This document shows positions 1 to 64,000 of a stretch of 64,000 nt of DNA, piece after piece. The DNA is from Hydrogenovibrio kuenenii DSM 12350 (GTDB lineage Bacteria > Pseudomonadota > Gammaproteobacteria > Thiomicrospirales > Thiomicrospiraceae). The position numbers and the translations under genes were made by a program. The notes beneath the pieces are model-generated. The model was not told where the DNA came from. It was given only the letters and a program-made list of their open reading frames with translations, and did not search any database. Location: assembly GCF_000526715.1 (NCBI RefSeq), contig NZ_JAGP01000001.1, positions 558,001 through 622,000 of the forward strand, written 5' to 3'. The stretch's first letter is position 1, and every line of letters begins with the position of its first letter.

Positions 1-2
1 TT

Positions 3-572
3 TATTTTTACGATAACGAGCATTACTATATCAATAAATATTTAGTGTCAGGTGCATCTGCACCCGCTGATATTCCTGAACAAACTATTAGTCAACTTAT
101 CAATGAGGTAGAAAGACTAGCAGAAGAACTTTGTTTGGTTGATGGATTGGTTCATGTGCAATTCATTTTAAAAGAAGAAAGAGCATATGTTTTAGAAGTG
201 TGTCGACGCCCACCAGGAGACTTGTATGTGGAATTAGTTAAAAAGGCTACGGGTGGGAACTATCCTGATTGGATATTGTCAGGTTATTTAGGTGAAGACT
301 TCAATTCGATATCGTCTATGCCTGTTACGAAGTGTATTACTCGTCATTGCATTATGTCTGATAGACCAGGAAAAATAACGGAAGTAACCATTGATCCAAA
401 GATACAGGATAAAGTTATTGATAGTATGTTTTGGTGGAAGTCTGGCGAAAACATTGCTGATGAAAAGGTCTATAAAGCCGGTATTGTTTTTATTGAATAT
501 GACTCTATTGCTGAGATGGAAGAGTTATTGCCAAGGTTGAATAAGCTCATTAGGATTCGTGTTTGTGATTAA
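3..572 (+). CDS. ATP-grasp enzyme, C-terminal part (5' truncated by window)
   Basis: The reading frame is open from base 3, so the gene begins before the window; an in-frame GTG at 45 is probably internal. The visible residues read as the C-terminal half of an ATP-grasp ligase: a strand with HVQFILKEERAYVLEV followed by RRPPGD, matching the metal/phosphate-binding strand (E-x-N/C-x-R) and glycine-rich turn of carbamoyl-phosphate-synthase-like members. ATP-grasp enzymes join a carboxylate to an amine or thiol using ATP. It ends 14 bp after the GTG at 559 and 8 bp past the preferred start (565) of the WecE-like aminotransferase gene, so the two are probably co-translated. One inference is that it acylates or aminoacylates the amino sugar made next door. 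The substrate cannot be read from the sequence. Confidence 0.75.
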   Translation, partial: YFYDNEHYYINKYLVSGASAPADIPEQTISQLINEVERLAEELCLVDGLVHVQFILKEERAYVLEVCRRPPGDLYVELVKKATGGNYPDWILSGYLGEDFNSISSMPVTKCITRHCIMSDRPGKITEVTIDPKIQDKVIDSMFWWKSGENIADEKVYKAGIVFIEYDSIAEMEELLPRLNKLIRIRVCD

Positions 573-1698
573 GTTTAATGTTCCGCCATTCACAGGAAAA
601 GAACAAGAGTATGTGATAGAGGCAATCAATAGCCAGAAACTATGCGGTGATGGAGAATTTTCTCGACGTTGCCAGGGCTGGTTTGAAGAGAGGTTCAGTT
701 TTAAAAAAACCTTGCTTACACCATCTTGTACCCATGCTTTGGAAATGGCCGCTTTGTTATTGGATGTTGGTCCTGAAGATGAAGTGATTTTGCCAAGCTT
801 TACTTTTGTCAGTACAGCGAATGCATTTGTGCTGCGTGGAGCATCCATTGTGTATGTCGATATTTGTCCTAAGACTATGAATATCAATCCAGAAATGATA
901 GAGGCTGCAATTACTGATAAAACCAAGGCAATTGTTGTTGTACATTATGGCGGGGTTGCATGTGATATGGACCGTATCATGGTTCTGGCTGAAGAAAAGG
1001 GTGTATATGTAGTTGAAGATGCTGCTCAAGCTATGATGTGCTCATATAAAGGAAAGTTTTTAGGTGGCATCGGTCACTTGGCGGCATTTAGTTTTCACGA
1101 AACAAAAAATTACACTAGCGGTGGAGAAGGCGGCCTTCTTGTCATTAATGATGATCGGTTTATAGAGCGGTCAGAGATTATTCGTGAAAAAGGTACCAAT
1201 AGAAAACAATTTTTTCGAGGTCAGGTAGATAAATACACCTGGGTTGACATCGGCAGTAGTTATTTGCCCTCTGAACTCCAAGCAGCATTCTTATTAGCTC
1301 AGCTAGAGTCTGCTGATGAAATTAATGATAACAGGTTAAACATTTGGAAGGGTTATTACTCTTCGCTCGAAAGACTTCAAGAATCAGGGCTGTTGGAGTT
1401 GCCGTTGATTCCAGAAGGTTGTGCGCATAATGCACATCTCTTTTATTTGAAACTTGAAGATATGGAACAGCGTAGTAACTTTATACAGTTTATGGCTTCA
1501 AATAATATTACTACCCCCTTTCATTATGTACCTTTGCATAGTTCACCGGCAGGATCTAGGTTTGGCCGTTTTCATGGTGTAGATAGATTTACCACAAGTG
1601 AAAGCAATCGGTTGGTCAGGTTGCCAATGTATTTTGGTTTAAGACAAGAAGATTTGGAAACAGTGGTAGATTCTGTAGGTCATTTTTTTAATTCTTAG
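565..1698 (+). CDS. wecE: dTDP-4-amino-4,6-dideoxygalactose transaminase (WecE/RffA-like)
   Basis: PLP-dependent sugar aminotransferase of the DegT/DnrJ/EryC1 family, expected to convert a dTDP-4-keto-6-deoxyhexose into the 4-amino sugar with glutamate as donor. The protein follows E. coli WecE closely from the first residues: IKFNVPPFTGKE, KLCGDGEFSRRCQ, LLTPSCTHALEMAALLL, and FSFHETKNYTSGGEGG, where the lysine of HETKN is the PLP Schiff-base residue. Length is 377 residues, as in the family. GTG at 565 is preferred over GTG at 559 because AGGA at 552-555 is then 9 bp away and the protein begins MIKFN like WecE. The gene sits in a surface-polysaccharide cluster rather than an enterobacterial common antigen operon. 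Confidence 0.9.
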   Translation: MIKFNVPPFTGKEQEYVIEAINSQKLCGDGEFSRRCQGWFEERFSFKKTLLTPSCTHALEMAALLLDVGPEDEVILPSFTFVSTANAFVLRGASIVYVDICPKTMNINPEMIEAAITDKTKAIVVVHYGGVACDMDRIMVLAEEKGVYVVEDAAQAMMCSYKGKFLGGIGHLAAFSFHETKNYTSGGEGGLLVINDDRFIERSEIIREKGTNRKQFFRGQVDKYTWVDIGSSYLPSELQAAFLLAQLESADEINDNRLNIWKGYYSSLERLQESGLLELPLIPEGCAHNAHLFYLKLEDMEQRSNFIQFMASNNITTPFHYVPLHSSPAGSRFGRFHGVDRFTTSESNRLVRLPMYFGLRQEDLETVVDSVGHFFNS

Positions 1699-1708
1699 TG
1701 TATTTTTT

Positions 1709-2659
1709 ATGCGTTTATCAATTGTAGCGACTCTTTATTGTTCATCCAGTTATATAGCTGAATTTTGTAGCCGAGTAAAAGATACAGCTACAAAATTAGT
1801 TGATGATGACTATGAAATCATATTAGTTAACGATGGCTCTCCAGATAATAGTTTGGAAATAGCAGTGGAAATGTCCAAAAATGACGGGCATATCAGAGTT
1901 GTAGACCTCTCAAGAAATTTTGGGCATCACAAGGCGATGATGACCGGCTTGATGCATGCAACAGGTCAGAAAGTATTTCTGATTGACAGCGATCTTGAAG
2001 AAGAGCCTGAGTGGCTGTTAGTGTTTGATGAAATACTGCAAGCAGAAGATTGTGATGTCGTCTATGGTGTTCAAAAACAAAGAAAGGGAAACTTTTTTGA
2101 GCAGTGGGGCGGGAAAATATTTTATAAGCTCTTTAATTTTTTGACAGGATTGCAGCTGCCAACGAAAGGCATAACAACTGCACGGTTAATGAAAAGGGCA
2201 TATGTTAAAGCATTAGTGCAGCACCAAGAAAGAACAATCAGTATTGGTGGACTTTTTCAAATTACAGGGTTTCAGCAAAGAGCGGAAGAAGTTGTAAAGC
2301 ACTCCAGAAGCGAGAGCACCTACACGTTGAGAAAGAAAATGGCTTTGGCAATTGACTCCATAGCATCGTTCAGTAACTTACCTTTGTTGATGGTGTTTTA
2401 TCTGGGGTTGATTGTGTCGTTTATTGCTCTTGTAATAATTGTGTACTTTATTGCTCTGTGGCTGTTCTTTGATAATCCGGTCCAAGGTTGGACATCGTTG
2501 ATTGCATCTATTTGGCTTTTGGGGGGGATGATAATTTCTTCAATAGGTATGTTGGGTATTTATTTGTCAAAGATGTTTATCGAGGTTAAGCAACGCCCTT
2601 ATACTATCGTCAGACGAATTTTTGTCCATGGAAAAGCCATTGATTTCTTAGAGGAATAG
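1709..2659 (+). CDS. GT2 glycosyltransferase, GtrB/DPM1-like, with two C-terminal membrane helices
   Basis: Family 2 glycosyltransferase of about 316 residues. The N-terminus SIVATLYCSSSYIAEF is followed by the nucleotide-binding strand DYEIILVNDGSPDNS, the conserved LSRNFGHHKAMMTGL, and the acidic LIDSDLEEEPE (DxD-type metal site). Two strongly hydrophobic segments at about residues 225-255 and 265-290 make it an undecaprenyl-phosphate-sugar synthase type like GtrB/ArnC, which loads one sugar on the lipid carrier at the inner membrane. The next gene, overlapping its stop, is GtrA-like, the classic partner that moves such lipid-linked sugars across the membrane. Its neighbour wecE suggests the sugar may be a 4-amino-4,6-dideoxyhexose (inference). 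Confidence 0.85.
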   Translation: MRLSIVATLYCSSSYIAEFCSRVKDTATKLVDDDYEIILVNDGSPDNSLEIAVEMSKNDGHIRVVDLSRNFGHHKAMMTGLMHATGQKVFLIDSDLEEEPEWLLVFDEILQAEDCDVVYGVQKQRKGNFFEQWGGKIFYKLFNFLTGLQLPTKGITTARLMKRAYVKALVQHQERTISIGGLFQITGFQQRAEEVVKHSRSESTYTLRKKMALAIDSIASFSNLPLLMVFYLGLIVSFIALVIIVYFIALWLFFDNPVQGWTSLIASIWLLGGMIISSIGMLGIYLSKMFIEVKQRPYTIVRRIFVHGKAIDFLEE

Positions 2660-3069
2660 TGAGGAAGATGTTAGAAAATGCAAGTCAAGTTCGGTTAATG
2701 TTTTTACAGCTATATAGATACGGTTTAATAGGTATAGCATTAAATGCTAGTGGTTATACTGTTTATTTAATGTTGACAAATATTGTTGGAATTCAGCCTT
2801 TAGTAGTCGTTTCCATTCTTTATCCCTCTTCACTTTTATTAAGTTTTTTCTTTAACAAAAACTATACTTTTTCATATAAAGGTAGACTCTGGCCCTCTAG
2901 TAAACGCTATTTAATTGCACAGACGCTAGGTTTTTTGTTGAACTTAGGTATGATTTACATTTTTGTTGATTATTTGGGCTATCCGCATGAGTATGTGCAG
3001 CTTATGGCTATTTTTGTAGTAGCACTGTTTTTGTTTGTTATGATGCGTCATTTTGTATATAAGAATTGA
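2659..3069 (+). CDS. GtrA-family membrane protein
   Basis: A small protein (136 residues from GTG 2659, or 133 from ATG 2668) with four hydrophobic helices and the family signature FFFNKNYTFSYKG after helix 2. GtrA proteins are thought to flip undecaprenyl-phosphate-linked sugars. The GTG start overlaps the last base of the preceding glycosyltransferase stop codon. AGAGGA at 2650-2655 lies 3 bp before the GTG and 12 bp before the ATG, so either start is possible. Arrangement behind a GtrB-like gene supports a GtrA/GtrB lipid-linked sugar donor pair. Confidence 0.85.
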   Translation: MRKMLENASQVRLMFLQLYRYGLIGIALNASGYTVYLMLTNIVGIQPLVVVSILYPSSLLLSFFFNKNYTFSYKGRLWPSSKRYLIAQTLGFLLNLGMIYIFVDYLGYPHEYVQLMAIFVVALFLFVMMRHFVYKN

Positions 3070-3086
3070 TATGGGGAGCTTGTTGA

Positions 3087-3947
3087 ATGAAGTTATGTCT
3101 TAAATGTGGTGAGAAATATGAGTCAACTTTACTAAAATGCCCAGCTTGTAATTTTGAATATAAATTTATTGACGGTTTTGAGGCTTATGCTGAAAAGTTT
3201 GCTGAGGATGGTGGTGGCTTTGAGGCAGATTCTTTTGACCACTTAGCTCAAGTTGAAGAGGATAGTTTTTGGTTTAGATCAAGAAACCGGATTCTGGTTT
3301 GGATGTTGAAAAAATATTGCACCAATATGAGTTCTTATTTAGAGGTGGGATGTGGAACCGGATATGTATTGAGAGCAATCAAAGAAGCATTCCCCAATGT
3401 TAAAACTTATGGAAGTGAAATATTCATTGCAGGTCTTAAGCAAGCAAAAAATAGGTTGTCAGATACTACATTATTTCAGATGGATGCAAGAAAAATCCCT
3501 TATTATGAAGAGTTTAATGTAATAGGTGCATTTGACGTAGTCGAGCATATAAAAGAGGATAAGGCTGTATTTCAGCAAATGTATCAAGCTTTGAAGCCCG
3601 GAGGGTTTGTTATCTTAACGGTGCCTCAACATCCATTGCTTTGGAGTCAGATGGATGTGCTAGCTTGTCATGAAAGACGTTATACGAGGAATGAACTGCA
3701 AGAAAAGTTAAAACAAGGGGGGTTCAAAATAGTTAGAACAACGTCATTTGTTACTTTTCTATTGCCAATGATGATGATAAGAATAACTAAAAAAAACCGG
3801 AAAGTGGAGGTTGGAGAGGAGCTTTCTTTACCGCCAATCCTTGATAAGATTCTTGAAATGGTAATGAAAGTAGAATTATTTTTTATTAAAGCCGGAGTTA
3901 ACTTTCCTGTTGGGGGGTCTCGGTTGGTTTTGGCTCAAAAGCTTTGA
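3087..3947 (+). CDS. SAM-dependent methyltransferase with N-terminal zinc-ribbon motif
   Basis: Class I methyltransferase. Residues 4-22 hold two CxxC pairs (CLKC and CPAC), a probable zinc ribbon. Motif I is YLEVGCGTGYVL (about residue 86), followed by the acidic motif II region (YGSEIF), FDVVEHI (motif post II) and LKPGGFVILTVPQHP (motif III). A C-terminal hydrophobic stretch around LLPMMMIR may touch the membrane. Such proteins are frequent in O-antigen and lipopolysaccharide clusters, where they methylate sugars or end-cap chains, but the substrate here is unknown. It lies 17 bp after gtrA and 12 bp before the Wzz-like gene. Confidence 0.8.
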   Translation: MKLCLKCGEKYESTLLKCPACNFEYKFIDGFEAYAEKFAEDGGGFEADSFDHLAQVEEDSFWFRSRNRILVWMLKKYCTNMSSYLEVGCGTGYVLRAIKEAFPNVKTYGSEIFIAGLKQAKNRLSDTTLFQMDARKIPYYEEFNVIGAFDVVEHIKEDKAVFQQMYQALKPGGFVILTVPQHPLLWSQMDVLACHERRYTRNELQEKLKQGGFKIVRTTSFVTFLLPMMMIRITKKNRKVEVGEELSLPPILDKILEMVMKVELFFIKAGVNFPVGGSRLVLAQKL

Positions 3948-3959
3948 AATAGAGGGTCT

Positions 3960-4568
3960 ATGGAAGACTATATTGATAACAAAGAAAGTGTTGATTTTGC
4001 CCGTTTGTACAAAGATTTTAAATCGCAATACAAACTGATTTCAGTTGTTACTTTAGTAGTAATATTAATTGGAATGTCTTATTTGGTACAACTGCCAAAT
4101 CTCTATGGAGCGAAAGCAGTCGTTCAGGTGATGACTGTAATAAAAGGAGCAAAAACCACTGAAAAACAAATTTCTTCTCAGGGGGACGTTCCATATAATG
4201 AGATAGAAAAAGCTTTGAAAACAAAAGAGATTTTAGATGCAATTGTACCCGCAACCATTAAGGTTGACCCTAAGAAAGTTGAGGGGATATTGTATATAAC
4301 TGCAACAGCGCAGACGCCTGATAAAGCTAAAGAAAAGGTTAGAAAAGCGTTTGAAGTAATAAATGAACGTTACCAGAAGATATATTCCCGACTTGAAAAA
4401 CATGGCTTTGAAATTGTATCTCCAACGGAGTTGGTTGGGCCAATTGATGTCTCAAGAAAGCCTGTGTCTCCGAATAAACCAATTATTATTACAGCTACAG
4501 TGGTTATAGGCATGCTATTAGGTTTATTTCTCGCTTACCTCCGCATTTTAATTATAAAAAATGATTGA
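3960..4568 (+). CDS. Short Wzz-type chain-length determinant protein
   Basis: Polysaccharide co-polymerase family protein of 202 residues, shorter than typical Wzz (about 320-370). It has an N-terminal transmembrane helix at residues 27-47, a periplasmic region predicted to be mixed strand and helix, and a second helix at residues 174-196 preceded by the proline-rich motif SRKPVSPNKP that marks Wzz/Wzc proteins. There is no cytoplasmic kinase domain. Wzz proteins set polysaccharide chain length together with Wzy. The short periplasmic part suggests a minimal form. Start ATG follows AGAGGGTCT with good spacing. Confidence 0.75.
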   Translation: MEDYIDNKESVDFARLYKDFKSQYKLISVVTLVVILIGMSYLVQLPNLYGAKAVVQVMTVIKGAKTTEKQISSQGDVPYNEIEKALKTKEILDAIVPATIKVDPKKVEGILYITATAQTPDKAKEKVRKAFEVINERYQKIYSRLEKHGFEIVSPTELVGPIDVSRKPVSPNKPIIITATVVIGMLLGLFLAYLRILIIKND

Positions 4569-4590
4569 AAACCTCATAGGTATTGACTAA

Positions 4591-5886
4591 ATGAAAACCA
4601 GCTATCCTCAAGCCTATACACTTGATTCAGTGTGGTTACCTTTTATTCTTGTAACCTTTTTATTTATGGTAAACGCGTTATTCAATTCCCTTGCAGTATC
4701 GTACGGAGTTACAAATTACCAATTGACTTCAATGATGTTTCTTCCAGCGGATATTCATGCTGATTTAGTCAAATATGCGATGTCATTTTCACCCTATAAT
4801 TCAGGCTTAGATGTGGCAAGCTGGGATGCTATTTATAAAAATTATTATCAATACAACCCTTATAGGCCTGATAATCAGCCTAATGTAACTGGTCTGCCTT
4901 TTTACGTCACGATAGCACTCTTTTTTAATAAGATAATTTTCCATTTTTCGCCTGCTGCGGCAGTTAAAGTTTTTTATGTCTTGGTAGCATCCAGTGTTTT
5001 TGTTTTTAACTACGTTTTTATTAGAGAGTGGAGAAAAGCTTTAGTAGTCTCTTTATTGATGTTGGCGAGTTATCCAGTTTTGTTTATGTTGACTCGAGGT
5101 CATATATTTTCTTTTGTCGGATCCATGCTTTTAATGTCTTTTTTTGTATTACTTTTGAATCCAAAGTATTGGAAATGGACTGTTCTTAGCTTTAGTTTGT
5201 TGATTAATATCCGACTGAATGGGATTATTTTTTCTGCATTGTTTCTTGTGTATGGCGTTAAAAAAGGCGCTAAGTATTTAATTTTGGCAATTGCGCTCGC
5301 ATTTTTTGAATGGGTGCTTGTAGGTGAGTTGGTTCGTCATTTCATAGCCAAATTTGAGATATTTAATTTTTTTACAAGCGTTTCCTCGTACGTTCAAAAT
5401 TATGTTTATGGAAACGGAGGAAGTCAGTATAACAATTCATTCTATGGTGGAGTGAGGTGGTTTTATAGCATTTTTAATATAGCCCTTTCTTTGGATACTT
5501 TAAAACAGTTAAATTTGGGAATAATGCTGGCAACTGGAATGCTTGGACTTTTTTCAATGGCTTTGTATTGGAAGCGAAAAATTAAATTGGTGCATTTTTT
5601 CTTCGTTATCTCAGCTTTGTATGTACTTGGAACTCCTATTTTTACAACATATCACATGCTCTTTTTGTTTGGTTTCTTGTTGATTTATTTTAGAAGTACA
5701 ATGAGTCTTTCAACCGAAGACTTCATTATTCTTTTTGCCATTATTTTTGTGTTGTCTCCCAAAGGCTATTTCTACATAAACAATGTGTCCATTGAAACAC
5801 TCTTAAATCCACTGGTTTTGTTTGTCAGTTTGTGTGGGGTTTTGTTGTTATCCCTCCGTAATGGGCCCAGAAGCGTAGAAGGATAA
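4591..5886 (+). CDS. Polytopic membrane protein, GT87/GT-C-like glycosyltransferase candidate
   Basis: A 431-residue protein with about ten hydrophobic segments. The first extracytoplasmic loop is acidic (PADIHADLVKYAMSF), as in GT-C enzymes where an early Asp/Glu is catalytic. A central stretch LTRGHIFSF, then INIRLNGIIF, resembles the RGN...K pattern of DUF2029/GT87 mannosyltransferases. It could instead be a Wzy polymerase. The following gene has the same architecture and starts 2 bp after this stop, so the two look like a tandem pair. Donor is presumably a polyprenyl-phosphate sugar (inference from the GtrA/GtrB neighbours). Confidence 0.6.
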   Translation: MKTSYPQAYTLDSVWLPFILVTFLFMVNALFNSLAVSYGVTNYQLTSMMFLPADIHADLVKYAMSFSPYNSGLDVASWDAIYKNYYQYNPYRPDNQPNVTGLPFYVTIALFFNKIIFHFSPAAAVKVFYVLVASSVFVFNYVFIREWRKALVVSLLMLASYPVLFMLTRGHIFSFVGSMLLMSFFVLLLNPKYWKWTVLSFSLLINIRLNGIIFSALFLVYGVKKGAKYLILAIALAFFEWVLVGELVRHFIAKFEIFNFFTSVSSYVQNYVYGNGGSQYNNSFYGGVRWFYSIFNIALSLDTLKQLNLGIMLATGMLGLFSMALYWKRKIKLVHFFFVISALYVLGTPIFTTYHMLFLFGFLLIYFRSTMSLSTEDFIILFAIIFVLSPKGYFYINNVSIETLLNPLVLFVSLCGVLLLSLRNGPRSVEG

Positions 5887-5888
5887 CA

Positions 5889-7175
5889 ATGCTTCGCATG
5901 AAAACGAATGAAATAAGAATCTATACCGCTTTTTACATCTTGGCATTTTGTTATATAGGGTATTTCTTCCTTTCTAATTCTTACCTTCCAGCGCCTTTTT
6001 TTTATAATAGAAATGACCTGTTTATGGACTTTTTTAATGTCCTTAGATGGTCCGATGACCCAGGAAGGTACTACGTATGGGGCTCGATTTATCCGCCTTT
6101 TTCTTTTCTGTTGGCGAAATTATTGTCAGTATTCATGCCGGTGGATGTGTTTTCTAATGCATTAGTGTACAGAGATTATGCCTGGAAAGTGTTTGTGCTA
6201 ACTCTTATTCCTCTGGTAAGTGTGATTTTCCTCAAGGATTTCATAAGACTATCTAAAAATTATCGTTACGCTTTAGCGATAATTTTTTTATCGGCACCTA
6301 TGCTATATGCTTTGGAGAGAGGTAATTTAATAATTTTTTGTTATTTTTTTCTAGTGATTGCTTTTCTTAATTACAGAAACAACTTATTGTTTTCATTGTT
6401 TTTTGCGTTAGCGATTTCACTTAAAATATATTTGATTGCATTGGTGTTTGTTCTGTTTTTAATGAAAGATTTCTGGAAGATATTCCTTTCACTTTTTTTC
6501 TTTATTGTGGTGAACCAGATTTCAGCAACCATTATTGATGCTCCAGATTGGTATTCTCTTTTATCAAACATCTTTTCGTTTTCATCAGGCGATCGATACT
6601 ATGAGTGGGCCTATTTCTCATATTCATTCAAGGGTTTACTCGCAGCAGCACATTACAAAATGGGAGTTAGTACGAGCATTGTAGCTACCAATTTTTCTCA
6701 GCTGTTGGAGATTGTAAACTGGACGTTCCAGGTGTTGGTTCTGAGTATTTACGCACTTGCTGTCGCGTTATTTACCTACGGCTCGGCTAATCAGCGCAGA
6801 GAACTAGCCGCATACCTGTCATTATTGCTACTGATGTTGATAATGATGATTGTCTCTAATGCAGGTGGATATGTTTTCGTTCTTTTATTTGTTTTTATAA
6901 AACTACTTGTGGAGACAAAGGCATCACGTTTTTTATTATTTTTAGCAGTCCTTCCGACAAGCTTTATTTTGGTTGATACAGGAAATATCTATGATACTGT
7001 TTCTGTTCTGTCTCAGTCAGAGGTTTATTTTGGTAGGGTACTTTATATCGGTATGGTTTTAAGGCCAGTAGCATTCTTTCTTCTTTATTTAGTTATATTC
7101 ATCAATTTCTATAATAAGGTGCGTGAGTTGAGTTTGAAGCCAGACCGAAGATTTTTAGCGTTCAACCAAGTTTAA
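5889..7175 (+). CDS. Polytopic membrane protein, GT87/GT-C-like glycosyltransferase candidate
   Basis: A 428-residue protein with about ten membrane helices. The first large loop contains NDLFMDFFNVLRWSDDPGRY, giving acidic residues in the position expected for a GT-C active site, and the middle contains ALERGNLIIF followed by ALAISLKIYLIAL, the RGN...SLK pattern of DUF2029/GT87 proteins. It starts 2 bp after the previous stop; ATG 5889 is followed by an in-frame ATG at 5898. It is probably a polyprenol-dependent sugar transferase acting on the outer face of the inner membrane. Low sequence conservation leaves room for a Wzy role. Confidence 0.6.
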   Translation: MLRMKTNEIRIYTAFYILAFCYIGYFFLSNSYLPAPFFYNRNDLFMDFFNVLRWSDDPGRYYVWGSIYPPFSFLLAKLLSVFMPVDVFSNALVYRDYAWKVFVLTLIPLVSVIFLKDFIRLSKNYRYALAIIFLSAPMLYALERGNLIIFCYFFLVIAFLNYRNNLLFSLFFALAISLKIYLIALVFVLFLMKDFWKIFLSLFFFIVVNQISATIIDAPDWYSLLSNIFSFSSGDRYYEWAYFSYSFKGLLAAAHYKMGVSTSIVATNFSQLLEIVNWTFQVLVLSIYALAVALFTYGSANQRRELAAYLSLLLLMLIMMIVSNAGGYVFVLLFVFIKLLVETKASRFLLFLAVLPTSFILVDTGNIYDTVSVLSQSEVYFGRVLYIGMVLRPVAFFLLYLVIFINFYNKVRELSLKPDRRFLAFNQV

Positions 7176-7223
7176 TGTTCTAAAGTAAACTGTCTATTAC
7201 TGTAAATAGAAAGAGAGGGTAAT

Positions 7224-9095
7224 GTGAAAGGTCAAAGTTTGTTTTTTGGGAAAAGAAGCTTCTATGAACAAGGTTTGTTACCTTTTTTATTAGTTCTCAT
7301 CCATAGTCTATACCTGTATATTTTTCTATATTTCCCCATCTCTGAAGATACGGGTTTTTATGGCTTTTTGGCTAAATCAATAGCTAATGGAGCTATACTG
7401 CACACAGATATTCCCGTGGCAACCAATGGAATTAGTATTTACCTAATGGCTGGGCTTATGAAGGTGTTTGGTCCATCACTTGAGTTGGTTAGACTCTACT
7501 ATTGGGCCTTCTATATAGGTGTAACTCTGTTGCTTTACTTTATTATAAAAAAAGAGAGTGGTTACCCCTTCTTGGCTTTTATTTTGGCATCTGTAGCGAC
7601 TCTGCTTTTATATTCTCCCCAAGTAACCTTAGACTTGGGCAGGACGCCAATTGTCGTTTCATTATTTTTAGTATTATTGTTTATACATGTATGGTTCTCA
7701 GAAATTCGTTATAGAACTTTATACGGAGGGGTATTGCTGGGGTTGGCCGCCATTAACCGAGAACCATTTATTTTTATTCTTTTGGCAGTCTTTGTTTATT
7801 TTTTAAGCCAGGTTTATAGGAATCAAATTAAGTGGAAAGAATTAATTGGTTTTTCATTAGCAGCAGCGTTAGCGCTATCAATAAATGCGATTTTACTTAC
7901 CGCATATGGCAATTGGTCTACGTACTTTTTTGATATGCTTCACTCAGGTGCGGGGTTTCGGTATTCTGGAGGTCTACTTTCTTTAGAGCGTTTAGAGCAA
8001 AATTTACACCGTTTAACATCGGGTTATTACGCATATCCATATAACCTTTTTCAATATTATCCTATAGTAGTACTGGGCCTAACATCATACTTTTTTAAGA
8101 CTGAGAGCAATTTAATTAATTTTATAAAATATATTGTTTTACCGGCTTTTGTTGTAGTTGAAATTATCATTAATAAGACTGCATCCTATAGCATTCAGCC
8201 TATAATTGTTTGTCTAACCGTGTTAAGTAGTTTGTCAATTGTTAATATCTTTAAGAAGTTTGAGAGCTATATAAATAATTTTGCTGGAGCACGAAAGAAT
8301 TCGTTATTGTTTGTGGATTGGTTATTGTTAGTTGGATTGTTAGTCTTTATTTTTGTGCTACCAAGTGTTGCATTCATGTACAAAGGGTACAAGTTGTATT
8401 ACTTCCCTTCGGTTCTACTGAAAACTGGCGCTGCAATGGATGCAACTCCTAAAAGGTTGTTAGCAGTGACTAATAGGATACATCACAGAACAGTTTCAAC
8501 TTTTAGTCAGTATCCTTTTTTATTTTTATCTAATACAAATTATAGACCTAAAATGCCTTATGCCGAAGACCTTACTATGCCATATAATATGGGGCGTCCA
8601 GAGCTACGAACAAGCCAATTGAATATGTTGAGAAAGAATCCTCCAGATTTGTATGTAGACAAGTCGGGGGGGAAGGACTTTCTTTCAAAATGGACTGACC
8701 TTGGTGGTATTGTAGCCAATGAATATATTTTGATTGCTTATTTTTTTAGGCCAAAAGACGTGTTTGAGCAATATAGGGAAAGGATTTTTCTGAGTAAAAA
8801 ATTGTTCAAGAAAACATTTTTTAAAATGAGTCAGAGCAATGGTGTCGCGAATGAGATGCTCGTTAATCATTCCAATAGCTCGACAATCTTTAAGGTTACA
8901 CCAGTAGCAGGTCGTAAATGCTTAGGCGGTTTATCAGTTGTCAGCGGGGTGAATCATGTTCAATATGATTATAATTATTTTAAAGACTCAGATGATGGTG
9001 TTTATATCTTTGTGCAACCCAATGCTCAATTCAAAATTTACAATTCACAATTAGGTTGCAACCAGTTTAAGGTTGAAGGGTTCCAACAAAAATAA
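7224..9095 (+). CDS. Large membrane protein, PMT/ArnT-like GT-C glycosyltransferase candidate
   Basis: A 623-residue protein with about ten to eleven helices followed by a soluble C-terminal domain of about 200 residues. The segment ISEDTGFYGFLAKSI then HTDIPVATNGISIYLMAGLMKVFG resembles the first periplasmic loop and the D-x-P-x-x-Y-like motif of GT39/GT83 enzymes, which use lipid-phosphate sugars. The start is a GTG at 7224 preceded by AGAGAGGG; the overlapping ATG at 7222 is followed at once by TGA. It precedes a GtrA/GtrB-like pair, the arrangement of three-component O-antigen modification systems, where it would be the serotype-specific transferase. Confidence 0.6.
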   Translation: MKGQSLFFGKRSFYEQGLLPFLLVLIHSLYLYIFLYFPISEDTGFYGFLAKSIANGAILHTDIPVATNGISIYLMAGLMKVFGPSLELVRLYYWAFYIGVTLLLYFIIKKESGYPFLAFILASVATLLLYSPQVTLDLGRTPIVVSLFLVLLFIHVWFSEIRYRTLYGGVLLGLAAINREPFIFILLAVFVYFLSQVYRNQIKWKELIGFSLAAALALSINAILLTAYGNWSTYFFDMLHSGAGFRYSGGLLSLERLEQNLHRLTSGYYAYPYNLFQYYPIVVLGLTSYFFKTESNLINFIKYIVLPAFVVVEIIINKTASYSIQPIIVCLTVLSSLSIVNIFKKFESYINNFAGARKNSLLFVDWLLLVGLLVFIFVLPSVAFMYKGYKLYYFPSVLLKTGAAMDATPKRLLAVTNRIHHRTVSTFSQYPFLFLSNTNYRPKMPYAEDLTMPYNMGRPELRTSQLNMLRKNPPDLYVDKSGGKDFLSKWTDLGGIVANEYILIAYFFRPKDVFEQYRERIFLSKKLFKKTFFKMSQSNGVANEMLVNHSNSSTIFKVTPVAGRKCLGGLSVVSGVNHVQYDYNYFKDSDDGVYIFVQPNAQFKIYNSQLGCNQFKVEGFQQK

Positions 9096-9111
9096 TTTAG
9101 GAATAAGTATT

Positions 9112-9498
9112 GTGGTGAGTAATATATTTGATAAAAGAATAATAAGTTTTATTTTAGTTGGGATTCTTAATACAATTTTTGGTTATTCGTTATTTTCATA
9201 TTTCATATATTTAGGGATTTACTATCCAATATCTGTTTTATTAGCAACGATTCTTGGAGTCTTGTTTAACTTTAAGACAATTGGTAGGCTGGTCTTTGGA
9301 CATAGAGATCATTCTAGGATATTTCATTTTATTGCAGTATATACCGTTATATATGTTATTAACGTACTCGGTTTATGGGGAATGGAGCAATATGGTCTTT
9401 ATAATAAGTATATTGCTGGAGCGATTTTGTTGATCCCTTTAGCTTTGCTATCTTTTGTTTTAAATAAAAAATATGTTTTTAATCAGGTAAATGTGTGA
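9112..9498 (+). CDS. GtrA-family membrane protein (second copy)
   Basis: Four hydrophobic helices and a C-terminal FVLNKKYVFNQ, the GtrA signature, in about 128 residues. The frame is open from a TTG at 9073 inside the preceding gene, but GTG 9112 is preferred since AGGA at 9099-9102 is 9 bp upstream and the extra residues would not fit the family. Stop overlaps the GTG start of the following GtrB-like gene by 4 bp, which implies translational coupling. It is the second GtrA in the cluster. Confidence 0.8.
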   Translation: MVSNIFDKRIISFILVGILNTIFGYSLFSYFIYLGIYYPISVLLATILGVLFNFKTIGRLVFGHRDHSRIFHFIAVYTVIYVINVLGLWGMEQYGLYNKYIAGAILLIPLALLSFVLNKKYVFNQVNV

Positions 9499-10439
9499 AA
9501 AAAATTAGTATTGTTACCGCGTGTTACAACGAGGAAGAAAATGTTGAAGAGCTTATTGATCGTGTAAGAATAGTGATGTCAACTGACTTATCCAACTACG
9601 ATTATGAGCACATATTCATTGATAATGCGTCAGAAGATAATACCGTTGCCCTATTAAAAGAGCAGTCGCAATCGGATGGACGTATAAAAATAATTGTGAA
9701 TTCGAGAAATTTTGGGCATGTAAGGTCACCGAGCTATGCTTTACTTCATGCGGACGGTGATGCAGTTATTTCCTTGGTGGCAGATTTGCAAGATCCGCCG
9801 GAGATGTTACCTGAATTTGTGCAAAAATGGGAAGAAGGTTACGATTTGGTTTTAGCTATTAAAGCTGATAGCGAAGAGCGCGGTTTAATGTTTAAAGTTC
9901 GTGAAGCCTATTATAAGTTATTGTTCCGTTTATCAGAGGTCCCCATTTTCAAAAATTTTACAGGATTTGGGTTGTTTGATCGAAAGGTCATTAAAGCACT
10001 TAAGCAAATGAACGACCCATATCCTTTTTTCAGGGGGATGTTGGCTGAAGCAGGTTTTAAAGTCTATAAGCTGCCATATGCACAGCCTATGAGAGCAAGA
10101 GGGATTACAAAGAATAATTTTTATAGCTTATATGATATGGGAATATTGGGAATTATCAGTAATTCTAAAGTTCCATTGAGATTAGCGATATTTACAGGTG
10201 CTGTCGCAGCTTTTTTGAGCCTAATTATTGGGTTTATTTATGGCGTTTTGAAGTTGGTTTACTGGGATGAAATGTCGTTGGGAATTGCGCCACTTATGAT
10301 CCTTGTTTCTTTTATGTTTTCAGTTATGCTGTTCTTCATAGGTATTATTGGTGAATATATTGGCGCTATTTATACTCAAGTTTTGAATAGGCCATTGGTT
10401 TTTGTCAAGGAAAGAATCAACTTTGATAATGAAGAGTGA
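9495..10439 (+). CDS. GT2 glycosyltransferase, GtrB-like (second copy)
   Basis: Family 2 transferase, 314 residues: ISIVTACYNEEENVEELI, HIFIDNASEDNT, SRNFGHVRSPSYAL, and the diagnostic LVADLQDPPEML of the DPM1/GtrB/ArnC branch (D-x-Q-D-P-P). Two C-terminal hydrophobic helices at about residues 230-255 and 268-290. It should make undecaprenyl-phosphate hexose from a nucleotide sugar at the inner membrane. It overlaps gtrA by GTGA. Compared with the first GtrB-like protein in this cluster, the DLQDPPE motif is more canonical, so the two probably use different sugars. Confidence 0.85.
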   Translation: MKKISIVTACYNEEENVEELIDRVRIVMSTDLSNYDYEHIFIDNASEDNTVALLKEQSQSDGRIKIIVNSRNFGHVRSPSYALLHADGDAVISLVADLQDPPEMLPEFVQKWEEGYDLVLAIKADSEERGLMFKVREAYYKLLFRLSEVPIFKNFTGFGLFDRKVIKALKQMNDPYPFFRGMLAEAGFKVYKLPYAQPMRARGITKNNFYSLYDMGILGIISNSKVPLRLAIFTGAVAAFLSLIIGFIYGVLKLVYWDEMSLGIAPLMILVSFMFSVMLFFIGIIGEYIGAIYTQVLNRPLVFVKERINFDNEE

Positions 10440-10445
10440 GGCGTT

Positions 10446-11691
10446 TTGAATACCTCACGAAGTACAATCTCAGTTTTATTTTCTCAAAGTGCCACTATGT
10501 TATATGGTGGATCACTTCTAGTTTTTGTTCCTCTCAATTTAACGGAATATGGCCAAGGAATTTGGTTTACCCTTATGGCGCTAGGCGCAATGAGTCGCCT
10601 AGCGGATATGGGGTTTTTACAGCTGGTATTGACTTTTTCCGGCCACGCAAAGGTTAACAGCGGGCATAGTAAAGAAGAGGTTACAGCTTTTACTCAGGCA
10701 TGGAGAAACAAGGTTATACGACTAGTTTTTCCGCTCATTTTTTTCATTGGGTCGGCAATCTTATTGACACAGCATGTCCATAAGACAGCTATTCTGGTTT
10801 GGTTTGCCTATATTGCGTCCTTGGCATTTTTTTTCTACCTTAATTATTTCCTATCCTATATAGAGGGTGAAGGAGATGTGGCTTTTGCTCATTTCTCAAG
10901 GGGGTTGGTTTATATCATTTCCTTTGTTGTTACTTCGGCCGGGTTGCTCTATCTAAAGGGGGTTGAAGCACTGGCCTTAGGGATGTTTACTGGTGTTTTG
11001 ATTGTTTTAATTGGAATTAAATGGGTCCGGCCCTGTGTGTTTGTTTTTATTCCTCCTGGCCAAGAGATGAACGTTTCTCAGTTAAAGGAAGAGTTTTTGC
11101 CTTTGTTTAGAAGAACATCTATGAGTTGGACAGGGGGGTATTTAGGCACTCATGCTATTGTGCCATTGGTATACATGATTGCAGGGCCTGTTGCCTCAGG
11201 GTTTGCAGGTATGACGTTGAATGTATTTATAGCATTACAAAATTTTTCAAATGTCTTCTTGGTTTCAATTATTCCTAAGGTTGTCGGAAGTGTGGCAGAA
11301 GGCACGAAGGGTTTTGCTTCAATGACCGTGAAAAAAAGTTGGATCAAGTCTATTGCCATATTCTATCTAATGTCTTTGGTTTTACTCGTGTCGATAAAAA
11401 TATTCCCAAATTTCTTTATTTTCCAAAGGTTGCTGACAGATATTAACTTGCTATTTTTAGCGGTTGGTTTCGGTCTTCAGATATCTGTTTATGCCGTTGC
11501 AATCTACATAAGAGCACATAAGTCAGAGCCGTTTGGCGTTATGTCAATTGTTTCCAGCACAATTGGTTTGATTGTTTTATGGGGGGGGGTAAATACTAGT
11601 TTTAATGAATGGTATTTCATTGGATATCTAGCGTCTTCTTTGGTCGCTGCATTATGGGCGGTAAAAATTTTAAATACATGGAGGCATAAAG

Positions 11692-11699
<8 letters not shown>
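10446..11699 (+). CDS. Wzx-like polysaccharide flippase (MOP superfamily)
   Basis: A 417-residue protein with about twelve hydrophobic helices and an amino-terminal STISVLFSQSATMLYGGSLL resembling O-antigen translocases of the MATE/MOP superfamily. It would move undecaprenyl-pyrophosphate-linked repeat units to the periplasm. The start is TTG 10446 with GAGG at 10438-10441 upstream. The end overlaps the next glycosyltransferase by 8 bp. Distinction from other MOP members rests on context. Confidence 0.7.
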
Positions 11700-13839
<2,140 letters not shown>

Positions 13840-13840
<1 letters not shown>

Positions 13841-14628
13841 TGAAGAATCAATCAATCAAAATTATGGTGGCTTCTCATAAGGATTATGAGTTTCCAGAAG
13901 ATAAGGGATATTTTCCTGTTCAAGTCGGTAAGGCGTTAAGTAAAGCCGATTATGACGTTGTCGGCGATGAAACGGGAGATAATATTTCATTATTGAACAA
14001 ATCATTCTGCGAGTTGACTGGGCTGTATTGGTTATGGAAAAACCAAGAGGCAGATATTTTCGGCTTGGTTCACTACAGAAGGTACTTTAAACCGATTTTA
14101 GACAGAAGTTTAAAGGTCAAAAATTTAAGTATTGCATCTTCACTTGACCTTGCCACATTAATGGAAAGCTTTGATGTAATCGTACCTAGGCGTCGTTGTT
14201 ATTTTATCGAAACTATTAGATCTCATTATGAAAAGGCGCATTATATAAGTGATGTGAACGTTCTTGAGGAAGTGATTAGTCAGGAAGCTCCTGAATATCT
14301 TCAGGCATTTGAAAAAGTGTTTCAATCGAGGTGTTTGTCTTTGTATAACATGTTCTTAATGGATAAAAAGCATTTTAATGAATATGCGGAGTGGTTATTT
14401 AATTTGCTTTTCAAACTGGAAAAAAGGATTCCTTATAAAGAGTATGGGCCATATCAAACAAGAGTCTTTGGTTTTCTTGCTGAAAGGTTGTTCAATGTTT
14501 GGTTAGAAAATAATAAAGCTTATTTGAAAATAAAGAGGCTTCCGGTTGTAAATTTGGAAGGGGAAAATCTGTTTTTGAAGGCTTGGGGGTTGATGCGCAG
14601 AAGAGTTCTAGGTGAAAAGCTTTCATAA
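13840..14628 (+). CDS. DUF4422 glycosyltransferase
   Basis: A 262-residue protein whose first 200 residues match the DUF4422 glycosyltransferase pattern: KIMVASHKDYEFPED, GDETGDNISLLNKSFCELT, LYWLWKNQEADIFGLVHYRRYF. Members sit in capsule and O-antigen clusters of many bacteria and several are galactofuranosyl or galactosyl transferases. It directly follows glf (ATAATG overlap), which makes a galactofuranosyl transfer role reasonable but unproven. Confidence 0.8.
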
Positions 14629-14761
14629 AGTAGTGTCAGTTATTTTTCTTTTTTACCTTGTGAAACTACTGCTGATAAGTGAACAGCATAATGGGATCGC
14701 AGTGTGAGTTGTCTTTGTAAAGTACTCTATGGTAAGTAGACCGATAAAACAGTATGAAGTT

Positions 14762-15754
14762 TTATATTTGTTTAGAAGCAAAATTTGCAGCTCCAAGAAG
14801 CGGAGCTTCTTCATTATCAACGAGGCGAATAGGGATATGTTCGATCGAATGTGAAAGCCTTCCTTTGTCAAGAAAGCCTTCCATGAAAATACCGGATTCA
14901 AGGGCGGGACGAATTTTTTTTGCAATGCCGCCTGCGATATAAATTCCCCCAAATGGCAGAGCTTTTAGTGCCAAATTGCCAGCTTCAGCTCCATAAATTC
15001 GGCAGAAAAGTTTCATGACTTCGGTGCACAGTGGGTCTTCATTATGTAAGCCAGCATGGCTAATAACAGCATTTCTATCTTCTTGTTTCATTCGTTCTTC
15101 TAGGGGGGGATTTACTGGAGCGAAATTAATGCTTTTAAGAAAGTCATAGAGATTTCCAAATCCATCACCAGATAGAATCCTATCCATACTGACATGCCCT
15201 TTAAAACGGTTTCGTAAGAATGCGATTAATTGATCTTCTAAAGGTGTTTGAGGCGCAAAATCGCAATGCCCTCCTTCACTTGGCATTGTGTGGTATTCGC
15301 GGCCGTCAAAAAATACGGTAACTTCGCCTAGTCCTGTTCCCGCCGCGATAACCGAAAAGTGTCCGGATTTCTCTTGAGCATTAGGGTTTAGGCTGTGGAA
15401 ATGATTAAGGGTTAAAATTCCATAAGCAGTTGCTTCCAAGTCATTCAAAAGATGCACATTTGGAATTTGAAATTCATTGGAAATTTCGATGGCGTTTATA
15501 ATCCACGGTAGTTTGGTTGTCATACAGCGTTGATCAAGGACCGGTCCAGCAACTCCAAAGGTTGCGGTGATAACTTTATCTGCTAGCGAGCTATGCTCGC
15601 TGATGAAGTTTTTAAGTAAGCTGTTGAAATTCGTATAGCTATTACTTGGATAGCTTTTTTTGCAGAGTTCTTCAAGTTTGCCGTTATTTTGACTTTTGAA
15701 AATAGCCAATAGTGTTTTGGTGCCACCAATATCACCTGCTAAAATTAGAGACAT
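14762..15754 (-). CDS. glk: Glucokinase
   Basis: ATP-dependent glucokinase of the Glk type, 330 residues. It begins LILAGDIGGTKTLLAIF (phosphate-binding loop). Further motifs are SVIAAGTGLGEV, SEGGHCDFAPQ (glucose-binding Glu and His) and FGGIYIAGGIAKKI. It is downstream of the wcaJ-like gene on the same strand with a 45-bp gap, so glucose-6-phosphate formation is coupled to the start of glycan synthesis. No clear terminator lies between it and the convergent DUF4422 gene. Confidence 0.9.
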   Translation of the reverse strand: MSLILAGDIGGTKTLLAIFKSQNNGKLEELCKKSYPSNSYTNFNSLLKNFISEHSSLADKVITATFGVAGPVLDQRCMTTKLPWIINAIEISNEFQIPNVHLLNDLEATAYGILTLNHFHSLNPNAQEKSGHFSVIAAGTGLGEVTVFFDGREYHTMPSEGGHCDFAPQTPLEDQLIAFLRNRFKGHVSMDRILSGDGFGNLYDFLKSINFAPVNPPLEERMKQEDRNAVISHAGLHNEDPLCTEVMKLFCRIYGAEAGNLALKALPFGGIYIAGGIAKKIRPALESGIFMEGFLDKGRLSHSIEHIPIRLVDNEEAPLLGAANFASKQI

Positions 15755-15799
15755 TGTTGTATTCCTTGGTTGTCAATTTTTATTAGTTTTATTTTTAAA

Positions 15800-17185
15800 T
15801 TAGCTGGCGTTTTTATTTATAAAGCCTTTGAGCACGGTCAAAATAATGATTTTAATATCAAGCCAGAGTGACCAGTTGTTTATATAATGGAGGTCGAACT
15901 CGACGCGTTTTTCGAGGGAAGTATCTCCACGCCATCCGTTAATTTGTGCCCAGCCCGTGATGCCTGCTTTTACCATGTGTTTCTGCATATAACGAGGTAT
16001 TTCTTTCTTAAATTGTTCTACAAAAATGTCTCGTTCTGGCCTAGGGCCAACAATTGACATATCGCCTTTTAAGACGTTTAAAAATTGTGGGAGTTCGTCA
16101 AGGCTTGTTGAGCGGATGAATTGGCCAAATTTAGTATTTGCCTTATCTTTTGCTCCGCCCCATTTAATGCCGTTCTGTTCTACATCAACAGGCATAGAAC
16201 GGAATTTTAACATTTGAAAGTTTTTGCCATTCCACCCTACTCTTGTTTGACGATAGAAAATAGGACCTGTTGAAGATAGTTTCACGCCAATGGCAATTAG
16301 AATCATAATGGGAGAGATGAGTATTAAAATCAATGAAGACAGGATGATATCTTCAGCACGTTTAATCACTCGTGAAGAGTTCGAGTTTAAAGGTGTGTCA
16401 TAGACACTTACGACAGGCAGCCCTTTAATGTCCGTCCATTTTGCATGCACTAAGTCAAATGTGAAAAGATCTGGAATGTATTTGACTGCGACAGTGGTTT
16501 CGGTTAGGTCGTTCAACAGTTGTTTGATTTTATTTTCTGCTCTTAATGGAAGACACAGATATACTTCATCAAATTCTAAGTTTTTTGCATCATCGCACAG
16601 CTTATCTGTTGTTCCGATAACCGGAAAGTTGTTGATATTAGAATCCAAGACTTCTTTTTTGTCGTCATAAAAGCCAATTATTTGGTAACCTAGCCACTTA
16701 TTTTCGTGTATTACCTGAGAAAGGTGGGTTCCTATTTTTCCAGCGCCAACAATGGCGATTCGTTTGCTATTTTTTCCCTGTTTTCTTATGTGGCTCAAAG
16801 CGATTCTGAAAAAAAGGCGATAAAGGATAAATGTGGCTGGAGTCATTACCGCCCATATCAGTAAAACTCCCCTTGAATAATTGCTTGAATCTTTGAATAA
16901 GAAAGCTAATACGACTAAGAAAACCCATGTCATTAACCATGCATTTAATGTCGTTTGTACATTAGTGATGACTGGTCTCTCTCTCCAAGAATCATATAAC
17001 CCTAGCATTTGTGCAGAAGTGATAAATATGAACCCACCAAGTATCCCTAATAATGCATAGCGATCCTGCCAAGGCACATTGTATAAATGCATGCTCGCTA
17101 AAAGTATTATGAATGGTACAAAGATATCAATTGCTCTGTGGAGCCAAGCTAAGTATGAAGTGTATGTTTTTATTTTGTATTCCAT
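15800..17185 (-). CDS. wcaJ: Undecaprenyl-phosphate glucose phosphotransferase (WcaJ/PssY type)
   Basis: Polyprenyl-phosphate hexose-1-phosphate transferase, 461 residues. Four N-terminal membrane helices (about 15-110) precede a CoA-binding-like Rossmann domain beginning RIAIVGAGKIGTHL. A fifth helix around residues 280-300 then leads into the catalytic domain with YRQTRVGWNGKNFQMLKFRS, TSLDELPQFLNVLKGDMSIV and GPRPE. The enzyme places glucose-1-phosphate on undecaprenyl phosphate and starts repeat-unit assembly. It is divergent from galE across a 118-bp gap and followed by glk. Confidence 0.9.
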   Translation of the reverse strand: MEYKIKTYTSYLAWLHRAIDIFVPFIILLASMHLYNVPWQDRYALLGILGGFIFITSAQMLGLYDSWRERPVITNVQTTLNAWLMTWVFLVVLAFLFKDSSNYSRGVLLIWAVMTPATFILYRLFFRIALSHIRKQGKNSKRIAIVGAGKIGTHLSQVIHENKWLGYQIIGFYDDKKEVLDSNINNFPVIGTTDKLCDDAKNLEFDEVYLCLPLRAENKIKQLLNDLTETTVAVKYIPDLFTFDLVHAKWTDIKGLPVVSVYDTPLNSNSSRVIKRAEDIILSSLILILISPIMILIAIGVKLSSTGPIFYRQTRVGWNGKNFQMLKFRSMPVDVEQNGIKWGGAKDKANTKFGQFIRSTSLDELPQFLNVLKGDMSIVGPRPERDIFVEQFKKEIPRYMQKHMVKAGITGWAQINGWRGDTSLEKRVEFDLHYINNWSLWLDIKIIILTVLKGFINKNAS

Positions 17186-17303
17186 ATAAAGATAGTAAAG
17201 ACTCTAAAACTTCTAGTAAGCGGTTTTGAATTGGGTATTATATGTGTAAATTTTATGTTCCAGTAATTGTAACGCGATAAAAATTTATTTAAGTGATTTT
17301 AGT

Positions 17304-18290
17304 ATGAAAATTTTGATTGTTGGCGGTGCCGGCTATATTGGCTCTCATATGTGTAAGATGCTTGTGCACTCCGGTAGTGAGATTATTGTTTTGGATAATT
17401 TGAGCACAGGCTTTCAAGAGATGGTGAAGTATGGGGAGTTTGTTCAGGGAGATTTAGCGAATCAAGAGTTACTTGACAGTTTATTAATGAAAAATGAGTT
17501 TGATGGAGTTATACATTTTGCAGCTAATAGTTTGGTTGGAGAGTCAATGTCAAATCCTTCCAAGTATTACCAAAACAATGTTGGTAATACGCTTAATTTG
17601 CTGGATGCAATGGTTCGTCATGATGTAAAAAACTTTATATTTTCTTCTACAGCTGCAACATTTGGTGAGCCTGAATATTCTCCAATAGATGAGAGGCACC
17701 CACAAAAACCGATTAATCCTTATGGTGCAAGCAAACTAATGGTTGAGCGTATTTTGCAAGATTACGCTAATGCATATGGTTTAAATTCGGTTAGTTTGCG
17801 CTACTTTAATGCCTGTGGAGCTGATCCAGAAGGAGAAATGGGTGAGTGCCATGACCCTGAAACCCATTTAATCCCGCTTATCTTGCAAGCAGCATCGGGT
17901 CGAAGAAAGTGTATTACAGTTTTTGGTCGTGACTACGCAACTGGCGATGGCACTTGTGTCCGAGACTATATACATATCAATGATTTATGTTCAGCGCATG
18001 CTTTGGCATTAGATATGATTGTTTCGGGTAAAAAAGATGGAGCTTTGGCGTATAACTTAGGAAATGGTCACGGTTTTTCGGTGCAGCAAGTGATTGATGT
18101 AGTGAAAAAAGTTGTGGCAGAAGATGGCTGTAACTTAGTAGTTGAAGAAGGTGAGCGCCGTGCCGGTGACCCAGCTGTGTTGGTGGCAGACTCTTCTTTG
18201 GCAAGACAAACATTAGGTTGGCAGCCGAAGTATGGCGATTTAGAAACCATTGTGCGCCATGCTTGGGCGTGGGAGAAAACTTTTGTTTGA
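17304..18290 (+). CDS. galE: UDP-glucose 4-epimerase
   Basis: Short-chain dehydrogenase fold enzyme, 328 residues, converting UDP-glucose and UDP-galactose. It has the NAD motif IVGGAGYIGSHMC, FSSTAATFGEP (catalytic Ser/Thr region), NPYGASKLMVE (the Y-x-x-x-K pair) and RYFNACGADPEGEMGE. It would supply UDP-galactose for glf. It is transcribed away from wcaJ. Confidence 0.93.
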   Translation: MKILIVGGAGYIGSHMCKMLVHSGSEIIVLDNLSTGFQEMVKYGEFVQGDLANQELLDSLLMKNEFDGVIHFAANSLVGESMSNPSKYYQNNVGNTLNLLDAMVRHDVKNFIFSSTAATFGEPEYSPIDERHPQKPINPYGASKLMVERILQDYANAYGLNSVSLRYFNACGADPEGEMGECHDPETHLIPLILQAASGRRKCITVFGRDYATGDGTCVRDYIHINDLCSAHALALDMIVSGKKDGALAYNLGNGHGFSVQQVIDVVKKVVAEDGCNLVVEEGERRAGDPAVLVADSSLARQTLGWQPKYGDLETIVRHAWAWEKTFV

Positions 18291-18366
18291 TTTTAAGACC
18301 CCTTGAATTTATAGTGGCATTTCGTATTTTAGTACGTAATATTTTATATGGATTAAGGAGGTGAAG

Positions 18367-18636
18367 ATGTTTAAGTTTTTAACTCTACTGTTTGGTTTGA
18401 TGTTTTCAGCGATTGTTTATGCGTCACCAGTGAATATCAATAAGGCATCAGCAGAGAAAATTGCTTCTAGTTTAACTGGGGTTGGTTCGAAAAAAGCAGA
18501 GGCGATTGTCGCTTATCGAAAAGCTCATGGCGACTTTAAACATGTCGCAGACTTGACTCATGTAAAAGGCATTGGGGTGAAAACTCTGGCAAAGAATGAA
18601 CAGGATATTCTTTTAAAAGATGCTGATGAAAAATAA
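18367..18636 (+). CDS. comEA: ComEA-type helix-hairpin-helix DNA-binding protein
   Basis: An 89-residue protein with a signal peptide (MFKFLTLLFGLMFSAIVYA, cleavage after VYA) followed by a double helix-hairpin-helix: VNINKASAEKIASSLTGVG and VADLTHVKGIGVKT. This is the minimal ComEA of Gram-negative bacteria, which binds incoming double-stranded DNA in the periplasm during natural transformation. ATG 18367 is preferred over GTG 18361 because AAGGAGGT at 18355-18362 is then correctly spaced. It overlaps the following periplasmic DNA ligase gene. Confidence 0.88.
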   Translation: MFKFLTLLFGLMFSAIVYASPVNINKASAEKIASSLTGVGSKKAEAIVAYRKAHGDFKHVADLTHVKGIGVKTLAKNEQDILLKDADEK

Positions 18637-19504
18637 TTTGTTAGTGCTGGTTTGTCACATAAGGAGGCTGTGCCTCCTTTTTGTTTTTATGATGGCAGGT
18701 AATGTTTTAGTGACGCCTGCTATGGCGCAGGTCAAACCGCCTAAAGTACTTTTGTTAAAAGTTTATCAATCTAACCAGGATATTATTGGCTGGTTGATGA
18801 GTGAAAAGTTGGATGGTGTTCGCGGTGTTTGGGATGGGCATCAGTTGCACTTTCGTAGTGGCAGAATGATTCATGCGCCAAAATGGTTTGTGGAGCAATT
18901 ACCGCCATTTGCAGTTGATGGTGAGCTTTGGACTAAACGCAATGACTTTTCCAATATTTCATCTATTGTCAGGCAGAAGTTGCCTGATGAGCGCTGGCAC
19001 CAGATTACCTACAATATTTTTGAGGTGCCGAACCAACGAGGTGGTTTAGAGGCCCGTTTGGAGGTGTTAAGGCATTATTTGCAAAACCATCCTTCAAGTG
19101 TGATCCGAATTATTCCGCAAACACGAATTGATTCTATGCAGCAATTTAAAAGCCGGTTGGATGAGGTTTTGGCTTTGAAAGGGGAGGGCTTAGTTGTAAG
19201 GCGTGGTAATGTGTCTTATGAAGTCGGGCGCTCAGCAGATGCTTTAAAAGTGAAGCCTTTTAAGGATGATGAATGTAATGTAATTGGCTATAAGTCTGGA
19301 GCTGGCAAATATCAGGGCGAAGTGGGATCTATTCATTGTCGTTTAAAAAGTGGGCGTGAATTTTATATTGGTTCAGGTTTGAAAGATCGTGATAGGGAAT
19401 CGCCACCGAGAATTGGTGAGCAGATTACGTTTAAATATCAAAAATTAACGGCAAATGGCTTGCCTCGACATCCGGTGTTTTTAAGGGTGAGGCCTAGCGA
19501 GTAA
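18620..19504 (+). CDS. Periplasmic ATP-dependent DNA ligase (Lig E type)
   Basis: A minimal ATP-dependent DNA ligase of 294 residues with an N-terminal signal sequence ending near TPAMAQ. The nucleotidyltransferase motif I is SEKLDGVRG (lysine adenylated), followed by the motif Ia-like FRSGR, motif III DGELW, motif IV EGLVVRRG and motif V LKVKPF, then a short OB domain. Lig E proteins are predicted periplasmic and co-occur with DNA-uptake genes. Start codons ATG 18620 and ATG 18626 are both possible; both lie inside comEA, so expression is likely coupled. The stop codon lies inside a palindromic repeat. Confidence 0.88.
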   Translation: MLMKNNLLVLVCHIRRLCLLFVFMMAGNVLVTPAMAQVKPPKVLLLKVYQSNQDIIGWLMSEKLDGVRGVWDGHQLHFRSGRMIHAPKWFVEQLPPFAVDGELWTKRNDFSNISSIVRQKLPDERWHQITYNIFEVPNQRGGLEARLEVLRHYLQNHPSSVIRIIPQTRIDSMQQFKSRLDEVLALKGEGLVVRRGNVSYEVGRSADALKVKPFKDDECNVIGYKSGAGKYQGEVGSIHCRLKSGREFYIGSGLKDRDRESPPRIGEQITFKYQKLTANGLPRHPVFLRVRPSE

Positions 19505-19553
19505 AATCTGCCAGGCTGGGGTGTAATTACAGCAACCCAGCCTGGTAGATTTT
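19503..19553. repeat. Inverted pair of the dispersed AAAATCTGCCAGGCTGGG element, terminator-like
   Basis: Left arm AAAATCTGCCAGGCTGGG (19503-19520) and right arm CCCAGCCTGGTAGATTTT (19536-19553) form a near-perfect 18-bp stem with a 15-nt loop. It lies between two convergent genes and begins in the ligase stop codon. T-rich flanks on both sides allow bidirectional termination. The same 18-19 bp sequence occurs singly at 36333, 47232 and 54893. Confidence 0.85.
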
Positions 19554-19559
19554 GGTGTT

Positions 19560-20207
19560 TTAGAATGAGAATTTTTCTGAAAATTCCGCGTTGATTAAGT
19601 GTGGAATGACTGTTTCAAACATGGTTTCAGTTTCCCACTCGGTTTCACTAACGCGTGTTAATACTTGGCAGGTCATTGCTGGCGCATTACCTATAGTGAC
19701 AACAAGGCGTCCACCAAGGTTTAGTTTATTTTTGTAGGCTTCAGGTAGCACTGCTACGGCACCTGTTAAAACGATAATGTCGTAAGTTTTACCATCATCC
19801 CAGTTGTGACTGGCATCGCCGATCAAAAACTCGATATTATCAAAGTTTTGCAGACGCTCTTTAGCCGTAGCTTGTAAGCTCGGGAAAATTTCTACGGTGG
19901 TGACCTTGTTGGCAATTGCAGCCATGAGCGCTGTCATATAGCCAGAGCCTGTACCCACTTCTAAAACAGTCTCATCTTCTTCGATATCTAAGGCTTGGAG
20001 CATGCGACCTTCAATTCTTGGTGGTAGCATAGTTTGCTCTTCACCAATTGGAAGCTCAAGGTCAGAGTAGGCTAGTGCCTGTTGTGCTTCTGAAACGAAT
20101 TCATGGCGAGGAATGGCCATGAATAAATCAAGCACTTTAGGGTCTAAGACATCCCATGGACGAATTTGTTGTTCCACCATATTGAAGCGTGCTTGTTCTA
20201 AATTCAT
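19560..20207 (-). CDS. Protein-L-isoaspartate O-methyltransferase family protein
   Basis: Class I SAM methyltransferase of 215 residues. It starts NLEQARFNMVEQQIRPWDVLD, has the PCMT-like EEQTMLPPRIEGRML region, and motif I VLEVGTGSGYMTALMA. The usual QTISQP loop of Pcm is altered here (QTMLPP), so isoaspartate repair activity is not certain. ATG 20207 is chosen over the upstream in-frame ATGs because AGGTAGG sits just before it and relatives begin at this point. It is convergent with the DNA ligase gene. Confidence 0.8.
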   Translation of the reverse strand: MNLEQARFNMVEQQIRPWDVLDPKVLDLFMAIPRHEFVSEAQQALAYSDLELPIGEEQTMLPPRIEGRMLQALDIEEDETVLEVGTGSGYMTALMAAIANKVTTVEIFPSLQATAKERLQNFDNIEFLIGDASHNWDDGKTYDIIVLTGAVAVLPEAYKNKLNLGGRLVVTIGNAPAMTCQVLTRVSETEWETETMFETVIPHLINAEFSEKFSF

Positions 20208-20554
20208 AGTGCCTACCTGAATGTGAAATGTTGTCATCATCAACGGCTTTTTGGGTCGCCATTGACTATTATTTTGGTTTCAAATTTTGTTTTCGATTAA
20301 TAAATCGGCAGGGAATTATAACGGATTTTTATAAGAAAGCCTAGAGAATGGCAAAGCACCTATTCCGGTAATCTATAGAAAGCATGGATTTATAAGGTTG
20401 GAGTTGATGCAAAATCCATGTTTTGAGGTGGATGAAGTATGGTAAAATTACTCGGTTCAATTAAGAGGTCTGATATCTCGCTTATTAGACGTGTTTTCAA
20501 TCAGACAATCCACTTAATGTTTTATTTTAACGATTAAAGAGTAAGAGTTTAGAC
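20208..20554. other. Intergenic leader before thrS with a long stem-loop
   Basis: No gene is seen in these 347 bp between two divergent genes. CATGGATTT at 20383-20391 and AAATCCATG at 20412-20420 form a perfect 9-bp stem with a 20-nt loop. A later segment GTCTGATATC...TTAGAC can also fold. thrS leaders in enterobacteria contain tRNA-like operators bound by the synthetase, but no convincing tRNA-Thr anticodon mimic could be drawn by eye. AAGAG at 20537-20541 is a modest ribosome site for thrS. Confidence 0.4.
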
Positions 20555-22480
20555 ATGCCAATCATTACCTTGCCAGATGGTTCAAAAAGAGAATTTCCCG
20601 AAGCTGTATCTGTGATGCAAATCGCTACGGATATTGGAACGGGATTGGCTAAGGCAACGGTAGCAGGGCGTGTGAATGGTGAGCTGAAAGATGCTTGTGA
20701 CTTGATTACAGAAGATGCTGATGTGCAAATCATTACTTTAAAGGATGAAGATGGTGTGCATATTATGCGCCATACTTGCGCGCATCTTTTGGGTCATGCA
20801 TTAAAGCAACTTTATCCTAACGTTAAAATGGCAATTGGTCCGGTCATTGAAAACGGCTTTTATTATGACGTTGATATGGAAGAACGTATTTCTTCTGAAG
20901 ATCTGGCAAAGATCGAGCAGCGTATGAAAGAGCTGGCGAAAACTAAGTATGAGGTCGTTAAGAAAATGACGCCTCGTGCTGAAGCGCTAGAGATTTTCAA
21001 AAGCCGTGACGAAGACTATAAGGTCGAATTGATTGAAGATATGCCGAATGAAACAGAGTTCGGTTTTTACCATCATCAAGAATATATTGATATGTGCCGT
21101 GGTCCTCACTTGCCAAATATGGGCTTTGTTAAGGCGTTTAAGCTGACGCACGTTGCTGGTGCATACTGGCGCGGTGACTCTGATAATAAAATGTTACAGC
21201 GCATCTATGGCGTTGCCTTCCCGAGTAAAGAAGAATTAAAAGAATACTTGGTTATGATGGAAGAGGCGGAAAAGCGTGACCATCGTAAGCTTGGTAAGCT
21301 ACTGGATTTATTCCATGTTGATGAGTTGGCGCCGGGTATGGCGTTTTGGCATCCGAAAGGAACTACTTTATATAAAGTAGTTGAAGACTATATGCGTCAG
21401 CAGTTGAACGAAAGTGGCTATCAAGAAATTCGTACGCCTTTGATTATGGATCGTTCCCTGTGGGAAAAATCCGGTCACTGGGATAAGTTTAAAGACAATA
21501 TGTTCACCACGGAAACAGAGAACCGTGATTATGCCGTTAAGCCGATGAATTGCCCTGGGCATATTCAAGTGTTCAATCGCGACCTAAGCAGTTACCGCGA
21601 CTTGCCAATTCGCTTGGCGGAATTTGGTTTGGTACACCGTAATGAACCATCTGGAACCTTGCATGGTTTGATGCGTGTGCGCTCCTTTACTCAGGATGAT
21701 GCGCATATCTTCTGTACACCGGAACAAATCAAAGATGAAGTTCAGGCTTGTATTGATTTGGTGTTCAATACTTATGCAGATTTCGGGTTTGATAATATTC
21801 AGGTTAAATTTTCTACGCGCCCAGAGCAACGCGTCGGTTCTGACGAAGTTTGGGATATGGCAGAGACGGCTTTAGAGCAGACGCTTAAAGATGCTGAGCT
21901 GGAATATGCCTTGCAGCCAGGAGAAGGGGCTTTTTACGGGCCGAAAATCGAATTCCAGCTTAAGGATTGTATCGGTCGTGTGTGGCAGTGTGGAACGATT
22001 CAATTGGATTTTTCCATGACGCAAGCAGAGCGTTTGAACGCCGTTTATGTTGGCGCAGACAACGAAAAACATCATCCAGTAATGATTCACCGAGCCATTC
22101 TTGGTTCGCTTGAACGCTTTGTTGGAATTTTGGTAGAACATTACGAAGGAAAATTCCCAACTTGGTTGGCACCAGTGCAATTAGTAATTGCCTCAATTTC
22201 TGAAGTACATAACGATTATGTCGTCGATTTTGCAAAAAAATTGAAAAAACATGGGTTTAGAGTGCAAACAGACTTGAGAAATGAGAAGGTTGGGTTTAAA
22301 ATTCGCGAGCACACTTTACAACGTGTCCCTTATATTTTAGTTGTAGGGGATCAAGAAAAAGAAGGTGGTACCGTTAACGTACGTGCCCGAGGCGGAAATA
22401 ACCTCGGTAGTTTCGATTTTGAGCAATTGCTTCAAATGTTATCGGACGACATCGCTAATCTTGGTAGAGTCGTGGAATAA
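20555..22480 (+). CDS. thrS: Threonyl-tRNA synthetase
   Basis: Class II synthetase charging tRNA-Thr, 641 residues, full length. The N-terminal TGS domain ([13 protein letters not shown]-like start, residues 1-62) is followed by the editing domain with [16 protein letters not shown] and [11 protein letters not shown], then the catalytic core with [28 protein letters not shown] (motif 2) and [15 protein letters not shown] (motif 3), and a C-terminal anticodon-binding domain. It is the first gene of the conserved thrS-infC-rpmI-rplT-pheST-ihfA block. Confidence 0.97.
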
Positions 22481-22504
22481 TTTGGTAATTAAGAGGATAA
22501 AACC

Positions 22505-23065
22505 ATCGCAGTTAGAAGAGGACGTGGTAAGCCACAACAAGTAGAGGCACCAAAAGATAGAATCAATGAAGCTATCACGGTTGCTGAAGTACGTTTAATT
22601 GATGCAGACGGCGAGCAAAAAGGCGTCGTTTCAACGGCAGATGCCCTTGCGGCTGCGAAAGAGGTAGAGCTAGATTTAGTTGAAATCTCTGCAAAATCCT
22701 CCCCACCAGTGTGTCGAATCATGGATTATGGTAAATATCACTACCAGAAACAGAAGAAGGCACACGAAGCGAAGAAAAAACAAAAACAAATTCAGGTTAA
22801 GGAAGTTAAATTCCGACCTGGTACGGATATTGGCGATTATCAGGTTAAGCTACGTAACGTAGTTAAGTTTTTAGATAATGGCGACCGTGTAAAAGTAACT
22901 ATTTGGTTCCGTGGGCGTGAAATTACGCACAAAGAACTCGGTATGGATATGCTTGAACGTATACGTGAAGACCTAAAAGAAGTCGCAACGGTAGAGCAAA
23001 TGCCTAAGATGGAAGGTCGTTCATTGCAAATGATGATTGCACCGACTAAAAAAACCATCGTCTGA
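22505..23065 (+). CDS. infC: Translation initiation factor IF-3, ATC start codon
   Basis: IF-3, 186 residues, prevents premature subunit joining and proofreads the initiator tRNA. The protein has [40 protein letters not shown], and the C-terminal [15 protein letters not shown] and [12 protein letters not shown]. The reading frame has a TAA at 22490-22492 and then only GAG GAT AAA ACC before the ATC at 22505; no ATG, GTG or TTG is available at the N-terminus (the first ATG, at 22709, would delete a third of the protein). AGAGGA at 22493-22497 is well placed. Rare AUU/AUC/AUA starts are the known basis of infC autoregulation. Confidence 0.93.
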
Positions 23066-23296
23066 TTTATTAAAGAACATTTCTTGAAATTTTATTTTAA
23101 GAGAGGCTGGTTCGAGCCATTAATCGAGTCAAGAATACAATAGCCGGGGTGAGGTTTACCTCATTACTGGTGCAGCTCATTCAGTGCTGTTAATTGTAAA
23201 AAAGGGCTTTCGGCAATGAAAGCAGATCGAAAACTGATGAATACCGACTTTAAAGGTTAAGCTTTTAAATCGCTATTCTTTTATGGAGTTTTAGCA
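23066..23296 (+). promoter_or_regulatory. Structured leader of rpmI-rplT (candidate L20 control region)
   Basis: A 231-bp gap between infC and rpmI is long for this operon. It can fold several local hairpins: GGCT/AGCC at 23105-23118, GTGAGG/CCTCAT around 23150-23164, and GCTTTC/GAAAGC at 23206-23223. In E. coli, L20 represses rpmI-rplT by binding an RNA structure upstream of rpmI. A similar role here is inferred from position and folding only. Confidence 0.4.
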
Positions 23297-23494
23297 ATGC
23301 CTAAGATGAAAACCAATAAAAGTGCTCAAAAGCGCTTTAAAAAAACCGGTTCTGGCGGTTTTAAATGCAAACAAGCGCATCTTCGTCATATCTTGACCAA
23401 GAAATCAACTAAGCGTAAACGTCAACTTCGTGCTGCAAGCATGATTCATGATAGAGATGTGGCAATGGTTCGCCGCATGCTTCCATACGCTTAA
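23297..23494 (+). CDS. rpmI: Ribosomal protein bL35
   Basis: A 65-residue basic protein starting [19 protein letters not shown] and ending RRMLPYA, the full bL35 pattern of the 50S subunit. It is 12 bp before rplT and preceded by a TTATGGAG ribosome site. Confidence 0.97.
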
Positions 23495-23506
23495 GGAGAT
23501 TGACAG

Positions 23507-23863
23507 ATGGCAAGAGTTAAAAGAGGCGTAATTGCACGCAGAAGACATAACAAAGTACTAAAAGCCGCTAAAGGTTATTATGGTGCACGTCGCAAAGTAT
23601 TTCGCGTTGCGAAGCAAGCTGTAATCAAAGCAGGTCAATATGCTTATCGTGACCGTCGTCAGAAAAAACGTCAATTCCGTCGTTTATGGATTGCGCGTAT
23701 TAACGCTGCAGCTCGTTTGAACGGAATGACTTACAGCCGCTTTATTTCTGGTTTGAATAAAGCCGAAATCGCGGTTGACCGTAAAGTATTGTCAGACATC
23801 GCTATTCATGATGCGGCCGCTTTCTCTGCAATTGTAGAAAAAGCTAAAGCAGCTTTAGCGTAA
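23507..23863 (+). CDS. rplT: Ribosomal protein bL20
   Basis: A 118-residue basic protein: [35 protein letters not shown], and [17 protein letters not shown], the conserved bL20 signatures. It binds 23S rRNA early in 50S assembly and is the likely autoregulator of rpmI-rplT. AAGGAG upstream gives a strong ribosome site. A strong terminator follows 17 bp after the stop. Confidence 0.97.
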
Positions 23864-23880
23864 GCTTTACTGAACGATTG

Positions 23881-23907
23881 AAAGGGGACTTTATGTCCCC
23901 TTTTTTT
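23881..23907 (+). terminator. Rho-independent terminator after rplT
   Basis: AAAGGGGAC, loop TTTAT, GTCCCC followed by seven T residues: a textbook intrinsic terminator separating the infC-rplT transcript from pheST. Confidence 0.93.
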
Positions 23908-24079
23908 CTCATTTTTTATACCGGGATTTAATGGCTAAATGCTGTGATATTTGTTAAGGCGCTATGATTTGTGTCTGGCTTCAAAGTATTTATCCATAAA
24001 ATTCTAAAACCAATCGGCTCAGGTCGCATCGGTGTTTATTCATTTTTTTTGCCACTCGATCAGTGATGGAAAAATCTAA

Positions 24080-25096
<1,017 letters not shown>

Positions 25097-25136
25097 TTGC
25101 AAAACTTAGCGATCAGAATTGAATTTGAGATAAAAG

Positions 25137-27527
25137 ATGAAAATTAGTGAAAGTTGGTTAAGAGAGTGGGTTAACCCGAATTGGGATACAGAAACCTTGG
25201 CAGAAGAGCTAAGTTTGGCTGGCCTCGAGGTAGATGAAGTTTGTTTGGTTGCGCCTGAGTTTTCAAATGTGGTGGTTGGTCACGTGCTTTCTGTTGAGAA
25301 GCATCCTGATGCAGACAAATTGAATGTAACGCAAGTGGATGTCGGTGAAGCTGAAACAGTCCAGATCGTTTGTGGCGCTAAAAATGTTGTTGCAGGCATG
25401 AAAGCTTGTTGCGCTAAAGTCGGTGCGGTTTTGCCAGGTGATTTTAAGATCAAAAAAGCGAAGTTACGTGGTGTGCCATCTCATGGCATGTTATGCGGCG
25501 CAACGGAAATTGGTTTGCCTGATGATGGGGTTGATGGTCTTCATGTGCTGCCACTAGATGCGCCTATTGGTATGAATATTCGTGAATATCTTGATTTAAA
25601 TGATGCCATTATTGATGTTGATTTAACACCAAATCGTGCAGATTGTTTAAGTGTTGAAGGGATCGCACGTGATGTGACAGCAATCAGTGGTGCTGAAATA
25701 AAAGTGCCATTTGAGCTGGAGCCTATGGCTACTTCTGGTGCATGTAACCAAGAAATTACTGTTGAAGAAACTGACGCTTGTCCTAAGTATCTTGGTTGTT
25801 TGGTTACTGGCTACAATGCCCAAGCACAAACACCCGATTGGATGAAAACACGTTTAGAGCGTTGTGGTCTTGCCCCAAAAAGCTTAACGGTGGATATTAC
25901 CAATTATATTTTGCTTGAGTTAGGTCAGCCAATGCATGCATTTGATGCGGATAAGTTGCAAGGCTCTGTCCAAGTACGAATGGCAAAAGAGGGCGAAAAG
26001 CTTACAACGCTAGATGAAAAAGAATTAATTCTACAAAGCAACACTTTGGTGATCGCGGATGATTCCGGTGCTATTGCTCTAGCAGGGATTATGGGCGGGT
26101 TAGCGACTGCCGTGTCCGATGACACGACTTCTGTATTCTTTGAATGCGCTCATTTTGCGCCTTTAGCGATTACTGGACGTGCTCGCCAATATGGTTTACA
26201 TACAGATTCTTCACATCGTTTTGAGCGTGGTGTCGATGCTTTCTTGCCAGAGCGTGCATTGAATCGTGCCTTACAGCTCTTTACCGAAATTGCAGGTGGA
26301 GATGTTTCAGATATTAAATCTGTGGTAGCCGAGTCGTCACTACATAAACCTCAACCAATTCAATTGCGTCCAGAGCGTATTGAAAAATTATTGGGTGTGG
26401 CATTGCCAAATGAAGAAGTCGAAGCGATTTTTACTCGACTGAATTTCACGATTGAAGCAAACAATGACGGTTGGTTAATGACCGCACCGACTTATCGTTT
26501 TGATATGGAAATTGAAGCGGATTTGATTGAAGAAGTTGGGCGTGTGTATGGCTACAATAATCTGCCAGAAATAGAAGTCAATGCGCCGATGCGTTTGCCG
26601 AAACTTGAAGAGCAAGAACAGGAAATGCATCTTATTCGCCAAGTATTAGTGAATAAAGGCTATCAAGAAGCAATTACATATAGCTTCGTTGAAGAACAAT
26701 ATCAAAAAACGCTTTTCCCAGAGCAGCAAGCCATTTGTTTGAAAAACCCTATTTCGGATGACATGAAGGCCATGCGCGTTTCGCTATTGCCAAGTTTGTT
26801 GACTACGACTGCATATAACCAAAATCGCCAACAAAACCGTCTGCGTTTATTTGAAACAGGGTTGGTGTTTTTAAGTGAAGATGCATCTATTGAAAAACTA
26901 CAACAAGTGCCTATGATTGGTGGTGTGATCGTAGGTGGAATCTCTTCTGCTGGTTGGGCAGAAGAAGACAGAGCGGTAGACTTCTATGATATGAAAGCGC
27001 ATGTCGAAAGTTTATTAGCGCTGAGTCATGTAAGTGATAAAGTTAAATTTGTGGCCAAAGCCTTGCCTATCTATCACCCTGGACAGTCCGCTGTGATGAT
27101 AATGGATGGGCAAGAAATCGGTTCTATTGGTCAGTTGCATCCATCACATGTAAAAGTTGCTGATGTATCTGGCAAAGTATTTATGTTTGAGATGCGTCTT
27201 GATACTATTTTGACCACCAAAGTCCCTCAAGCGAAGCAGCTTTCTAAATTCCCAGTTGTACAACGTGATTTGGCTTTTGTTGTAGCTCAAGGTTTGCCTG
27301 TACAAGACTTGTTGGATGCGCTCCATGAAGTTTCTTCTGAGATAGTGCAGTCAATTGAAGTGTTTGATTTGTACCAGGGCCCTGGTGTTGGTGAAGATCA
27401 AAAGTCAATTGCATTGACAATTAAGCTGCAGCATCAGGATAGAACGCTTCAAGATGAAGAAGTTGATGCGCTAATGCAACAAATGATTGAAGCGGCGAAG
27501 CAAAAAGCGAACGCTGAATTAAGATAA
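25137..27527 (+). CDS. pheT: Phenylalanyl-tRNA synthetase beta subunit
   Basis: Beta subunit, 796 residues, full length. Domains in order: EMAP-type tRNA-binding domain ([19 protein letters not shown]), B3/4 editing domain ([20 protein letters not shown]), B5 domain, the catalytic-like core ([16 protein letters not shown]), and the C-terminal ferredoxin-fold anticodon-binding domain ([15 protein letters not shown]). It is followed 35 bp later by ihfA. Confidence 0.97.
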
Positions 27528-27562
27528 CCATTTTTGATGAAATAACTAAGAAGGTAAGGTTT

Positions 27563-27856
27563 ATGGCATTAACAAAAGCGGAACTTGCCCAAACATTAAC
27601 AGATACGTTTGGTTTTAATAAACGCGAATCAAAAGAATTGGTTGAGCAGTTTTATTCTGAGATGGCGACTGTTCTAGTAAAAGGTGAGCAGATTAAGCTT
27701 TCTGGTTTCGGTAACTTTGAACTTAGAGATAAAACTGCCCGTCCAGGTCGTAACCCTAGAACGGGTGAAGATGTTCCCATTTCTGCAAGAAGAGTGGTAA
27801 CATTTAAACCAGGTCAAAAATTACGAGCTCGTATCGACAACTATGGTAAAGACTAA
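27563..27856 (+). CDS. ihfA: Integration host factor alpha subunit
   Basis: A 97-residue HU/IHF-family DNA-bending protein: [42 protein letters not shown], and the minor-groove arm [20 protein letters not shown]. The position after pheT identifies it as IhfA. The last 14 bp overlap the MerR-family gene. Confidence 0.96.
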
Positions 27857-28235
27857 GTCGGGAGAAAATCCCAAGCAATTGGAAATAGAGCTTCCAGATA
27901 AAAAGTACTTTACCATTGGTGAAGTCAGTGAGTTGTGCGATTTAAAACCGCACGTACTTCGTTATTGGGAGCAAGTTTTTCCGCAACTTGAGCCGAGTAA
28001 ACGACGTGGCCGTCGTTACTATCAGCGTCGTGAGCTTGAGCTGGTGCTAGAGATAAAAACCCTTTTACATGATCAAGGGTTTACCATTCCAGGAGCGAAA
28101 GCACGGTTAAATCGTGCTGAAGTTCCGACTGATGTGAACTTTGATAACGAAGCAGATCATCAAGCTTATCAAAGCCTTTTAAATATGAAGTCAGATCTTA
28201 GAGCTTTTTTAGATCATATTCGTCAAACCTATTAA
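27843..28235 (+). CDS. MerR-family transcriptional regulator
   Basis: A 130-residue protein with an N-terminal MerR winged helix: [25 protein letters not shown] region and [15 protein letters not shown]. It overlaps the ihfA stop codon. This pheT-ihfA-merR order is common in Gammaproteobacteria. No cysteine-rich metal-binding tail is present, so it is unlikely to be a metal sensor; the effector is unknown. Confidence 0.88.
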
Positions 28236-28447
28236 TTCCCATGCTTGAGTCAGGCTACGGCTAAGCCATTCTCGTTGTAAATTCTTTTATACTTCATTTA
28301 TCCTTGATTCAGGATTATTTTTGTCACTCCCTATGTGTTGTTTAGCCTTATCTATCTAGGTGGGTATAAAGATTTATAAGAAACAAACGGATATCGTTAT
28401 AATGAGAAAAGTATAATTTTGACGATTATTAAAATGAGGAGAAGGGT

Positions 28448-28792
28448 TTGGATCCTGTTCTTGCGTATGTCGTAAAACTTTTGGTGGGGTTGTCTGGATT
28501 GATGCGCCCTTATTTGTCAGAAATAGGCTTGTCGATGGCTGCAACTTTGTTGGTCATTTATGGCAATGACATTAGTTTGTTTGTTAAAAGTCAAATAGGG
28601 TCGCTTAAGTACTTTCTGCGTTTAACCTTGTTTGTGGTGTTTTGTGCGGTTGGTTATGGTTTGATTACCGCTTACCTGACACCAGTATTGGTAGGTTGGT
28701 TGGCACATATTAGTAATGTGTGGTTCGGCCTTTCAATTATTGCAATATATTATGCTATTGGTCTTCTCGCGCAGAAGAAGGGCTTGATTTAA
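28448..28792 (+). CDS. DUF3392 membrane protein
   Basis: A 114-residue protein with three hydrophobic segments and the family start LSGLMRPYLSEIGLSMAATLLV followed by RLTLFVVFCAVGYGLITAYLTP. Function is unknown; the family is widespread in Gammaproteobacteria. TTG start at 28448, with GAGGAG at 28436-28441 upstream. It is convergent with greB. Confidence 0.8.
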   Translation: MDPVLAYVVKLLVGLSGLMRPYLSEIGLSMAATLLVIYGNDISLFVKSQIGSLKYFLRLTLFVVFCAVGYGLITAYLTPVLVGWLAHISNVWFGLSIIAIYYAIGLLAQKKGLI

Positions 28793-28818
28793 AAAAAATG
28801 AGATTGAGTGTTCCTCGT

Positions 28819-29307
28819 TTAACTTTCTGAGAGTGGTTTGTCGTAATCGATGGCTGTTACAAACCAAACTTTAGTGCCTTCTGGAGTCTGAACCACCACT
28901 TCATCATCGATTGTTTTTTGTAAACAAGCTCGTGCCATAGGTGCATCAATCGAGATGTACTTAGGGTGGTGGTATATTTCTTCTGGGCCCACGATTCTGA
29001 ATTCTAAACTTTCATCTGCTGTATTTTCTAGTGCCACCCAAGCGCCAAAAAAAATTTTATGCCTGTCTTTAGGTATGTCATCAATGACTTTAATTTCTTC
29101 AAGTGTTTTTCTTAAAAACCGCACCCTACGGTCTATTTCACGAAGCCTACGTTTGTTGTATTGATAATCAGCATTTTCCGACCGGTCTCCTAAGCCAGCC
29201 GCCCAAGTAACAATTTTAGTAACCTGAGGTCTTTCTACTTTCCAAAGTTGATCAGCTTCTTGTAACAGTTTTTCATAACCTGCTCGAGTAATTAGTTTTG
29301 TTTTCAT
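28819..29307 (-). CDS. greB: Transcript cleavage factor GreB
   Basis: A 162-residue Gre factor: KLITRAGYEKLLQEADQLW, the coiled-coil tip GLGDRSENADYQYNKRRLREI with the conserved acidic pair (D and E of DRSEN), and a C-terminal FKBP-like domain with RIVGPEEI. It rescues backtracked RNA polymerase. The W-K-x-E-R-P-x-V region and length favour GreB over GreA. Confidence 0.92.
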   Translation of the reverse strand: MKTKLITRAGYEKLLQEADQLWKVERPQVTKIVTWAAGLGDRSENADYQYNKRRLREIDRRVRFLRKTLEEIKVIDDIPKDRHKIFFGAWVALENTADESLEFRIVGPEEIYHHPKYISIDAPMARACLQKTIDDEVVVQTPEGTKVWFVTAIDYDKPLSES

Positions 29308-29426
29308 TCAGCCTCTAAAGTGGGAAAACGGGGTGTTAGTTTTTTATAAGAGTATCTTGCTGAGACAGCGTTAGATTATTTTAACGTGCGGTGATTAAAA
29401 AGTGGATAAAAGTAAATTGATTATAA

Positions 29427-29507
29427 ATGTAAAAAAATTACATATTATTATTGACGGGGAAGGTTGGTTGTTTTATGATGATCCTGAAATGTAAAAAAGT
29501 TACATTT
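29427..29507 (+). promoter_or_regulatory. Sigma-70 promoter flanked by two TGTAA-N5-TTACA palindromes
   Basis: The -35 box TTGACG (29451-29456) and -10 box TATGAT (29474-29479) are 17 bp apart. Palindrome 1, ATGTAA-N5-TTACAT, is at 29427-29443 just upstream of the -35 box. Palindrome 2, AAATGTAA-N5-TTACATTT, is at 29487-29507 at the expected transcription start. Their centres are 62 bp apart, close to six helical turns. The layout fits a repressor or a looping dimer; the regulator is not known. Confidence 0.8.
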
Positions 29508-29528
29508 GCTTTTATAAGGAGAACAAAG

Positions 29529-30155
29529 ATGAAAGCATTTATGAAAATTTCCCAAATGTCTAAAAAAGTAATTGTTTTGAGTGTTGCTAGCCTACTTCCA
29601 ATGGCAGCTTTTGCTGATACGGAAGAGCAATTGCATGCTCAAGAGCAAAAAATGGAAATGGTTCAACATCAATTAGAAAGAGCTGAGCAAGCTCAGGAAC
29701 AAAATCAAAAGCTTGAGCGTGTAGAGCAAATGCAAAACCGCATGAGTCAGATGTCGGATCAAATGCAGAAAGCAGAATCGATGCAGGAGCGAGCGCAAGA
29801 AATGGCGGAACATGCTAATCGATCTGAGCAAATGCAAGAGCGAGCGCAGGAAATGGCTGAACATGCCAATCGATCTGAGCAAATGCAAGAACGTACCCAA
29901 GAAATGTCTGAGCATGTTAATCGTTCACAGCAGATGCAACAGAAGTCTGATGACATGAGCGAAAAAGCGGAGCGCTCAAACGAAATGCAAGAAAAAGCAA
30001 CAAATATGAATGAAAAAATGGGTGATCCTGCATTGATACAAAACAAAATGCGTATTATGAATCAAAATCAAAATCAAAATACCAATTTGCAATCAATGCC
30101 TACACCTACACCTACACCTACACCTACACCAGCTCCGGCACCTGCGGCACAATAA
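29529..30155 (+). CDS. Exported Gln/Met/Glu-rich repeat protein
   Basis: A 208-residue secreted protein of unknown function. ATG 29529 follows AAGGAGAAC; the signal peptide ends at PMAAFA. The mature part is helical and charged. Residues 68-169 are six consecutive 17-residue units starting MQ (consensus MQERAQEMAEHANRSEQ), then a linker and a proline/threonine tail (PTPTPTPTPTPAPAPA) from a CCTACA DNA repeat. It contains no cysteine in the mature part. It is the first gene downstream of a promoter with paired palindromes and is followed by an outer-membrane barrel gene. A periplasmic spacer, chaperone-like or metal/oxidant-buffering (Met-rich) role is possible, none shown. Confidence 0.8.
   Translation: MKAFMKISQMSKKVIVLSVASLLPMAAFADTEEQLHAQEQKMEMVQHQLERAEQAQEQNQKLERVEQMQNRMSQMSDQMQKAESMQERAQEMAEHANRSEQMQERAQEMAEHANRSEQMQERTQEMSEHVNRSQQMQQKSDDMSEKAERSNEMQEKATNMNEKMGDPALIQNKMRIMNQNQNQNTNLQSMPTPTPTPTPTPAPAPAAQ
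29781..29984 (+). repeat. 51-bp tandem repeat inside the coiled-coil gene
   Basis: Four consecutive 51-bp units start at 29781, 29832, 29883 and 29934. Units 1 and 2 differ at only a few silent positions, units 3 and 4 are more diverged, and flanking diverged units occur on both sides. Each encodes one 17-residue unit. The near identity of units 1-2 suggests recent duplication and possible copy-number variation. Confidence 0.9.
30100..30129 (+). repeat. CCTACA hexanucleotide repeat (about five copies)
   Basis: An in-frame simple repeat coding for the Pro-Thr tail of the repeat protein. Copy changes would alter tail length without a frameshift. Confidence 0.9.
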
Positions 30156-30168
30156 TTATAAGCTGCAG

Positions 30169-30206
30169 TAGCAACTCGATTAAACTATTGGTAAGTCGAG
30201 TTGCTA
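30169..30206 (+). other. Intercistronic stem-loop
   Basis: TAGCAACTCGA (30169-30179) pairs perfectly with TCGAGTTGCTA (30196-30206), an 11-bp stem with a 16-nt loop between the repeat-protein gene and the barrel gene. No T-run follows, so it is more likely a processing, stability or attenuation element than a terminator. Confidence 0.7.
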
Positions 30207-30240
30207 GAATATACTCAAGTCTGAAAATAAGGGTTTTAAC

Positions 30241-30972
30241 GTGAAAAAATATATAAAATTAATGCTTTTCGCAGCCGCTATTTTGGCATCATTCTCGGCT
30301 AGCGCTGAAGATTCGGCCGTGAGTACAAAAATTTCAAGTGGGTTGTTTTATTCTTCTGGTCAAAGTCAAACGACTGGTAGTGCGGATTCCACACTTTATT
30401 CGATACCTTTAATGTTGTCTTTTAGAGGACAACGAGTGCATGCTGGCTTTTCAACATCCTATATGGATATTACCAGTCGATATCCAAGTACTGGAACTAG
30501 TTCAAAGGTATCAGGAATGGGGGATTTAACCTTTAGCTTGGGTTATGATTTAACAGACCAACCATCATGGACAGTTACCGTGAAACACAAGTTTGCAACG
30601 GGTGATAAAAGCAAAGGGTTATCAACAGGTAAAGATGACAACTATTTACAATTAGATTATTTTTCAGCGATAGGGCAAAGAAGCTCATTTTTTGCAACAG
30701 CAGGTTATAAGTTTGTAGGTAAAGTTGCGGGCGCAAGAATGAAAGATAGCGCATATGGCTCTGTTGGTGCGGGATACTTTTTCCCTTCTAAAACAAGCGT
30801 TGGCTTATCTTTGGATTATCTCCAATCTTCTTATGCAAGTCTGAAAGATCAAACGGGTGTCTCTGTATTTGTTGGAAAAAGTTTAAGTAAACAATGGAGC
30901 ATTTCTGCATTTGGGTCTTATGATAATACAAGCACTCAAAGCATGGGGCTGACTTTCACAAGAAAATTTTGA
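30241..30972 (+). CDS. Outer-membrane beta-barrel protein
   Basis: A 243-residue protein with a clear signal peptide (MKKYIKLMLFAAAILASFSASA, cleavage after ASA). The mature chain alternates hydrophobic and polar residues in about ten strands and ends in F, the outer-membrane assembly signal (TRKF). Segments such as GDLTFSLGYDLTDQPSWTV and FFATAGYKFVG resemble the transporter/MetA-pathway-of-phenol-degradation type barrels. GTG start. It is 85 bp after the repeat-protein gene and probably in the same transcript. Substrate unknown. Confidence 0.75.
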   Translation: MKKYIKLMLFAAAILASFSASAEDSAVSTKISSGLFYSSGQSQTTGSADSTLYSIPLMLSFRGQRVHAGFSTSYMDITSRYPSTGTSSKVSGMGDLTFSLGYDLTDQPSWTVTVKHKFATGDKSKGLSTGKDDNYLQLDYFSAIGQRSSFFATAGYKFVGKVAGARMKDSAYGSVGAGYFFPSKTSVGLSLDYLQSSYASLKDQTGVSVFVGKSLSKQWSISAFGSYDNTSTQSMGLTFTRKF

Positions 30973-31011
30973 TTATGTTTTGCAACCTTCATGTTAGTTG
31001 TAAAACATAAT
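30972..31011 (+). terminator. Stem-loop after the barrel gene, probable weak terminator
   Basis: ATTATGTTTTGCAAC (30972-30986) pairs with GTTGTAAAACATAAT (30997-31011) through 15 positions with one G-T pair and a 10-nt loop. It begins at the barrel gene stop codon and is followed by TTCTAATTCTT, a poor T-run. Confidence 0.55.
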
Positions 31012-31084
31012 TTCTAATTCTTAGTGGTTATCAAAAGTTAACTAAAAGAAAACATAAAATAAGGGTAACTAAAATTACCGAGTA

Positions 31085-31933
31085 ATGATGGAATCGAATT
31101 TACTGAATAAAAAAGAACTGCTGTTTGCTAAAGCATTGGTATTGATATTAAAGCCTCTAGTCAAAATTTTGATTAGCCATAATATTACCTATGTTGGCGT
31201 TCAATCTCTATTGAAACGTGCTTATGTGCAAGTTGCTGAAGCAGACTTTGGCTTGCCTAATAAAAAGCAAACGGATAGTCGCATCAGTTTATTGACGGGA
31301 ATTCATCGTGGCGATGTGAAACGCATTCGGCAAGCATCAGATGAGCAACCTTTTGAAAAAGAAATGAAAGCCAGTTTGGGTGCACAGCTAATGGCCGTTT
31401 GGCTTTCTCATCCACATTATAGTGATGAAGATGGCAATCCTCTTCCATTGTTTAAGACGGAACAAGATGGCGTTCCATCATTTGAAAATTTGGTGCTCTC
31501 CGTATCAAAAGATAAACATCCACGTTCGGTGCTTGATGACTGGTTAGCTCAAGGCATTGTTTGCATTACCGACGATGGACAAATTCAGTTAAGAGAAAAA
31601 GGCTATGTTCCTGAAGATGATTTTGAAGAGAAATTGTTTTTTGCAGGAAAAAATATCAGTAATCATTTAGCTGTTGTGGCCTCTAATCTAGAAAAAAAAT
31701 CCCCACCTATGTTCGATAGAGCGATTTATTATCGTGAGCTCTCGGAAGATTCCGTTGTTCAACTTGAGCGAATTGCTAAGCAAAAAATGATGGCGGTTCT
31801 GATAGAAATGAATCAGCTAGCAAGTGAGTTGCAAGTCCAAGATGAAAAACAAAATAAGCCTAGTGGACAAATACATTTAGGTGCGTACTTTTATAAAGAA
31901 TTTAAAGACATGGAAAAAGACGATGATAATTAA
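31085..31933 (+). CDS. DUF6502 family protein
   Basis: A 282-residue soluble protein. It opens FAKALVLILKPLVKILISHNITYVG, then LLKRAYVQVAEADF, DSRISLLTGIHRGDVKRIRQ. This N-terminal helical pattern, including a helix-turn-helix-like LLTGIHRGDVKRIR, is what I recall for DUF6502. The family has no known biochemical activity; a DNA- or RNA-binding regulatory role is an inference from the helical N-terminus. It has no signal peptide. The next gene, 48 bp on, is the DUF5666 lipoprotein, a neighbour I associate with this family elsewhere. A small inverted repeat GGTAA-N6-TTACC lies just upstream at 31062-31077. Confidence 0.7.
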   Translation: MMESNLLNKKELLFAKALVLILKPLVKILISHNITYVGVQSLLKRAYVQVAEADFGLPNKKQTDSRISLLTGIHRGDVKRIRQASDEQPFEKEMKASLGAQLMAVWLSHPHYSDEDGNPLPLFKTEQDGVPSFENLVLSVSKDKHPRSVLDDWLAQGIVCITDDGQIQLREKGYVPEDDFEEKLFFAGKNISNHLAVVASNLEKKSPPMFDRAIYYRELSEDSVVQLERIAKQKMMAVLIEMNQLASELQVQDEKQNKPSGQIHLGAYFYKEFKDMEKDDDN

Positions 31934-31981
31934 TTTTTCATTTCGATTTATTTTCTATGGAAAACCTTTTGAGGTATACCT

Positions 31982-33148
31982 GTGAGAGCCACTCGTTTTT
32001 CTAAAATACTAGCAGTCTTGTCAGTTCTGCTATTGGTTAGCTCTTGTGCTCAGACTAGACCTGATTCGACTTATTTAGCGTCAAATACCTCAGGATTTGG
32101 TGGTACAGGCAAATATTTAGATCCTACGAGTGGGTTTGGAGGTACTGGGAAATCTTCTTCAGGGTTTGGTGGTACAGGCATTATCGGAACGATTACCGAG
32201 TTTGGCAGTATATGGGTAAATGGCATTGAGATAGCCTATGGTAAAAACACGCAGGTGACTTCAAACCTAAGAACTCATGATGGGTTAAAACTTGGTCAAC
32301 AGGTTGTGCTCCAAACTGAACCGAACAAAAATAAAACATTTACACGAAAAATCGAAGTTTTCTATCCTGTTGCCGGAAAAATTACAAAGGTAAACGGAGG
32401 TTCGATAGAAATATCGGGTCATTACAAAGTGACTATTAACAAAGATACCTTTATGGATAAAGGCTTGTCATTGTCCAAAGGTAATTACATCGCAGTGAAT
32501 GGTTATCAAGTAGCCGAAAATAATTGGGTAGGTACCCGATTAAACTTGAACCCTGGACATAAAAGCTTGTATCAGGTTGTGCCAAAAGCATTACAACTAA
32601 ATCAAGTTAATAGATGGATTATTGAAAGTGGCCATGGGCAGCTGAAGCAATACGCTGCTCAATTGAAAGTGACTGTAAACTCGGCTAAGGAAAGTCTCAA
32701 TAATCGTGTTGTCTTAGAGGTAATGAATCAAAACGGAAACATGAAACTTGAGTCAATGGAGAGTTATCACGAACATCTTCGCATGCAAAACCTAAAAGAA
32801 ATGCGCTCAAAAGAAAGAGGAGTTCCCATTGATGACTCCTCAAAAATGCGCGATGGTCAAGATTTTAAAAGGATAGAAAAACCTGACGTTAATGAACAAT
32901 ATCGTGAAATGAGAAAAGAAGCGGATGATCTTAATACGTTAAAAACGAACCGAGCGCTTTCTCAAGATCAGAAAGAACAGATGTTTCAGCAGCAGCATGA
33001 ACAAATAGAATTGCAGCATGAGCAACAGCATATCATGAGAATGCAACAAGAGCAGCAGCAAGAGTTTAAGCAGATACAAGAGCAACAAAAGCAAATTTAT
33101 CAACAAATGGAAGATTTGAAACAGATTCAAAGATCCGAAGGTGATTGA
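31982..33148 (+). CDS. DUF5666-type lipoprotein with GFGGTG repeats and Gln-rich tail
   Basis: A 388-residue lipoprotein from GTG 31982. The lipobox is LLLVSSC at about residue 22. Three SGFGGTGK/I units follow (residues 37-66), then a strand-rich domain beginning GTITEFGSIWVNGIEIAY, the DUF5666 pattern, with at least two related modules (GKITKVNGGSIEISG). The last 110 residues are a Gln/Glu/Met-rich coiled coil ending in many QQ pairs. The composition of this tail resembles the repeat protein at 29529, suggesting both act together in the periplasm. No known function. It is the last gene of the cluster before a small unrelated-looking ORF. Confidence 0.75.
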   Translation: MRATRFSKILAVLSVLLLVSSCAQTRPDSTYLASNTSGFGGTGKYLDPTSGFGGTGKSSSGFGGTGIIGTITEFGSIWVNGIEIAYGKNTQVTSNLRTHDGLKLGQQVVLQTEPNKNKTFTRKIEVFYPVAGKITKVNGGSIEISGHYKVTINKDTFMDKGLSLSKGNYIAVNGYQVAENNWVGTRLNLNPGHKSLYQVVPKALQLNQVNRWIIESGHGQLKQYAAQLKVTVNSAKESLNNRVVLEVMNQNGNMKLESMESYHEHLRMQNLKEMRSKERGVPIDDSSKMRDGQDFKRIEKPDVNEQYREMRKEADDLNTLKTNRALSQDQKEQMFQQQHEQIELQHEQQHIMRMQQEQQQEFKQIQEQQKQIYQQMEDLKQIQRSEGD

Positions 33149-33365
33149 TATTTGATGGCATTTTGGTGCAGAGAGAGTTTTATTTGAAGCAAAGGTGCTT
33201 GCTCTTTAAAATGAATTTCGAGGTAGATGCGGGATCTGTTATTAACCATGTACATTGGCTGAAAGTTTGCTAGGAAATGCTAACGCAATTATACTTGGAA
33301 GCAAACAGATGAAACGCAGTCTAGCTACAAAAGTGGCTGAGCAAAAATTAAATGAGGATACGCAC

Positions 33366-33656
33366 ATGGGTTGGATTATTAAAGATCATTATGAAGATGA
33401 ATACGATTTTGAAATGGATCGAATGAATCTTGAATCTTTAGATATTACGGCTTTTTCTTGTCCCAAACTACGCATTATCGAAGTTCCTGTCGATGAAAAC
33501 GATGTTGACAAAATTGAACAGGTCTATGGCGTTTTATTCCCAGGACTGTTTGAAGACGTTACAGAAATGATGCATTCCGAGCACCGCGACCCCTACAAAG
33601 TACAATGCTTTTATAAGGTCAGAAAATCTGACTCGCATGACTTATCTTCCTCATAA
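33366..33656 (+). CDS. Small acidic hypothetical protein
   Basis: A 96-residue acidic protein, not recognised. ATG 33366 is chosen since GAGGA at 33354-33358 sits 7 bp upstream; the frame remains open back to TTG 33255 and a 133-residue version is possible. Its sequence (MGWIIKDHYEDEYDFEMDRM, then SCPKLRIIEVPVDENDVDKI) looks like a small globular alpha/beta protein without signal or membrane segments. It has its own upstream gap of about 217 bp and precedes a chemoreceptor gene. Confidence 0.55.
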   Translation: MGWIIKDHYEDEYDFEMDRMNLESLDITAFSCPKLRIIEVPVDENDVDKIEQVYGVLFPGLFEDVTEMMHSEHRDPYKVQCFYKVRKSDSHDLSSS

Positions 33657-33843
33657 CCAGTTCTACTAAAAGTGCTTAAGCTGTTTTTTTTAAGAAAAGA
33701 ACGGCTTGAACATATCTATTTCTAGATAACAAACCTATAATATGATTTTATTTTTAGCAAGTAAAATCGCGTAGGTTTTGGCCGTGAGTGGCCTAGAAAT
33801 AACAATAATTCGTTAAAAAAATATTATATAAGGAAGTGTTTAA

Positions 33844-36273
33844 GTGATCGACTTTCCAAAAGTTAAGGGTCGAACTGCTATTCAAAGTTTGATTGTCTAT
33901 TTAATTTTCTTTGGTTTGATGTTGCTGTTCGGGCTGGGTATGTTTTCGGTGCTCGAAAAACAGCGACATAATGGTTTTGTGACCATGAAACACCAAATTG
34001 ACGATAAGAATCAGCTTTTTGAAAATATAGAGTCGGAGTTAGGGTATGGAGGGTTTATCCATAACTTTAAAAACTTAGTGATTCGAGGGGAAAGCGATTA
34101 CCGAACGCAAAGCTACAGTAAAAAAGTAAAAGAAAATTTAGAAAACCTTTTCAAAAATATCAATGCATTTCGTCAGTTGCCGGGTTTAGAACCTGTTGAA
34201 ACTGATGCTCTCAACCAAATAGAGAAAATGATTAAAAGCTATCAGGATAAGTTGGCAATAATCAATCAAATGTATCAGGACGGAAAGTCAGTTTTCGAAA
34301 TTGACCATGCGGTTGTTGTTGATGATAGAGACGCTTTGTTAGCGCTAGAAAGCTTGCAAAAAGAATTAACTGCGGCTGAACTTGAAAAAATTAGTTCTTT
34401 TAATCAGGAAGCAGCAAATAAAGAAATGTTTTCATTGCTTGCTCTGTTTGTGATTATGTTTTTGATGAATCTACTCGGCTTTGAATACTTAATTCGCAGA
34501 CCTCTTATCAAGCCTTTGGTTTACCTGCGATCAGATATAAAAACAGTCTGTGAAAATAATTGTGAAATAGACTCTGATAAAAAAGTAGCAACACACGGTG
34601 CTCGTGAAGTTAAGGAGTTGAGTCGCTATATTAATTGGATGTTAGATCGAATCAGTAACCATGTCGATTATATGAGTCGTATTCGGACAATTGTTGATCA
34701 GAGTACTTCTAATGTCATGATGGCTGATGAAGATCTTATCATCACCTATATGAATCAATCCATGGTGAATACGTTAAAGAAAGTAGAACCGGATATTCAG
34801 AAGTTGTTACCACACTTTTCAACTGAAAAACTGGTGGGACAAAATATAGATATTTTTCATGTTCACCCAGAGCATCAGAGAAAGTTATTAGCAAATCTAA
34901 AAGAAACCTACGTTGCGAACTTAACATTGGGCGAGTTGCACCTGGAAATTATTGTTAACCCTATTTGGAATGAACAGGGCGAACGTATAGGGTTTGCAAC
35001 TGAATGGAAAGACGTAACGGAATCTGTCAATCTTGAACGCATGCAAGTAGCCGTTGAAACTAATCTGAAAACCATGGTAGAAATGGCTGCAAAGGGGCAT
35101 ATCGGCGCACAAATTGATGTGTCACAGTTGGGTGGATTTATCCGTGATTTGGGTGAGCAAATTAACCATATGTCTAAAGCCATTCATGATGCTAACGTCA
35201 ATATTTCATCAGTGATTCATAAGTTGGCGGAAAGTGATCTTACCCCAAGAGTTCAGGGGCACTATGAGGCAGATCTTGGCGATATGAAGGACGCCATTAA
35301 CCAGTCAATGGATAATCTGTCTCGTGTGATGGGGCAGGTAAATTCTTCAATTGCAGATATTGCCAATGATGTTCGCGATATGTCTGGTCAAAATGCCGAT
35401 CTTTCGAGTCGAATTCAACAGCAGGCGGCATCCATTCAAGAAACAGCAGCTACAATGGAAGAGATGACTTCTGCTGTTCGCAATAATGCTCAAAATGCCA
35501 AAGAAGCCAATGATTTAACCTTGAAGGCGAGTCATAAGACCAATGAAGGTGCTGAGGTCATGAAACAGACCATTCAGGCAATGACTGGCATCAAAGAGTC
35601 GAGTGATCAGATCGAACAGATTATTGGTTTGATTGATTCAATTGCTTTCCAGACTAACCTGTTGGCCTTGAATGCTGCGGTTGAAGCGGCAAGAGCAGGT
35701 GAGCATGGTCGTGGTTTCGCAGTGGTGGCGGGTGAAGTTCGTAGTTTGGCTGGTAAGTCTGCTGATGCCGCTAAAGAAATCAAGCAATTGATTGATCGCT
35801 CTGTTGCCCAAGTTCAAGATGGAACTCACCTTGCAGAGCAATCAGGACAGGCTCTAAGTGAAATTAGTCAGGCAATGACCCAAGTAACGGAAATGGTTGG
35901 AGAGATTGCCACCTCATCGATTGAGCAGTCACAAGGTATTGAGCAGCTGAATCAAGCAATTGTTTCTCTCGATAAGAATACGCAGGAAAATGCACACCTA
36001 GTTGAATTGTCTGCTTCCAGCGCGGAATCTATTGCACACAAAGCTTCTGGGCTGGTGGAACAGATGAAGCAATTCAAAATCTCAAAAGAATTCCAGCAAG
36101 TGGACCCGGTTCAAGTTCAAGCGACTTCGCAACCAAAAATAATGGGAGAAGTTAAAAAGCCATTGGCTCAGGACAAGCTTGAAACAATTAAACCTAAACC
36201 AATGCAGAAAGCAGAGAGCTCAGAGTCAGCTCAAAAACAGCTTGATTCTAGCGATAACTGGGAAGATTTCTAA
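33844..36273 (+). CDS. Methyl-accepting chemotaxis protein with PAS domain and C-terminal NWEDF
   Basis: An 809-residue chemoreceptor from GTG 33844 (AAGGAA upstream). Helix 1 lies at about residues 15-36, a helical periplasmic domain spans 38-195, and helix 2 is at about 196-216. A HAMP-like linker is followed by a PAS domain (about 285-400: [19 protein letters not shown] to [10 protein letters not shown]), a second HAMP-like segment, and the signalling domain with the hairpin tip [20 protein letters not shown]. The last five residues NWEDF match the xWxxF pentapeptide that tethers CheR and CheB. Ligand unknown; the cytoplasmic PAS could sense redox or energy state. Confidence 0.92.
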
Positions 36274-36301
36274 ATAGTTACTTATTTTTAGCTGAAAAAT
36301 T

Positions 36302-36327
36302 AAGCCGTCAATTGACGGCTTTTTTTA
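36302..36327 (+). terminator. Terminator after the PAS chemoreceptor gene
   Basis: AAGCCGTCA and TGACGGCTT pair around a short AT centre and are followed by a run of T. Placed 29 bp after the stop codon. Confidence 0.9.
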
Positions 36328-36332
36328 TGGTT

Positions 36333-36352
36333 AAAATCTACCAGGCTGGGGG
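36333..36352 (+). repeat. Dispersed element copy AAAATCTACCAGGCTGGGGG
   Basis: A single copy of the dispersed sequence, with one change (A for G at position 8), in the 178-bp gap between two convergent genes and 6 bp after an ordinary terminator. Confidence 0.85.
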
Positions 36353-36451
36353 GAGGAGTTGTTGATAGTTTTCTTGCTTGAAAAACTTAAAAAAATGGCT
36401 TGTTCAAACAGTCTTCGGTTGTCTTCAGAAGAAGCAGCTTAAAGCGTTTGG

Positions 36452-37759
36452 TTAGTAAAGCTTCAATTTAGGTTTAATCCGTTTTTCAATCAAACTACTG
36501 ACGATAATCCAAAAGGTTTTCCAGTAACCATGTAGGGCGAGTTGGTGCTGCCTATATAGGCTTGCATAAGCCCAATGCGCAAGCCCTCCTTCAATTAACC
36601 AGTGTTTATGGAAAAGCTGATCCAGCAAGCTACCGAATGTTTGGAAACGGCCAAGGGAAACCAGCGCGCCATGATCGCAATAGCGGAATTTTTTAGGAGG
36701 CTGCTTCTTCAATTGTCTAATAATATTTTTAGCGCAGAAAGCCGCCATTTGGTGTGCTGCTTGTGCAGTGGGCGGCACGGGTCGCTCTGCATGGTCGGGT
36801 TTTAGAAAGGCACAATCTCCAATCGCATAGATAGCGTCTTCTCCTATAGCATGGAGCGTTTCCTCTACTTCTATCTGGTGAATACGATTGGTGATAAGCT
36901 GCAGTTCGGATAAAAAAGCGGGGGCTTTAATGCCTGCTGCCCAGACTAATAGGTCTGCATGAATATCGCTTTCAGAAGTGTGAAGGGTGTAGGATGATAC
37001 GCCCTTAACATTCCGGTTCACGCAAATGTTGACGCCGAGGTCAGTTAAGGTTTTTCCTGCCTTAGTTGCAATGCCTTCATCTAAAGCTGGCAAGATCCTT
37101 GGTGCGGCTTCTATGAGGGTGACTTGAAGGCTTTGGTGGTGGATTTTGTCAACACCGAATTGTTCCAGCCTATCCACCGCGTTATACAATTCAGCTGAAA
37201 GCTCCACACCTGTCGCTCCAGCACCCACGATAGCGATACTGACGTTTTCTCCATCATGAGCGGTTTCTGAAAACTGTAAGAACCGGTTGAGAAAAGAGAG
37301 GTGAAAGTCTTCGGCTTCTTCCTTATTGTCAAGTTTGAAACAATTTTCATGCACACCTTCTATGCCGAAGTCATTGCATTTAGCTCCGAGTGCGATGACT
37401 AGAATGTCGTAATCAATCTTTCTTGGCTTAAGGATTTGTTTGCCATGGTGGTCAAATAGCGGGGCTAGACTAATTTGTTTGTGAGTTTTATCGAGGCCAT
37501 CCATTGCACCCAGGCGGAAGTAGTAATGATTCTCCGAGGAATGCGCACGGTAGCTGAGTGCTTCCATACCCGTATCAAGTGAGCCAGCAACCACTTCATG
37601 TAGTAAAGGTTTCCATAGATGCACTCGATTGGGGTCAATCAAGGTGATTTGGGCTTGGTGATTTTTGCCTAGCTTGTGCCCCAAAGTGGTTGCAAGTTCT
37701 AAGCCTCCTGCTCCGCCACCGACTATGACGATTTTGGGGATTGAAACAGAGTCTTGCAT
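36452..37759 (-). CDS. ndh: Type II NADH dehydrogenase-like flavoprotein
   Basis: A 435-residue two-dinucleotide-binding flavoprotein: KIVIVGGGAGGLELATTLG for FAD, VSIAIVGAGATGVELSAELY for NADH, then YAIGDCAFL. It matches NDH-2 (non-proton-pumping NADH:quinone oxidoreductase), with a C-terminal membrane-anchoring amphipathic region. Sulfide:quinone reductase belongs to the same superfamily but its redox cysteines are not seen here, so NDH-2 is preferred. It is convergent with the PAS chemoreceptor gene. Confidence 0.85.
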   Translation of the reverse strand: MQDSVSIPKIVIVGGGAGGLELATTLGHKLGKNHQAQITLIDPNRVHLWKPLLHEVVAGSLDTGMEALSYRAHSSENHYYFRLGAMDGLDKTHKQISLAPLFDHHGKQILKPRKIDYDILVIALGAKCNDFGIEGVHENCFKLDNKEEAEDFHLSFLNRFLQFSETAHDGENVSIAIVGAGATGVELSAELYNAVDRLEQFGVDKIHHQSLQVTLIEAAPRILPALDEGIATKAGKTLTDLGVNICVNRNVKGVSSYTLHTSESDIHADLLVWAAGIKAPAFLSELQLITNRIHQIEVEETLHAIGEDAIYAIGDCAFLKPDHAERPVPPTAQAAHQMAAFCAKNIIRQLKKQPPKKFRYCDHGALVSLGRFQTFGSLLDQLFHKHWLIEGGLAHWAYASLYRQHQLALHGYWKTFWIIVSSLIEKRIKPKLKLY

Positions 37760-37915
37760 TGCATATCTCCCTGCATGGCTATTGCCGATTTACCGAGTTA
37801 TTGACTCATACAATCGACATTCTGTATTCCATACTATAGCGAGATTCTGTAAGCAAATAAATGACTTAATGCAGAATTTGTGTGATTGAGTCGTCATTGC
37901 ATCAAAAAGAGGGAG

Positions 37916-39931
37916 TTAAATCCCTGTCATGACCAAAGCAATGACATCATTGTCATAACCATCACCATTTTTATATTCTCGGTAGCCTTCGCTCACTTTA
38001 TAGCCCACTAAGTAAGGTACTTCATCCCATAGCCAGTAGATAGTGTCATTTTGACCATTATCAGCAGTCAAAATCTCGCTGGGTAAATCTAATGTTTCAC
38101 CAATTTGATGTTTTTCGTTGGTTGAGGCAATAATCATTCCTCGTCTATCGACAAAGAAACTAAAAGTGGTTTTATTGATTTGTTGATTAAGATATTTTGG
38201 TTCGGTTTCTTTTAGCATGGCTTCAAATTGAGGCTTGCTGTCGAACACAAGTGCAATACCACCAACATTTCGGTTCACGTTTTCCCAGTCTTTAACTGCT
38301 GCATGATAGATATAGGTATATTCATCGCCATATAGGTTTGTGTTATGGAAGTCTGAAACGACATACGATTGAGTATCTTCTAACGACAAGCATCGAGAAG
38401 TATCGTTTGGTCGTGGAATAATGGTATCGATTAAGTGTCCTTCAACAGGATTAGATACCGCGAGGATTCGCCCTCGCTGATCGTAAAGCATGATATTTGT
38501 ATAAACAGTGTAGAGCTTATTGATGTAGCCGAGAATATCAGTCAACTTTCGTGTTTCTGCTTCGGTAATTTCTTGTGTTTGGTTATAACGTGACAGTATC
38601 TGACGGAAAGAACTGTTTAACGCCCACCAACGACAGTCATTGGCACGTTCGTAGAGGTTTCTGTCCATTACTTCAACACCAAGTGTTGCGCTAAAAGCAG
38701 CTTTACCCTGAATGGTCTTAACCAGTACATGGTGGATATGGTGGATAAAACTGTTGAAGATCTCTTGAATATCAATGCTGATATTTTGAAAGCTATCAAG
38801 GACCGGCAAAAAGGCTTTAACATCTCGTTTTAATGACAAAATTTTACCGTTTAATATAACAATGAGCAGTAGAGTACTGACTTTTAGGTTGGTTTCTTCC
38901 AGGTCACGTAGGTAAAGAGGTGAGTCAGACGGAATGGTTACATCGATTTCATGGCCATCTGTTTTGTCGGCAAAGGCCACATTGTTTGGAACCTGAACGA
39001 ACCCCAGCCATGGAAGACCGTAATAACCTTGATAACCATGTGTTTTGGTTGCATATTGAAGTTTGTCTCCAGAGCGTTCTGGACTACTAAAAACATGGGG
39101 GTCAACTTGTTTCGTGTTGCGTTTTGTTTTGTCAGAGCTGTTACATGAAATCGCTTTACCTTGATCATCAAGAAGCATGATTTCATAGCCTTGTTGCCCT
39201 TGAGACAGGGTTTTATAGATTCGTTCCATTTCATCTTGGAAGTTAAAACTCAAACATAGCACACCAACCGTTTCAATTTGTCCATTCACATTGGCTTCGA
39301 TTTTCTTGGCGTAAATATGACTGTCTGCTTTGTTTGGAAACAGGTCTGAGCGTCGATAAATTTCTACATATTCTTCTTTGGTGGTGATGGCTTCATGGAT
39401 GATTGGATCACGACTATGTGTAACGGGATTATTTAAATCTAGCTTGGCTTTGACATCTCCATTTACTGAAACCAGCAGTACATCATCGTAAACCGTGTAT
39501 TTTGCAACATATTCAATGATTCGCTCGTGAATGAATTCCTTGTCTTCATCTGTCACATTAGGTTTAACCATAAAGTCGACCAGATCATCATCTGTTGCTA
39601 AGAAGCCAACGTCAGCAGTACGCTCGAATAGGTTTCGAATCAAAATATCGATGGCAGCCTGTGCTTTAAGCATGATTTCACTGTTAGCCTGGTTTAAGTA
39701 ACGGCCAATCAGTTCTTTAATCATGGTGTCTCGGAGGTTTTGAAACTCTTTTTGTGTTTCAACAATTGATAATAATAGTTGCGGGTCAATGTTCTCATTG
39801 TTGATTTTCCCGACCATGGCAACAGTAGTCCACCATAGATCCTGGTGCTCTAATTCGTTTAAGTAGCGTTTCACTTCAGGAAGGAATTGCGTAAATTGTT
39901 TATGATCTTCTGATTTGTTTTGCGCTGACAT
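37916..39931 (-). CDS. Soluble double-Cache sensor protein without output domain
   Basis: A 671-residue protein with no signal peptide and no clear membrane helix. It contains two related halves (about residues 65-345 and 385-665). Each starts with a long helix (IRNLFERTADVGFLATDD and VMDRNLYERANDCRWWALN), then a Cache-like sheet (YDDVLLVSVNGDVKAKLDL and YTNIMLYDQRGRILAVSNP) and a second PAS-like lobe (YEIMLLDDQGKAIS and FSFFVDRRGMIIAST). Such cytoplasmic double-Cache proteins occur beside chemotaxis genes. There is no CheW, kinase or cyclase domain. It is divergent from the large chemoreceptor at 40287, which suggests a ligand-sensing partner (inference). Confidence 0.65.
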   Translation of the reverse strand: MSAQNKSEDHKQFTQFLPEVKRYLNELEHQDLWWTTVAMVGKINNENIDPQLLLSIVETQKEFQNLRDTMIKELIGRYLNQANSEIMLKAQAAIDILIRNLFERTADVGFLATDDDLVDFMVKPNVTDEDKEFIHERIIEYVAKYTVYDDVLLVSVNGDVKAKLDLNNPVTHSRDPIIHEAITTKEEYVEIYRRSDLFPNKADSHIYAKKIEANVNGQIETVGVLCLSFNFQDEMERIYKTLSQGQQGYEIMLLDDQGKAISCNSSDKTKRNTKQVDPHVFSSPERSGDKLQYATKTHGYQGYYGLPWLGFVQVPNNVAFADKTDGHEIDVTIPSDSPLYLRDLEETNLKVSTLLLIVILNGKILSLKRDVKAFLPVLDSFQNISIDIQEIFNSFIHHIHHVLVKTIQGKAAFSATLGVEVMDRNLYERANDCRWWALNSSFRQILSRYNQTQEITEAETRKLTDILGYINKLYTVYTNIMLYDQRGRILAVSNPVEGHLIDTIIPRPNDTSRCLSLEDTQSYVVSDFHNTNLYGDEYTYIYHAAVKDWENVNRNVGGIALVFDSKPQFEAMLKETEPKYLNQQINKTTFSFFVDRRGMIIASTNEKHQIGETLDLPSEILTADNGQNDTIYWLWDEVPYLVGYKVSEGYREYKNGDGYDNDVIALVMTGI

Positions 39932-40286
39932 ATTTTTAAACCACTGTGTCTATATAAGAATATTATTAATATCTTTTATGGTCTAGCAATGGTAGTTCCA
40001 ACTTGTGTAAATATTTAAAATACAGGAAGTTAATGAGTTTGATGGGTAAAAGTTCGAATGGACATTTAGCGTGTGAAATTGGTAAATTTGGTGCACTGTT
40101 GCCCTATTGAGGGATTTAAATAAAGAAGATACAGTTTGTCGCGGAATGGTTTATTAAAAATTTTAATTATAATGATAGGTCGATTTTGGGTTCGTTTAGT
40201 GGCAACTCAGTGCTACAGTATCTATTAGGATTTTTAATAACAAAAGCTGTGTGTCGTTATTCGTACATATCGCATGGAGGGGTATT
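39932..40286. other. Divergent intergenic region between Cache protein and chemoreceptor
   Basis: No gene is seen in these 355 bp. A perfect -10 hexamer TATAAT lies at 40168-40173 pointing towards the chemoreceptor, without a good -35 box. GGAGG at 40276-40280 is the ribosome site for GTG 40287. No sigma-28 or sigma-54 promoter with correct spacing could be drawn. Confidence 0.5.
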
Positions 40287-42956
40287 GTGATAAAGCGTTC
40301 ATTAAAAGCAAAAGTAACGTTTATTTCTATTATTGTTGGTGTCATAGTCGCATCAGTCGTTGGTTTTGTGATGTATATAATGCTTGTTAAGCCCGTAGAG
40401 TCCCAAGTGCAGCAAAAGTTGCTGGATAAGGTTCAGGTGTTTATAGATCACCAAATAGAACAAAAATCACAGGTTGGTATCGCGGGTGCATCTGCAATCA
40501 GCTTGTCTTCCAATATCATTTCCGCTTTGCAAGTCGAAGACAGAGACTCATTATTGCCGTTCTTCAAAGGCATTAAATCCGGCTATGCAAAGAAAACCGT
40601 TTATAAAAACATCGGTGTACAGCTGATTACGTTTGATGGGCGTTCTTTATTAAAATCTTGGGATTTAGACAGTTATGGGCAAAACGTCTCTAACAGTCCA
40701 ATCATACAAAGAGCCATGAAAGAAAAACAAGCGTTCGGTGCATTGGCAATAGGGGACAAGGGTGTTGGGATTATATCTGTGTCACCCATTTATGATGGCG
40801 ATGAATTCAGTGGTCTAATTACATTTGTGCAAGGGTTGGCATCTGTAGCGAAAAACTTTAGAAAAGTTGAGCATGGTGAGTGGGTGCTTTTGGCCGATCG
40901 TCGTTACATAAAAGATCATTACGGCAAAATGCCAGTTGTTGAAAACAACGAAGCAATCGATAAAAACTATATATTGGCAAACAACCGTTGGTTCTCAAAA
41001 GACACTGTTAATGAACTAAAGCGCGTTTATAAGCCGGTTGATGGTAAGAAAATCGAATTTTATCTAAAAGATAATTATGTTGTGATGGACCTACCGGCTT
41101 ATGACAGTAATGGCGATGTTATGGGGCGTCATATGTTTATGCTGCCATCATCGTTCTACTTTGACCCGATGAACAAAGCAAAAGATGCCGCATGGATGTC
41201 ACTTGCAGGCGTAATGTTGGGTATCTTTATCCTAGCAGTAATATTGGTGATGGCAATCAATCGTATGGTTGTAACTCCTTTAGCCAAGATGCAAAAAACC
41301 ACTGACGATATTATGAAAACAGGTGATTTTTCTATTCGTGCAGATGTTTCCAGTGAGGATGAGGTGGGTAGAACTGCACTCGCTGTTAATGAATTGCTCG
41401 CACAGGTCGGTGAGGCTCTAAGAGAGTCAAACTCAACCATTACTGCGATTGCAGCAGGAGACTTCTCACAGCGTATTGAAGGTGACTATAAAGGTGACTT
41501 ATTGAATCTGAAAGATGGTATGAATCAGAGTTTGGATAATATTGCCGATGTTATCAAACAGATTGCAACAGTCATGGATGAAATGAAGCGCGGTAATTTC
41601 GATATCCAATTGCAAAATACGGCTTCTGGCGAATATCACCGAATCATTGATAGTGCGCAACAAACTATGACCGTTACTAATAGTATTATTGCTGATGTGA
41701 ACCAAGTAATGGATCAAATGAGTGGTGGTAACTTCAGTCAGCGTGTAGAGGCAGATGCTCAAGGAGAGTTAAAACGATTAAAAGATCGTATTAACACATC
41801 GTTGGACTCGCTTAACAAAGCAATGCAGGACATTACAAGAATCGTTGTGGCACAAAGTGAAGGCGATTTAACGCAATTAATTGACACCAATTACCCTGGT
41901 GAATTGGGACGTCTGTCTGATGCGGTGAATCAATCAGTTGAAAAGCTATCGGTTATTGTTGGTCAGGTGATAGAGGCTTCGGATGTTGTCAATACTGCTT
42001 CAGAAGAAGTGGCGCAAGGAGCGTTAGATTTGAGTTCACGTGTACAGCGCCAGGCAGCTGCACTTGAGCAGACTTCTGCTTCAATGGAAGAAATGAATGC
42101 TGCAGTACAGAACAACTCGGATAATGCGAGTGAAGCTGCGATTGTTGTGCAAAAAGTACAATCGGGTTCTACAGAAGCAAATGAAGTTATGCATCAAACC
42201 ATTGAAGCCATGAATGCTATTCAAGAATCAAGTCATAAGATTTCTGAAATAGTTACTCTGATTGATGGTATTGCCTTCCAGACCAATCTGTTGGCGTTAA
42301 ATGCGGCTGTTGAAGCCGCGCGTGCAGGTGAACATGGTCGTGGCTTTGCTGTAGTTGCCGGAGAAGTTCGTAGTCTTGCACAGAAGTCAGCGGATGCAGC
42401 TAAGGACATCACATCTTTAATCAACGAAAGTGTCGATCGAATTAATCAAGGTACTAAGTTGGCGACTGAGTCTGGAGATGTGTTACAGGGTATTACTGAG
42501 GAAGTGAATAATATTGCCAAAATGATGGGACAAATCGCTCAGGCTTCAGAAGAGCAGGCCAAAGGTGTTGAGCAAGTGCATCAGGCAATGAACGATTTGG
42601 ATTCTGCAACACAGCAAAATGCGGCTTTGGTTGAAGAAACATCAGCGGCAGCGGAAAGTATGAGTGAACAGGCAGTTAGCTTGAGTCAAAATATTGCGTT
42701 CTTTAAAACCAATAGAACGCATCATTCTCAGCCGCCAGCGGCTAAAAAATTATCGGCAGGAGATAAAAAGCCAGCAAGTGTAACAAAGTTAGAAGCTAAG
42801 CCTGCTTCAACAGCCGCCTCACAAGCGAAACCTGCAACGAAGGAAGCGCCTAAATCGGAAGAAAAACGAGCTAATGACAAACCCGCATCGGAAAAAATCG
42901 TTTCACCTTTGCAAGGCAAGTCAAAGAGTGCAGATGATGAATGGGAAGACTTCTAA
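40287..42956 (+). CDS. Methyl-accepting chemotaxis protein with Cache sensor, poly-HAMP and C-terminal EWEDF
   Basis: An 889-residue chemoreceptor. GTG 40287 is chosen because TGGAGGGG is 6 bp upstream; the frame also opens at 40251. Helix 1 is at about residues 8-32, a double-Cache periplasmic domain spans 35-305 ([33 protein letters not shown]), and helix 2 is at about 310-332. Several HAMP-like units follow ([61 protein letters not shown]), then the signalling domain with [20 protein letters not shown]. The Ala/Lys/Pro-rich tail of about 80 residues ends DDEWEDF, a tethered CheR-binding pentapeptide. Confidence 0.93.
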
Positions 42957-42981
42957 GTCAGTCTTTTCATTTGAGGGATAA

Positions 42982-43013
42982 AAAAACGGCAAGCTTTTTA
43001 GCTTGCCGTTTTT
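42982..43013. terminator. Bidirectional terminator between chemoreceptor and msrAB
   Basis: AAAAACGGCAAGC, loop TTTTTA, GCTTGCCGTTTTT. A-tract and T-tract on either side of the stem serve both convergent genes. Confidence 0.92.
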
Positions 43014-43034
43014 GTTTAAAGCGATTGGTTATTG

Positions 43035-44399
43035 TTATTTTGTTTGCTCTTCATCAGGAACAAATTTCAGAACATTGCCATTGATACAATAACGTTTATG
43101 TGTTGGTGGCGGGCCATCATTAAACACATGACCTAAATGGATACCTGAGCTGGCGCTTATAACCTCTGTACGCTTCATGCCGTGGGAATCATCTTCGCGT
43201 TCCTCAACAGCCCCTTTGACAGGATTAAAGAAACTAGGCCACCCCGTACCACTGTTGAATTTTGTATCACTACGGAACAGGGCTGCACCTGTAATAGGGT
43301 CAACATAAGTGCCGGGACGTTTTTCATCTAAATGAGACCCTGTAAAGGCCCATTCGGTTCCTTTGTGAAAAGCGATTTTTCGCTGTTCGGGTGTGAGTAG
43401 ACGAAAACCAAGCCATTTCCAGAATCGGTCTTTATCACCGCTATACCCTGTGTAGCGTGACACTTCTTTGCCATGTTCGAAAAAGACAATGGTCGGTGTG
43501 GCAAACAAGGGTTTTTCCAATGTCCAGCCTTTTGGCGGGTTAGGGTTTAAAGTGGTGATAACCGGAACATCCGCTTTCCAGCTATTTAGAATCTCTTTGG
43601 TGAAGAGTTTGCAGTAAGGGCAGTCTTCGGCTTCAAACACAATCAATTGCTTGTCCATATGCAACTTAGAAGCATCTAAAATAGGGTGTCCTGATGGCTT
43701 GTTGGTTGATCCCGGGTAGGCAACACCTGTTCCTCCAAGCCCACAATAGCCATTAGGGTTCTTTTTCAAATAATCCTGATGGTAATCTTCCGCCTTGATG
43801 TAATTGTGTAGTGGTGCGATTTCCGTGGTGATTTTGCCATAGCCTGCTTTGGTTAGGGCAGCCTGGTAGATTTTCTTAGTTTCTTCGGCAATAGCCTTTT
43901 GATCTGGTTCTGTATAGTAAATGACGCTACGGTAGTTGGTGCCGATGTCGTTGCCTTGTCGATTTCCTTGCGTTGGGTCGTGATTTTCCCAGAATTTGAT
44001 AAGAACGGTTTTTAGACTAACGACAGCAGGGTTAAAGGTTACTTTCACCACTTCAGCATGGTTGCGTGCGTGAGATTTTCCCATTTCAATTTCACGCTCA
44101 AGCCCAAGTACATCGTAGTACCCAGCATGTTTCGCATCACCACCAGCATAGCCAACTTCTACATGAGTGACCCCTGGGATTTCGCCCATGCGTTTTTCTG
44201 CCCCCCAAAAACATCCCATACCTACAACAATCGTTTCGGTTTTCATAGGTGTTTCTTTAGCGGCGACGACATCACCCATTGCTTGTGTAGTGTTCATTTG
44301 TTTCTCCTGTGCACAGCCTTGTACCGAAAAGAATAACATGCTCACTAGCGCAAACCAAAAGGTTGACCAGATTCGAGAGCGTTGAAATTTCGTTGCCAT
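43035..44399 (-). CDS. MsrA-thioredoxin-MsrB methionine sulfoxide reductase lipoprotein
   Basis: A three-domain periplasmic repair enzyme of 454 residues. The lipobox is FFSVQGC. MsrA comes first (VVGMGCFWGAEKRM, catalytic Cys; GTNYRSVIYYT), then a thioredoxin-like domain with VFEAEDCPYCKLF and the cis-Pro region FATPTIVFF, then MsrB (NSGTGWPSFFNP, HLGHVFNDGPPP, RYCING with the catalytic Cys). The MsrB part lacks the usual zinc-binding CxxC pairs (TGAALFRS replaces CxxC). The start is ATG 44399 or 44408; both give the same signal. It reduces both S- and R-methionine sulfoxide in exported proteins, with its own thiol relay. Domain order differs from Neisseria PilB (Trx-MsrA-MsrB). Confidence 0.9.
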   Translation of the reverse strand: MATKFQRSRIWSTFWFALVSMLFFSVQGCAQEKQMNTTQAMGDVVAAKETPMKTETIVVGMGCFWGAEKRMGEIPGVTHVEVGYAGGDAKHAGYYDVLGLEREIEMGKSHARNHAEVVKVTFNPAVVSLKTVLIKFWENHDPTQGNRQGNDIGTNYRSVIYYTEPDQKAIAEETKKIYQAALTKAGYGKITTEIAPLHNYIKAEDYHQDYLKKNPNGYCGLGGTGVAYPGSTNKPSGHPILDASKLHMDKQLIVFEAEDCPYCKLFTKEILNSWKADVPVITTLNPNPPKGWTLEKPLFATPTIVFFEHGKEVSRYTGYSGDKDRFWKWLGFRLLTPEQRKIAFHKGTEWAFTGSHLDEKRPGTYVDPITGAALFRSDTKFNSGTGWPSFFNPVKGAVEEREDDSHGMKRTEVISASSGIHLGHVFNDGPPPTHKRYCINGNVLKFVPDEEQTK

Positions 44400-44702
44400 A
44401 AGTTTCATCCATTTTTTGTGAGTCTTATTGTAATAGACCGAGTAGAGGTGAATATCTTCCACAGGAACCTGAGTGGTCACAGTTTAGTCATGTTTTGCAC
44501 ATAAACATACTCATATTTGTTTTATATATTGCTCAATATTTTGGCTATTCAGCCGATAATCTTATGCGAAACAGTGGTCATTTAGAACCGCAAAAAAATA
44601 TAAAAATATCACTTTAGACCAGAAAACAAAGTGAATCCGCTATCAAGGGAAAGCGCAACTTAATAGAGTTGTGATAAGTCAACGATAAGTGGAGCACATA
44701 AT
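44400..44702. other. Divergent intergenic region with candidate sigma-28 promoter
   Basis: No gene is seen in these 303 bp. An exact GCCGATAA (the FliA -10 box) lies at 44552-44559, preceded after 11 bp by TCAATATT (44533-44540), a partial match to TAAAGTTT. It points towards the calcium-binding-type gene. GTGGAG at 44688-44693 precedes its ATG. Confidence 0.45.
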
Positions 44703-46007
44703 ATGATTATATCTTCTTCCCAGGTGTCTCTGGGGCACGCACAGTCTGACAGCACTAAGCTGACACAAAGAACCCGAACCGATATCTCGCACGCGGATAC
44801 TACAAGCAACGAGGGCAGGTTGGTAATGGTAGCTTCGTCAAAAAATACTTACGATTACTCGCAATACAATCGAACAAAAATCAATGCACAAAGTGAGATT
44901 CGACAGGGTGATGACTCACAGCAATATACCTTGAGTCAGGTTACAGAAAAGCTTAGCCAAGCAAGTTTAAGTGCAGATAATGCGCAAATAGCACTTCAAA
45001 AAGCATTTCCTTCTGGACCAGCGACGGAGATGAGTTTGAGTGGCGAAGTCGCGTTTAATTTTACACATCAAATTCATTACCAACAGGAGAGTAATAGCTT
45101 TTTGAGCTCTCATGGCACAGTGACTTTAGCAGATGGGCGGGAGGTAGATTTTGCACTCACACTTAGTCAGCAACAAAGTACACAAGTCGATGCACAAACT
45201 CAGGTTGAGTTTGGTTTAACAAAACTGAAAGACCCTTTAGTCATTAATTTCGGTAGCGATACTGTGCAACTGCAAGACACCAGTTTTGCATTCGATATGC
45301 AAGCCAATGGCAAAACAGGAAAATATGCTTCTCTTGGAAAGGGAAGTGGTTATCTTACCTTTGATGCCAATGGCGATGGCAAGGTGACGGATGGTTCTGA
45401 ATTGTTTGGTACGAAAACCGGTAATGCTTACGGTGAACTTGCGCAATACGATGATGATCACAATGGCTGGATAGACGAAAATGATGCCATTTTTAAACGT
45501 TTGAAATTATGGCAAAATCAGGCTGATCCAAACGCAACTCTTACGTTAACCGAAGCAGGGGTTGGTGCGATTTATCTGGGCAATGCTAATTATGCACAGG
45601 AGTTACGAGGTTCTCAGGGAGAGTTATTAGGTAAAACCAAGCAAGCAGGGGTTGTGCTGATGGAAAATGGGCAAGTGAAAACGTCTCAGGCGATTGATTT
45701 AGCTGAGCTTCCGAAGGATAGGGCGTTAAAGACGATAGAAAATAGTCGAGCATTTAAGCAGCTGCAAAAAATGGCTGATGATTTCAATCATATGCAGCAA
45801 GCTCGTCAATCTATGAAAAATAGCTTTAAGTTATCCAACTCATTCAATGCACACTTTGGTTGGTCTATTTCGCGACGAACTGAGGAAACGGAAAAACCTA
45901 AAACCCTGTTTGAGCAATTGCAGGAATATATTGAAAAAGAGATCGAAGCACGCAAAAAACTACTAGACTGGTTGGAGTCTAGTTATAACATCAAAGGCCA
46001 TGCTTAA
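44703..46007 (+). CDS. Protein with EF-hand/VCBS-like calcium loops
   Basis: A 434-residue protein. The recognisable part is at about residues 215-275: TFDANGDGKVTDGSELFG and YDDDHNGWIDENDAIFKRL, two calcium-binding loops of the type found in large adhesins, RTX-like proteins and many small hypothetical proteins. The N-terminal third is Ser/Gln-rich and the C-terminus is helical. No signal peptide or RTX nonapeptide array is present, so export, if any, would need another route. A possible sigma-28 promoter upstream would link it to motility. Function unknown. Confidence 0.65.
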   Translation: MIISSSQVSLGHAQSDSTKLTQRTRTDISHADTTSNEGRLVMVASSKNTYDYSQYNRTKINAQSEIRQGDDSQQYTLSQVTEKLSQASLSADNAQIALQKAFPSGPATEMSLSGEVAFNFTHQIHYQQESNSFLSSHGTVTLADGREVDFALTLSQQQSTQVDAQTQVEFGLTKLKDPLVINFGSDTVQLQDTSFAFDMQANGKTGKYASLGKGSGYLTFDANGDGKVTDGSELFGTKTGNAYGELAQYDDDHNGWIDENDAIFKRLKLWQNQADPNATLTLTEAGVGAIYLGNANYAQELRGSQGELLGKTKQAGVVLMENGQVKTSQAIDLAELPKDRALKTIENSRAFKQLQKMADDFNHMQQARQSMKNSFKLSNSFNAHFGWSISRRTEETEKPKTLFEQLQEYIEKEIEARKKLLDWLESSYNIKGHA

Positions 46008-46021
46008 CCGGATTTTTAGCA

Positions 46022-46573
46022 TTAATGGTCTGACCTTTGTAGTGCCTTTAGATCCGTCAACACGATCCGAACGTGTTCTTTAGGGTCTACGTCAGTATAG
46101 ATTTTTGCGATGCGTCCTTCTGGATTAATAATGAAAGTATGACGCTTCGCGAATTTCATCACAATCAAATCAAGTAAAGAATCATACTGTTTTGCCACAA
46201 GGCCATTCTTGTCTGCTAAAAGGTCAAACGGTAGTTTGTGTTTAGTTTGAAACTCTTTATGTGAACTCACCGAGTCAACCGATACGCCAAGTATGGTTGC
46301 TTTTTGTGCAATGAGTTTATTGATATTGTCACGAAAACTACAAGCTTCTGTCGTACAGCCCGGCGTTTCATCTTTGGGGTAAAAGTAAAGTATCACCCAG
46401 TGCCCTTTAAACTGAGATAAGGTCACCGTTTTGTCGTGTTGATTTTTCAATGAAAAATCTGGTGCCATCTCACCAACCTGTAATGTCTGAGCTTGAGCGG
46501 TATGAAAATAAGCAGCAGAAGCAAGCGCCAGTAATAGAAAAGTGTAAACAAAATATGGTTTCGGTAGTGACAT
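46022..46573 (-). CDS. Periplasmic peroxiredoxin (Bcp/PrxQ type)
   Basis: A 183-residue thiol peroxidase with a signal peptide ending at TAQAQ. The active site is DETPGCTTEACSFRDN, with peroxidatic and resolving Cys five residues apart as in PrxQ/Bcp, followed by GVSVDSVSSHKEFQTKHKLP. Cytoplasmic Bcp lacks a leader; this one should act in the periplasm, near the exported methionine sulfoxide reductase encoded 1.6 kb away. Its end is 14 bp from the convergent EF-hand gene. Confidence 0.9.
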   Translation of the reverse strand: MSLPKPYFVYTFLLLALASAAYFHTAQAQTLQVGEMAPDFSLKNQHDKTVTLSQFKGHWVILYFYPKDETPGCTTEACSFRDNINKLIAQKATILGVSVDSVSSHKEFQTKHKLPFDLLADKNGLVAKQYDSLLDLIVMKFAKRHTFIINPEGRIAKIYTDVDPKEHVRIVLTDLKALQRSDH

Positions 46574-46689
46574 GACGTTACCCTTGTGATGATATATAAC
46601 ACTATACTAATTCAAATCTACATTAGAAAACACCTGATAAAGCAGAGGTTTTTAATTGTGGTGTGTGTTCTAAGTCAAAGGGAGCAAAG

Positions 46690-47664
46690 ATGCATTTTCC
46701 TAGATTAAAGATTGCCGTATCCGACTGTTTAAGAGGCACAGAATGTCGTTATAACGGTGGTCATGCACAGGATGATTTCGTTAATCACCATTTAGCAAAA
46801 TACGCGGATTTTTATCCTTTCTGTCCTGAAGCCGCTGTAATAGGTACGCCTCGAGAAACCATTCGTTTGGTGGAAGAGCAACAAGGCGTACGCGTTAAAG
46901 GACACAAAAGTGCAACCGACTACACAGAAGGCCTTAAAGCTTACGGCGATAAAATGGTACCTAAATTATTAGGAATGCATCTTGATGCCGCTGTGGTGAA
47001 ATCAAAATCACCTAGTTGTGGGATAGAACGCATTAAAGTTTATCAACCCAATGGTGAATGGCATGGCTCTAAAGACCCTATGACATCTGGATTATTTACA
47101 GGGCAGTTAAGAGAGCAAGCGCCTTATTTGGCGATAGAAGATGAAGGGCGCTTGCAAGATGCATGGTTGAGAGAGAACTTTATGCTGCATGCTTTTACTT
47201 CCGCTCGTTGGCGAGAACTATTAGAAGCGACCCCCAGCCTGGCAGATTTTCAGATTTTTCACCGAGATCATAAATACCTATTCATGTCTAAAAGTGAAGT
47301 GATTTACCGAGAGATGGGACCCTTGGTTGCCAATACAAGAGCTGATAATTTAGAGGATCAACTTCAAGCTTACCAAGAAAAAATGTTTGAACTGCTAGCA
47401 CATCGTTCCACCAAAGGGCAGGTAAGAAATGTGTTAGATCATGTTTATGGTTATTTTAAAGAGCAGATCAGTGCTGATGAGAAAGATCATTATCAGCAGA
47501 CGGTACAGGAATTCATTCAGGGGGTTATTCCATTGATTGCCGTGATAAAGGTGCTGGAGCAATTTTTGAATCACTATGGTTCCGATTACCTGTCCACCCA
47601 AGTGTTTTTCCACCCCTATCCTGCGGACCTCGCTTTGAGATCGGAAGTATCGGCTTTTAGGTAG
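46690..47664 (+). CDS. TudS/DUF523-DUF1722 (YbgA-like) protein
   Basis: A 324-residue fusion. Residues 1-155 are DUF523: IAVSDCLRGTECRYNGG, FCPEAAVIGTPRETIRLV and KSKSPSCGI, with three or more conserved cysteines that in TudS enzymes hold a [4Fe-4S] cluster for thiouracil desulfurisation. Residues 170-310 are DUF1722 (YbgA): HRDHKYLFMSKSEVIYREMG, ending VFFHPYPADLALRSEV. ATG 46690 follows AAAGGGAG. In E. coli ybgA neighbours the photolyase gene; here photolyase is about 7 kb away. A degenerate copy of the 3' end lies at 49029-49115. One copy of the dispersed element is inside this gene. Confidence 0.85.
   Translation: MHFPRLKIAVSDCLRGTECRYNGGHAQDDFVNHHLAKYADFYPFCPEAAVIGTPRETIRLVEEQQGVRVKGHKSATDYTEGLKAYGDKMVPKLLGMHLDAAVVKSKSPSCGIERIKVYQPNGEWHGSKDPMTSGLFTGQLREQAPYLAIEDEGRLQDAWLRENFMLHAFTSARWRELLEATPSLADFQIFHRDHKYLFMSKSEVIYREMGPLVANTRADNLEDQLQAYQEKMFELLAHRSTKGQVRNVLDHVYGYFKEQISADEKDHYQQTVQEFIQGVIPLIAVIKVLEQFLNHYGSDYLSTQVFFHPYPADLALRSEVSAFR
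47232..47250 (-). repeat. Dispersed element copy inside the TudS/YbgA gene
   Basis: CCCCAGCCTGGCAGATTTT, the reverse complement of AAAATCTGCCAGGCTGGGG. Read as codons it gives P-S-L-A-D-F in the linker between the two domains. Confidence 0.85.
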
Positions 47665-47772
47665 CGACTGTTTCGATGAGTTATATTTGGGGACGGATTC
47701 AAAACATATGCTTGTTTTTGCCCAAATAAACTGGTCAAATGAAATCAACAATACAATATAGGGTAAAGGATT

Positions 47773-48888
47773 GTGGATGAAATCACCCTTTCAAATGAAG
47801 TGACTTTCAGTGAAGAACTGAAGGAAATCTATCACTATCTTCACAGTAAATACCCTGCTATCGAGCGAGTGGCTGTCGCCCTTTATGAACCAAGTACCGA
47901 TATTCTTATCACCTTTGCCTACACAGGTGAGTACGACACGCCTTTATCCATGTATGATTTTCAATTTTCCCAATCAGAATCTTTGAATAAAGTAAGGCAG
48001 AGCCGGCTTCCTAGAATCGTGGATGATATTGATTTGTATGAACCTAACAGTAGAGTTCATACCGACCAAATTCGTAAAGCGGGCTTCAAATCCAGTTATA
48101 CCTACCCGATGTTCAACGGAAATAATTTTCTGGGGATGATTTTTTTTAATTCAAAACAGAAATCGGCATTCACCGACGAGATGGTTTATGACATCGAGTT
48201 GGTCTGTCCATTACTGACCGTGATGGTCGCAAATGAAAAACGGGTAGAAAATCTCTTACTTGCCACGGTGCATACAACTCTGGAACTGAGCAAGGAAAGA
48301 GACCCAGAAACACAAGAACACATGGCTCGTGTGGCTCATTATGCAAGAATTATCGCTAAAGAGGTAGCGCCGGATTATGGGTATGATGATGAATTCGTAG
48401 AGCACGTATTCATGTTTGCACCATTGCATGACATCGGCAAAATTTCCATTCCGGATGAAATTTTAAGGAAGCCCGGTAAGTTGACGGATGAGGAATTTGA
48501 TTTCATGAAGGTGCACACGACAAAAGGGTCAGATTTGGCAGGCCTTTTGTTGAAAAATTTTGACTTGGAAAATATAAAGTTCGCGCCCATGATTAAGAAC
48601 GTTATCCGGTATCATCATGAAAAAGTCGATGGCAGCGGTTATCCGGACGGTCTGAAGGGCGATGAAATTCCTTTGGAATCTAAGATTGTGGCGGTTGCAG
48701 ATATTTTCGACGCTTTGACCACCGTAAGACCCTATAAACAGGCTTGGTCAAATGCGGCCGCGTTTGCGGAGTTAGAGGAAATGGCAAATCAAGGTTTGCT
48801 GGACAAAACCTGCGTTGAAGCTCTGGTTGAACACAAAGAAAAGGTCTGTGAGATACAAGAGACACTCGCAGACCCTAAGATAAGCTGA
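47773..48888 (+). CDS. GAF-like/HD-GYP cyclic-di-GMP phosphodiesterase (copy 1)
   Basis: A 371-residue protein from GTG 47773. Residues 1-160 are a GAF-like sensor (VAVALYEPSTDILITFAYTG, FKSSYTYPMFNGNNFLGMIFF). Residues 175-345 are an HD-GYP domain: DPETQEHMARVAHYARII, PLHDIGKISIPDEIL (HD pair), YHHEKVDGSGYPDGLKGDEI (HHExxDGxGYP) and DIFDALTTVRPYK, all metal ligands intact. It should hydrolyse c-di-GMP. A second copy with the same architecture lies at 49178; the residue-level similarity is high throughout. Confidence 0.93.
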   Translation: MDEITLSNEVTFSEELKEIYHYLHSKYPAIERVAVALYEPSTDILITFAYTGEYDTPLSMYDFQFSQSESLNKVRQSRLPRIVDDIDLYEPNSRVHTDQIRKAGFKSSYTYPMFNGNNFLGMIFFNSKQKSAFTDEMVYDIELVCPLLTVMVANEKRVENLLLATVHTTLELSKERDPETQEHMARVAHYARIIAKEVAPDYGYDDEFVEHVFMFAPLHDIGKISIPDEILRKPGKLTDEEFDFMKVHTTKGSDLAGLLLKNFDLENIKFAPMIKNVIRYHHEKVDGSGYPDGLKGDEIPLESKIVAVADIFDALTTVRPYKQAWSNAAAFAELEEMANQGLLDKTCVEALVEHKEKVCEIQETLADPKIS

Positions 48889-48907
48889 CCTAAGCTTTAT
48901 ATACCTG

Positions 48908-49028
48908 CTATTTAGACCTGATGAAGTTGACCATTTTCTCGACAGCTTCTTCCCATTGCAAAATCCAGACAAGAGTGCGATGCACCATCGACTTCGTAAA
49001 GATGGGTGCTTTTGTGTTGCTTCAACAC
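48908..49028 (-). pseudogene. Fossil 3' end of the alpha/beta hydrolase gene
   Basis: On the minus strand it reads VLKQHKSTHLYEVDGASH then, after a frameshift, EEAVEKMVNFIR. The intact hydrolase at 50303 ends VLQKHANIHLDVIDGATH ... EDAVEKMVSFIQ. The DNA aligns without gaps over about 100 bp. It lies directly after HD-GYP copy 1, as the intact hydrolase end lies after copy 2. Confidence 0.88.
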
Positions 49029-49115
49029 GGCTAGAATTACTTATCTACTTAGGTTTTCTTAAACCCCTATCCCGCAGGTTTAGCCCTCAGATCAAAAGTC
49101 GATGCTTTTAGATAG
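49029..49115 (+). pseudogene. Fossil 3' end of the TudS/YbgA gene
   Basis: It reads, up to its stop at 49113-49115, NPYPAGLALRSKVDAFR, against HPYPADLALRSEVSAFR at the end of the intact gene (47611-47664). The DNA also aligns upstream to about 49030, with an in-frame TAG at 49050. It lies before HD-GYP copy 2 exactly as the intact gene lies before copy 1. Confidence 0.9.
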
Positions 49116-49177
49116 TTGTTTTTACAGACTTTTGTATTAGAATGTGAATATAACATTATAAAGATAAGGGTTATTTT

Positions 49178-50293
49178 ATGTTCTCACTTACGGAGTCTAA
49201 GAGTCAATCTTTTGGTGAACAGTTATCTTGGGTTCGTAGTTATTTGAATCAAAGGCTAAGCTTTATTCATCGTATTGGCGTTGCTTTGTATGATGAAACG
49301 ACTGGAAGTTTAAAGACTTTTGCTTTTTCAGGTGATGAAGCAGAGAACCTAACCTTTTACGAATATAAGTTGTCGAATTCGGAGTCATTAAGAAAGCTTA
49401 AGGAAACCCGACAGCCTCGAATTGTACAGGATATAACTGCTTTTAGCTCTAATGGTCGAGAACACACTGAAAGCATAAGAAAAGCGGGTTATAAATCCAG
49501 TTATATTGTCCCTATTTATGATGCAGAAAAGTTTATTGGAATGGTCTCTTTTAATTCTAAAGAAAAAGACTATTTTCAAGATGACGTGATTATAGCTCTT
49601 AAGTTGGCGGTGAATTTTATTAGCCTATTGATGACCAATCTTAAACGTACGCAACATACACTAGAAGCCACTATCCAAACAACGCTTGAATTAACGCATG
49701 AAAAAGACCCTGAAACACGGGAGCATGTTAGTCGAGTTGCATACTATGCACGCCATATAGCTAAGGGCGTAGCAAGCAAATATCAACTCAATGATGAGTT
49801 TATAGAGTACGTTTTCATGTTTTCACCTTTGCATGATATCGGTAAAATTTCGATACCAGATGATATTCTTCGAAAACCTGGAAAATTAACCGTTGAAGAG
49901 TTTGAAGTGATGAAGACGCACACGATCAAAGGTTATGACTTAAGTAAAACAATGTTAAAAAATTATGGCCTTGAAAAAATAAAGCAAGCTGGCGTAATCA
50001 AAAATATCATACGATCTCATCACGAGAAGTTAGATGGCTCTGGTTATCCAGATGGTCTTAAAGAAAAAGAGATTCCTACAGAGGCGAAAATCGTTGCAGT
50101 AGCGGATATTTTTGATGCGTTAACGACGGTTCGACCTTATAAATTGTCTTGGAGTAATGAGGAAGCTTTTGAAGAGTTGCTTCGTATGTCAAACAAAGGG
50201 TTATTGTGTCAAAGTTGTGTTCAAGCGTTGATAGAGGAAGAAGAGTCAATTCAAGAGATTCAAACGTTACTGGCCGATAAACGGCCAGCATGA
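49178..50293 (+). CDS. GAF-like/HD-GYP cyclic-di-GMP phosphodiesterase (copy 2)
   Basis: A 371-residue paralogue of the gene at 47773, the same length, with matching motifs: VALYDETTGSLKTFAFSGD, YKSSYIVPIYDAEKFIGMVSF, DPETREHVSRVAYYARHI, PLHDIGKISIPDDILRKPGK, SHHEKLDGSGYPDGLKEKEI, DIFDALTTVRPYK. Differences are concentrated in the sensor half, so the two may answer different signals while sharing output. ATG 49178; AAGGG lies about 8 bp upstream. Confidence 0.93.
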   Translation: MFSLTESKSQSFGEQLSWVRSYLNQRLSFIHRIGVALYDETTGSLKTFAFSGDEAENLTFYEYKLSNSESLRKLKETRQPRIVQDITAFSSNGREHTESIRKAGYKSSYIVPIYDAEKFIGMVSFNSKEKDYFQDDVIIALKLAVNFISLLMTNLKRTQHTLEATIQTTLELTHEKDPETREHVSRVAYYARHIAKGVASKYQLNDEFIEYVFMFSPLHDIGKISIPDDILRKPGKLTVEEFEVMKTHTIKGYDLSKTMLKNYGLEKIKQAGVIKNIIRSHHEKLDGSGYPDGLKEKEIPTEAKIVAVADIFDALTTVRPYKLSWSNEEAFEELLRMSNKGLLCQSCVQALIEEEESIQEIQTLLADKRPA

Positions 50294-50302
50294 TAATTTT
50301 AG

Positions 50303-51208
50303 TTAGTCTTTTTGGATGAAAGAGACCATTTTCTCAACCGCATCCTCTCCCGCGAAATCACGGTAAAAGTGCGTGGCACCATCAATTACATCAAGATGAA
50401 TGTTTGCATGCTTTTGTAAAACAGGTTTCATTCTCTCAGGCAAATCTTTCACGACAGTATCATCCGTCCCTGCAAAAACCAAAACGGGTTTTTTGATCTT
50501 CGGCAGTAAATGAACCGTGTCCATATTCGGATTAAAATCATAGTAGCTTGCAAAACTAGCAGCTGTTACTTTGGCATCTTCACAATAGACTAAATCAGTA
50601 TGAGGCATCACTTCATTGCCTTTACCTGCTTTAACCAGTTTATCGGCTTTAGCGACTTCTTTGGTCAAGTCTTTGTGGAAACGTTGTTTATACTCAGCAA
50701 TTTCACTTTTCTTTGACCAAAGTTGCGGTGCAAATAGCACGACGTGTTTAATATTCGCATCTGCATTGTGTTCTGATGCATACCAAGCTGTTTGGTTGCC
50801 ACCGCGAGAGTGGCCAGCAAGCGTGATGTTGTGAACGCCTTGCTTTTCAAGCCACTTGACCCATGCTCCAATTTCTTTCATCGCATCAGTATGCTTATGA
50901 GTGTGGATTCGGTCACAGGAAATCATCGCGTTATCATGGCGATCATTCACATTGAAGCTTAAGTTGATAGTGAGGATGTTGATGCCTGAATCCGGCAAGT
51001 AGTTCTTTAGCGTGTTGGCTGTGCTGTAGTTATTATTCATCCATGTACCATGAGTGAAAAGTACCACACCATCTTTCAGAGTTTTACCATCAGCTAAAAG
51101 TAACTCTCCGTTCAAAGTTAATTCTCCAAACGGAATTTTAACTTCTTTAGCAAATGCCGAATGAGACAAACTAAACATTAATAGAAAAGCATATATTACC
51201 GTCTTCAT
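50303..51208 (-). CDS. Exported alpha/beta hydrolase
   Basis: A 301-residue secreted hydrolase. ATG 51208 is chosen because GAGGTG lies 4 bp upstream and a signal peptide follows (MKTVIYAFLLMFSLSHSAFA). It has the oxyanion region LFTHGTWMNNN, the nucleophile elbow LAGHSRGGNQTA (Ser), VFAGTDDTVV (Asp) and DGATHFYRDF (His). Substrate unknown; small ester or peptide likely. The 3' end has a broken duplicate at 48908. Confidence 0.85.
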   Translation of the reverse strand: MKTVIYAFLLMFSLSHSAFAKEVKIPFGELTLNGELLLADGKTLKDGVVLFTHGTWMNNNYSTANTLKNYLPDSGINILTINLSFNVNDRHDNAMISCDRIHTHKHTDAMKEIGAWVKWLEKQGVHNITLAGHSRGGNQTAWYASEHNADANIKHVVLFAPQLWSKKSEIAEYKQRFHKDLTKEVAKADKLVKAGKGNEVMPHTDLVYCEDAKVTAASFASYYDFNPNMDTVHLLPKIKKPVLVFAGTDDTVVKDLPERMKPVLQKHANIHLDVIDGATHFYRDFAGEDAVEKMVSFIQKD

Positions 51209-51275
51209 TGCACACCTCGTTGATAGGTTAATTACTTTAATCACTTTTGCAAGTGAAGCAAAAGTAGTAAAAGAT

Positions 51276-53720
51276 TTATACCTTAAATTTTAAAATAACA
51301 CTAGCTAATAAAGAGGCTTCTTGCTTAAGCTTCTGAGCTGTTTCTGAGGTAATTTCAACCACGGTTGCATTTTGTTGTGTATCTTGGTCAAGACTGCTGA
51401 CAGCAATATTAATCTGCTGTACGCCATCGGCCTGTTCTTTGGCAGAAGCATTTACTTGCTGAATGGTCTGACTCAAGGAATTAACGCCCTGACTGATTTG
51501 TTGTAACTCGGTTACCGAAGATTGCATTAACGCTTCACCCTTATCAACCTCTTCAGTTGTTTTTGTGATGAGGGTCGAAATTTCTTTTGCAGCATCAGCA
51601 GATTTTTGGGCTAGGCTACGGACTTCACCTGCTACAACTGCAAAGCCTCTTCCATGCTCACCTGCACGGGCAGCTTCAACGGCTGCATTCAGTGCTAGTA
51701 AATTGGTTTGGAAGGCAATTGAGTCAATCAATGCAACAATATTTGTAATATTGTGTGACATATTCTTGATTTCATTCATTGCTTTAGCCGTTTCGTTAAT
51801 AACCACCTCTCCCTGATTAGCTTGCTTATGTGCGACAGAAGCATTTTTGAAAGCATCTTCAGTGAGTTCAGTGGCATTTTGTACCGTTGCTGTGATTTGT
51901 TCTAATGCGGCCGCAGTTTCTTCTAAAGATGCCGCTTGTTGTTGTACGCGCTCAGAGAGCTGACTACTAGATTGACTGAGTTCAAGAGCATTTTGGTCTA
52001 CAGATAATGAAACCTGCTGGATTTGTTGAATAATCTGAGCCATTTCCTCAATACTTTTGTTGATAGAGTTTTTGAGGGTTTCATAAGAACCTTGATAGTT
52101 TCCTGAGACACGTTGTGTCAGATCACCTTCAGTTTGTGCGTACATCACTTGGTTGATTTCATCAAATGTTGATTGAATTTCGGAAATAGAAGAGTTGATG
52201 CTCTCGATTAAGCGTTTAATCATTCCTTTTGCTGATGGACAGTCGATATGTTGAGAGAAATCTCCTTTAACCAATCCGTCAATTGCCTTCATAGTTTGTG
52301 TAAAAGATTGATCAAGCGTTTCCATTGCCATATCGACTTTTTCTCTAAAAGATTGTGGCACGTCCTGGCTTAATCGGACATTGAATTCACCTTGTGTGAT
52401 AGCTGTCATCACTTTATCCAGTTCATTTGTCATCATGGAAACTGAACTTGTGGCTGTATTGGTTCCATGTTGTAGAGAAAGTAGATTTCCCTTGGTATTC
52501 TCTTCAATGGATTGGCTAAAGTCACCATTACTGACAGCAGATAACACTTGGTTTACTTCTTGGATGGTTTTTTCCATGCTCGCAAGTAAGTGGTTGTAAG
52601 TTTGTGCCAGTAAAGCAAATTCGTCTGAACCATTTATATTGGCTCGAATAGAGAAGTCTCCATCTTCCTCTACAGACTTCATTGAATTTAATAAGTTTTG
52701 CACTGCGCGTTGCACACTGACGATAATGAAGTACATCATGCTTAAAACAATCAATAGGCTAAGTATTATCGCCGCAGAAGCAAACCATACGGATTGTAAT
52801 GCAGAGTCGTAAAGGTTATCAGCCATTTGAGTACCATTTGTCAGTAAACTGGATTGGAAACCATCCATTTTTTCCAGTACGGACTTAATGATTTGCTGCC
52901 ATTCTTCAGCATTGGCGTCAATGTTAGTTGCGTTTAAGTTGTTTAGCGCTAGTGTCTCAAATTGATTCATGCTTTTAAATGCAGGCGAGCTTAACATTTG
53001 GGATAAGTTCGTCAGCTCAGCATGTGTAGCATATTGTTTAAATCCACTCAAATAAGCGGACTTTTTGAAGTAAGCTTGGTTGAACTTAAAGCCTAGTAAT
53101 TTAGTGAAATGGGCGCGAGATAAAACATTATTAAATACTGCACCTTCAACGCCAACAGTCTGTTTGGCGAACATAAAGTAATAAAGACTATTCAGTGAGG
53201 AAGATAGACCATGGTCAGGTGTGTTGTTGGCATAAATTGAAATAATTTTTAACAGTACACTATCCAGTTTTGAAAAAAACTTTCCGCCTTTCTTTGTTTT
53301 TAAGTTATCGATTAGTTCATATATGTTTGTCAAATTTTGGTAATTGGTCGCAATGGTCTTTTTTTGTTTTTCAATTTGTTTGAGCAGAGCAGGAGATTTA
53401 ATCTTTTGTGACACTTGGTTTAAAGATGTCATGAATTGACTATAGGCTTCATGCGATTTTTTTCGCTGAGAAACCAGTTCAGAGGCATATTTTTTTCCCT
53501 TTGAACCCATATAGCCTGCAGTATATGTTCTTTCAAGTTGTAAGCTTTTAATGAGTTTGTTGAGTACGAGTGTGTTGTTGAATAAGACTTGGCTTTCTTG
53601 GCTTTGTGTCAGTAGTTCTAGGTTTTTTGACAGATATTGCCCTGAGAAAAAAAGGCTGGTTGCTAAGGGGATAAAAGCCAATAGTAATAATTTGGACTTA
53701 ATCGTCAGTCTATTTAACAC
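51276..53720 (-). CDS. Methyl-accepting chemotaxis protein with NIT (nitrate/nitrite) sensor domain
   Basis: An 814-residue chemoreceptor from GTG 53720 (AAAGGAG upstream). Helix 1 lies at about residues 8-28. The periplasmic domain carries [26 protein letters not shown], the pattern of NIT domains that bind nitrate and nitrite. Helix 2 is at about 310-335. HAMP and several HAMP-like repeats follow ([29 protein letters not shown]), then [20 protein letters not shown]. It ends KFKV, so it lacks the CheR-binding pentapeptide found on the other two chemoreceptors here. Confidence 0.9.
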
Positions 53721-54077
53721 GTCGAACTCCTTTGAACGATATTTTGTATTTTTTATAATTTTTATCTGTAAATGATAATGGATATTGAGAGGGTTCTTGT
53801 TATTTCGTTTATCGTTTTATTTAATAAGTAGTGCGGAAAATTCTATAGAAAAAAAGGGAATATTTCGGCGGGTAAAAACGTTGGTAACTAGGAAGGTAGT
53901 AATATTTCGTACAGCCTTTTTTGATAAGCCGAGGTTTTATCTTATTGGGTTGTACGACCTTTTTAAACTACCTCTTTATTTCTTCCTATTCCTCTGCCTT
54001 TAGGTTACTCGATATTTGTTAAGGAAAAATTAAGTTTGGTTTAATTTTTCTTCTGTAAGTTTTAATAGAGAAAGAAC
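53721..54077. other. Intergenic region upstream of NIT chemoreceptor
   Basis: No convincing gene is seen in these 357 bp; a 72-codon open frame at 53785-54003 has no ribosome site or recognisable sequence. GAAAAATTAA (54024-54033) and TTAATTTTTC (54041-54050) form a perfect AT-only 10-bp stem with a 7-nt loop, placed after the photolyase gene on its strand but without a following T-run. Confidence 0.45.
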
Positions 54078-55526
54078 TTATTTAATTGCTTTTAAGCTTC
54101 CGACTCTATTTTTGTGTTCTTGTTGGCTTGCCGGCAAGTTAATAATGGGAGAAGGGTAGGTTTTCCCAAGAATGATATGCTTTTCCAAGCATTCATCCTT
54201 ATATTCCCATGGTTGATGAATGGCTTTGTTAGAGAGGGGCGCAACTTCCGGTAGCCAGTGGCGCAAGTATGTGCCATCAGCATCAAACTTTATACTTTGC
54301 CTCACAGGATTGAAGAGTCTGTAATAGGGGGCGGCATCCACACCACAACCAGCAACCCATTGCCAACCCATGGCATTGTTTGCAGGGTCAGCATCCAATA
54401 AAGTTTCATCAAACCATTTTTGACCAATCAACCAATGGAGATTAAGGTTTTTTGTTAAGAAGGATGCAACCAGCATACGAACTCTGTTATGCATTGTACC
54501 TGTTTCCCACAGCTCTCTCATACCCGCATCTATAATTGGTATACCTGTTAAACCTTGTTGCCAAGCTTTAATTGCGATGACACTTTCTTCGTCAGCTTCA
54601 TTATTCCAAGGCATTTGTATATATTTCGATTGAAAAGGTTGGGTTTGGGTGTGAGGAAACCAAAAAAGCAAATGTCTGGCAAACTCTTTCCATATCAGTT
54701 GGCGTAACCAAGCTTGAGAAACCTCCCTCTTATTGGGGAGCTCTAGTAAAAAACTTTGAGTTTCAAAATAAAGCTGCCTTGCAGGTAAGTGGCCAAAATG
54801 CAAATAAGGTGACAGTCTTGATGTGGCATCATGTGCAGGATAATCTCTTAGCTCGTTATATTCGCTTATTTTATGCAGTAGAAAATCATTAAAAATCTGC
54901 CAGGCTGGGGTCTCCCCAATTTGCCAGTGAGTTAGGAGTTTTTTAGCCCAAGCGGTTTGAGATATCTGTTTAAGATCTGCTGGTAGTGTCGCATGGATTT
55001 TAGGCGGCAGTAGCAACTTGCTAAGGTTGTTTTGTTGAGTTGTGTCTAAAGGTTCAAGGCGATGAATTTGCTTCATTAATGTTTTGTAGAAAGGCGTAAA
55101 CACCAAATAGGGTTTGCCCTGTAGGTTATGTATTTGGTCGGGTGCAAACCAGAACTCGGAAAAAGATGGTTTGAGTTTTACTTTGTTGCGTTGGCAGACT
55201 GACAAAGCAAGGTTTCGTTGGCTAGTGAATGGTTCTCCGACTTGAAAGCAATAGTAGACTTTTTGGATGTTTTCTTGGCGCAATAAAGTTTCAAATATGG
55301 TTTCAAAACTTCCTGATAATATCCATATATCAGCGCCTAGTTTTTGATAATCCGCTTTGAGTTGCTCTAGTGCCATAGTTAACCAAACTGTATTGGCATC
55401 ACCAATGGTTTGGGCTTTGTCGTGAAAGTAAGCGACGATGACTTCATCCGCTTCGCAGAGCGCATTTTGAAGCGACTCTAAGTAGTCGATGCGGAATTCA
55501 CGTTGTATCCAAACAAGAGCTTTCAT
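54078..55526 (-). CDS. phrB: Deoxyribodipyrimidine photolyase
   Basis: A 482-residue photolyase/cryptochrome. The N-terminal antenna domain has KALVWIQREFRIDYLESLQNAL, and the FAD domain has TSRLSPYLHFGHLPARQLY, WLRQLIWKEFARHLLFWFP, TGIPIIDAGMRELWETGTMHNRVRM and DADPANNAMGWQWVAGCGVDAAPYYRLFNP, all class I photolyase signatures. Repairs UV-induced pyrimidine dimers in light. A dispersed element copy falls inside the linker between domains. Confidence 0.92.
   Translation of the reverse strand: MKALVWIQREFRIDYLESLQNALCEADEVIVAYFHDKAQTIGDANTVWLTMALEQLKADYQKLGADIWILSGSFETIFETLLRQENIQKVYYCFQVGEPFTSQRNLALSVCQRNKVKLKPSFSEFWFAPDQIHNLQGKPYLVFTPFYKTLMKQIHRLEPLDTTQQNNLSKLLLPPKIHATLPADLKQISQTAWAKKLLTHWQIGETPAWQIFNDFLLHKISEYNELRDYPAHDATSRLSPYLHFGHLPARQLYFETQSFLLELPNKREVSQAWLRQLIWKEFARHLLFWFPHTQTQPFQSKYIQMPWNNEADEESVIAIKAWQQGLTGIPIIDAGMRELWETGTMHNRVRMLVASFLTKNLNLHWLIGQKWFDETLLDADPANNAMGWQWVAGCGVDAAPYYRLFNPVRQSIKFDADGTYLRHWLPEVAPLSNKAIHQPWEYKDECLEKHIILGKTYPSPIINLPASQQEHKNRVGSLKAIK
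54893..54911 (+). repeat. Dispersed element copy inside the photolyase gene
   Basis: AAAATCTGCCAGGCTGGGG on the plus strand; the gene is on the minus strand and reads it as T-P-A-W-Q-I-F. The frame differs from that used by the copy in the TudS/YbgA gene. Confidence 0.85.
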
Positions 55527-55613
55527 AGAAAATATAGTTTTTTAATTTCTTATGATAACATGTACTTAAATTCTTCCATAAATGCTGGGTATCAATATTT
55601 GAGCGCACCTGCT

Positions 55614-56501
55614 ATGCGAACTACTTTTCTACGTCTATTTTTAACAAGCCTATTTGTCTTGGTGCTTTCGTCTTGTTCGGCGCCGCCAGAAAAGCTAAGA
55701 ATTTCCGCAACCACTTGGGTTGGTTACTCTCCTTTATTCTATGCTAAAGCGAAAGGCTGGCTTGATCCTCTTAATATCAAATTACTGCATGTAGTTTCAC
55801 TTAGTGAAAATATGTACTTATATCAAGCGGGTAATGCCGATGCCTATGTTGGTACGCAGTATGAATACAATGTGATGCATAACAAAAAACCAAATTTAAC
55901 CGCCGTGATGATGTTTGACCGTTCAAACGGTGGTGACCTCATATTGAGTAATAGAACGATTGATGAACTGAAAGCGGCCACCCAACCTATTAAAGTCTAT
56001 TTGGAAATGGATTCCATTAATCGTACGTTGATAGATGACTTTATGGCCAAATATGGTTTAGAGAAGTCGCGCTTCAATTTTATTAATGAAGATCAAGCAA
56101 CCATTTCTACCGTTAAGCTTAAGCAAAATACAAGTCCGACAATGATCGTAACTTACACGCCATATAACCTTTCTTTAGAAAAGAAAGGGTTTAAAGAAAT
56201 TGCCTCTACCCGAGATAACTTGGATATATTTGTGGTTGATGCGCTCTTTACGACCAAGGACGTTTTGAACAAACATCGGAAACAATTCCAAGGATTAAAA
56301 AAGGCGGTTGCTCGTGCTGTAAAAGCTTTGCATGATAATCCGAATGAATTTTATCAGACCATTAAGCCTTATTTGCTGGAGTTAAGTTATCAAGATTTTG
56401 TAGCTTCACTTAAGGATATTGAATGGATTAATGATTCTTTGACGCGAGCATTAAAGCAGCGCTTAAAACAGTCGCATTACCCGATTGATCATTTATTGTG
56501 A
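55614..56501 (+). CDS. NMT1/SsuA-like substrate-binding lipoprotein
   Basis: A 295-residue periplasmic binding protein. ATG 55614 is chosen because it opens a signal peptide with lipobox LVLSSC; the ribosome site is weak and the frame remains open further upstream. The mature chain starts KLRISATTWVGYSPLFYAKAKGWLD, the NMT1/THI5-like fold used for nitrate, taurine, or pyrimidine ABC transporters. No ABC permease or ATPase follows. Instead its stop overlaps (TGTGAG) the start of a GGDEF-EAL membrane protein, so it probably presents ligand to that sensor, as NspS does for MbaA. Confidence 0.85.
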   Translation: MRTTFLRLFLTSLFVLVLSSCSAPPEKLRISATTWVGYSPLFYAKAKGWLDPLNIKLLHVVSLSENMYLYQAGNADAYVGTQYEYNVMHNKKPNLTAVMMFDRSNGGDLILSNRTIDELKAATQPIKVYLEMDSINRTLIDDFMAKYGLEKSRFNFINEDQATISTVKLKQNTSPTMIVTYTPYNLSLEKKGFKEIASTRDNLDIFVVDALFTTKDVLNKHRKQFQGLKKAVARAVKALHDNPNEFYQTIKPYLLELSYQDFVASLKDIEWINDSLTRALKQRLKQSHYPIDHLL

Positions 56502-57286
56502 GAAGTGTTGTGAAATTAAGGGCGCAAGTCAACATTAAACAATTTGTGGTTTTGATAGTAGTACTGATGTTGGTGGTGTTTTACACCGTATCCTATGACT
56601 ATTACTCGTCGCAAAGGGAACAAACCGCTAAAGCAATTTTAAAAAACCTTAAAGACGATATGTCTGAAATCAGTTATGTCTTGTCGAAAAACATAGAAAA
56701 TGAGGACGCTTTAAAAGGCGAACGAGCAATTCTTGATAGAGCAGCCGCCAATAATGATTTCGTTCAGTCAATTATGGTTTTTGATAACTCTAAACTGTTG
56801 ATGACAACAGATCCTAATCATCGAACATTACCTAATAATAATCTCAGTGTTTTTAATGCTGGAATGGAATTTTCATATAAATATTTGAACGATAGCAAAA
56901 GTTTTGAAGGGAAAATACGGTTTTATCAAAACGGTAATTTAAAACTTTTAAGATTGATATTCTTGCTCGATAAGAGTGAGATTTCACGTTATGTCACTTA
57001 TAACAAAAATAAATTTCTTCTCTATCATGGCGTTATCGGTACCTTACTTGCACTGATACTCTTTGCTATTTTGTTTGTTTTTATCTCTAGACCTTTAGAA
57101 AAACTTAAAGCGTATTTGACCGATGGAAAAAATATTGACCGTCCACTTCGTTTGTTTGAGTTGGATCTGATTCGAGCCAAAATGATAGAGGCATTTGAAC
57201 GTTTGGAAACAGAGCAGAAACAACTTTTCTGGTTGTCTAGAAAAGATGCATTAACAGGCTTGCCAAATCGTAATGCACTTAAATGA
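56498..57286 (+). CDS. Membrane sensor part of a GGDEF-EAL protein, ended by a frameshift
   Basis: A 262-residue frame starting at GTG 56498, 4 bp inside the binding-protein gene. Helix 1 is at about residues 14-34, the periplasmic domain runs to about 175, helix 2 is at about 178-200, then a HAMP-like SRPLEKLKAYLTDG. It ends within the GGDEF domain start, SRKDALTGLPNRNALK then stop. The normal continuation (LNEHLEKMIKE) is in the +1 frame from base 57282: removing one A of 57281-57283 restores a single frame through to 58541. Either a disabled gene, a sequence error or ribosome shifting. Confidence 0.85.
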   Translation: MRSVVKLRAQVNIKQFVVLIVVLMLVVFYTVSYDYYSSQREQTAKAILKNLKDDMSEISYVLSKNIENEDALKGERAILDRAAANNDFVQSIMVFDNSKLLMTTDPNHRTLPNNNLSVFNAGMEFSYKYLNDSKSFEGKIRFYQNGNLKLLRLIFLLDKSEISRYVTYNKNKFLLYHGVIGTLLALILFAILFVFISRPLEKLKAYLTDGKNIDRPLRLFELDLIRAKMIEAFERLETEQKQLFWLSRKDALTGLPNRNALK

Positions 57287-58541
57287 GCATTTAGAAAAAA
57301 TGATTAAGGAATCGGATCAAAAGCAAGAAGCATTTGCCTTTTTGTTTCTTGATTTGGATTTGTTTAAAACTGTCAATGATTCTCTTGGACACCACATAGG
57401 GGACGAGCTGCTGAAAAAAGTGGGTAGACTCCTTGAAAATAATTTAGAGGATGATGATTTTGTTGCTCGTGTTGGTGGTGATGAGTTTATCTTGCTATTG
57501 CATAACTATGATCATGCGTCTCATGTAATAGAAACCATTGAGCGTATGCAAAGTCAGCTGTCTCGTCCTTTCCAAATTCAAGAGCATACTATCAATATTT
57601 CTAGCAGTGTAGGTGTTGCGTTTTACCCGCATGATGGTAAGGACTTTATTCGACTCATGCAATGTTCAGATATTGCCATGTATGAGGCCAAAAAGAAGGG
57701 GCGAGCACAATACTATTTTTATACGGATGAATTGAATCAGCAGGTACAAAAAACTATCTCGCTTGAAAAGGAAATGAGTCAAGCTCTAAAAAATGGTCAT
57801 TTTGAACTTTATTATCAACCTAAAGTTGATATGCGTAGCAATCGAATCCTAGGCGCAGAAGCACTAATCCGGTGGATAAAACCTGATGGGACCTTGATTC
57901 CACCTATTGAATTTATCCCATTGGCAGAAGAAAATGGGTTTATTGTCGAGTTGGGCCAATGGATTCTAGAACAAGGGGTTAAACAACTCTATGATTGGCA
58001 GCAGCGTGGACTAGATATTAACCTATCAATCAATATTGCAACCAAGCAGTTGATTGCGGATAGTTTTGAGCAAGAGTTCAGGCACTTGTTACAAACTTAT
58101 CCAGTTGAGCCAAGCAAATTAGATATAGAAATCACAGAATACCTGTTTTTTGAACAGAGTCAGCAAAACTATCAGGTTTTAAAAAACATACAGACACTTG
58201 GTGTGACGGTTTCATTAGATGATTTCGGTACAGGGTATTCTTCATTGTCTTACCTTAAAAAATTCCCGATCAATTGCCTGAAGATCGATAAATCTTTTGT
58301 TGATGACTACAGCAGTAAACAGGGGGCTGTGTTTATTGAAACCATCGTTAAAATGGCCAAAAGCCTCAATATGACCGTTGTCGCCGAAGGCGTGGAAACT
58401 ATCAGTCAGCTAGAGTATTTAAAACAAGTTGGTTGTGATATTTATCAAGGGTACTACTGTTCTCGGCCTCTGCCTGAAACAGATTTTTATCATTTCTTGG
58501 ATGTGCATCATACAGAAACCAGTATTTCACAAGAAGCGTGA
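57273..58541 (+). CDS. GGDEF-EAL part of the same c-di-GMP protein
   Basis: A 422-residue frame overlapping the previous one by 14 bp. The GGDEF domain continues with FLFLDLDLFKTVNDSLGHHIGDELL and VARVGGDEFILLL (motif intact). The EAL domain has YYQPKVDMRSNRILGAEALIRW, INIATKQL, IEITEYLFF, LDDFGTGYSSLSYLKKF and KIDKSFV, all catalytic residues present. Both diguanylate cyclase and phosphodiesterase motifs are intact. Translation from its own ATG at 57273 would give a soluble protein missing the first strand of the GGDEF fold. Confidence 0.9.
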   Translation: MHLNEHLEKMIKESDQKQEAFAFLFLDLDLFKTVNDSLGHHIGDELLKKVGRLLENNLEDDDFVARVGGDEFILLLHNYDHASHVIETIERMQSQLSRPFQIQEHTINISSSVGVAFYPHDGKDFIRLMQCSDIAMYEAKKKGRAQYYFYTDELNQQVQKTISLEKEMSQALKNGHFELYYQPKVDMRSNRILGAEALIRWIKPDGTLIPPIEFIPLAEENGFIVELGQWILEQGVKQLYDWQQRGLDINLSINIATKQLIADSFEQEFRHLLQTYPVEPSKLDIEITEYLFFEQSQQNYQVLKNIQTLGVTVSLDDFGTGYSSLSYLKKFPINCLKIDKSFVDDYSSKQGAVFIETIVKMAKSLNMTVVAEGVETISQLEYLKQVGCDIYQGYYCSRPLPETDFYHFLDVHHTETSISQEA

Positions 58542-58704
58542 TGGTGCTTAAATACCTTGTTTTTATTGGTTTTTTGTTTTTCATTAAATGAAAAGCAAAC
58601 GACTTGAAGTTGTCTTTCAAAAGGTAGCTTTTAGGCGCTTTTAGACAGCTTGGTTTTTAACTCTTTGATCACATCATTAAATGTGATATTTTTGTTAAAA
58701 AGGG

Positions 58705-58732
58705 GTTGCAGAGAACGATATTTTCTCTATAA
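58705..58732 (+). promoter_or_regulatory. Sigma-70 promoter of the tRNA-Asn gene
   Basis: TTGCAG (58705-58710), 16 bp, then TATAAT (58727-58732). The leader of about 85 nt can form CTCAAC/GTTGAG, perhaps a processing stem. Confidence 0.75.
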
Positions 58733-58825
58733 TACGCTCCATCAAACGAAGAACTCAACGCCTAAGGGTAAGTTGAGAAACGACTTTCCAACCCCCTCTA
58801 AGGAAGTTGAAAAGCAAAAAGCTAT

Positions 58826-58901
58826 TCCCGATTAGTTCAGTTGGTAGAACACCGGACTGTTAATCCGTATGTCGCTGGTTCGAGTCCAGCATCGGGAGCC
58901 A
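58826..58901 (+). tRNA. tRNA-Asn (GTT)
   Basis: Acceptor stem TCCCGAT/ATCGGGA, D-loop AGTTCAGTTGGTAGAAC, anticodon loop CTGTTAA with GTT at 58859-58861, T-loop TTCGAGT, discriminator G and encoded CCA at 58899-58901. Confidence 0.96.
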
Positions 58902-58907
58902 CATTCT

Positions 58908-58956
58908 AAAGCCAGATATTTCAAACACTTACGAGTGAATGAAGTCTGGCTTTTTT
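58908..58956 (+). terminator. Terminator of tRNA-Asn
   Basis: AAAGCCAGA (58908-58916) pairs with TCTGGCTTT (from 58945), with an inner CACT/AGTG stem, followed by a run of T. Confidence 0.88.
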
Positions 58957-58991
58957 ATTGTTTCAAATTTTTAGTTGTAGTGCAAATTTCA

Positions 58992-59420
58992 CTATTTAGC
59001 TTTGAAAAAAATATCTTTTTGTACTGGATTGGTCACTAGGTCTGCAAGTGTGAATTGTTCAGCATATTCAAGATATTTACTTTGAGCCTGATCTAAGAAC
59101 TTTCTGAGTTCGCAGCTTTGGTTGATTCTACAAACTGGAACATCGCAGTTAACGGGCTTAAGTGTGACTTCCATTAATTCAATGACCTGCCTCAGGTTTA
59201 TCTCATTTTTATTTTTGCCTAGTTTGATTCCGCCAGTAGGGCCACGAACGGATTGGATGAACCCATGATTTACCAGTTTCTGAACCACTTTCATCAAATG
59301 ACTTTTTGAAATATCAAAGGTCTCGGATATGGCTTGTATGGTAGCCAGTTTTTCATCATTTTGTGAGCCGAGGTAAATCAGTACGCGGAAAGCGTAATCT
59401 GTCTGTTTGGTCAGTTGCAT
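58992..59420 (-). CDS. nsrR: Rrf2-family nitric oxide regulator NsrR (copy 1)
   Basis: A 142-residue winged-helix regulator: MQLTKQTDYAFRVLIYLGSQ, ISETFDISKSHLMKVVQKL, GFIQSVRGPTGGIKLG. The cluster-binding region NCDVPVCRINQSC has the C-x4-C-x5-C spacing of NsrR [4Fe-4S]/[2Fe-2S] proteins. Nitric oxide destroys the cluster and relieves repression. It is divergent from hmp with NsrR-type sites in between. Confidence 0.92.
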   Translation of the reverse strand: MQLTKQTDYAFRVLIYLGSQNDEKLATIQAISETFDISKSHLMKVVQKLVNHGFIQSVRGPTGGIKLGKNKNEINLRQVIELMEVTLKPVNCDVPVCRINQSCELRKFLDQAQSKYLEYAEQFTLADLVTNPVQKDIFFKAK

Positions 59421-59473
59421 GAAATAGTGCCGTCCTGAATTTAAACTTTTATTGTGTTTGACATTCTACATTA

Positions 59474-59522
59474 GATTCATCTAATATGCATCTTTATAAA
59501 GATTCAAAATAGATGAATCTTT
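59474..59522 (+). promoter_or_regulatory. Two NsrR-like operators upstream of hmp
   Basis: Site 1 (59474-59495), on the minus strand, reads AAGATGCATAT then TAGATGAATCT. Site 2 (59500-59522) is AAGATTCAAAA then TAGATGAATCTT. Both match the 11+11 bp NsrR consensus AAGATGCATTT-N-AAATGCATCTT in the outer halves. Confidence 0.75.
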
Positions 59523-59555
59523 ATAAAGTTCACATAAAAAACAGGAAATTCAATT

Positions 59556-60734
59556 ATGTTGTCAGACCAAATCATCCAAACAATAAAAGAAACTGCTCCA
59601 GTATTGGCTGAGCAAGGCGTACAAATTACAGATATTTTTTATACGAAATTGTTTGCCAATCATCCTGAGCTAAAAAATATTTTTAATATGGCAAATCAAG
59701 CACAAGGTGAGCAATCGAAGGCACTTGCGGAGTCGGTTTTTATGTATGCGAGTTATATAGACCAATTGGATTACCTGACACCGATGGTAAAGCGCATTGC
59801 GCATAAGCACGCAAGTTTGCATATTCTCCCAGAGCATTACCCGATAGTTGGAAAATATCTTTTGGAGTCCATCAAGGAGTATTTAGGGTTAGGTGACAAT
59901 GATCCCATTCTTGAAGCCTGGGCAGTTGCTTATGATGCTTTGGCGTGTATTTTCATTGATGTTGAAGAGCAAATTTATGCGGAGAATGAAAATAAGTTGG
60001 GGGGCTGGAGAGGGTTTAAGCCATTTTTAATAGACCAGATTGTCGAAGAAGCGGAAGGCGTAAAATCCTTTTATTTGTTGCCAGAGGATAAAGAGTTGGT
60101 TTCTTTTAAAGCTGGACAATATGTCGGGGTTAAGACTAAGCCTGCGAATGATGGGTATGATGAAATTCGTCAATATTCGCTTTCAAATGCACCAGGAGAT
60201 GATTTTTATCGTATTACGGTTAAAGCAGAGAATATGAGTAGCAATCCGGGTGTTGTCTCAAATTATTTACATTCTGCTGACGTTGGCGATGCTGTTTGGC
60301 TACAACCTCCAACTGGAGATTTTGTTTTAAAGGAAAGTTTTCGCAGCAAAGTGTTTATTGCTGGCGGTGTAGGGATTACGCCTGTTTTAAGCATGCTGCT
60401 AAATGAACTGAGGTATTTTGATAGTGAGCAGATCACTTTTATTCAATGTTGTAGAGATAAAAAACACCATATTATGGAAAAGGAGCTCAGAACGCTTCAA
60501 GAAAACTATGGTTTTAAATATTACGTTGCCTATGAATCTGATGAAAGTGGCGATCATCAGGGGTATTTGACCAAGCATATTCTGAGTGAATGGCTGCCTG
60601 AAAATGAGGCGGATGTTTATTTCTGTGGGCCGAAAAGCTTTATGTCAGAGGTGAATAAACTTTGTATGGCGTTGGGGTATGAAGAGGATCAACTACACTA
60701 TGAAGTCTTTGGCCCAACGACCAAGTTGAGTTGA
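59556..60734 (+). CDS. hmp: Flavohaemoglobin (nitric oxide dioxygenase)
   Basis: A 392-residue enzyme converting nitric oxide and oxygen to nitrate with NAD(P)H. The globin domain (1-138) starts LSDQIIQTIKETAPVLAEQG and has KRIAHKHASLHILPEHYPIVG with the haem-binding His. The FAD domain has EIRQYSLSNAPGDDFYRI, and the NAD domain has FIAGGVGITPVLSMLLNEL and VYFCGPKSFM. AGGAAA at 59544-59549 is the ribosome site. Control by NsrR is expected from the sites upstream. Confidence 0.96.
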   Translation: MLSDQIIQTIKETAPVLAEQGVQITDIFYTKLFANHPELKNIFNMANQAQGEQSKALAESVFMYASYIDQLDYLTPMVKRIAHKHASLHILPEHYPIVGKYLLESIKEYLGLGDNDPILEAWAVAYDALACIFIDVEEQIYAENENKLGGWRGFKPFLIDQIVEEAEGVKSFYLLPEDKELVSFKAGQYVGVKTKPANDGYDEIRQYSLSNAPGDDFYRITVKAENMSSNPGVVSNYLHSADVGDAVWLQPPTGDFVLKESFRSKVFIAGGVGITPVLSMLLNELRYFDSEQITFIQCCRDKKHHIMEKELRTLQENYGFKYYVAYESDESGDHQGYLTKHILSEWLPENEADVYFCGPKSFMSEVNKLCMALGYEEDQLHYEVFGPTTKLS

Positions 60735-60755
60735 TAGACTTTCCCTGCTTTTTAA

Positions 60756-60779
60756 TGAAGCCACTTTTAGGTGGCTTCA
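60756..60779. terminator. Hairpin between hmp and the convergent HPP gene
   Basis: TGAAGCCAC (60756-60764), loop TTTTAG, GTGGCTTCA (60771-60779). It overlaps the HPP stop codon; T-rich on one side. Confidence 0.75.
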
Positions 60780-61712
60780 CTTTGTAATGCTAGGTTTTCT
60801 CTCCCATTGACCGTTTTCTTTGCTGATTTCATATTTAGCCCAGTTAGCGAATTGTGTCTTGGTTAGGCATTCACTGGCAGTTTTATCTTTTCCTGTAATT
60901 TCTTTGAAAATAATGAGCTCTTTTTTGACGTCTTCGTCAATGACCTGTCGGACTGCCCATTCACTTCCAGGCTCGCCGTTACTATAGTAGCTGCCTAGCT
61001 TAATTTCATTCTTGTTCATTCGACTCAAATTGGCACTTAGATTGATCAATGCGAAAATTCTTTTCAAGTCATATTCGTTTATATCCACAAAGGAATCGAT
61101 TTTCTTGAGGGCGTTGATGAAATCCTCATGATTAAAAAAATGTTCCTGATAATCTAGTTCAACATTTCTTTTTTGATTGAGAAATGCTGGGTATCTACGC
61201 CATTTGAAAAATGAATTGAATAACATGGCGATGATGAAAATGGATAGGGTGTTCAAAAGTACTGGGGTCATGATGAAGCTATAACCAAGTGAATGAACAC
61301 TTTTGGTCGCCAGAACAGTGATCATTGCGGTTGCTCCTCCAGGAGGGTGGATACACTTGAAATAATACATCCCGAGAATGGAAAGCCCCACTGCGGAAGC
61401 AATGGCGATGACTTGATCAGAAATGAGCAAGGCACTCGTTACGCCAATGATGGCGGAAATTAAGTTTCCACCAATTAAGGGCCAAGGCTGTGAAAGTGGA
61501 CCATGAGGTACAGCGAATAAAAGGACTGCAGATGCCCCCATTGATGGAATTAGCAGCCAGAAAGCGTCTTGTCCTAAAAAATATCTACTGATGATGGTGA
61601 TGGCTAGAATAGAGATAAAGCCACCGATTGCGGAAATGAATTTTTCATGATGGCTAACAGGCTGTTGTTCCCAGCCTGCGAAATCAGAGAGTATGTTGAA
61701 GAGGTTTTTCAT
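60777..61712 (-). CDS. HPP-family membrane protein
   Basis: About 311 residues from ATG 61712 (TTG 61733 is an alternative; neither has a clear ribosome site). Four to six membrane helices at about residues 25-180 include the family signature FKCIHPPGGATAMITVLA and the PSMGASAVLLFAVPHGPLSQPW segment. HPP proteins in cyanobacteria and plastids transport nitrite. A soluble C-terminal domain of about 120 residues follows. Placed between hmp and an NsrR gene, a role in nitrite or nitric-oxide related transport is a reasonable inference. Confidence 0.82.
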   Translation of the reverse strand: MKNLFNILSDFAGWEQQPVSHHEKFISAIGGFISILAITIISRYFLGQDAFWLLIPSMGASAVLLFAVPHGPLSQPWPLIGGNLISAIIGVTSALLISDQVIAIASAVGLSILGMYYFKCIHPPGGATAMITVLATKSVHSLGYSFIMTPVLLNTLSIFIIAMLFNSFFKWRRYPAFLNQKRNVELDYQEHFFNHEDFINALKKIDSFVDINEYDLKRIFALINLSANLSRMNKNEIKLGSYYSNGEPGSEWAVRQVIDEDVKKELIIFKEITGKDKTASECLTKTQFANWAKYEISKENGQWERKPSITK

Positions 61713-61737
61713 AGGGTTAAAGAATGGTTTCAATTGT

Positions 61738-61763
61738 TCAAGGCAAGTATGTACTTGCCTTGA
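61738..61763. other. Perfect 26-bp palindrome between two co-directional genes
   Basis: TCAAGGCAAGTA (61738-61749), TG, TACTTGCCTTGA (61752-61763). In RNA this is a very stable hairpin between the four-helix protein gene and the HPP gene, just before the HPP start. No T-run follows on the minus strand. Confidence 0.85.
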
Positions 61764-61778
61764 GCGATAGGTTTGATG

Positions 61779-62306
61779 TTATCGTGGAAGTTCTAATCCG
61801 GCTTTTATTTTTTCCAGTGCACGGGTGATTTCCCCTTTGTTTGTGTGCCAGATGGCGCCACTACTGAGCACAAAGGTCACAACTAAGGTGATAAGCATGA
61901 GATTGCCAGATAAATATAGAAATACCATCATGCCGATATTGCCCATGTTTGGATCAGTCGTCATGTAGTTGGAGATGCCATAGCCAGTTAAGAATATCGT
62001 TCCACAGACCAGATAAGCGATAAATACAATTTTATTGTGTCTGATTGCCAATGACCAATTTGCAACGATATACCAATGAGACTGAGCATGTTTTTTGATT
62101 TCGGTAAGTAATGATTTCCAATAAAAATATTGAAATAGCATAATGCTGATGGAGATAACTGGAATTAGCCAAAACCAGTGAATCAGATTGAGTTCAAATA
62201 GAATAACAACGGCAAATAGATGAACCAGAATAATGTTCATGTTGAAAATGTTATGTGGCGTTCTAGCCCGTCTTTTTTGGTTATAATCAAAGGCGTGTTG
62301 TGACAT
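61779..62306 (-). CDS. Four-helix membrane protein of unknown function
   Basis: A 175-residue protein with four hydrophobic helices (about residues 22-42, 44-64, 90-112, 125-150), in two pairs each preceded by a basic/aromatic stretch (FDYNQKRRARTPHN and HWYIVANWSLAIRHNK). I do not recognise a characterised family, though it resembles 2TM-domain proteins. It is the first gene of the minus-strand unit leading into the HPP gene, and an NsrR-like operator ends 18 bp before its start. Confidence 0.7.
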   Translation of the reverse strand: MSQHAFDYNQKRRARTPHNIFNMNIILVHLFAVVILFELNLIHWFWLIPVISISIMLFQYFYWKSLLTEIKKHAQSHWYIVANWSLAIRHNKIVFIAYLVCGTIFLTGYGISNYMTTDPNMGNIGMMVFLYLSGNLMLITLVVTFVLSSGAIWHTNKGEITRALEKIKAGLELPR

Positions 62307-62323
62307 AAGGCGACTCCTGATTT

Positions 62324-62346
62324 AAGATGTATTTAAGATGCATCTT
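62324..62346. promoter_or_regulatory. NsrR-like operator A in the nsrR2 divergent region
   Basis: AAGATGTATTT followed by AAGATGCATCTT, close to the NsrR consensus and also an 11-bp direct repeat. It lies 18 bp from the start of the minus-strand membrane gene. Confidence 0.8.
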
Positions 62347-62371
62347 AAATGAAAAGAAACTAGAAGTCTAT

Positions 62372-62394
62372 AAGATATATATAAGATACATTTT
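62372..62394 (+). promoter_or_regulatory. NsrR-like operator B abutting the nsrR2 start codon
   Basis: AAGATATATAT followed by AAGATACATTTT, ending directly before ATG 62395. No Shine-Dalgarno sequence is present, so the mRNA may be leaderless or weakly translated, and repression would be by direct occlusion. Confidence 0.65.
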
Positions 62395-62847
62395 ATGCAG
62401 TTAACAAAATATACTGATTACGCTTTGCGGGTGCTGATGTTTTTGGCGATTCAAGAAGATAGAACTGAGAAAATACAGATTCAAACCATTGCAGATAAGT
62501 TTGGTATTCCCAAAAATCATTTAATTAAGGTTGTGCACCGATTGGGTCAGGAGGGTTTTATCAGCACGGTAAAAGGAAAGGGAGGCGGCATTTTCTTGTG
62601 TCGGGCACCTTCGACGATTACGGTAGGGCAGGTGGTCCGCCGTTTGGAAATGACTTTAAACCCTGTTAACTGTGATGAACCCATGTGTTGTATTAAGGAG
62701 GTTTGTTTGCTTAAACCAGTGTTAAATGAAGCGATGGAAGCTTTTTTAACGACTCTGGATAACTATAGTCTGTCGGATATTACCCGCAATGATCGGCCGT
62801 TATCGAACCTGTTGCATACAGGAGGCACGGAGAACTTTTTTAAGTAA
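62395..62847 (+). CDS. Rrf2-family nitric oxide regulator NsrR (copy 2)
   Basis: A 150-residue paralogue: MQLTKYTDYALRVLMFLAIQ, ADKFGIPKNHLIKVVHRL, GFISTVKGKGGGIFL. The cysteines NCDEPMCCIKEVC keep the C-x4-C-x5-C spacing with one additional Cys. It is divergent from the four-helix/HPP unit and probably controls it and itself through operators A and B. Confidence 0.9.
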   Translation: MQLTKYTDYALRVLMFLAIQEDRTEKIQIQTIADKFGIPKNHLIKVVHRLGQEGFISTVKGKGGGIFLCRAPSTITVGQVVRRLEMTLNPVNCDEPMCCIKEVCLLKPVLNEAMEAFLTTLDNYSLSDITRNDRPLSNLLHTGGTENFFK

Positions 62848-62876
62848 CCTGATTAGGTTTTGAGTTTAACGTATTT

Positions 62877-62909
62877 AAAAAGCTAGGCCTCATCAATGCG
62901 ATGAGGCCT
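62877..62909 (-). terminator. Terminator of the Spy-like gene (minus strand)
   Basis: AGGCCTCATC (62885-62894), loop of 5, GATGAGGCCT (62900-62909); reading the minus strand it is followed by AGCTTTTT. Confidence 0.88.
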
Positions 62910-62931
62910 GATCCAGTTTAGATTGAAAGTA

Positions 62932-63510
62932 TTAGTTACCCATCATCATGTTTTCATAAGCATCTTTGAGCTCTTCTTTTTGCTCTTTGGTAAGGACTTT
63001 TCTCATTTTTTCTTGCATTTTCAATCGCTGTACAAAGGCTTCTTTTTTGCGAGCAGAAAGGTTGTCGTAAGCCTTACCGATCATTTTATAATCACGTTTG
63101 TCAGTACGCATCGCTTTCCATAAAGCGGTTCTGGCTTTCCACATTTTGCGCATGATTGGCTGCATGTCTTTCATTGCATCAGAACGAATTTTTTGCATTT
63201 GCTTCATTTGTTCGTCACTCAGGTTGATCATGCCCATGCCTTGACCTCGCATACCATAGCCCATGCCAAAGCCACCCATCATGCTCATACCGTAACCTCC
63301 CATCATTCCTGGAGCATATCCATTGCGCATGTGGTAGCCATTTCCATACCCCATGCCTTGACCATTCATCATGCCTGGGCTGTAGCCACCGCCCATCATG
63401 CTCATGCCACCATAACCCATCGGTGGATAGTTGTGATCATCAGCCTGTGCAATTGTAAAAGGTGAGGATAAAGTGAATGTCAGTAAGAGTGCTTTAATTA
63501 TTGTTTTCAT
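62932..63510 (-). CDS. Spy/CpxP-like periplasmic protein with Gly/Met-rich region
   Basis: A 192-residue exported protein. ATG 63510 has AAAGGATT upstream and opens a signal peptide (MKTIIKALLLTFTLSSPFTIAQA). Residues 30-95 are rich in MGG, GMG and GYG units; residues 96-190 are helical with QMKQMQKIRSDAMKDMQPIM and KVLTKEQKEELKDAYENMM, the LTxxQ-like pattern of Spy/CpxP chaperones and periplasmic metal-stress proteins. The Met-rich part could bind copper or similar metals (inference). Confidence 0.78.
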   Translation of the reverse strand: MKTIIKALLLTFTLSSPFTIAQADDHNYPPMGYGGMSMMGGGYSPGMMNGQGMGYGNGYHMRNGYAPGMMGGYGMSMMGGFGMGYGMRGQGMGMINLSDEQMKQMQKIRSDAMKDMQPIMRKMWKARTALWKAMRTDKRDYKMIGKAYDNLSARKKEAFVQRLKMQEKMRKVLTKEQKEELKDAYENMMMGN

Positions 63511-63864
63511 TTTGTAATCCTTTATAACTATAAAAAAAATTAAATAGACAAAATACGACTTACCTCGCGAGCTGACCTCCTGTCGTTGCGGTGTTAAAAA
63601 TAGAAAACGATTTTGAAGCAAGACTTTGAATGTATATGTTGTTGTCAAAGACTCTATGTTGTTGATTGTTAATCTTTTTATTGTTTATGTCAAACAGTTG
63701 GTTATAGGGTTTTGTGTAATTTAACTGAAAGGTTTAAATCAATAATGTCTTCATAATGAATTAAGTTTCAATTGGTATTCTGAGTGATGATGTTGATGTT
63801 ATATACTATGTTCGTTGATTGTGTGTTGTGGCAATCAAGGAAGACGATAGAGTAAAGGATATTG
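63511..63864. other. Intergenic region, divergent genes
   Basis: No gene is seen in these 354 bp. The region is AT-rich; TATACT at 63802-63807 is a -10-like hexamer towards the partial gene, without a well-spaced -35 box. No operator resembling the NsrR sites was seen. Confidence 0.4.
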
Positions 63865-64000
63865 ATGAACGATTTTTCAGGTGAACGTACACCTCTTAAT
63901 ACATTTCTTGGGCTAGCGCCGTTTTTACGCTTAAGCTTAGAGGGACAAGACTTACTTCCTCTATCGCAAAAAATATTTGAGAAATTAGAAGAACATTCTG
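63865..64000 (+). CDS. Start of an unidentified protein (truncated by window)
   Basis: ATG 63865 is preceded by AAAGGAT and opens a frame to the window end: MNDFSGERTPLNTFLGLAPF then LRLSLEGQDLLPLSQKIFEK. It resembles the N-terminus of TPR-containing hypothetical proteins, but 45 residues do not allow a firm call. Confidence 0.55.
   Translation, partial: MNDFSGERTPLNTFLGLAPFLRLSLEGQDLLPLSQKIFEKLEEHS

Follow-up and report, generated by a model that had tools for sequence, protein, structure and literature searches.

Tandem paralogues are usually interpreted as the outcome of duplication followed by divergence. Bacteria are also known to gain a second version of a gene that already differs from the first, when a segment of a relative's chromosome is spliced in next to the resident gene. 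Prudhomme, de Vries and Meier have reportedly treated homology-facilitated illegitimate recombination in work on transformation. As described in PMC3240628, this process anchors one end of the foreign DNA by homology and joins the other illegitimately, and circularisation by ligation followed by a single crossover is one of two fates reported there for linear DNA in Escherichia coli. The authors of work on the stepwise addition of T6SS effector–immunity modules in Vibrio cholerae propose a mechanism akin to it (PMC5361080), and merodiploids of Streptococcus pneumoniae are described as tandem pairs created by transformation (PMC3784515). The locus considered here lies in a stretch of 64,000 nucleotides (the window), and its doubled block is probably the product of additive recombination, in one direction or the other, with a diverged relative of the same gene order rather than of local copying.

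The 3' end of a tudS/YbgA gene, a gene for a GAF–HD-GYP protein and the 3' end of a convergent hydrolase gene are present twice in that order. An intact tudS/YbgA gene (46690..47664, plus strand; Pfam PF04463, the 2-thiouracil desulfurase domain, and PF08349, DUF1722; 83 and 80 per cent identical to its counterparts in the genus-mates G003 and G008) precedes HD1 (47773..48888, plus) and HD2 (49178..50293, plus), each a GAF and HD-GYP protein of 371 amino acids examined by Pfam, third-position GC (GC3), tree and ligand alignment, and an intact convergent alpha/beta hydrolase gene closes the block (50303..51199, minus; assigned by Pfam, 83–84 per cent to G003 and G008). Between HD1 and HD2 lie the last ∼39 codons of a second hydrolase gene copy with one frameshift (hydF, 48908..49028, minus) and the last ∼30 codons of a second tudS/YbgA copy with two in-frame TAG stops (tudSF, 49029..49115, plus). 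They meet at a junction (49023..49034) with the breakpoint near 49028, where a few bases are assignable to either remnant.

Local alignment of the 289-bp gap between HD1 and HD2 (48889–49177), with 300 dinucleotide shuffles as controls, gave a score of 63 for tudSF (shuffle mean 27.5, maximum 47) and 76 for hydF on the minus strand (mean 27.4, maximum 44), against 29 for a wrong-strand tudS control. A protein search of the genus genomes with tudS also recovered tudSF in the present genome (G000; E 2e-6, 58 per cent over 38 residues, with the 2 TAG codons inside). These alignments confirm the doubled gene order with two broken inner ends that an initial annotation had described, its breakpoint and remnant coordinates agreeing to within a few bases; the frameshift that it placed in the hydrolase remnant is present, and its assignment of 49029–49115 to tudS/YbgA stands, but with two in-frame stops rather than one. 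Promoter and terminator scans of the window stretch gave no excess over shuffles, and in the G003 stretch three terminator-like sites were called where shuffles averaged 1.4; the spacer between the HD-GYP and hydrolase genes held none of them.

The single-copy state, which had been suggested as something to seek in relatives, was found in synteny in two of the ten genus-mates, G003 and G008, where the spacing from HD-GYP gene to hydrolase gene (66 and 62 bp, respectively) is too short to hold the remnants; the other eight gave no HD match at E ≤ 1e-50. Across 62 genomes of the order, seven had an HD match at E ≤ 1e-75, and G000 alone had two copies. Fourfold-site identity between G000 and G003 or G008 is already 0.25–0.44 in eight flanking genes, too low for dating by synonymous distance, which is therefore silent on which HD gene is the resident.

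HD1 and HD2 align with a local score of 488 (shuffle maximum 45) and 55 per cent identity over 371 columns, and HD2 is 54–56 per cent identical to the proteins of G003 and G008. Their GAF matches fall below the Pfam cut-off of 22.4 bits, in HD1 just below it (21.2 bits). When both were aligned to PDB 4mcw, with ligand positions taken from PmGH (PMC4159591), the equivalents of all eight metal ligands (E185, H189, H221, D222, H250, H276, H277 and D305) were present in each, in agreement with the earlier claim that both copies kept their catalytic motifs. The motifs read DPETQEH, HDIGK, MKVHT, HHEKVDGSGYP and VADIFDALT in HD1 and DPETREH, HDIGK, MKTHT, HHEKLDGSGYP and VADIFDALT in HD2. The E/D-T-G signature is missing (ETQ in HD1; ETR in HD2, G003 and G008), with the ligand glutamate itself retained. 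By its ligands, each protein would belong to the eight-ligand HD-GYP subgroup and is a putative c-di-GMP phosphodiesterase. The initial annotation had read the diverged sensor halves as a hint of new signal specificity; HD2 is indeed more diverged in its sensor half than in its catalytic half, but in about the same ratio as other distant members such as G012, which does not establish such a change. A comparison of dN/dS between HD1 and HD2, also suggested earlier, yields no usable ratio because synonymous differences are saturated (pS 0.80).

The two proteins are not each other's closest relatives over most of their length. In an 18-row tree (8 of the 26 gathered rows, L003, L010, L017, L102–L105 and L107, being omitted as too distant), HD1 grouped with G003 and G008 at 99/98 and HD2 fell outside; constraining HD2 to join G003 and G008 gave an AU p of 0.009, and constraining HD1 with HD2 a p of 0.017. 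Trees of separate regions, built from 12 of the 26 rows, returned p 0.005 (residues) and 0.024 (positions 1–2) for HD1 with HD2 over codons 8–303, no rejection in the catalytic half (codons 166–303; p 0.18 and 0.19), and a preference for HD1 with HD2 in the last 65 codons (304–368), so that the sensor half is the main source of the signal. FastTree did not separate HD1, HD2 and G003 in the C-terminal half (0.27) and joined HD2 by a very long branch in the N-terminal half. HD1, over at least its first 303 codons, is nearer to G003 and G008 than to HD2, and on the HD tree the split between HD1 and HD2 predates the parting of G000 from these genomes, which disfavours a tandem duplication after that parting.

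The remnants bear directly on how the second copy arose. Against the intact G000 tudS, tudSF is identical at 43/52 first and second codon positions (83 per cent) and at 9/26 third positions (35 per cent; Fisher 3.8e-5), the 26 codons compared including the final stop; counts against rows L161–L164 are meaningless owing to their different C-terminal lengths. Similarly, hydF matches the intact hydrolase gene at 57/78 positions 1–2 (73 per cent) and 17/39 positions 3 (44 per cent; p 0.0024). Because positions 1–2 agree far better than position 3, both remnants appear to have long been part of intact genes during a separate history. A simple tandem duplication that broke within tudS at one end and within the hydrolase gene at the other would need one event, fits the gene order, novel junction and remnants exactly, and would account for the grouping of HD1 with HD2 in the last 65 codons. 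However, a duplication that cuts two genes should leave both inner ends non-functional from birth, with equal divergence at all codon positions, contrary to the marks of constraint, and in a rough model 'neutral since split' was worse than 'constrained, then neutral' by 2ΔlnL 7.8–12.8 across six settings. Moreover, since the HD split is older than the parting of G000 and G003 and synonymous sites between these two genomes are near saturation, remnants untouched by selection should be hard to recognise, yet they are well preserved next to HD genes whose synonymous differences are saturated; together with the AU result, this makes truncation at birth very improbable. Of the ancient tandem duplication proposed by the initial annotation, the two blocks, broken ends and breakpoint stand, but the HD tree, the codon-position pattern and GC3 all speak against the step of local copying.

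The constraint could also have been exerted in place, if a complete tudS–HD–hydrolase set had been duplicated in the ancestor of G000, G003 and G008 and both sets had long stayed intact. G003 and G008 would then have lost one set by recombination between the hydrolase ends, and a late deletion in G000, from inside the first hydrolase gene to inside the second tudS, would have left two facing 3' ends. This course explains the HD tree, the coding-like divergence of both remnants and their placement outside the G000 clade without a donor. It requires duplication, loss elsewhere and deletion, leaves its two-copy state in only one of the seven genomes of the order with an HD match, and meets a strong difference in base composition; we therefore regard it as unlikely.

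GC3 is 0.454 in HD1 and 0.312 in HD2 (z 4.0), a gap that is unexpected for long co-residents and so counts against an old duplication. None of the 42 window ORFs with 200 or more amino acids exceeds HD1 in GC3, and the difference between HD1 and HD2 persists at 203 codons for the same residue (0.453 versus 0.296). GC3 is even along each copy, and chimaeric HD genes were rejected by this composition measure. Within intact tudS, 36/72 of codons 253–324 end in G or C against 83/252 of those before (p 0.012), and a segment scan delimited a tract from tudS codon 258 through HD1 to codon 12 of tudSF (0.472 inside, 0.344 outside). The tract was matched by 1 of 200 codon shuffles, with a slight bias towards the observed value from its finer step (3, versus 9 in the shuffles), and its signal ranks first among 25 overlapping chunks of the window, if barely (11.8, the next being 11.1).

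Placement of the remnants on their gene trees (20 of 30 tudS and 14 of 31 hydrolase genes used) gave tudSF its best position next to G001 or G002+G004, and the best position of hydF was the stem of G009+L183, both outside the clade of G000, G003 and G008. A position of tudSF beside G000 was not rejected (p 0.27). Both remnants are short and were compared over their recognisable parts only, decay can push such sequences outward in trees, and AU values were erratic among many near-equal placements (one 1.0 lnL below the best had p 0.019). These placements count in favour of lateral addition and, with that of the contiguous HD2, in favour of a sub-case in which hydF, tudSF and HD2 would all be donor DNA. 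The ends of a donor fragment might, for example, have been ligated to a circle, as reported for E. coli linear DNA (PMC3240628), that entered by a single crossover near the 3' ends of the HD and hydrolase genes. A change near HD codon 304 (maxchi permutation p 0.001) and the preference for HD1 with HD2 beyond it are in keeping with such a crossover. However, this crossover predicts an HD2 tail that joins G003 and G008, a grouping disfavoured by positions 1–2 (p 0.043) but not by residues (p 0.42); the corresponding chi-square test of HD2 with G003 and G008 reached only p 0.099, at codon 201, and the compositionally odd tract is HD1, not HD2. We consider this direction unlikely.

Composition and trees favour a foreign origin of the added tract, and within lateral addition the GC3 scan makes HD1 the favoured incomer. 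This direction predicts a hydF like that of G003 and G008, a position 10.3 lnL below the best (AU p 0.076), so that the placement of hydF pulls against it. The junction near 49028 is sharp, and the homologous border is marked only by the GC3 shift near tudS codon 258 and by the scan; the span of the tract between these points suggests entry by homology in tudS and end-joining near 49028. A linear donor fragment carrying the tudS 3' end, HD1 and the hydrolase 3' end would have paired by homology with the resident tudS at about codon 258, its other end being joined without homology in the resident tudS tail at about 49028, a course of homology-facilitated illegitimate recombination. The last ∼67 codons of intact tudS (from about 47461) may thus be donor DNA, the donor's own gene end healing the gene that the insertion would break, while the resident tudS tail (tudSF) and the donor's cut hydrolase end (hydF) would have begun to decay, with HD2 and the hydrolase gene of the resident block remaining intact. 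In one step, the cell would have acquired a second predicted c-di-GMP phosphodiesterase whose sensor half already differed from that of its own enzyme. This complete course, a foreign entry that restores the gene it interrupts and delivers a whole orthologous enzyme gene, is offered tentatively.

The search for a donor came back empty, a point against lateral addition: among 62 genomes of the order and a sample of 369 from the class, nothing was nearer to HD2 than HD1, G008 and G003 (54–56 per cent), and the best of 56 loci in genome_contigs reached 46 per cent. Delivery by a mobile element was rejected, as a pattern scan of viral contigs, which reaches close relatives only, gave no HD2 relative, and the 50 plasmid records with a match were all under 60 per cent identity. 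G000 encodes a ComEC-family protein, which would suit an uptake route; since 10 of 14 control genomes match ComEC as well, it is no proof of competence.

Broken gene ends offer an independent test, because agreement by codon position distinguishes a remnant that was truncated when the second copy arose from one that had evolved as an intact gene; the test is applicable to any tandem pair with leftover gene ends. If self-healing additions are common, apparent tandem paralogues in c-di-GMP signalling would frequently be xenologues that arrived ready-made and not the outcome of duplication and divergence, and they would be recognisable by the coding-like decay of orphan gene ends. A narrow search of the open literature, over titles and the beginnings of abstracts, found no paper on this locus. 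Among described proteins, PmGH (PDB 4mcw; PMC4159591) likewise fuses a GAF domain to an HD-GYP domain with eight metal ligands and the HD and GYP motifs, whereas HD1 and HD2 carry ETQ and ETR in place of E/D-T-G and have sensor halves too diverged for ligand transfer. The pneumococcal merodiploids share the origin of a tandem pair in transformation but, as reported, are duplications of ∼100 to ∼900 kb arising between repeats (PMC3784515). In the V. cholerae case the incoming module also settles beside a resident whose genes remain, and displaced immunity genes are described as retained (PMC5361080); at the present locus, decaying gene ends are what is left over, and the gain would be a signalling enzyme. 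A further parallel in mechanism would be the homology-anchored, illegitimately closed insertions of PMC3240628, from which this locus differs in being an old event read from sequence, with an anchor gene that the donor's tudS end seems to have restored.

The first gene of the block containing HD1 (47773..48888, plus strand) and HD2 (49178..50293, plus strand) encodes a 2-thiouracil desulfurase plus DUF1722 protein (tudS/YbgA, 46690..47664, plus strand) and the last an alpha/beta hydrolase (50303..51199, minus strand), both assigned by Pfam; HD1 and HD2 themselves encode HD-GYP proteins whose first half is GAF-like, the GAF matches falling just below the Pfam cut-off. Local alignment located two gene ends inside the gap between HD1 and HD2 (48889-49177): tudSF (49029-49115, plus strand) aligns to the 3' end of intact tudS/YbgA with a score of 63 (maximum of 300 shuffles, 47), and hydF (48908-49028, minus strand) to the 3' end of the intact hydrolase with a score of 76 (shuffle maximum 44). 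These alignments and gene identities bear out the repeated gene order with broken inner ends described in the initial annotation. A genus-wide search with the tudS protein also recovered tudSF in G000, the genome studied here, where it carries two TAG stops. Two genomes of a neighbouring genus each have two tudS/YbgA matches over the whole query or nearly so, on contig C1 of G025 (429835-430806 and 438559-439527, opposite strands, ~8 kb apart) and of G045 (2237322-2238290 and 469298-470329).

The single-copy state was sought in the 10 other genomes of an 11-genome genus sample and is present in G003 and G008, the only ones with a close HD homologue, the other eight being without one at E<=1e-50. 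Both carry the window's neighbours in the same order (msrAB and a photolyase-like gene among these were named by eye) with one HD gene each, and their HD–hydrolase spacers, at 66 or 62 bp, are too short for both remnants. Within the 9 to 10 kb inspected at each locus elsewhere, block genes sit among other neighbours in G001 (two loci), G005, G009, G012, G018, G040, G042 and G049. The G003/G008 spacer (locus L130, 7797-7862; L131, 7921-7982) contains an inverted repeat, AAGGCCTTCC / GGAAGGCC, that might act as a terminator for both convergent transcripts; it is not among the sites listed by a terminator scan of L130, and by inspection no such repeat was seen in the G000 spacers (19 and 9 bp). 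A further HD-GYP homologue, at 116221-116630 of G004 contig C1, gives matches of 104 and 224 aa in overlapping frames and is possibly a frameshifted gene. Upstream of the block, a 434-aa ORF without Pfam match (44703-46007, plus strand; 67-69% identical in G003/G008) contains DxDxDG-like stretches, which we take to resemble calcium-binding EF-hand loops, and an ORF resembling a secreted MsrA, thioredoxin-like and MsrB fusion (43035-44480, minus strand; domains named by eye) shows, at 89% identity to G003/G008, the highest conservation among eight compared flanking genes. The G000 assembly is one contig of 2,449,025 bases plus a second of ~3.4 kb, perhaps a small plasmid.

Identity to the G003/G008 protein is 70-71% for HD1 and 54-56% for HD2, and the two copies are 55% identical to each other. 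In an 18-row tree HD1 groups with G003/G008 (support 99/98) and HD2 falls outside; forcing HD1 and HD2 together costs 14.0 lnL (AU test, p 0.017), and a forced grouping of HD2 with G003/G008 is 14.7 lnL worse (p 0.009). The outcome holds for codons 8-303, where HD1+HD2 has p 0.005 (residues) and 0.024 (codon positions 1-2). It stems from the sensor half, codons 8-165 (p 0.018 and 0.032); codons 166-303 by themselves do not discriminate (0.18 and 0.19). In the last ~65 codons (48682-48888 and 50087-50293) the two copies lean instead to each other: over codons 304-368 HD1+G003/G008 has p 0.074 (residues) and 0.044 (positions 1-2), HD2+G003/G008 0.42 and 0.043, and a maximum chi-square test locates a shift at about codon 304 (permutation p 0.001). 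As this tail evolves fast, the leaning is taken only as a hint of an old exchange between the copies.

Both proteins align to the GAF-HD-GYP enzyme PmGH (4mcw; HD1 E 5e-41, HD2 E 9e-37). Each retains the GYP motif and the full set of eight metal ligands, as earlier noted of their catalytic motifs; the E/D-T-G triplet is kept in neither. They are therefore likely to be active c-di-GMP phosphodiesterases, judging from sequence. Between HD1 and HD2 dN is 0.59 in the sensor half and 0.24 in the catalytic half; for HD1 and G003 the two halves have similar values (0.23 and 0.21). The excess of the HD2 branch in the sensor half (FastTree; 0.54 sensor, 0.32 catalytic) is near that of other distant members such as G012 (0.67 and 0.39). 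It is plausible that the two proteins sense different signals.

If a tandem duplication had its breakpoints within two genes, the inner ends would be truncated at birth, after which change should be about equal at all codon positions. Instead, tudSF and intact tudS are identical at 43/52 first and second positions and 9/26 third positions (26 codons; Fisher 3.8e-5), and hydF and the intact hydrolase at 57/78 and 17/39 (39 codons; p 0.0024), identities raised because only recognisable parts of short remnants were compared. Silent changes in the intact gene supply part of this third-position excess, and a rough model allowing for them was therefore fitted; in all six settings 'neutral since the split' was worse than 'coding, then neutral' (2dlnL 7.8 to 12.8), and the fitted neutral time did not exceed ~0.35 changes per site. 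The repeated order and broken ends of the initial annotation stand; a simple tandem duplication with ends truncated at birth appears improbable. For an in-place duplication the HD tree would demand remnants older than the split of G000 from G003/G008, and since synonymous sites are near saturation across that split (4-fold identity 0.25-0.44 in flanking genes), such remnants should be difficult to recognise. An old duplication of full genes, trimmed later, is unlikely.

The remnants have affinities of their own, each weak taken alone, since decay can drive short sequences outward in a tree. tudSF has FLNPYPA and RSKV, as in G001, and shares its residue with G001 at 22 of 26 codons, G000 at 20 and G003 at 15; it places best beside G001 or G002+G004, with positions beside G000 5.1 lnL worse (AU p 0.27) and beside G003+G008 7.8 worse (p 0.007). 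hydF has residues in common with G009 and L183 and places best on their stem; the alternatives are worse by 3.7 lnL for the branch below the G000/G003/G008 clade (p 0.28) and by 10.3 for G000 or G003+G008 (p 0.075-0.076).

Third-position GC (GC3), a noisy measure when compared inside one genome, also separates the copies. HD1, at 0.454, ranks first among the window's 42 ORFs of 200 aa or longer (mean 0.361, sd 0.040) and HD2 is low (0.312), a gap (z 4.0) that persists at 203 same-residue codons (0.453 vs 0.296). A scan from bcp to the chemoreceptor gene, run blind to the junction, found its most deviant segment from tudS codon 258 to tudSF codon 12, the right end near the junction. This segment was matched by 1 of 200 codon shuffles and, at 11.8, was the strongest of 25 overlapping window chunks, but the next reached 11.1. 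The 3' part of tudS has GC3 36/72 against 83/252 in the rest (p 0.012), a step absent in G003 and G001.

There is reason to think, with some confidence and counting both directions, that the doubled block arose when a single additive recombination brought in DNA from a diverged relative with matching gene order. Composition suggests that the incomer was most likely the tudS tail, HD1 and the hydrolase end. The donor fragment would have paired by homology within resident tudS and been closed by end-joining near 49028, so that the donor tail completed resident tudS, the resident tail became tudSF, and HD2 and the intact hydrolase would be the resident genes; a donor nearer to G003/G008 than G000 is would satisfy the HD tree. 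hydF would be a misfit to this direction, which predicts a G003/G008-like sequence that is not seen (AU p 0.076), and no donor genome was found in genome_contigs, among 62 genomes of the order or among 369 drawn from the class. The reverse direction, in which hydF, tudSF and HD2 would all be foreign, agrees with the remnants and is at odds with composition; it takes the smaller share of the confidence placed in recombination overall. Homology-facilitated illegitimate recombination, at very low frequency, and circularisation followed by a single crossover are both reported from E. coli experiments (PMC3240628), and displaced genes in Vibrio cholerae have been proposed to build up by a like mechanism (PMC5361080).
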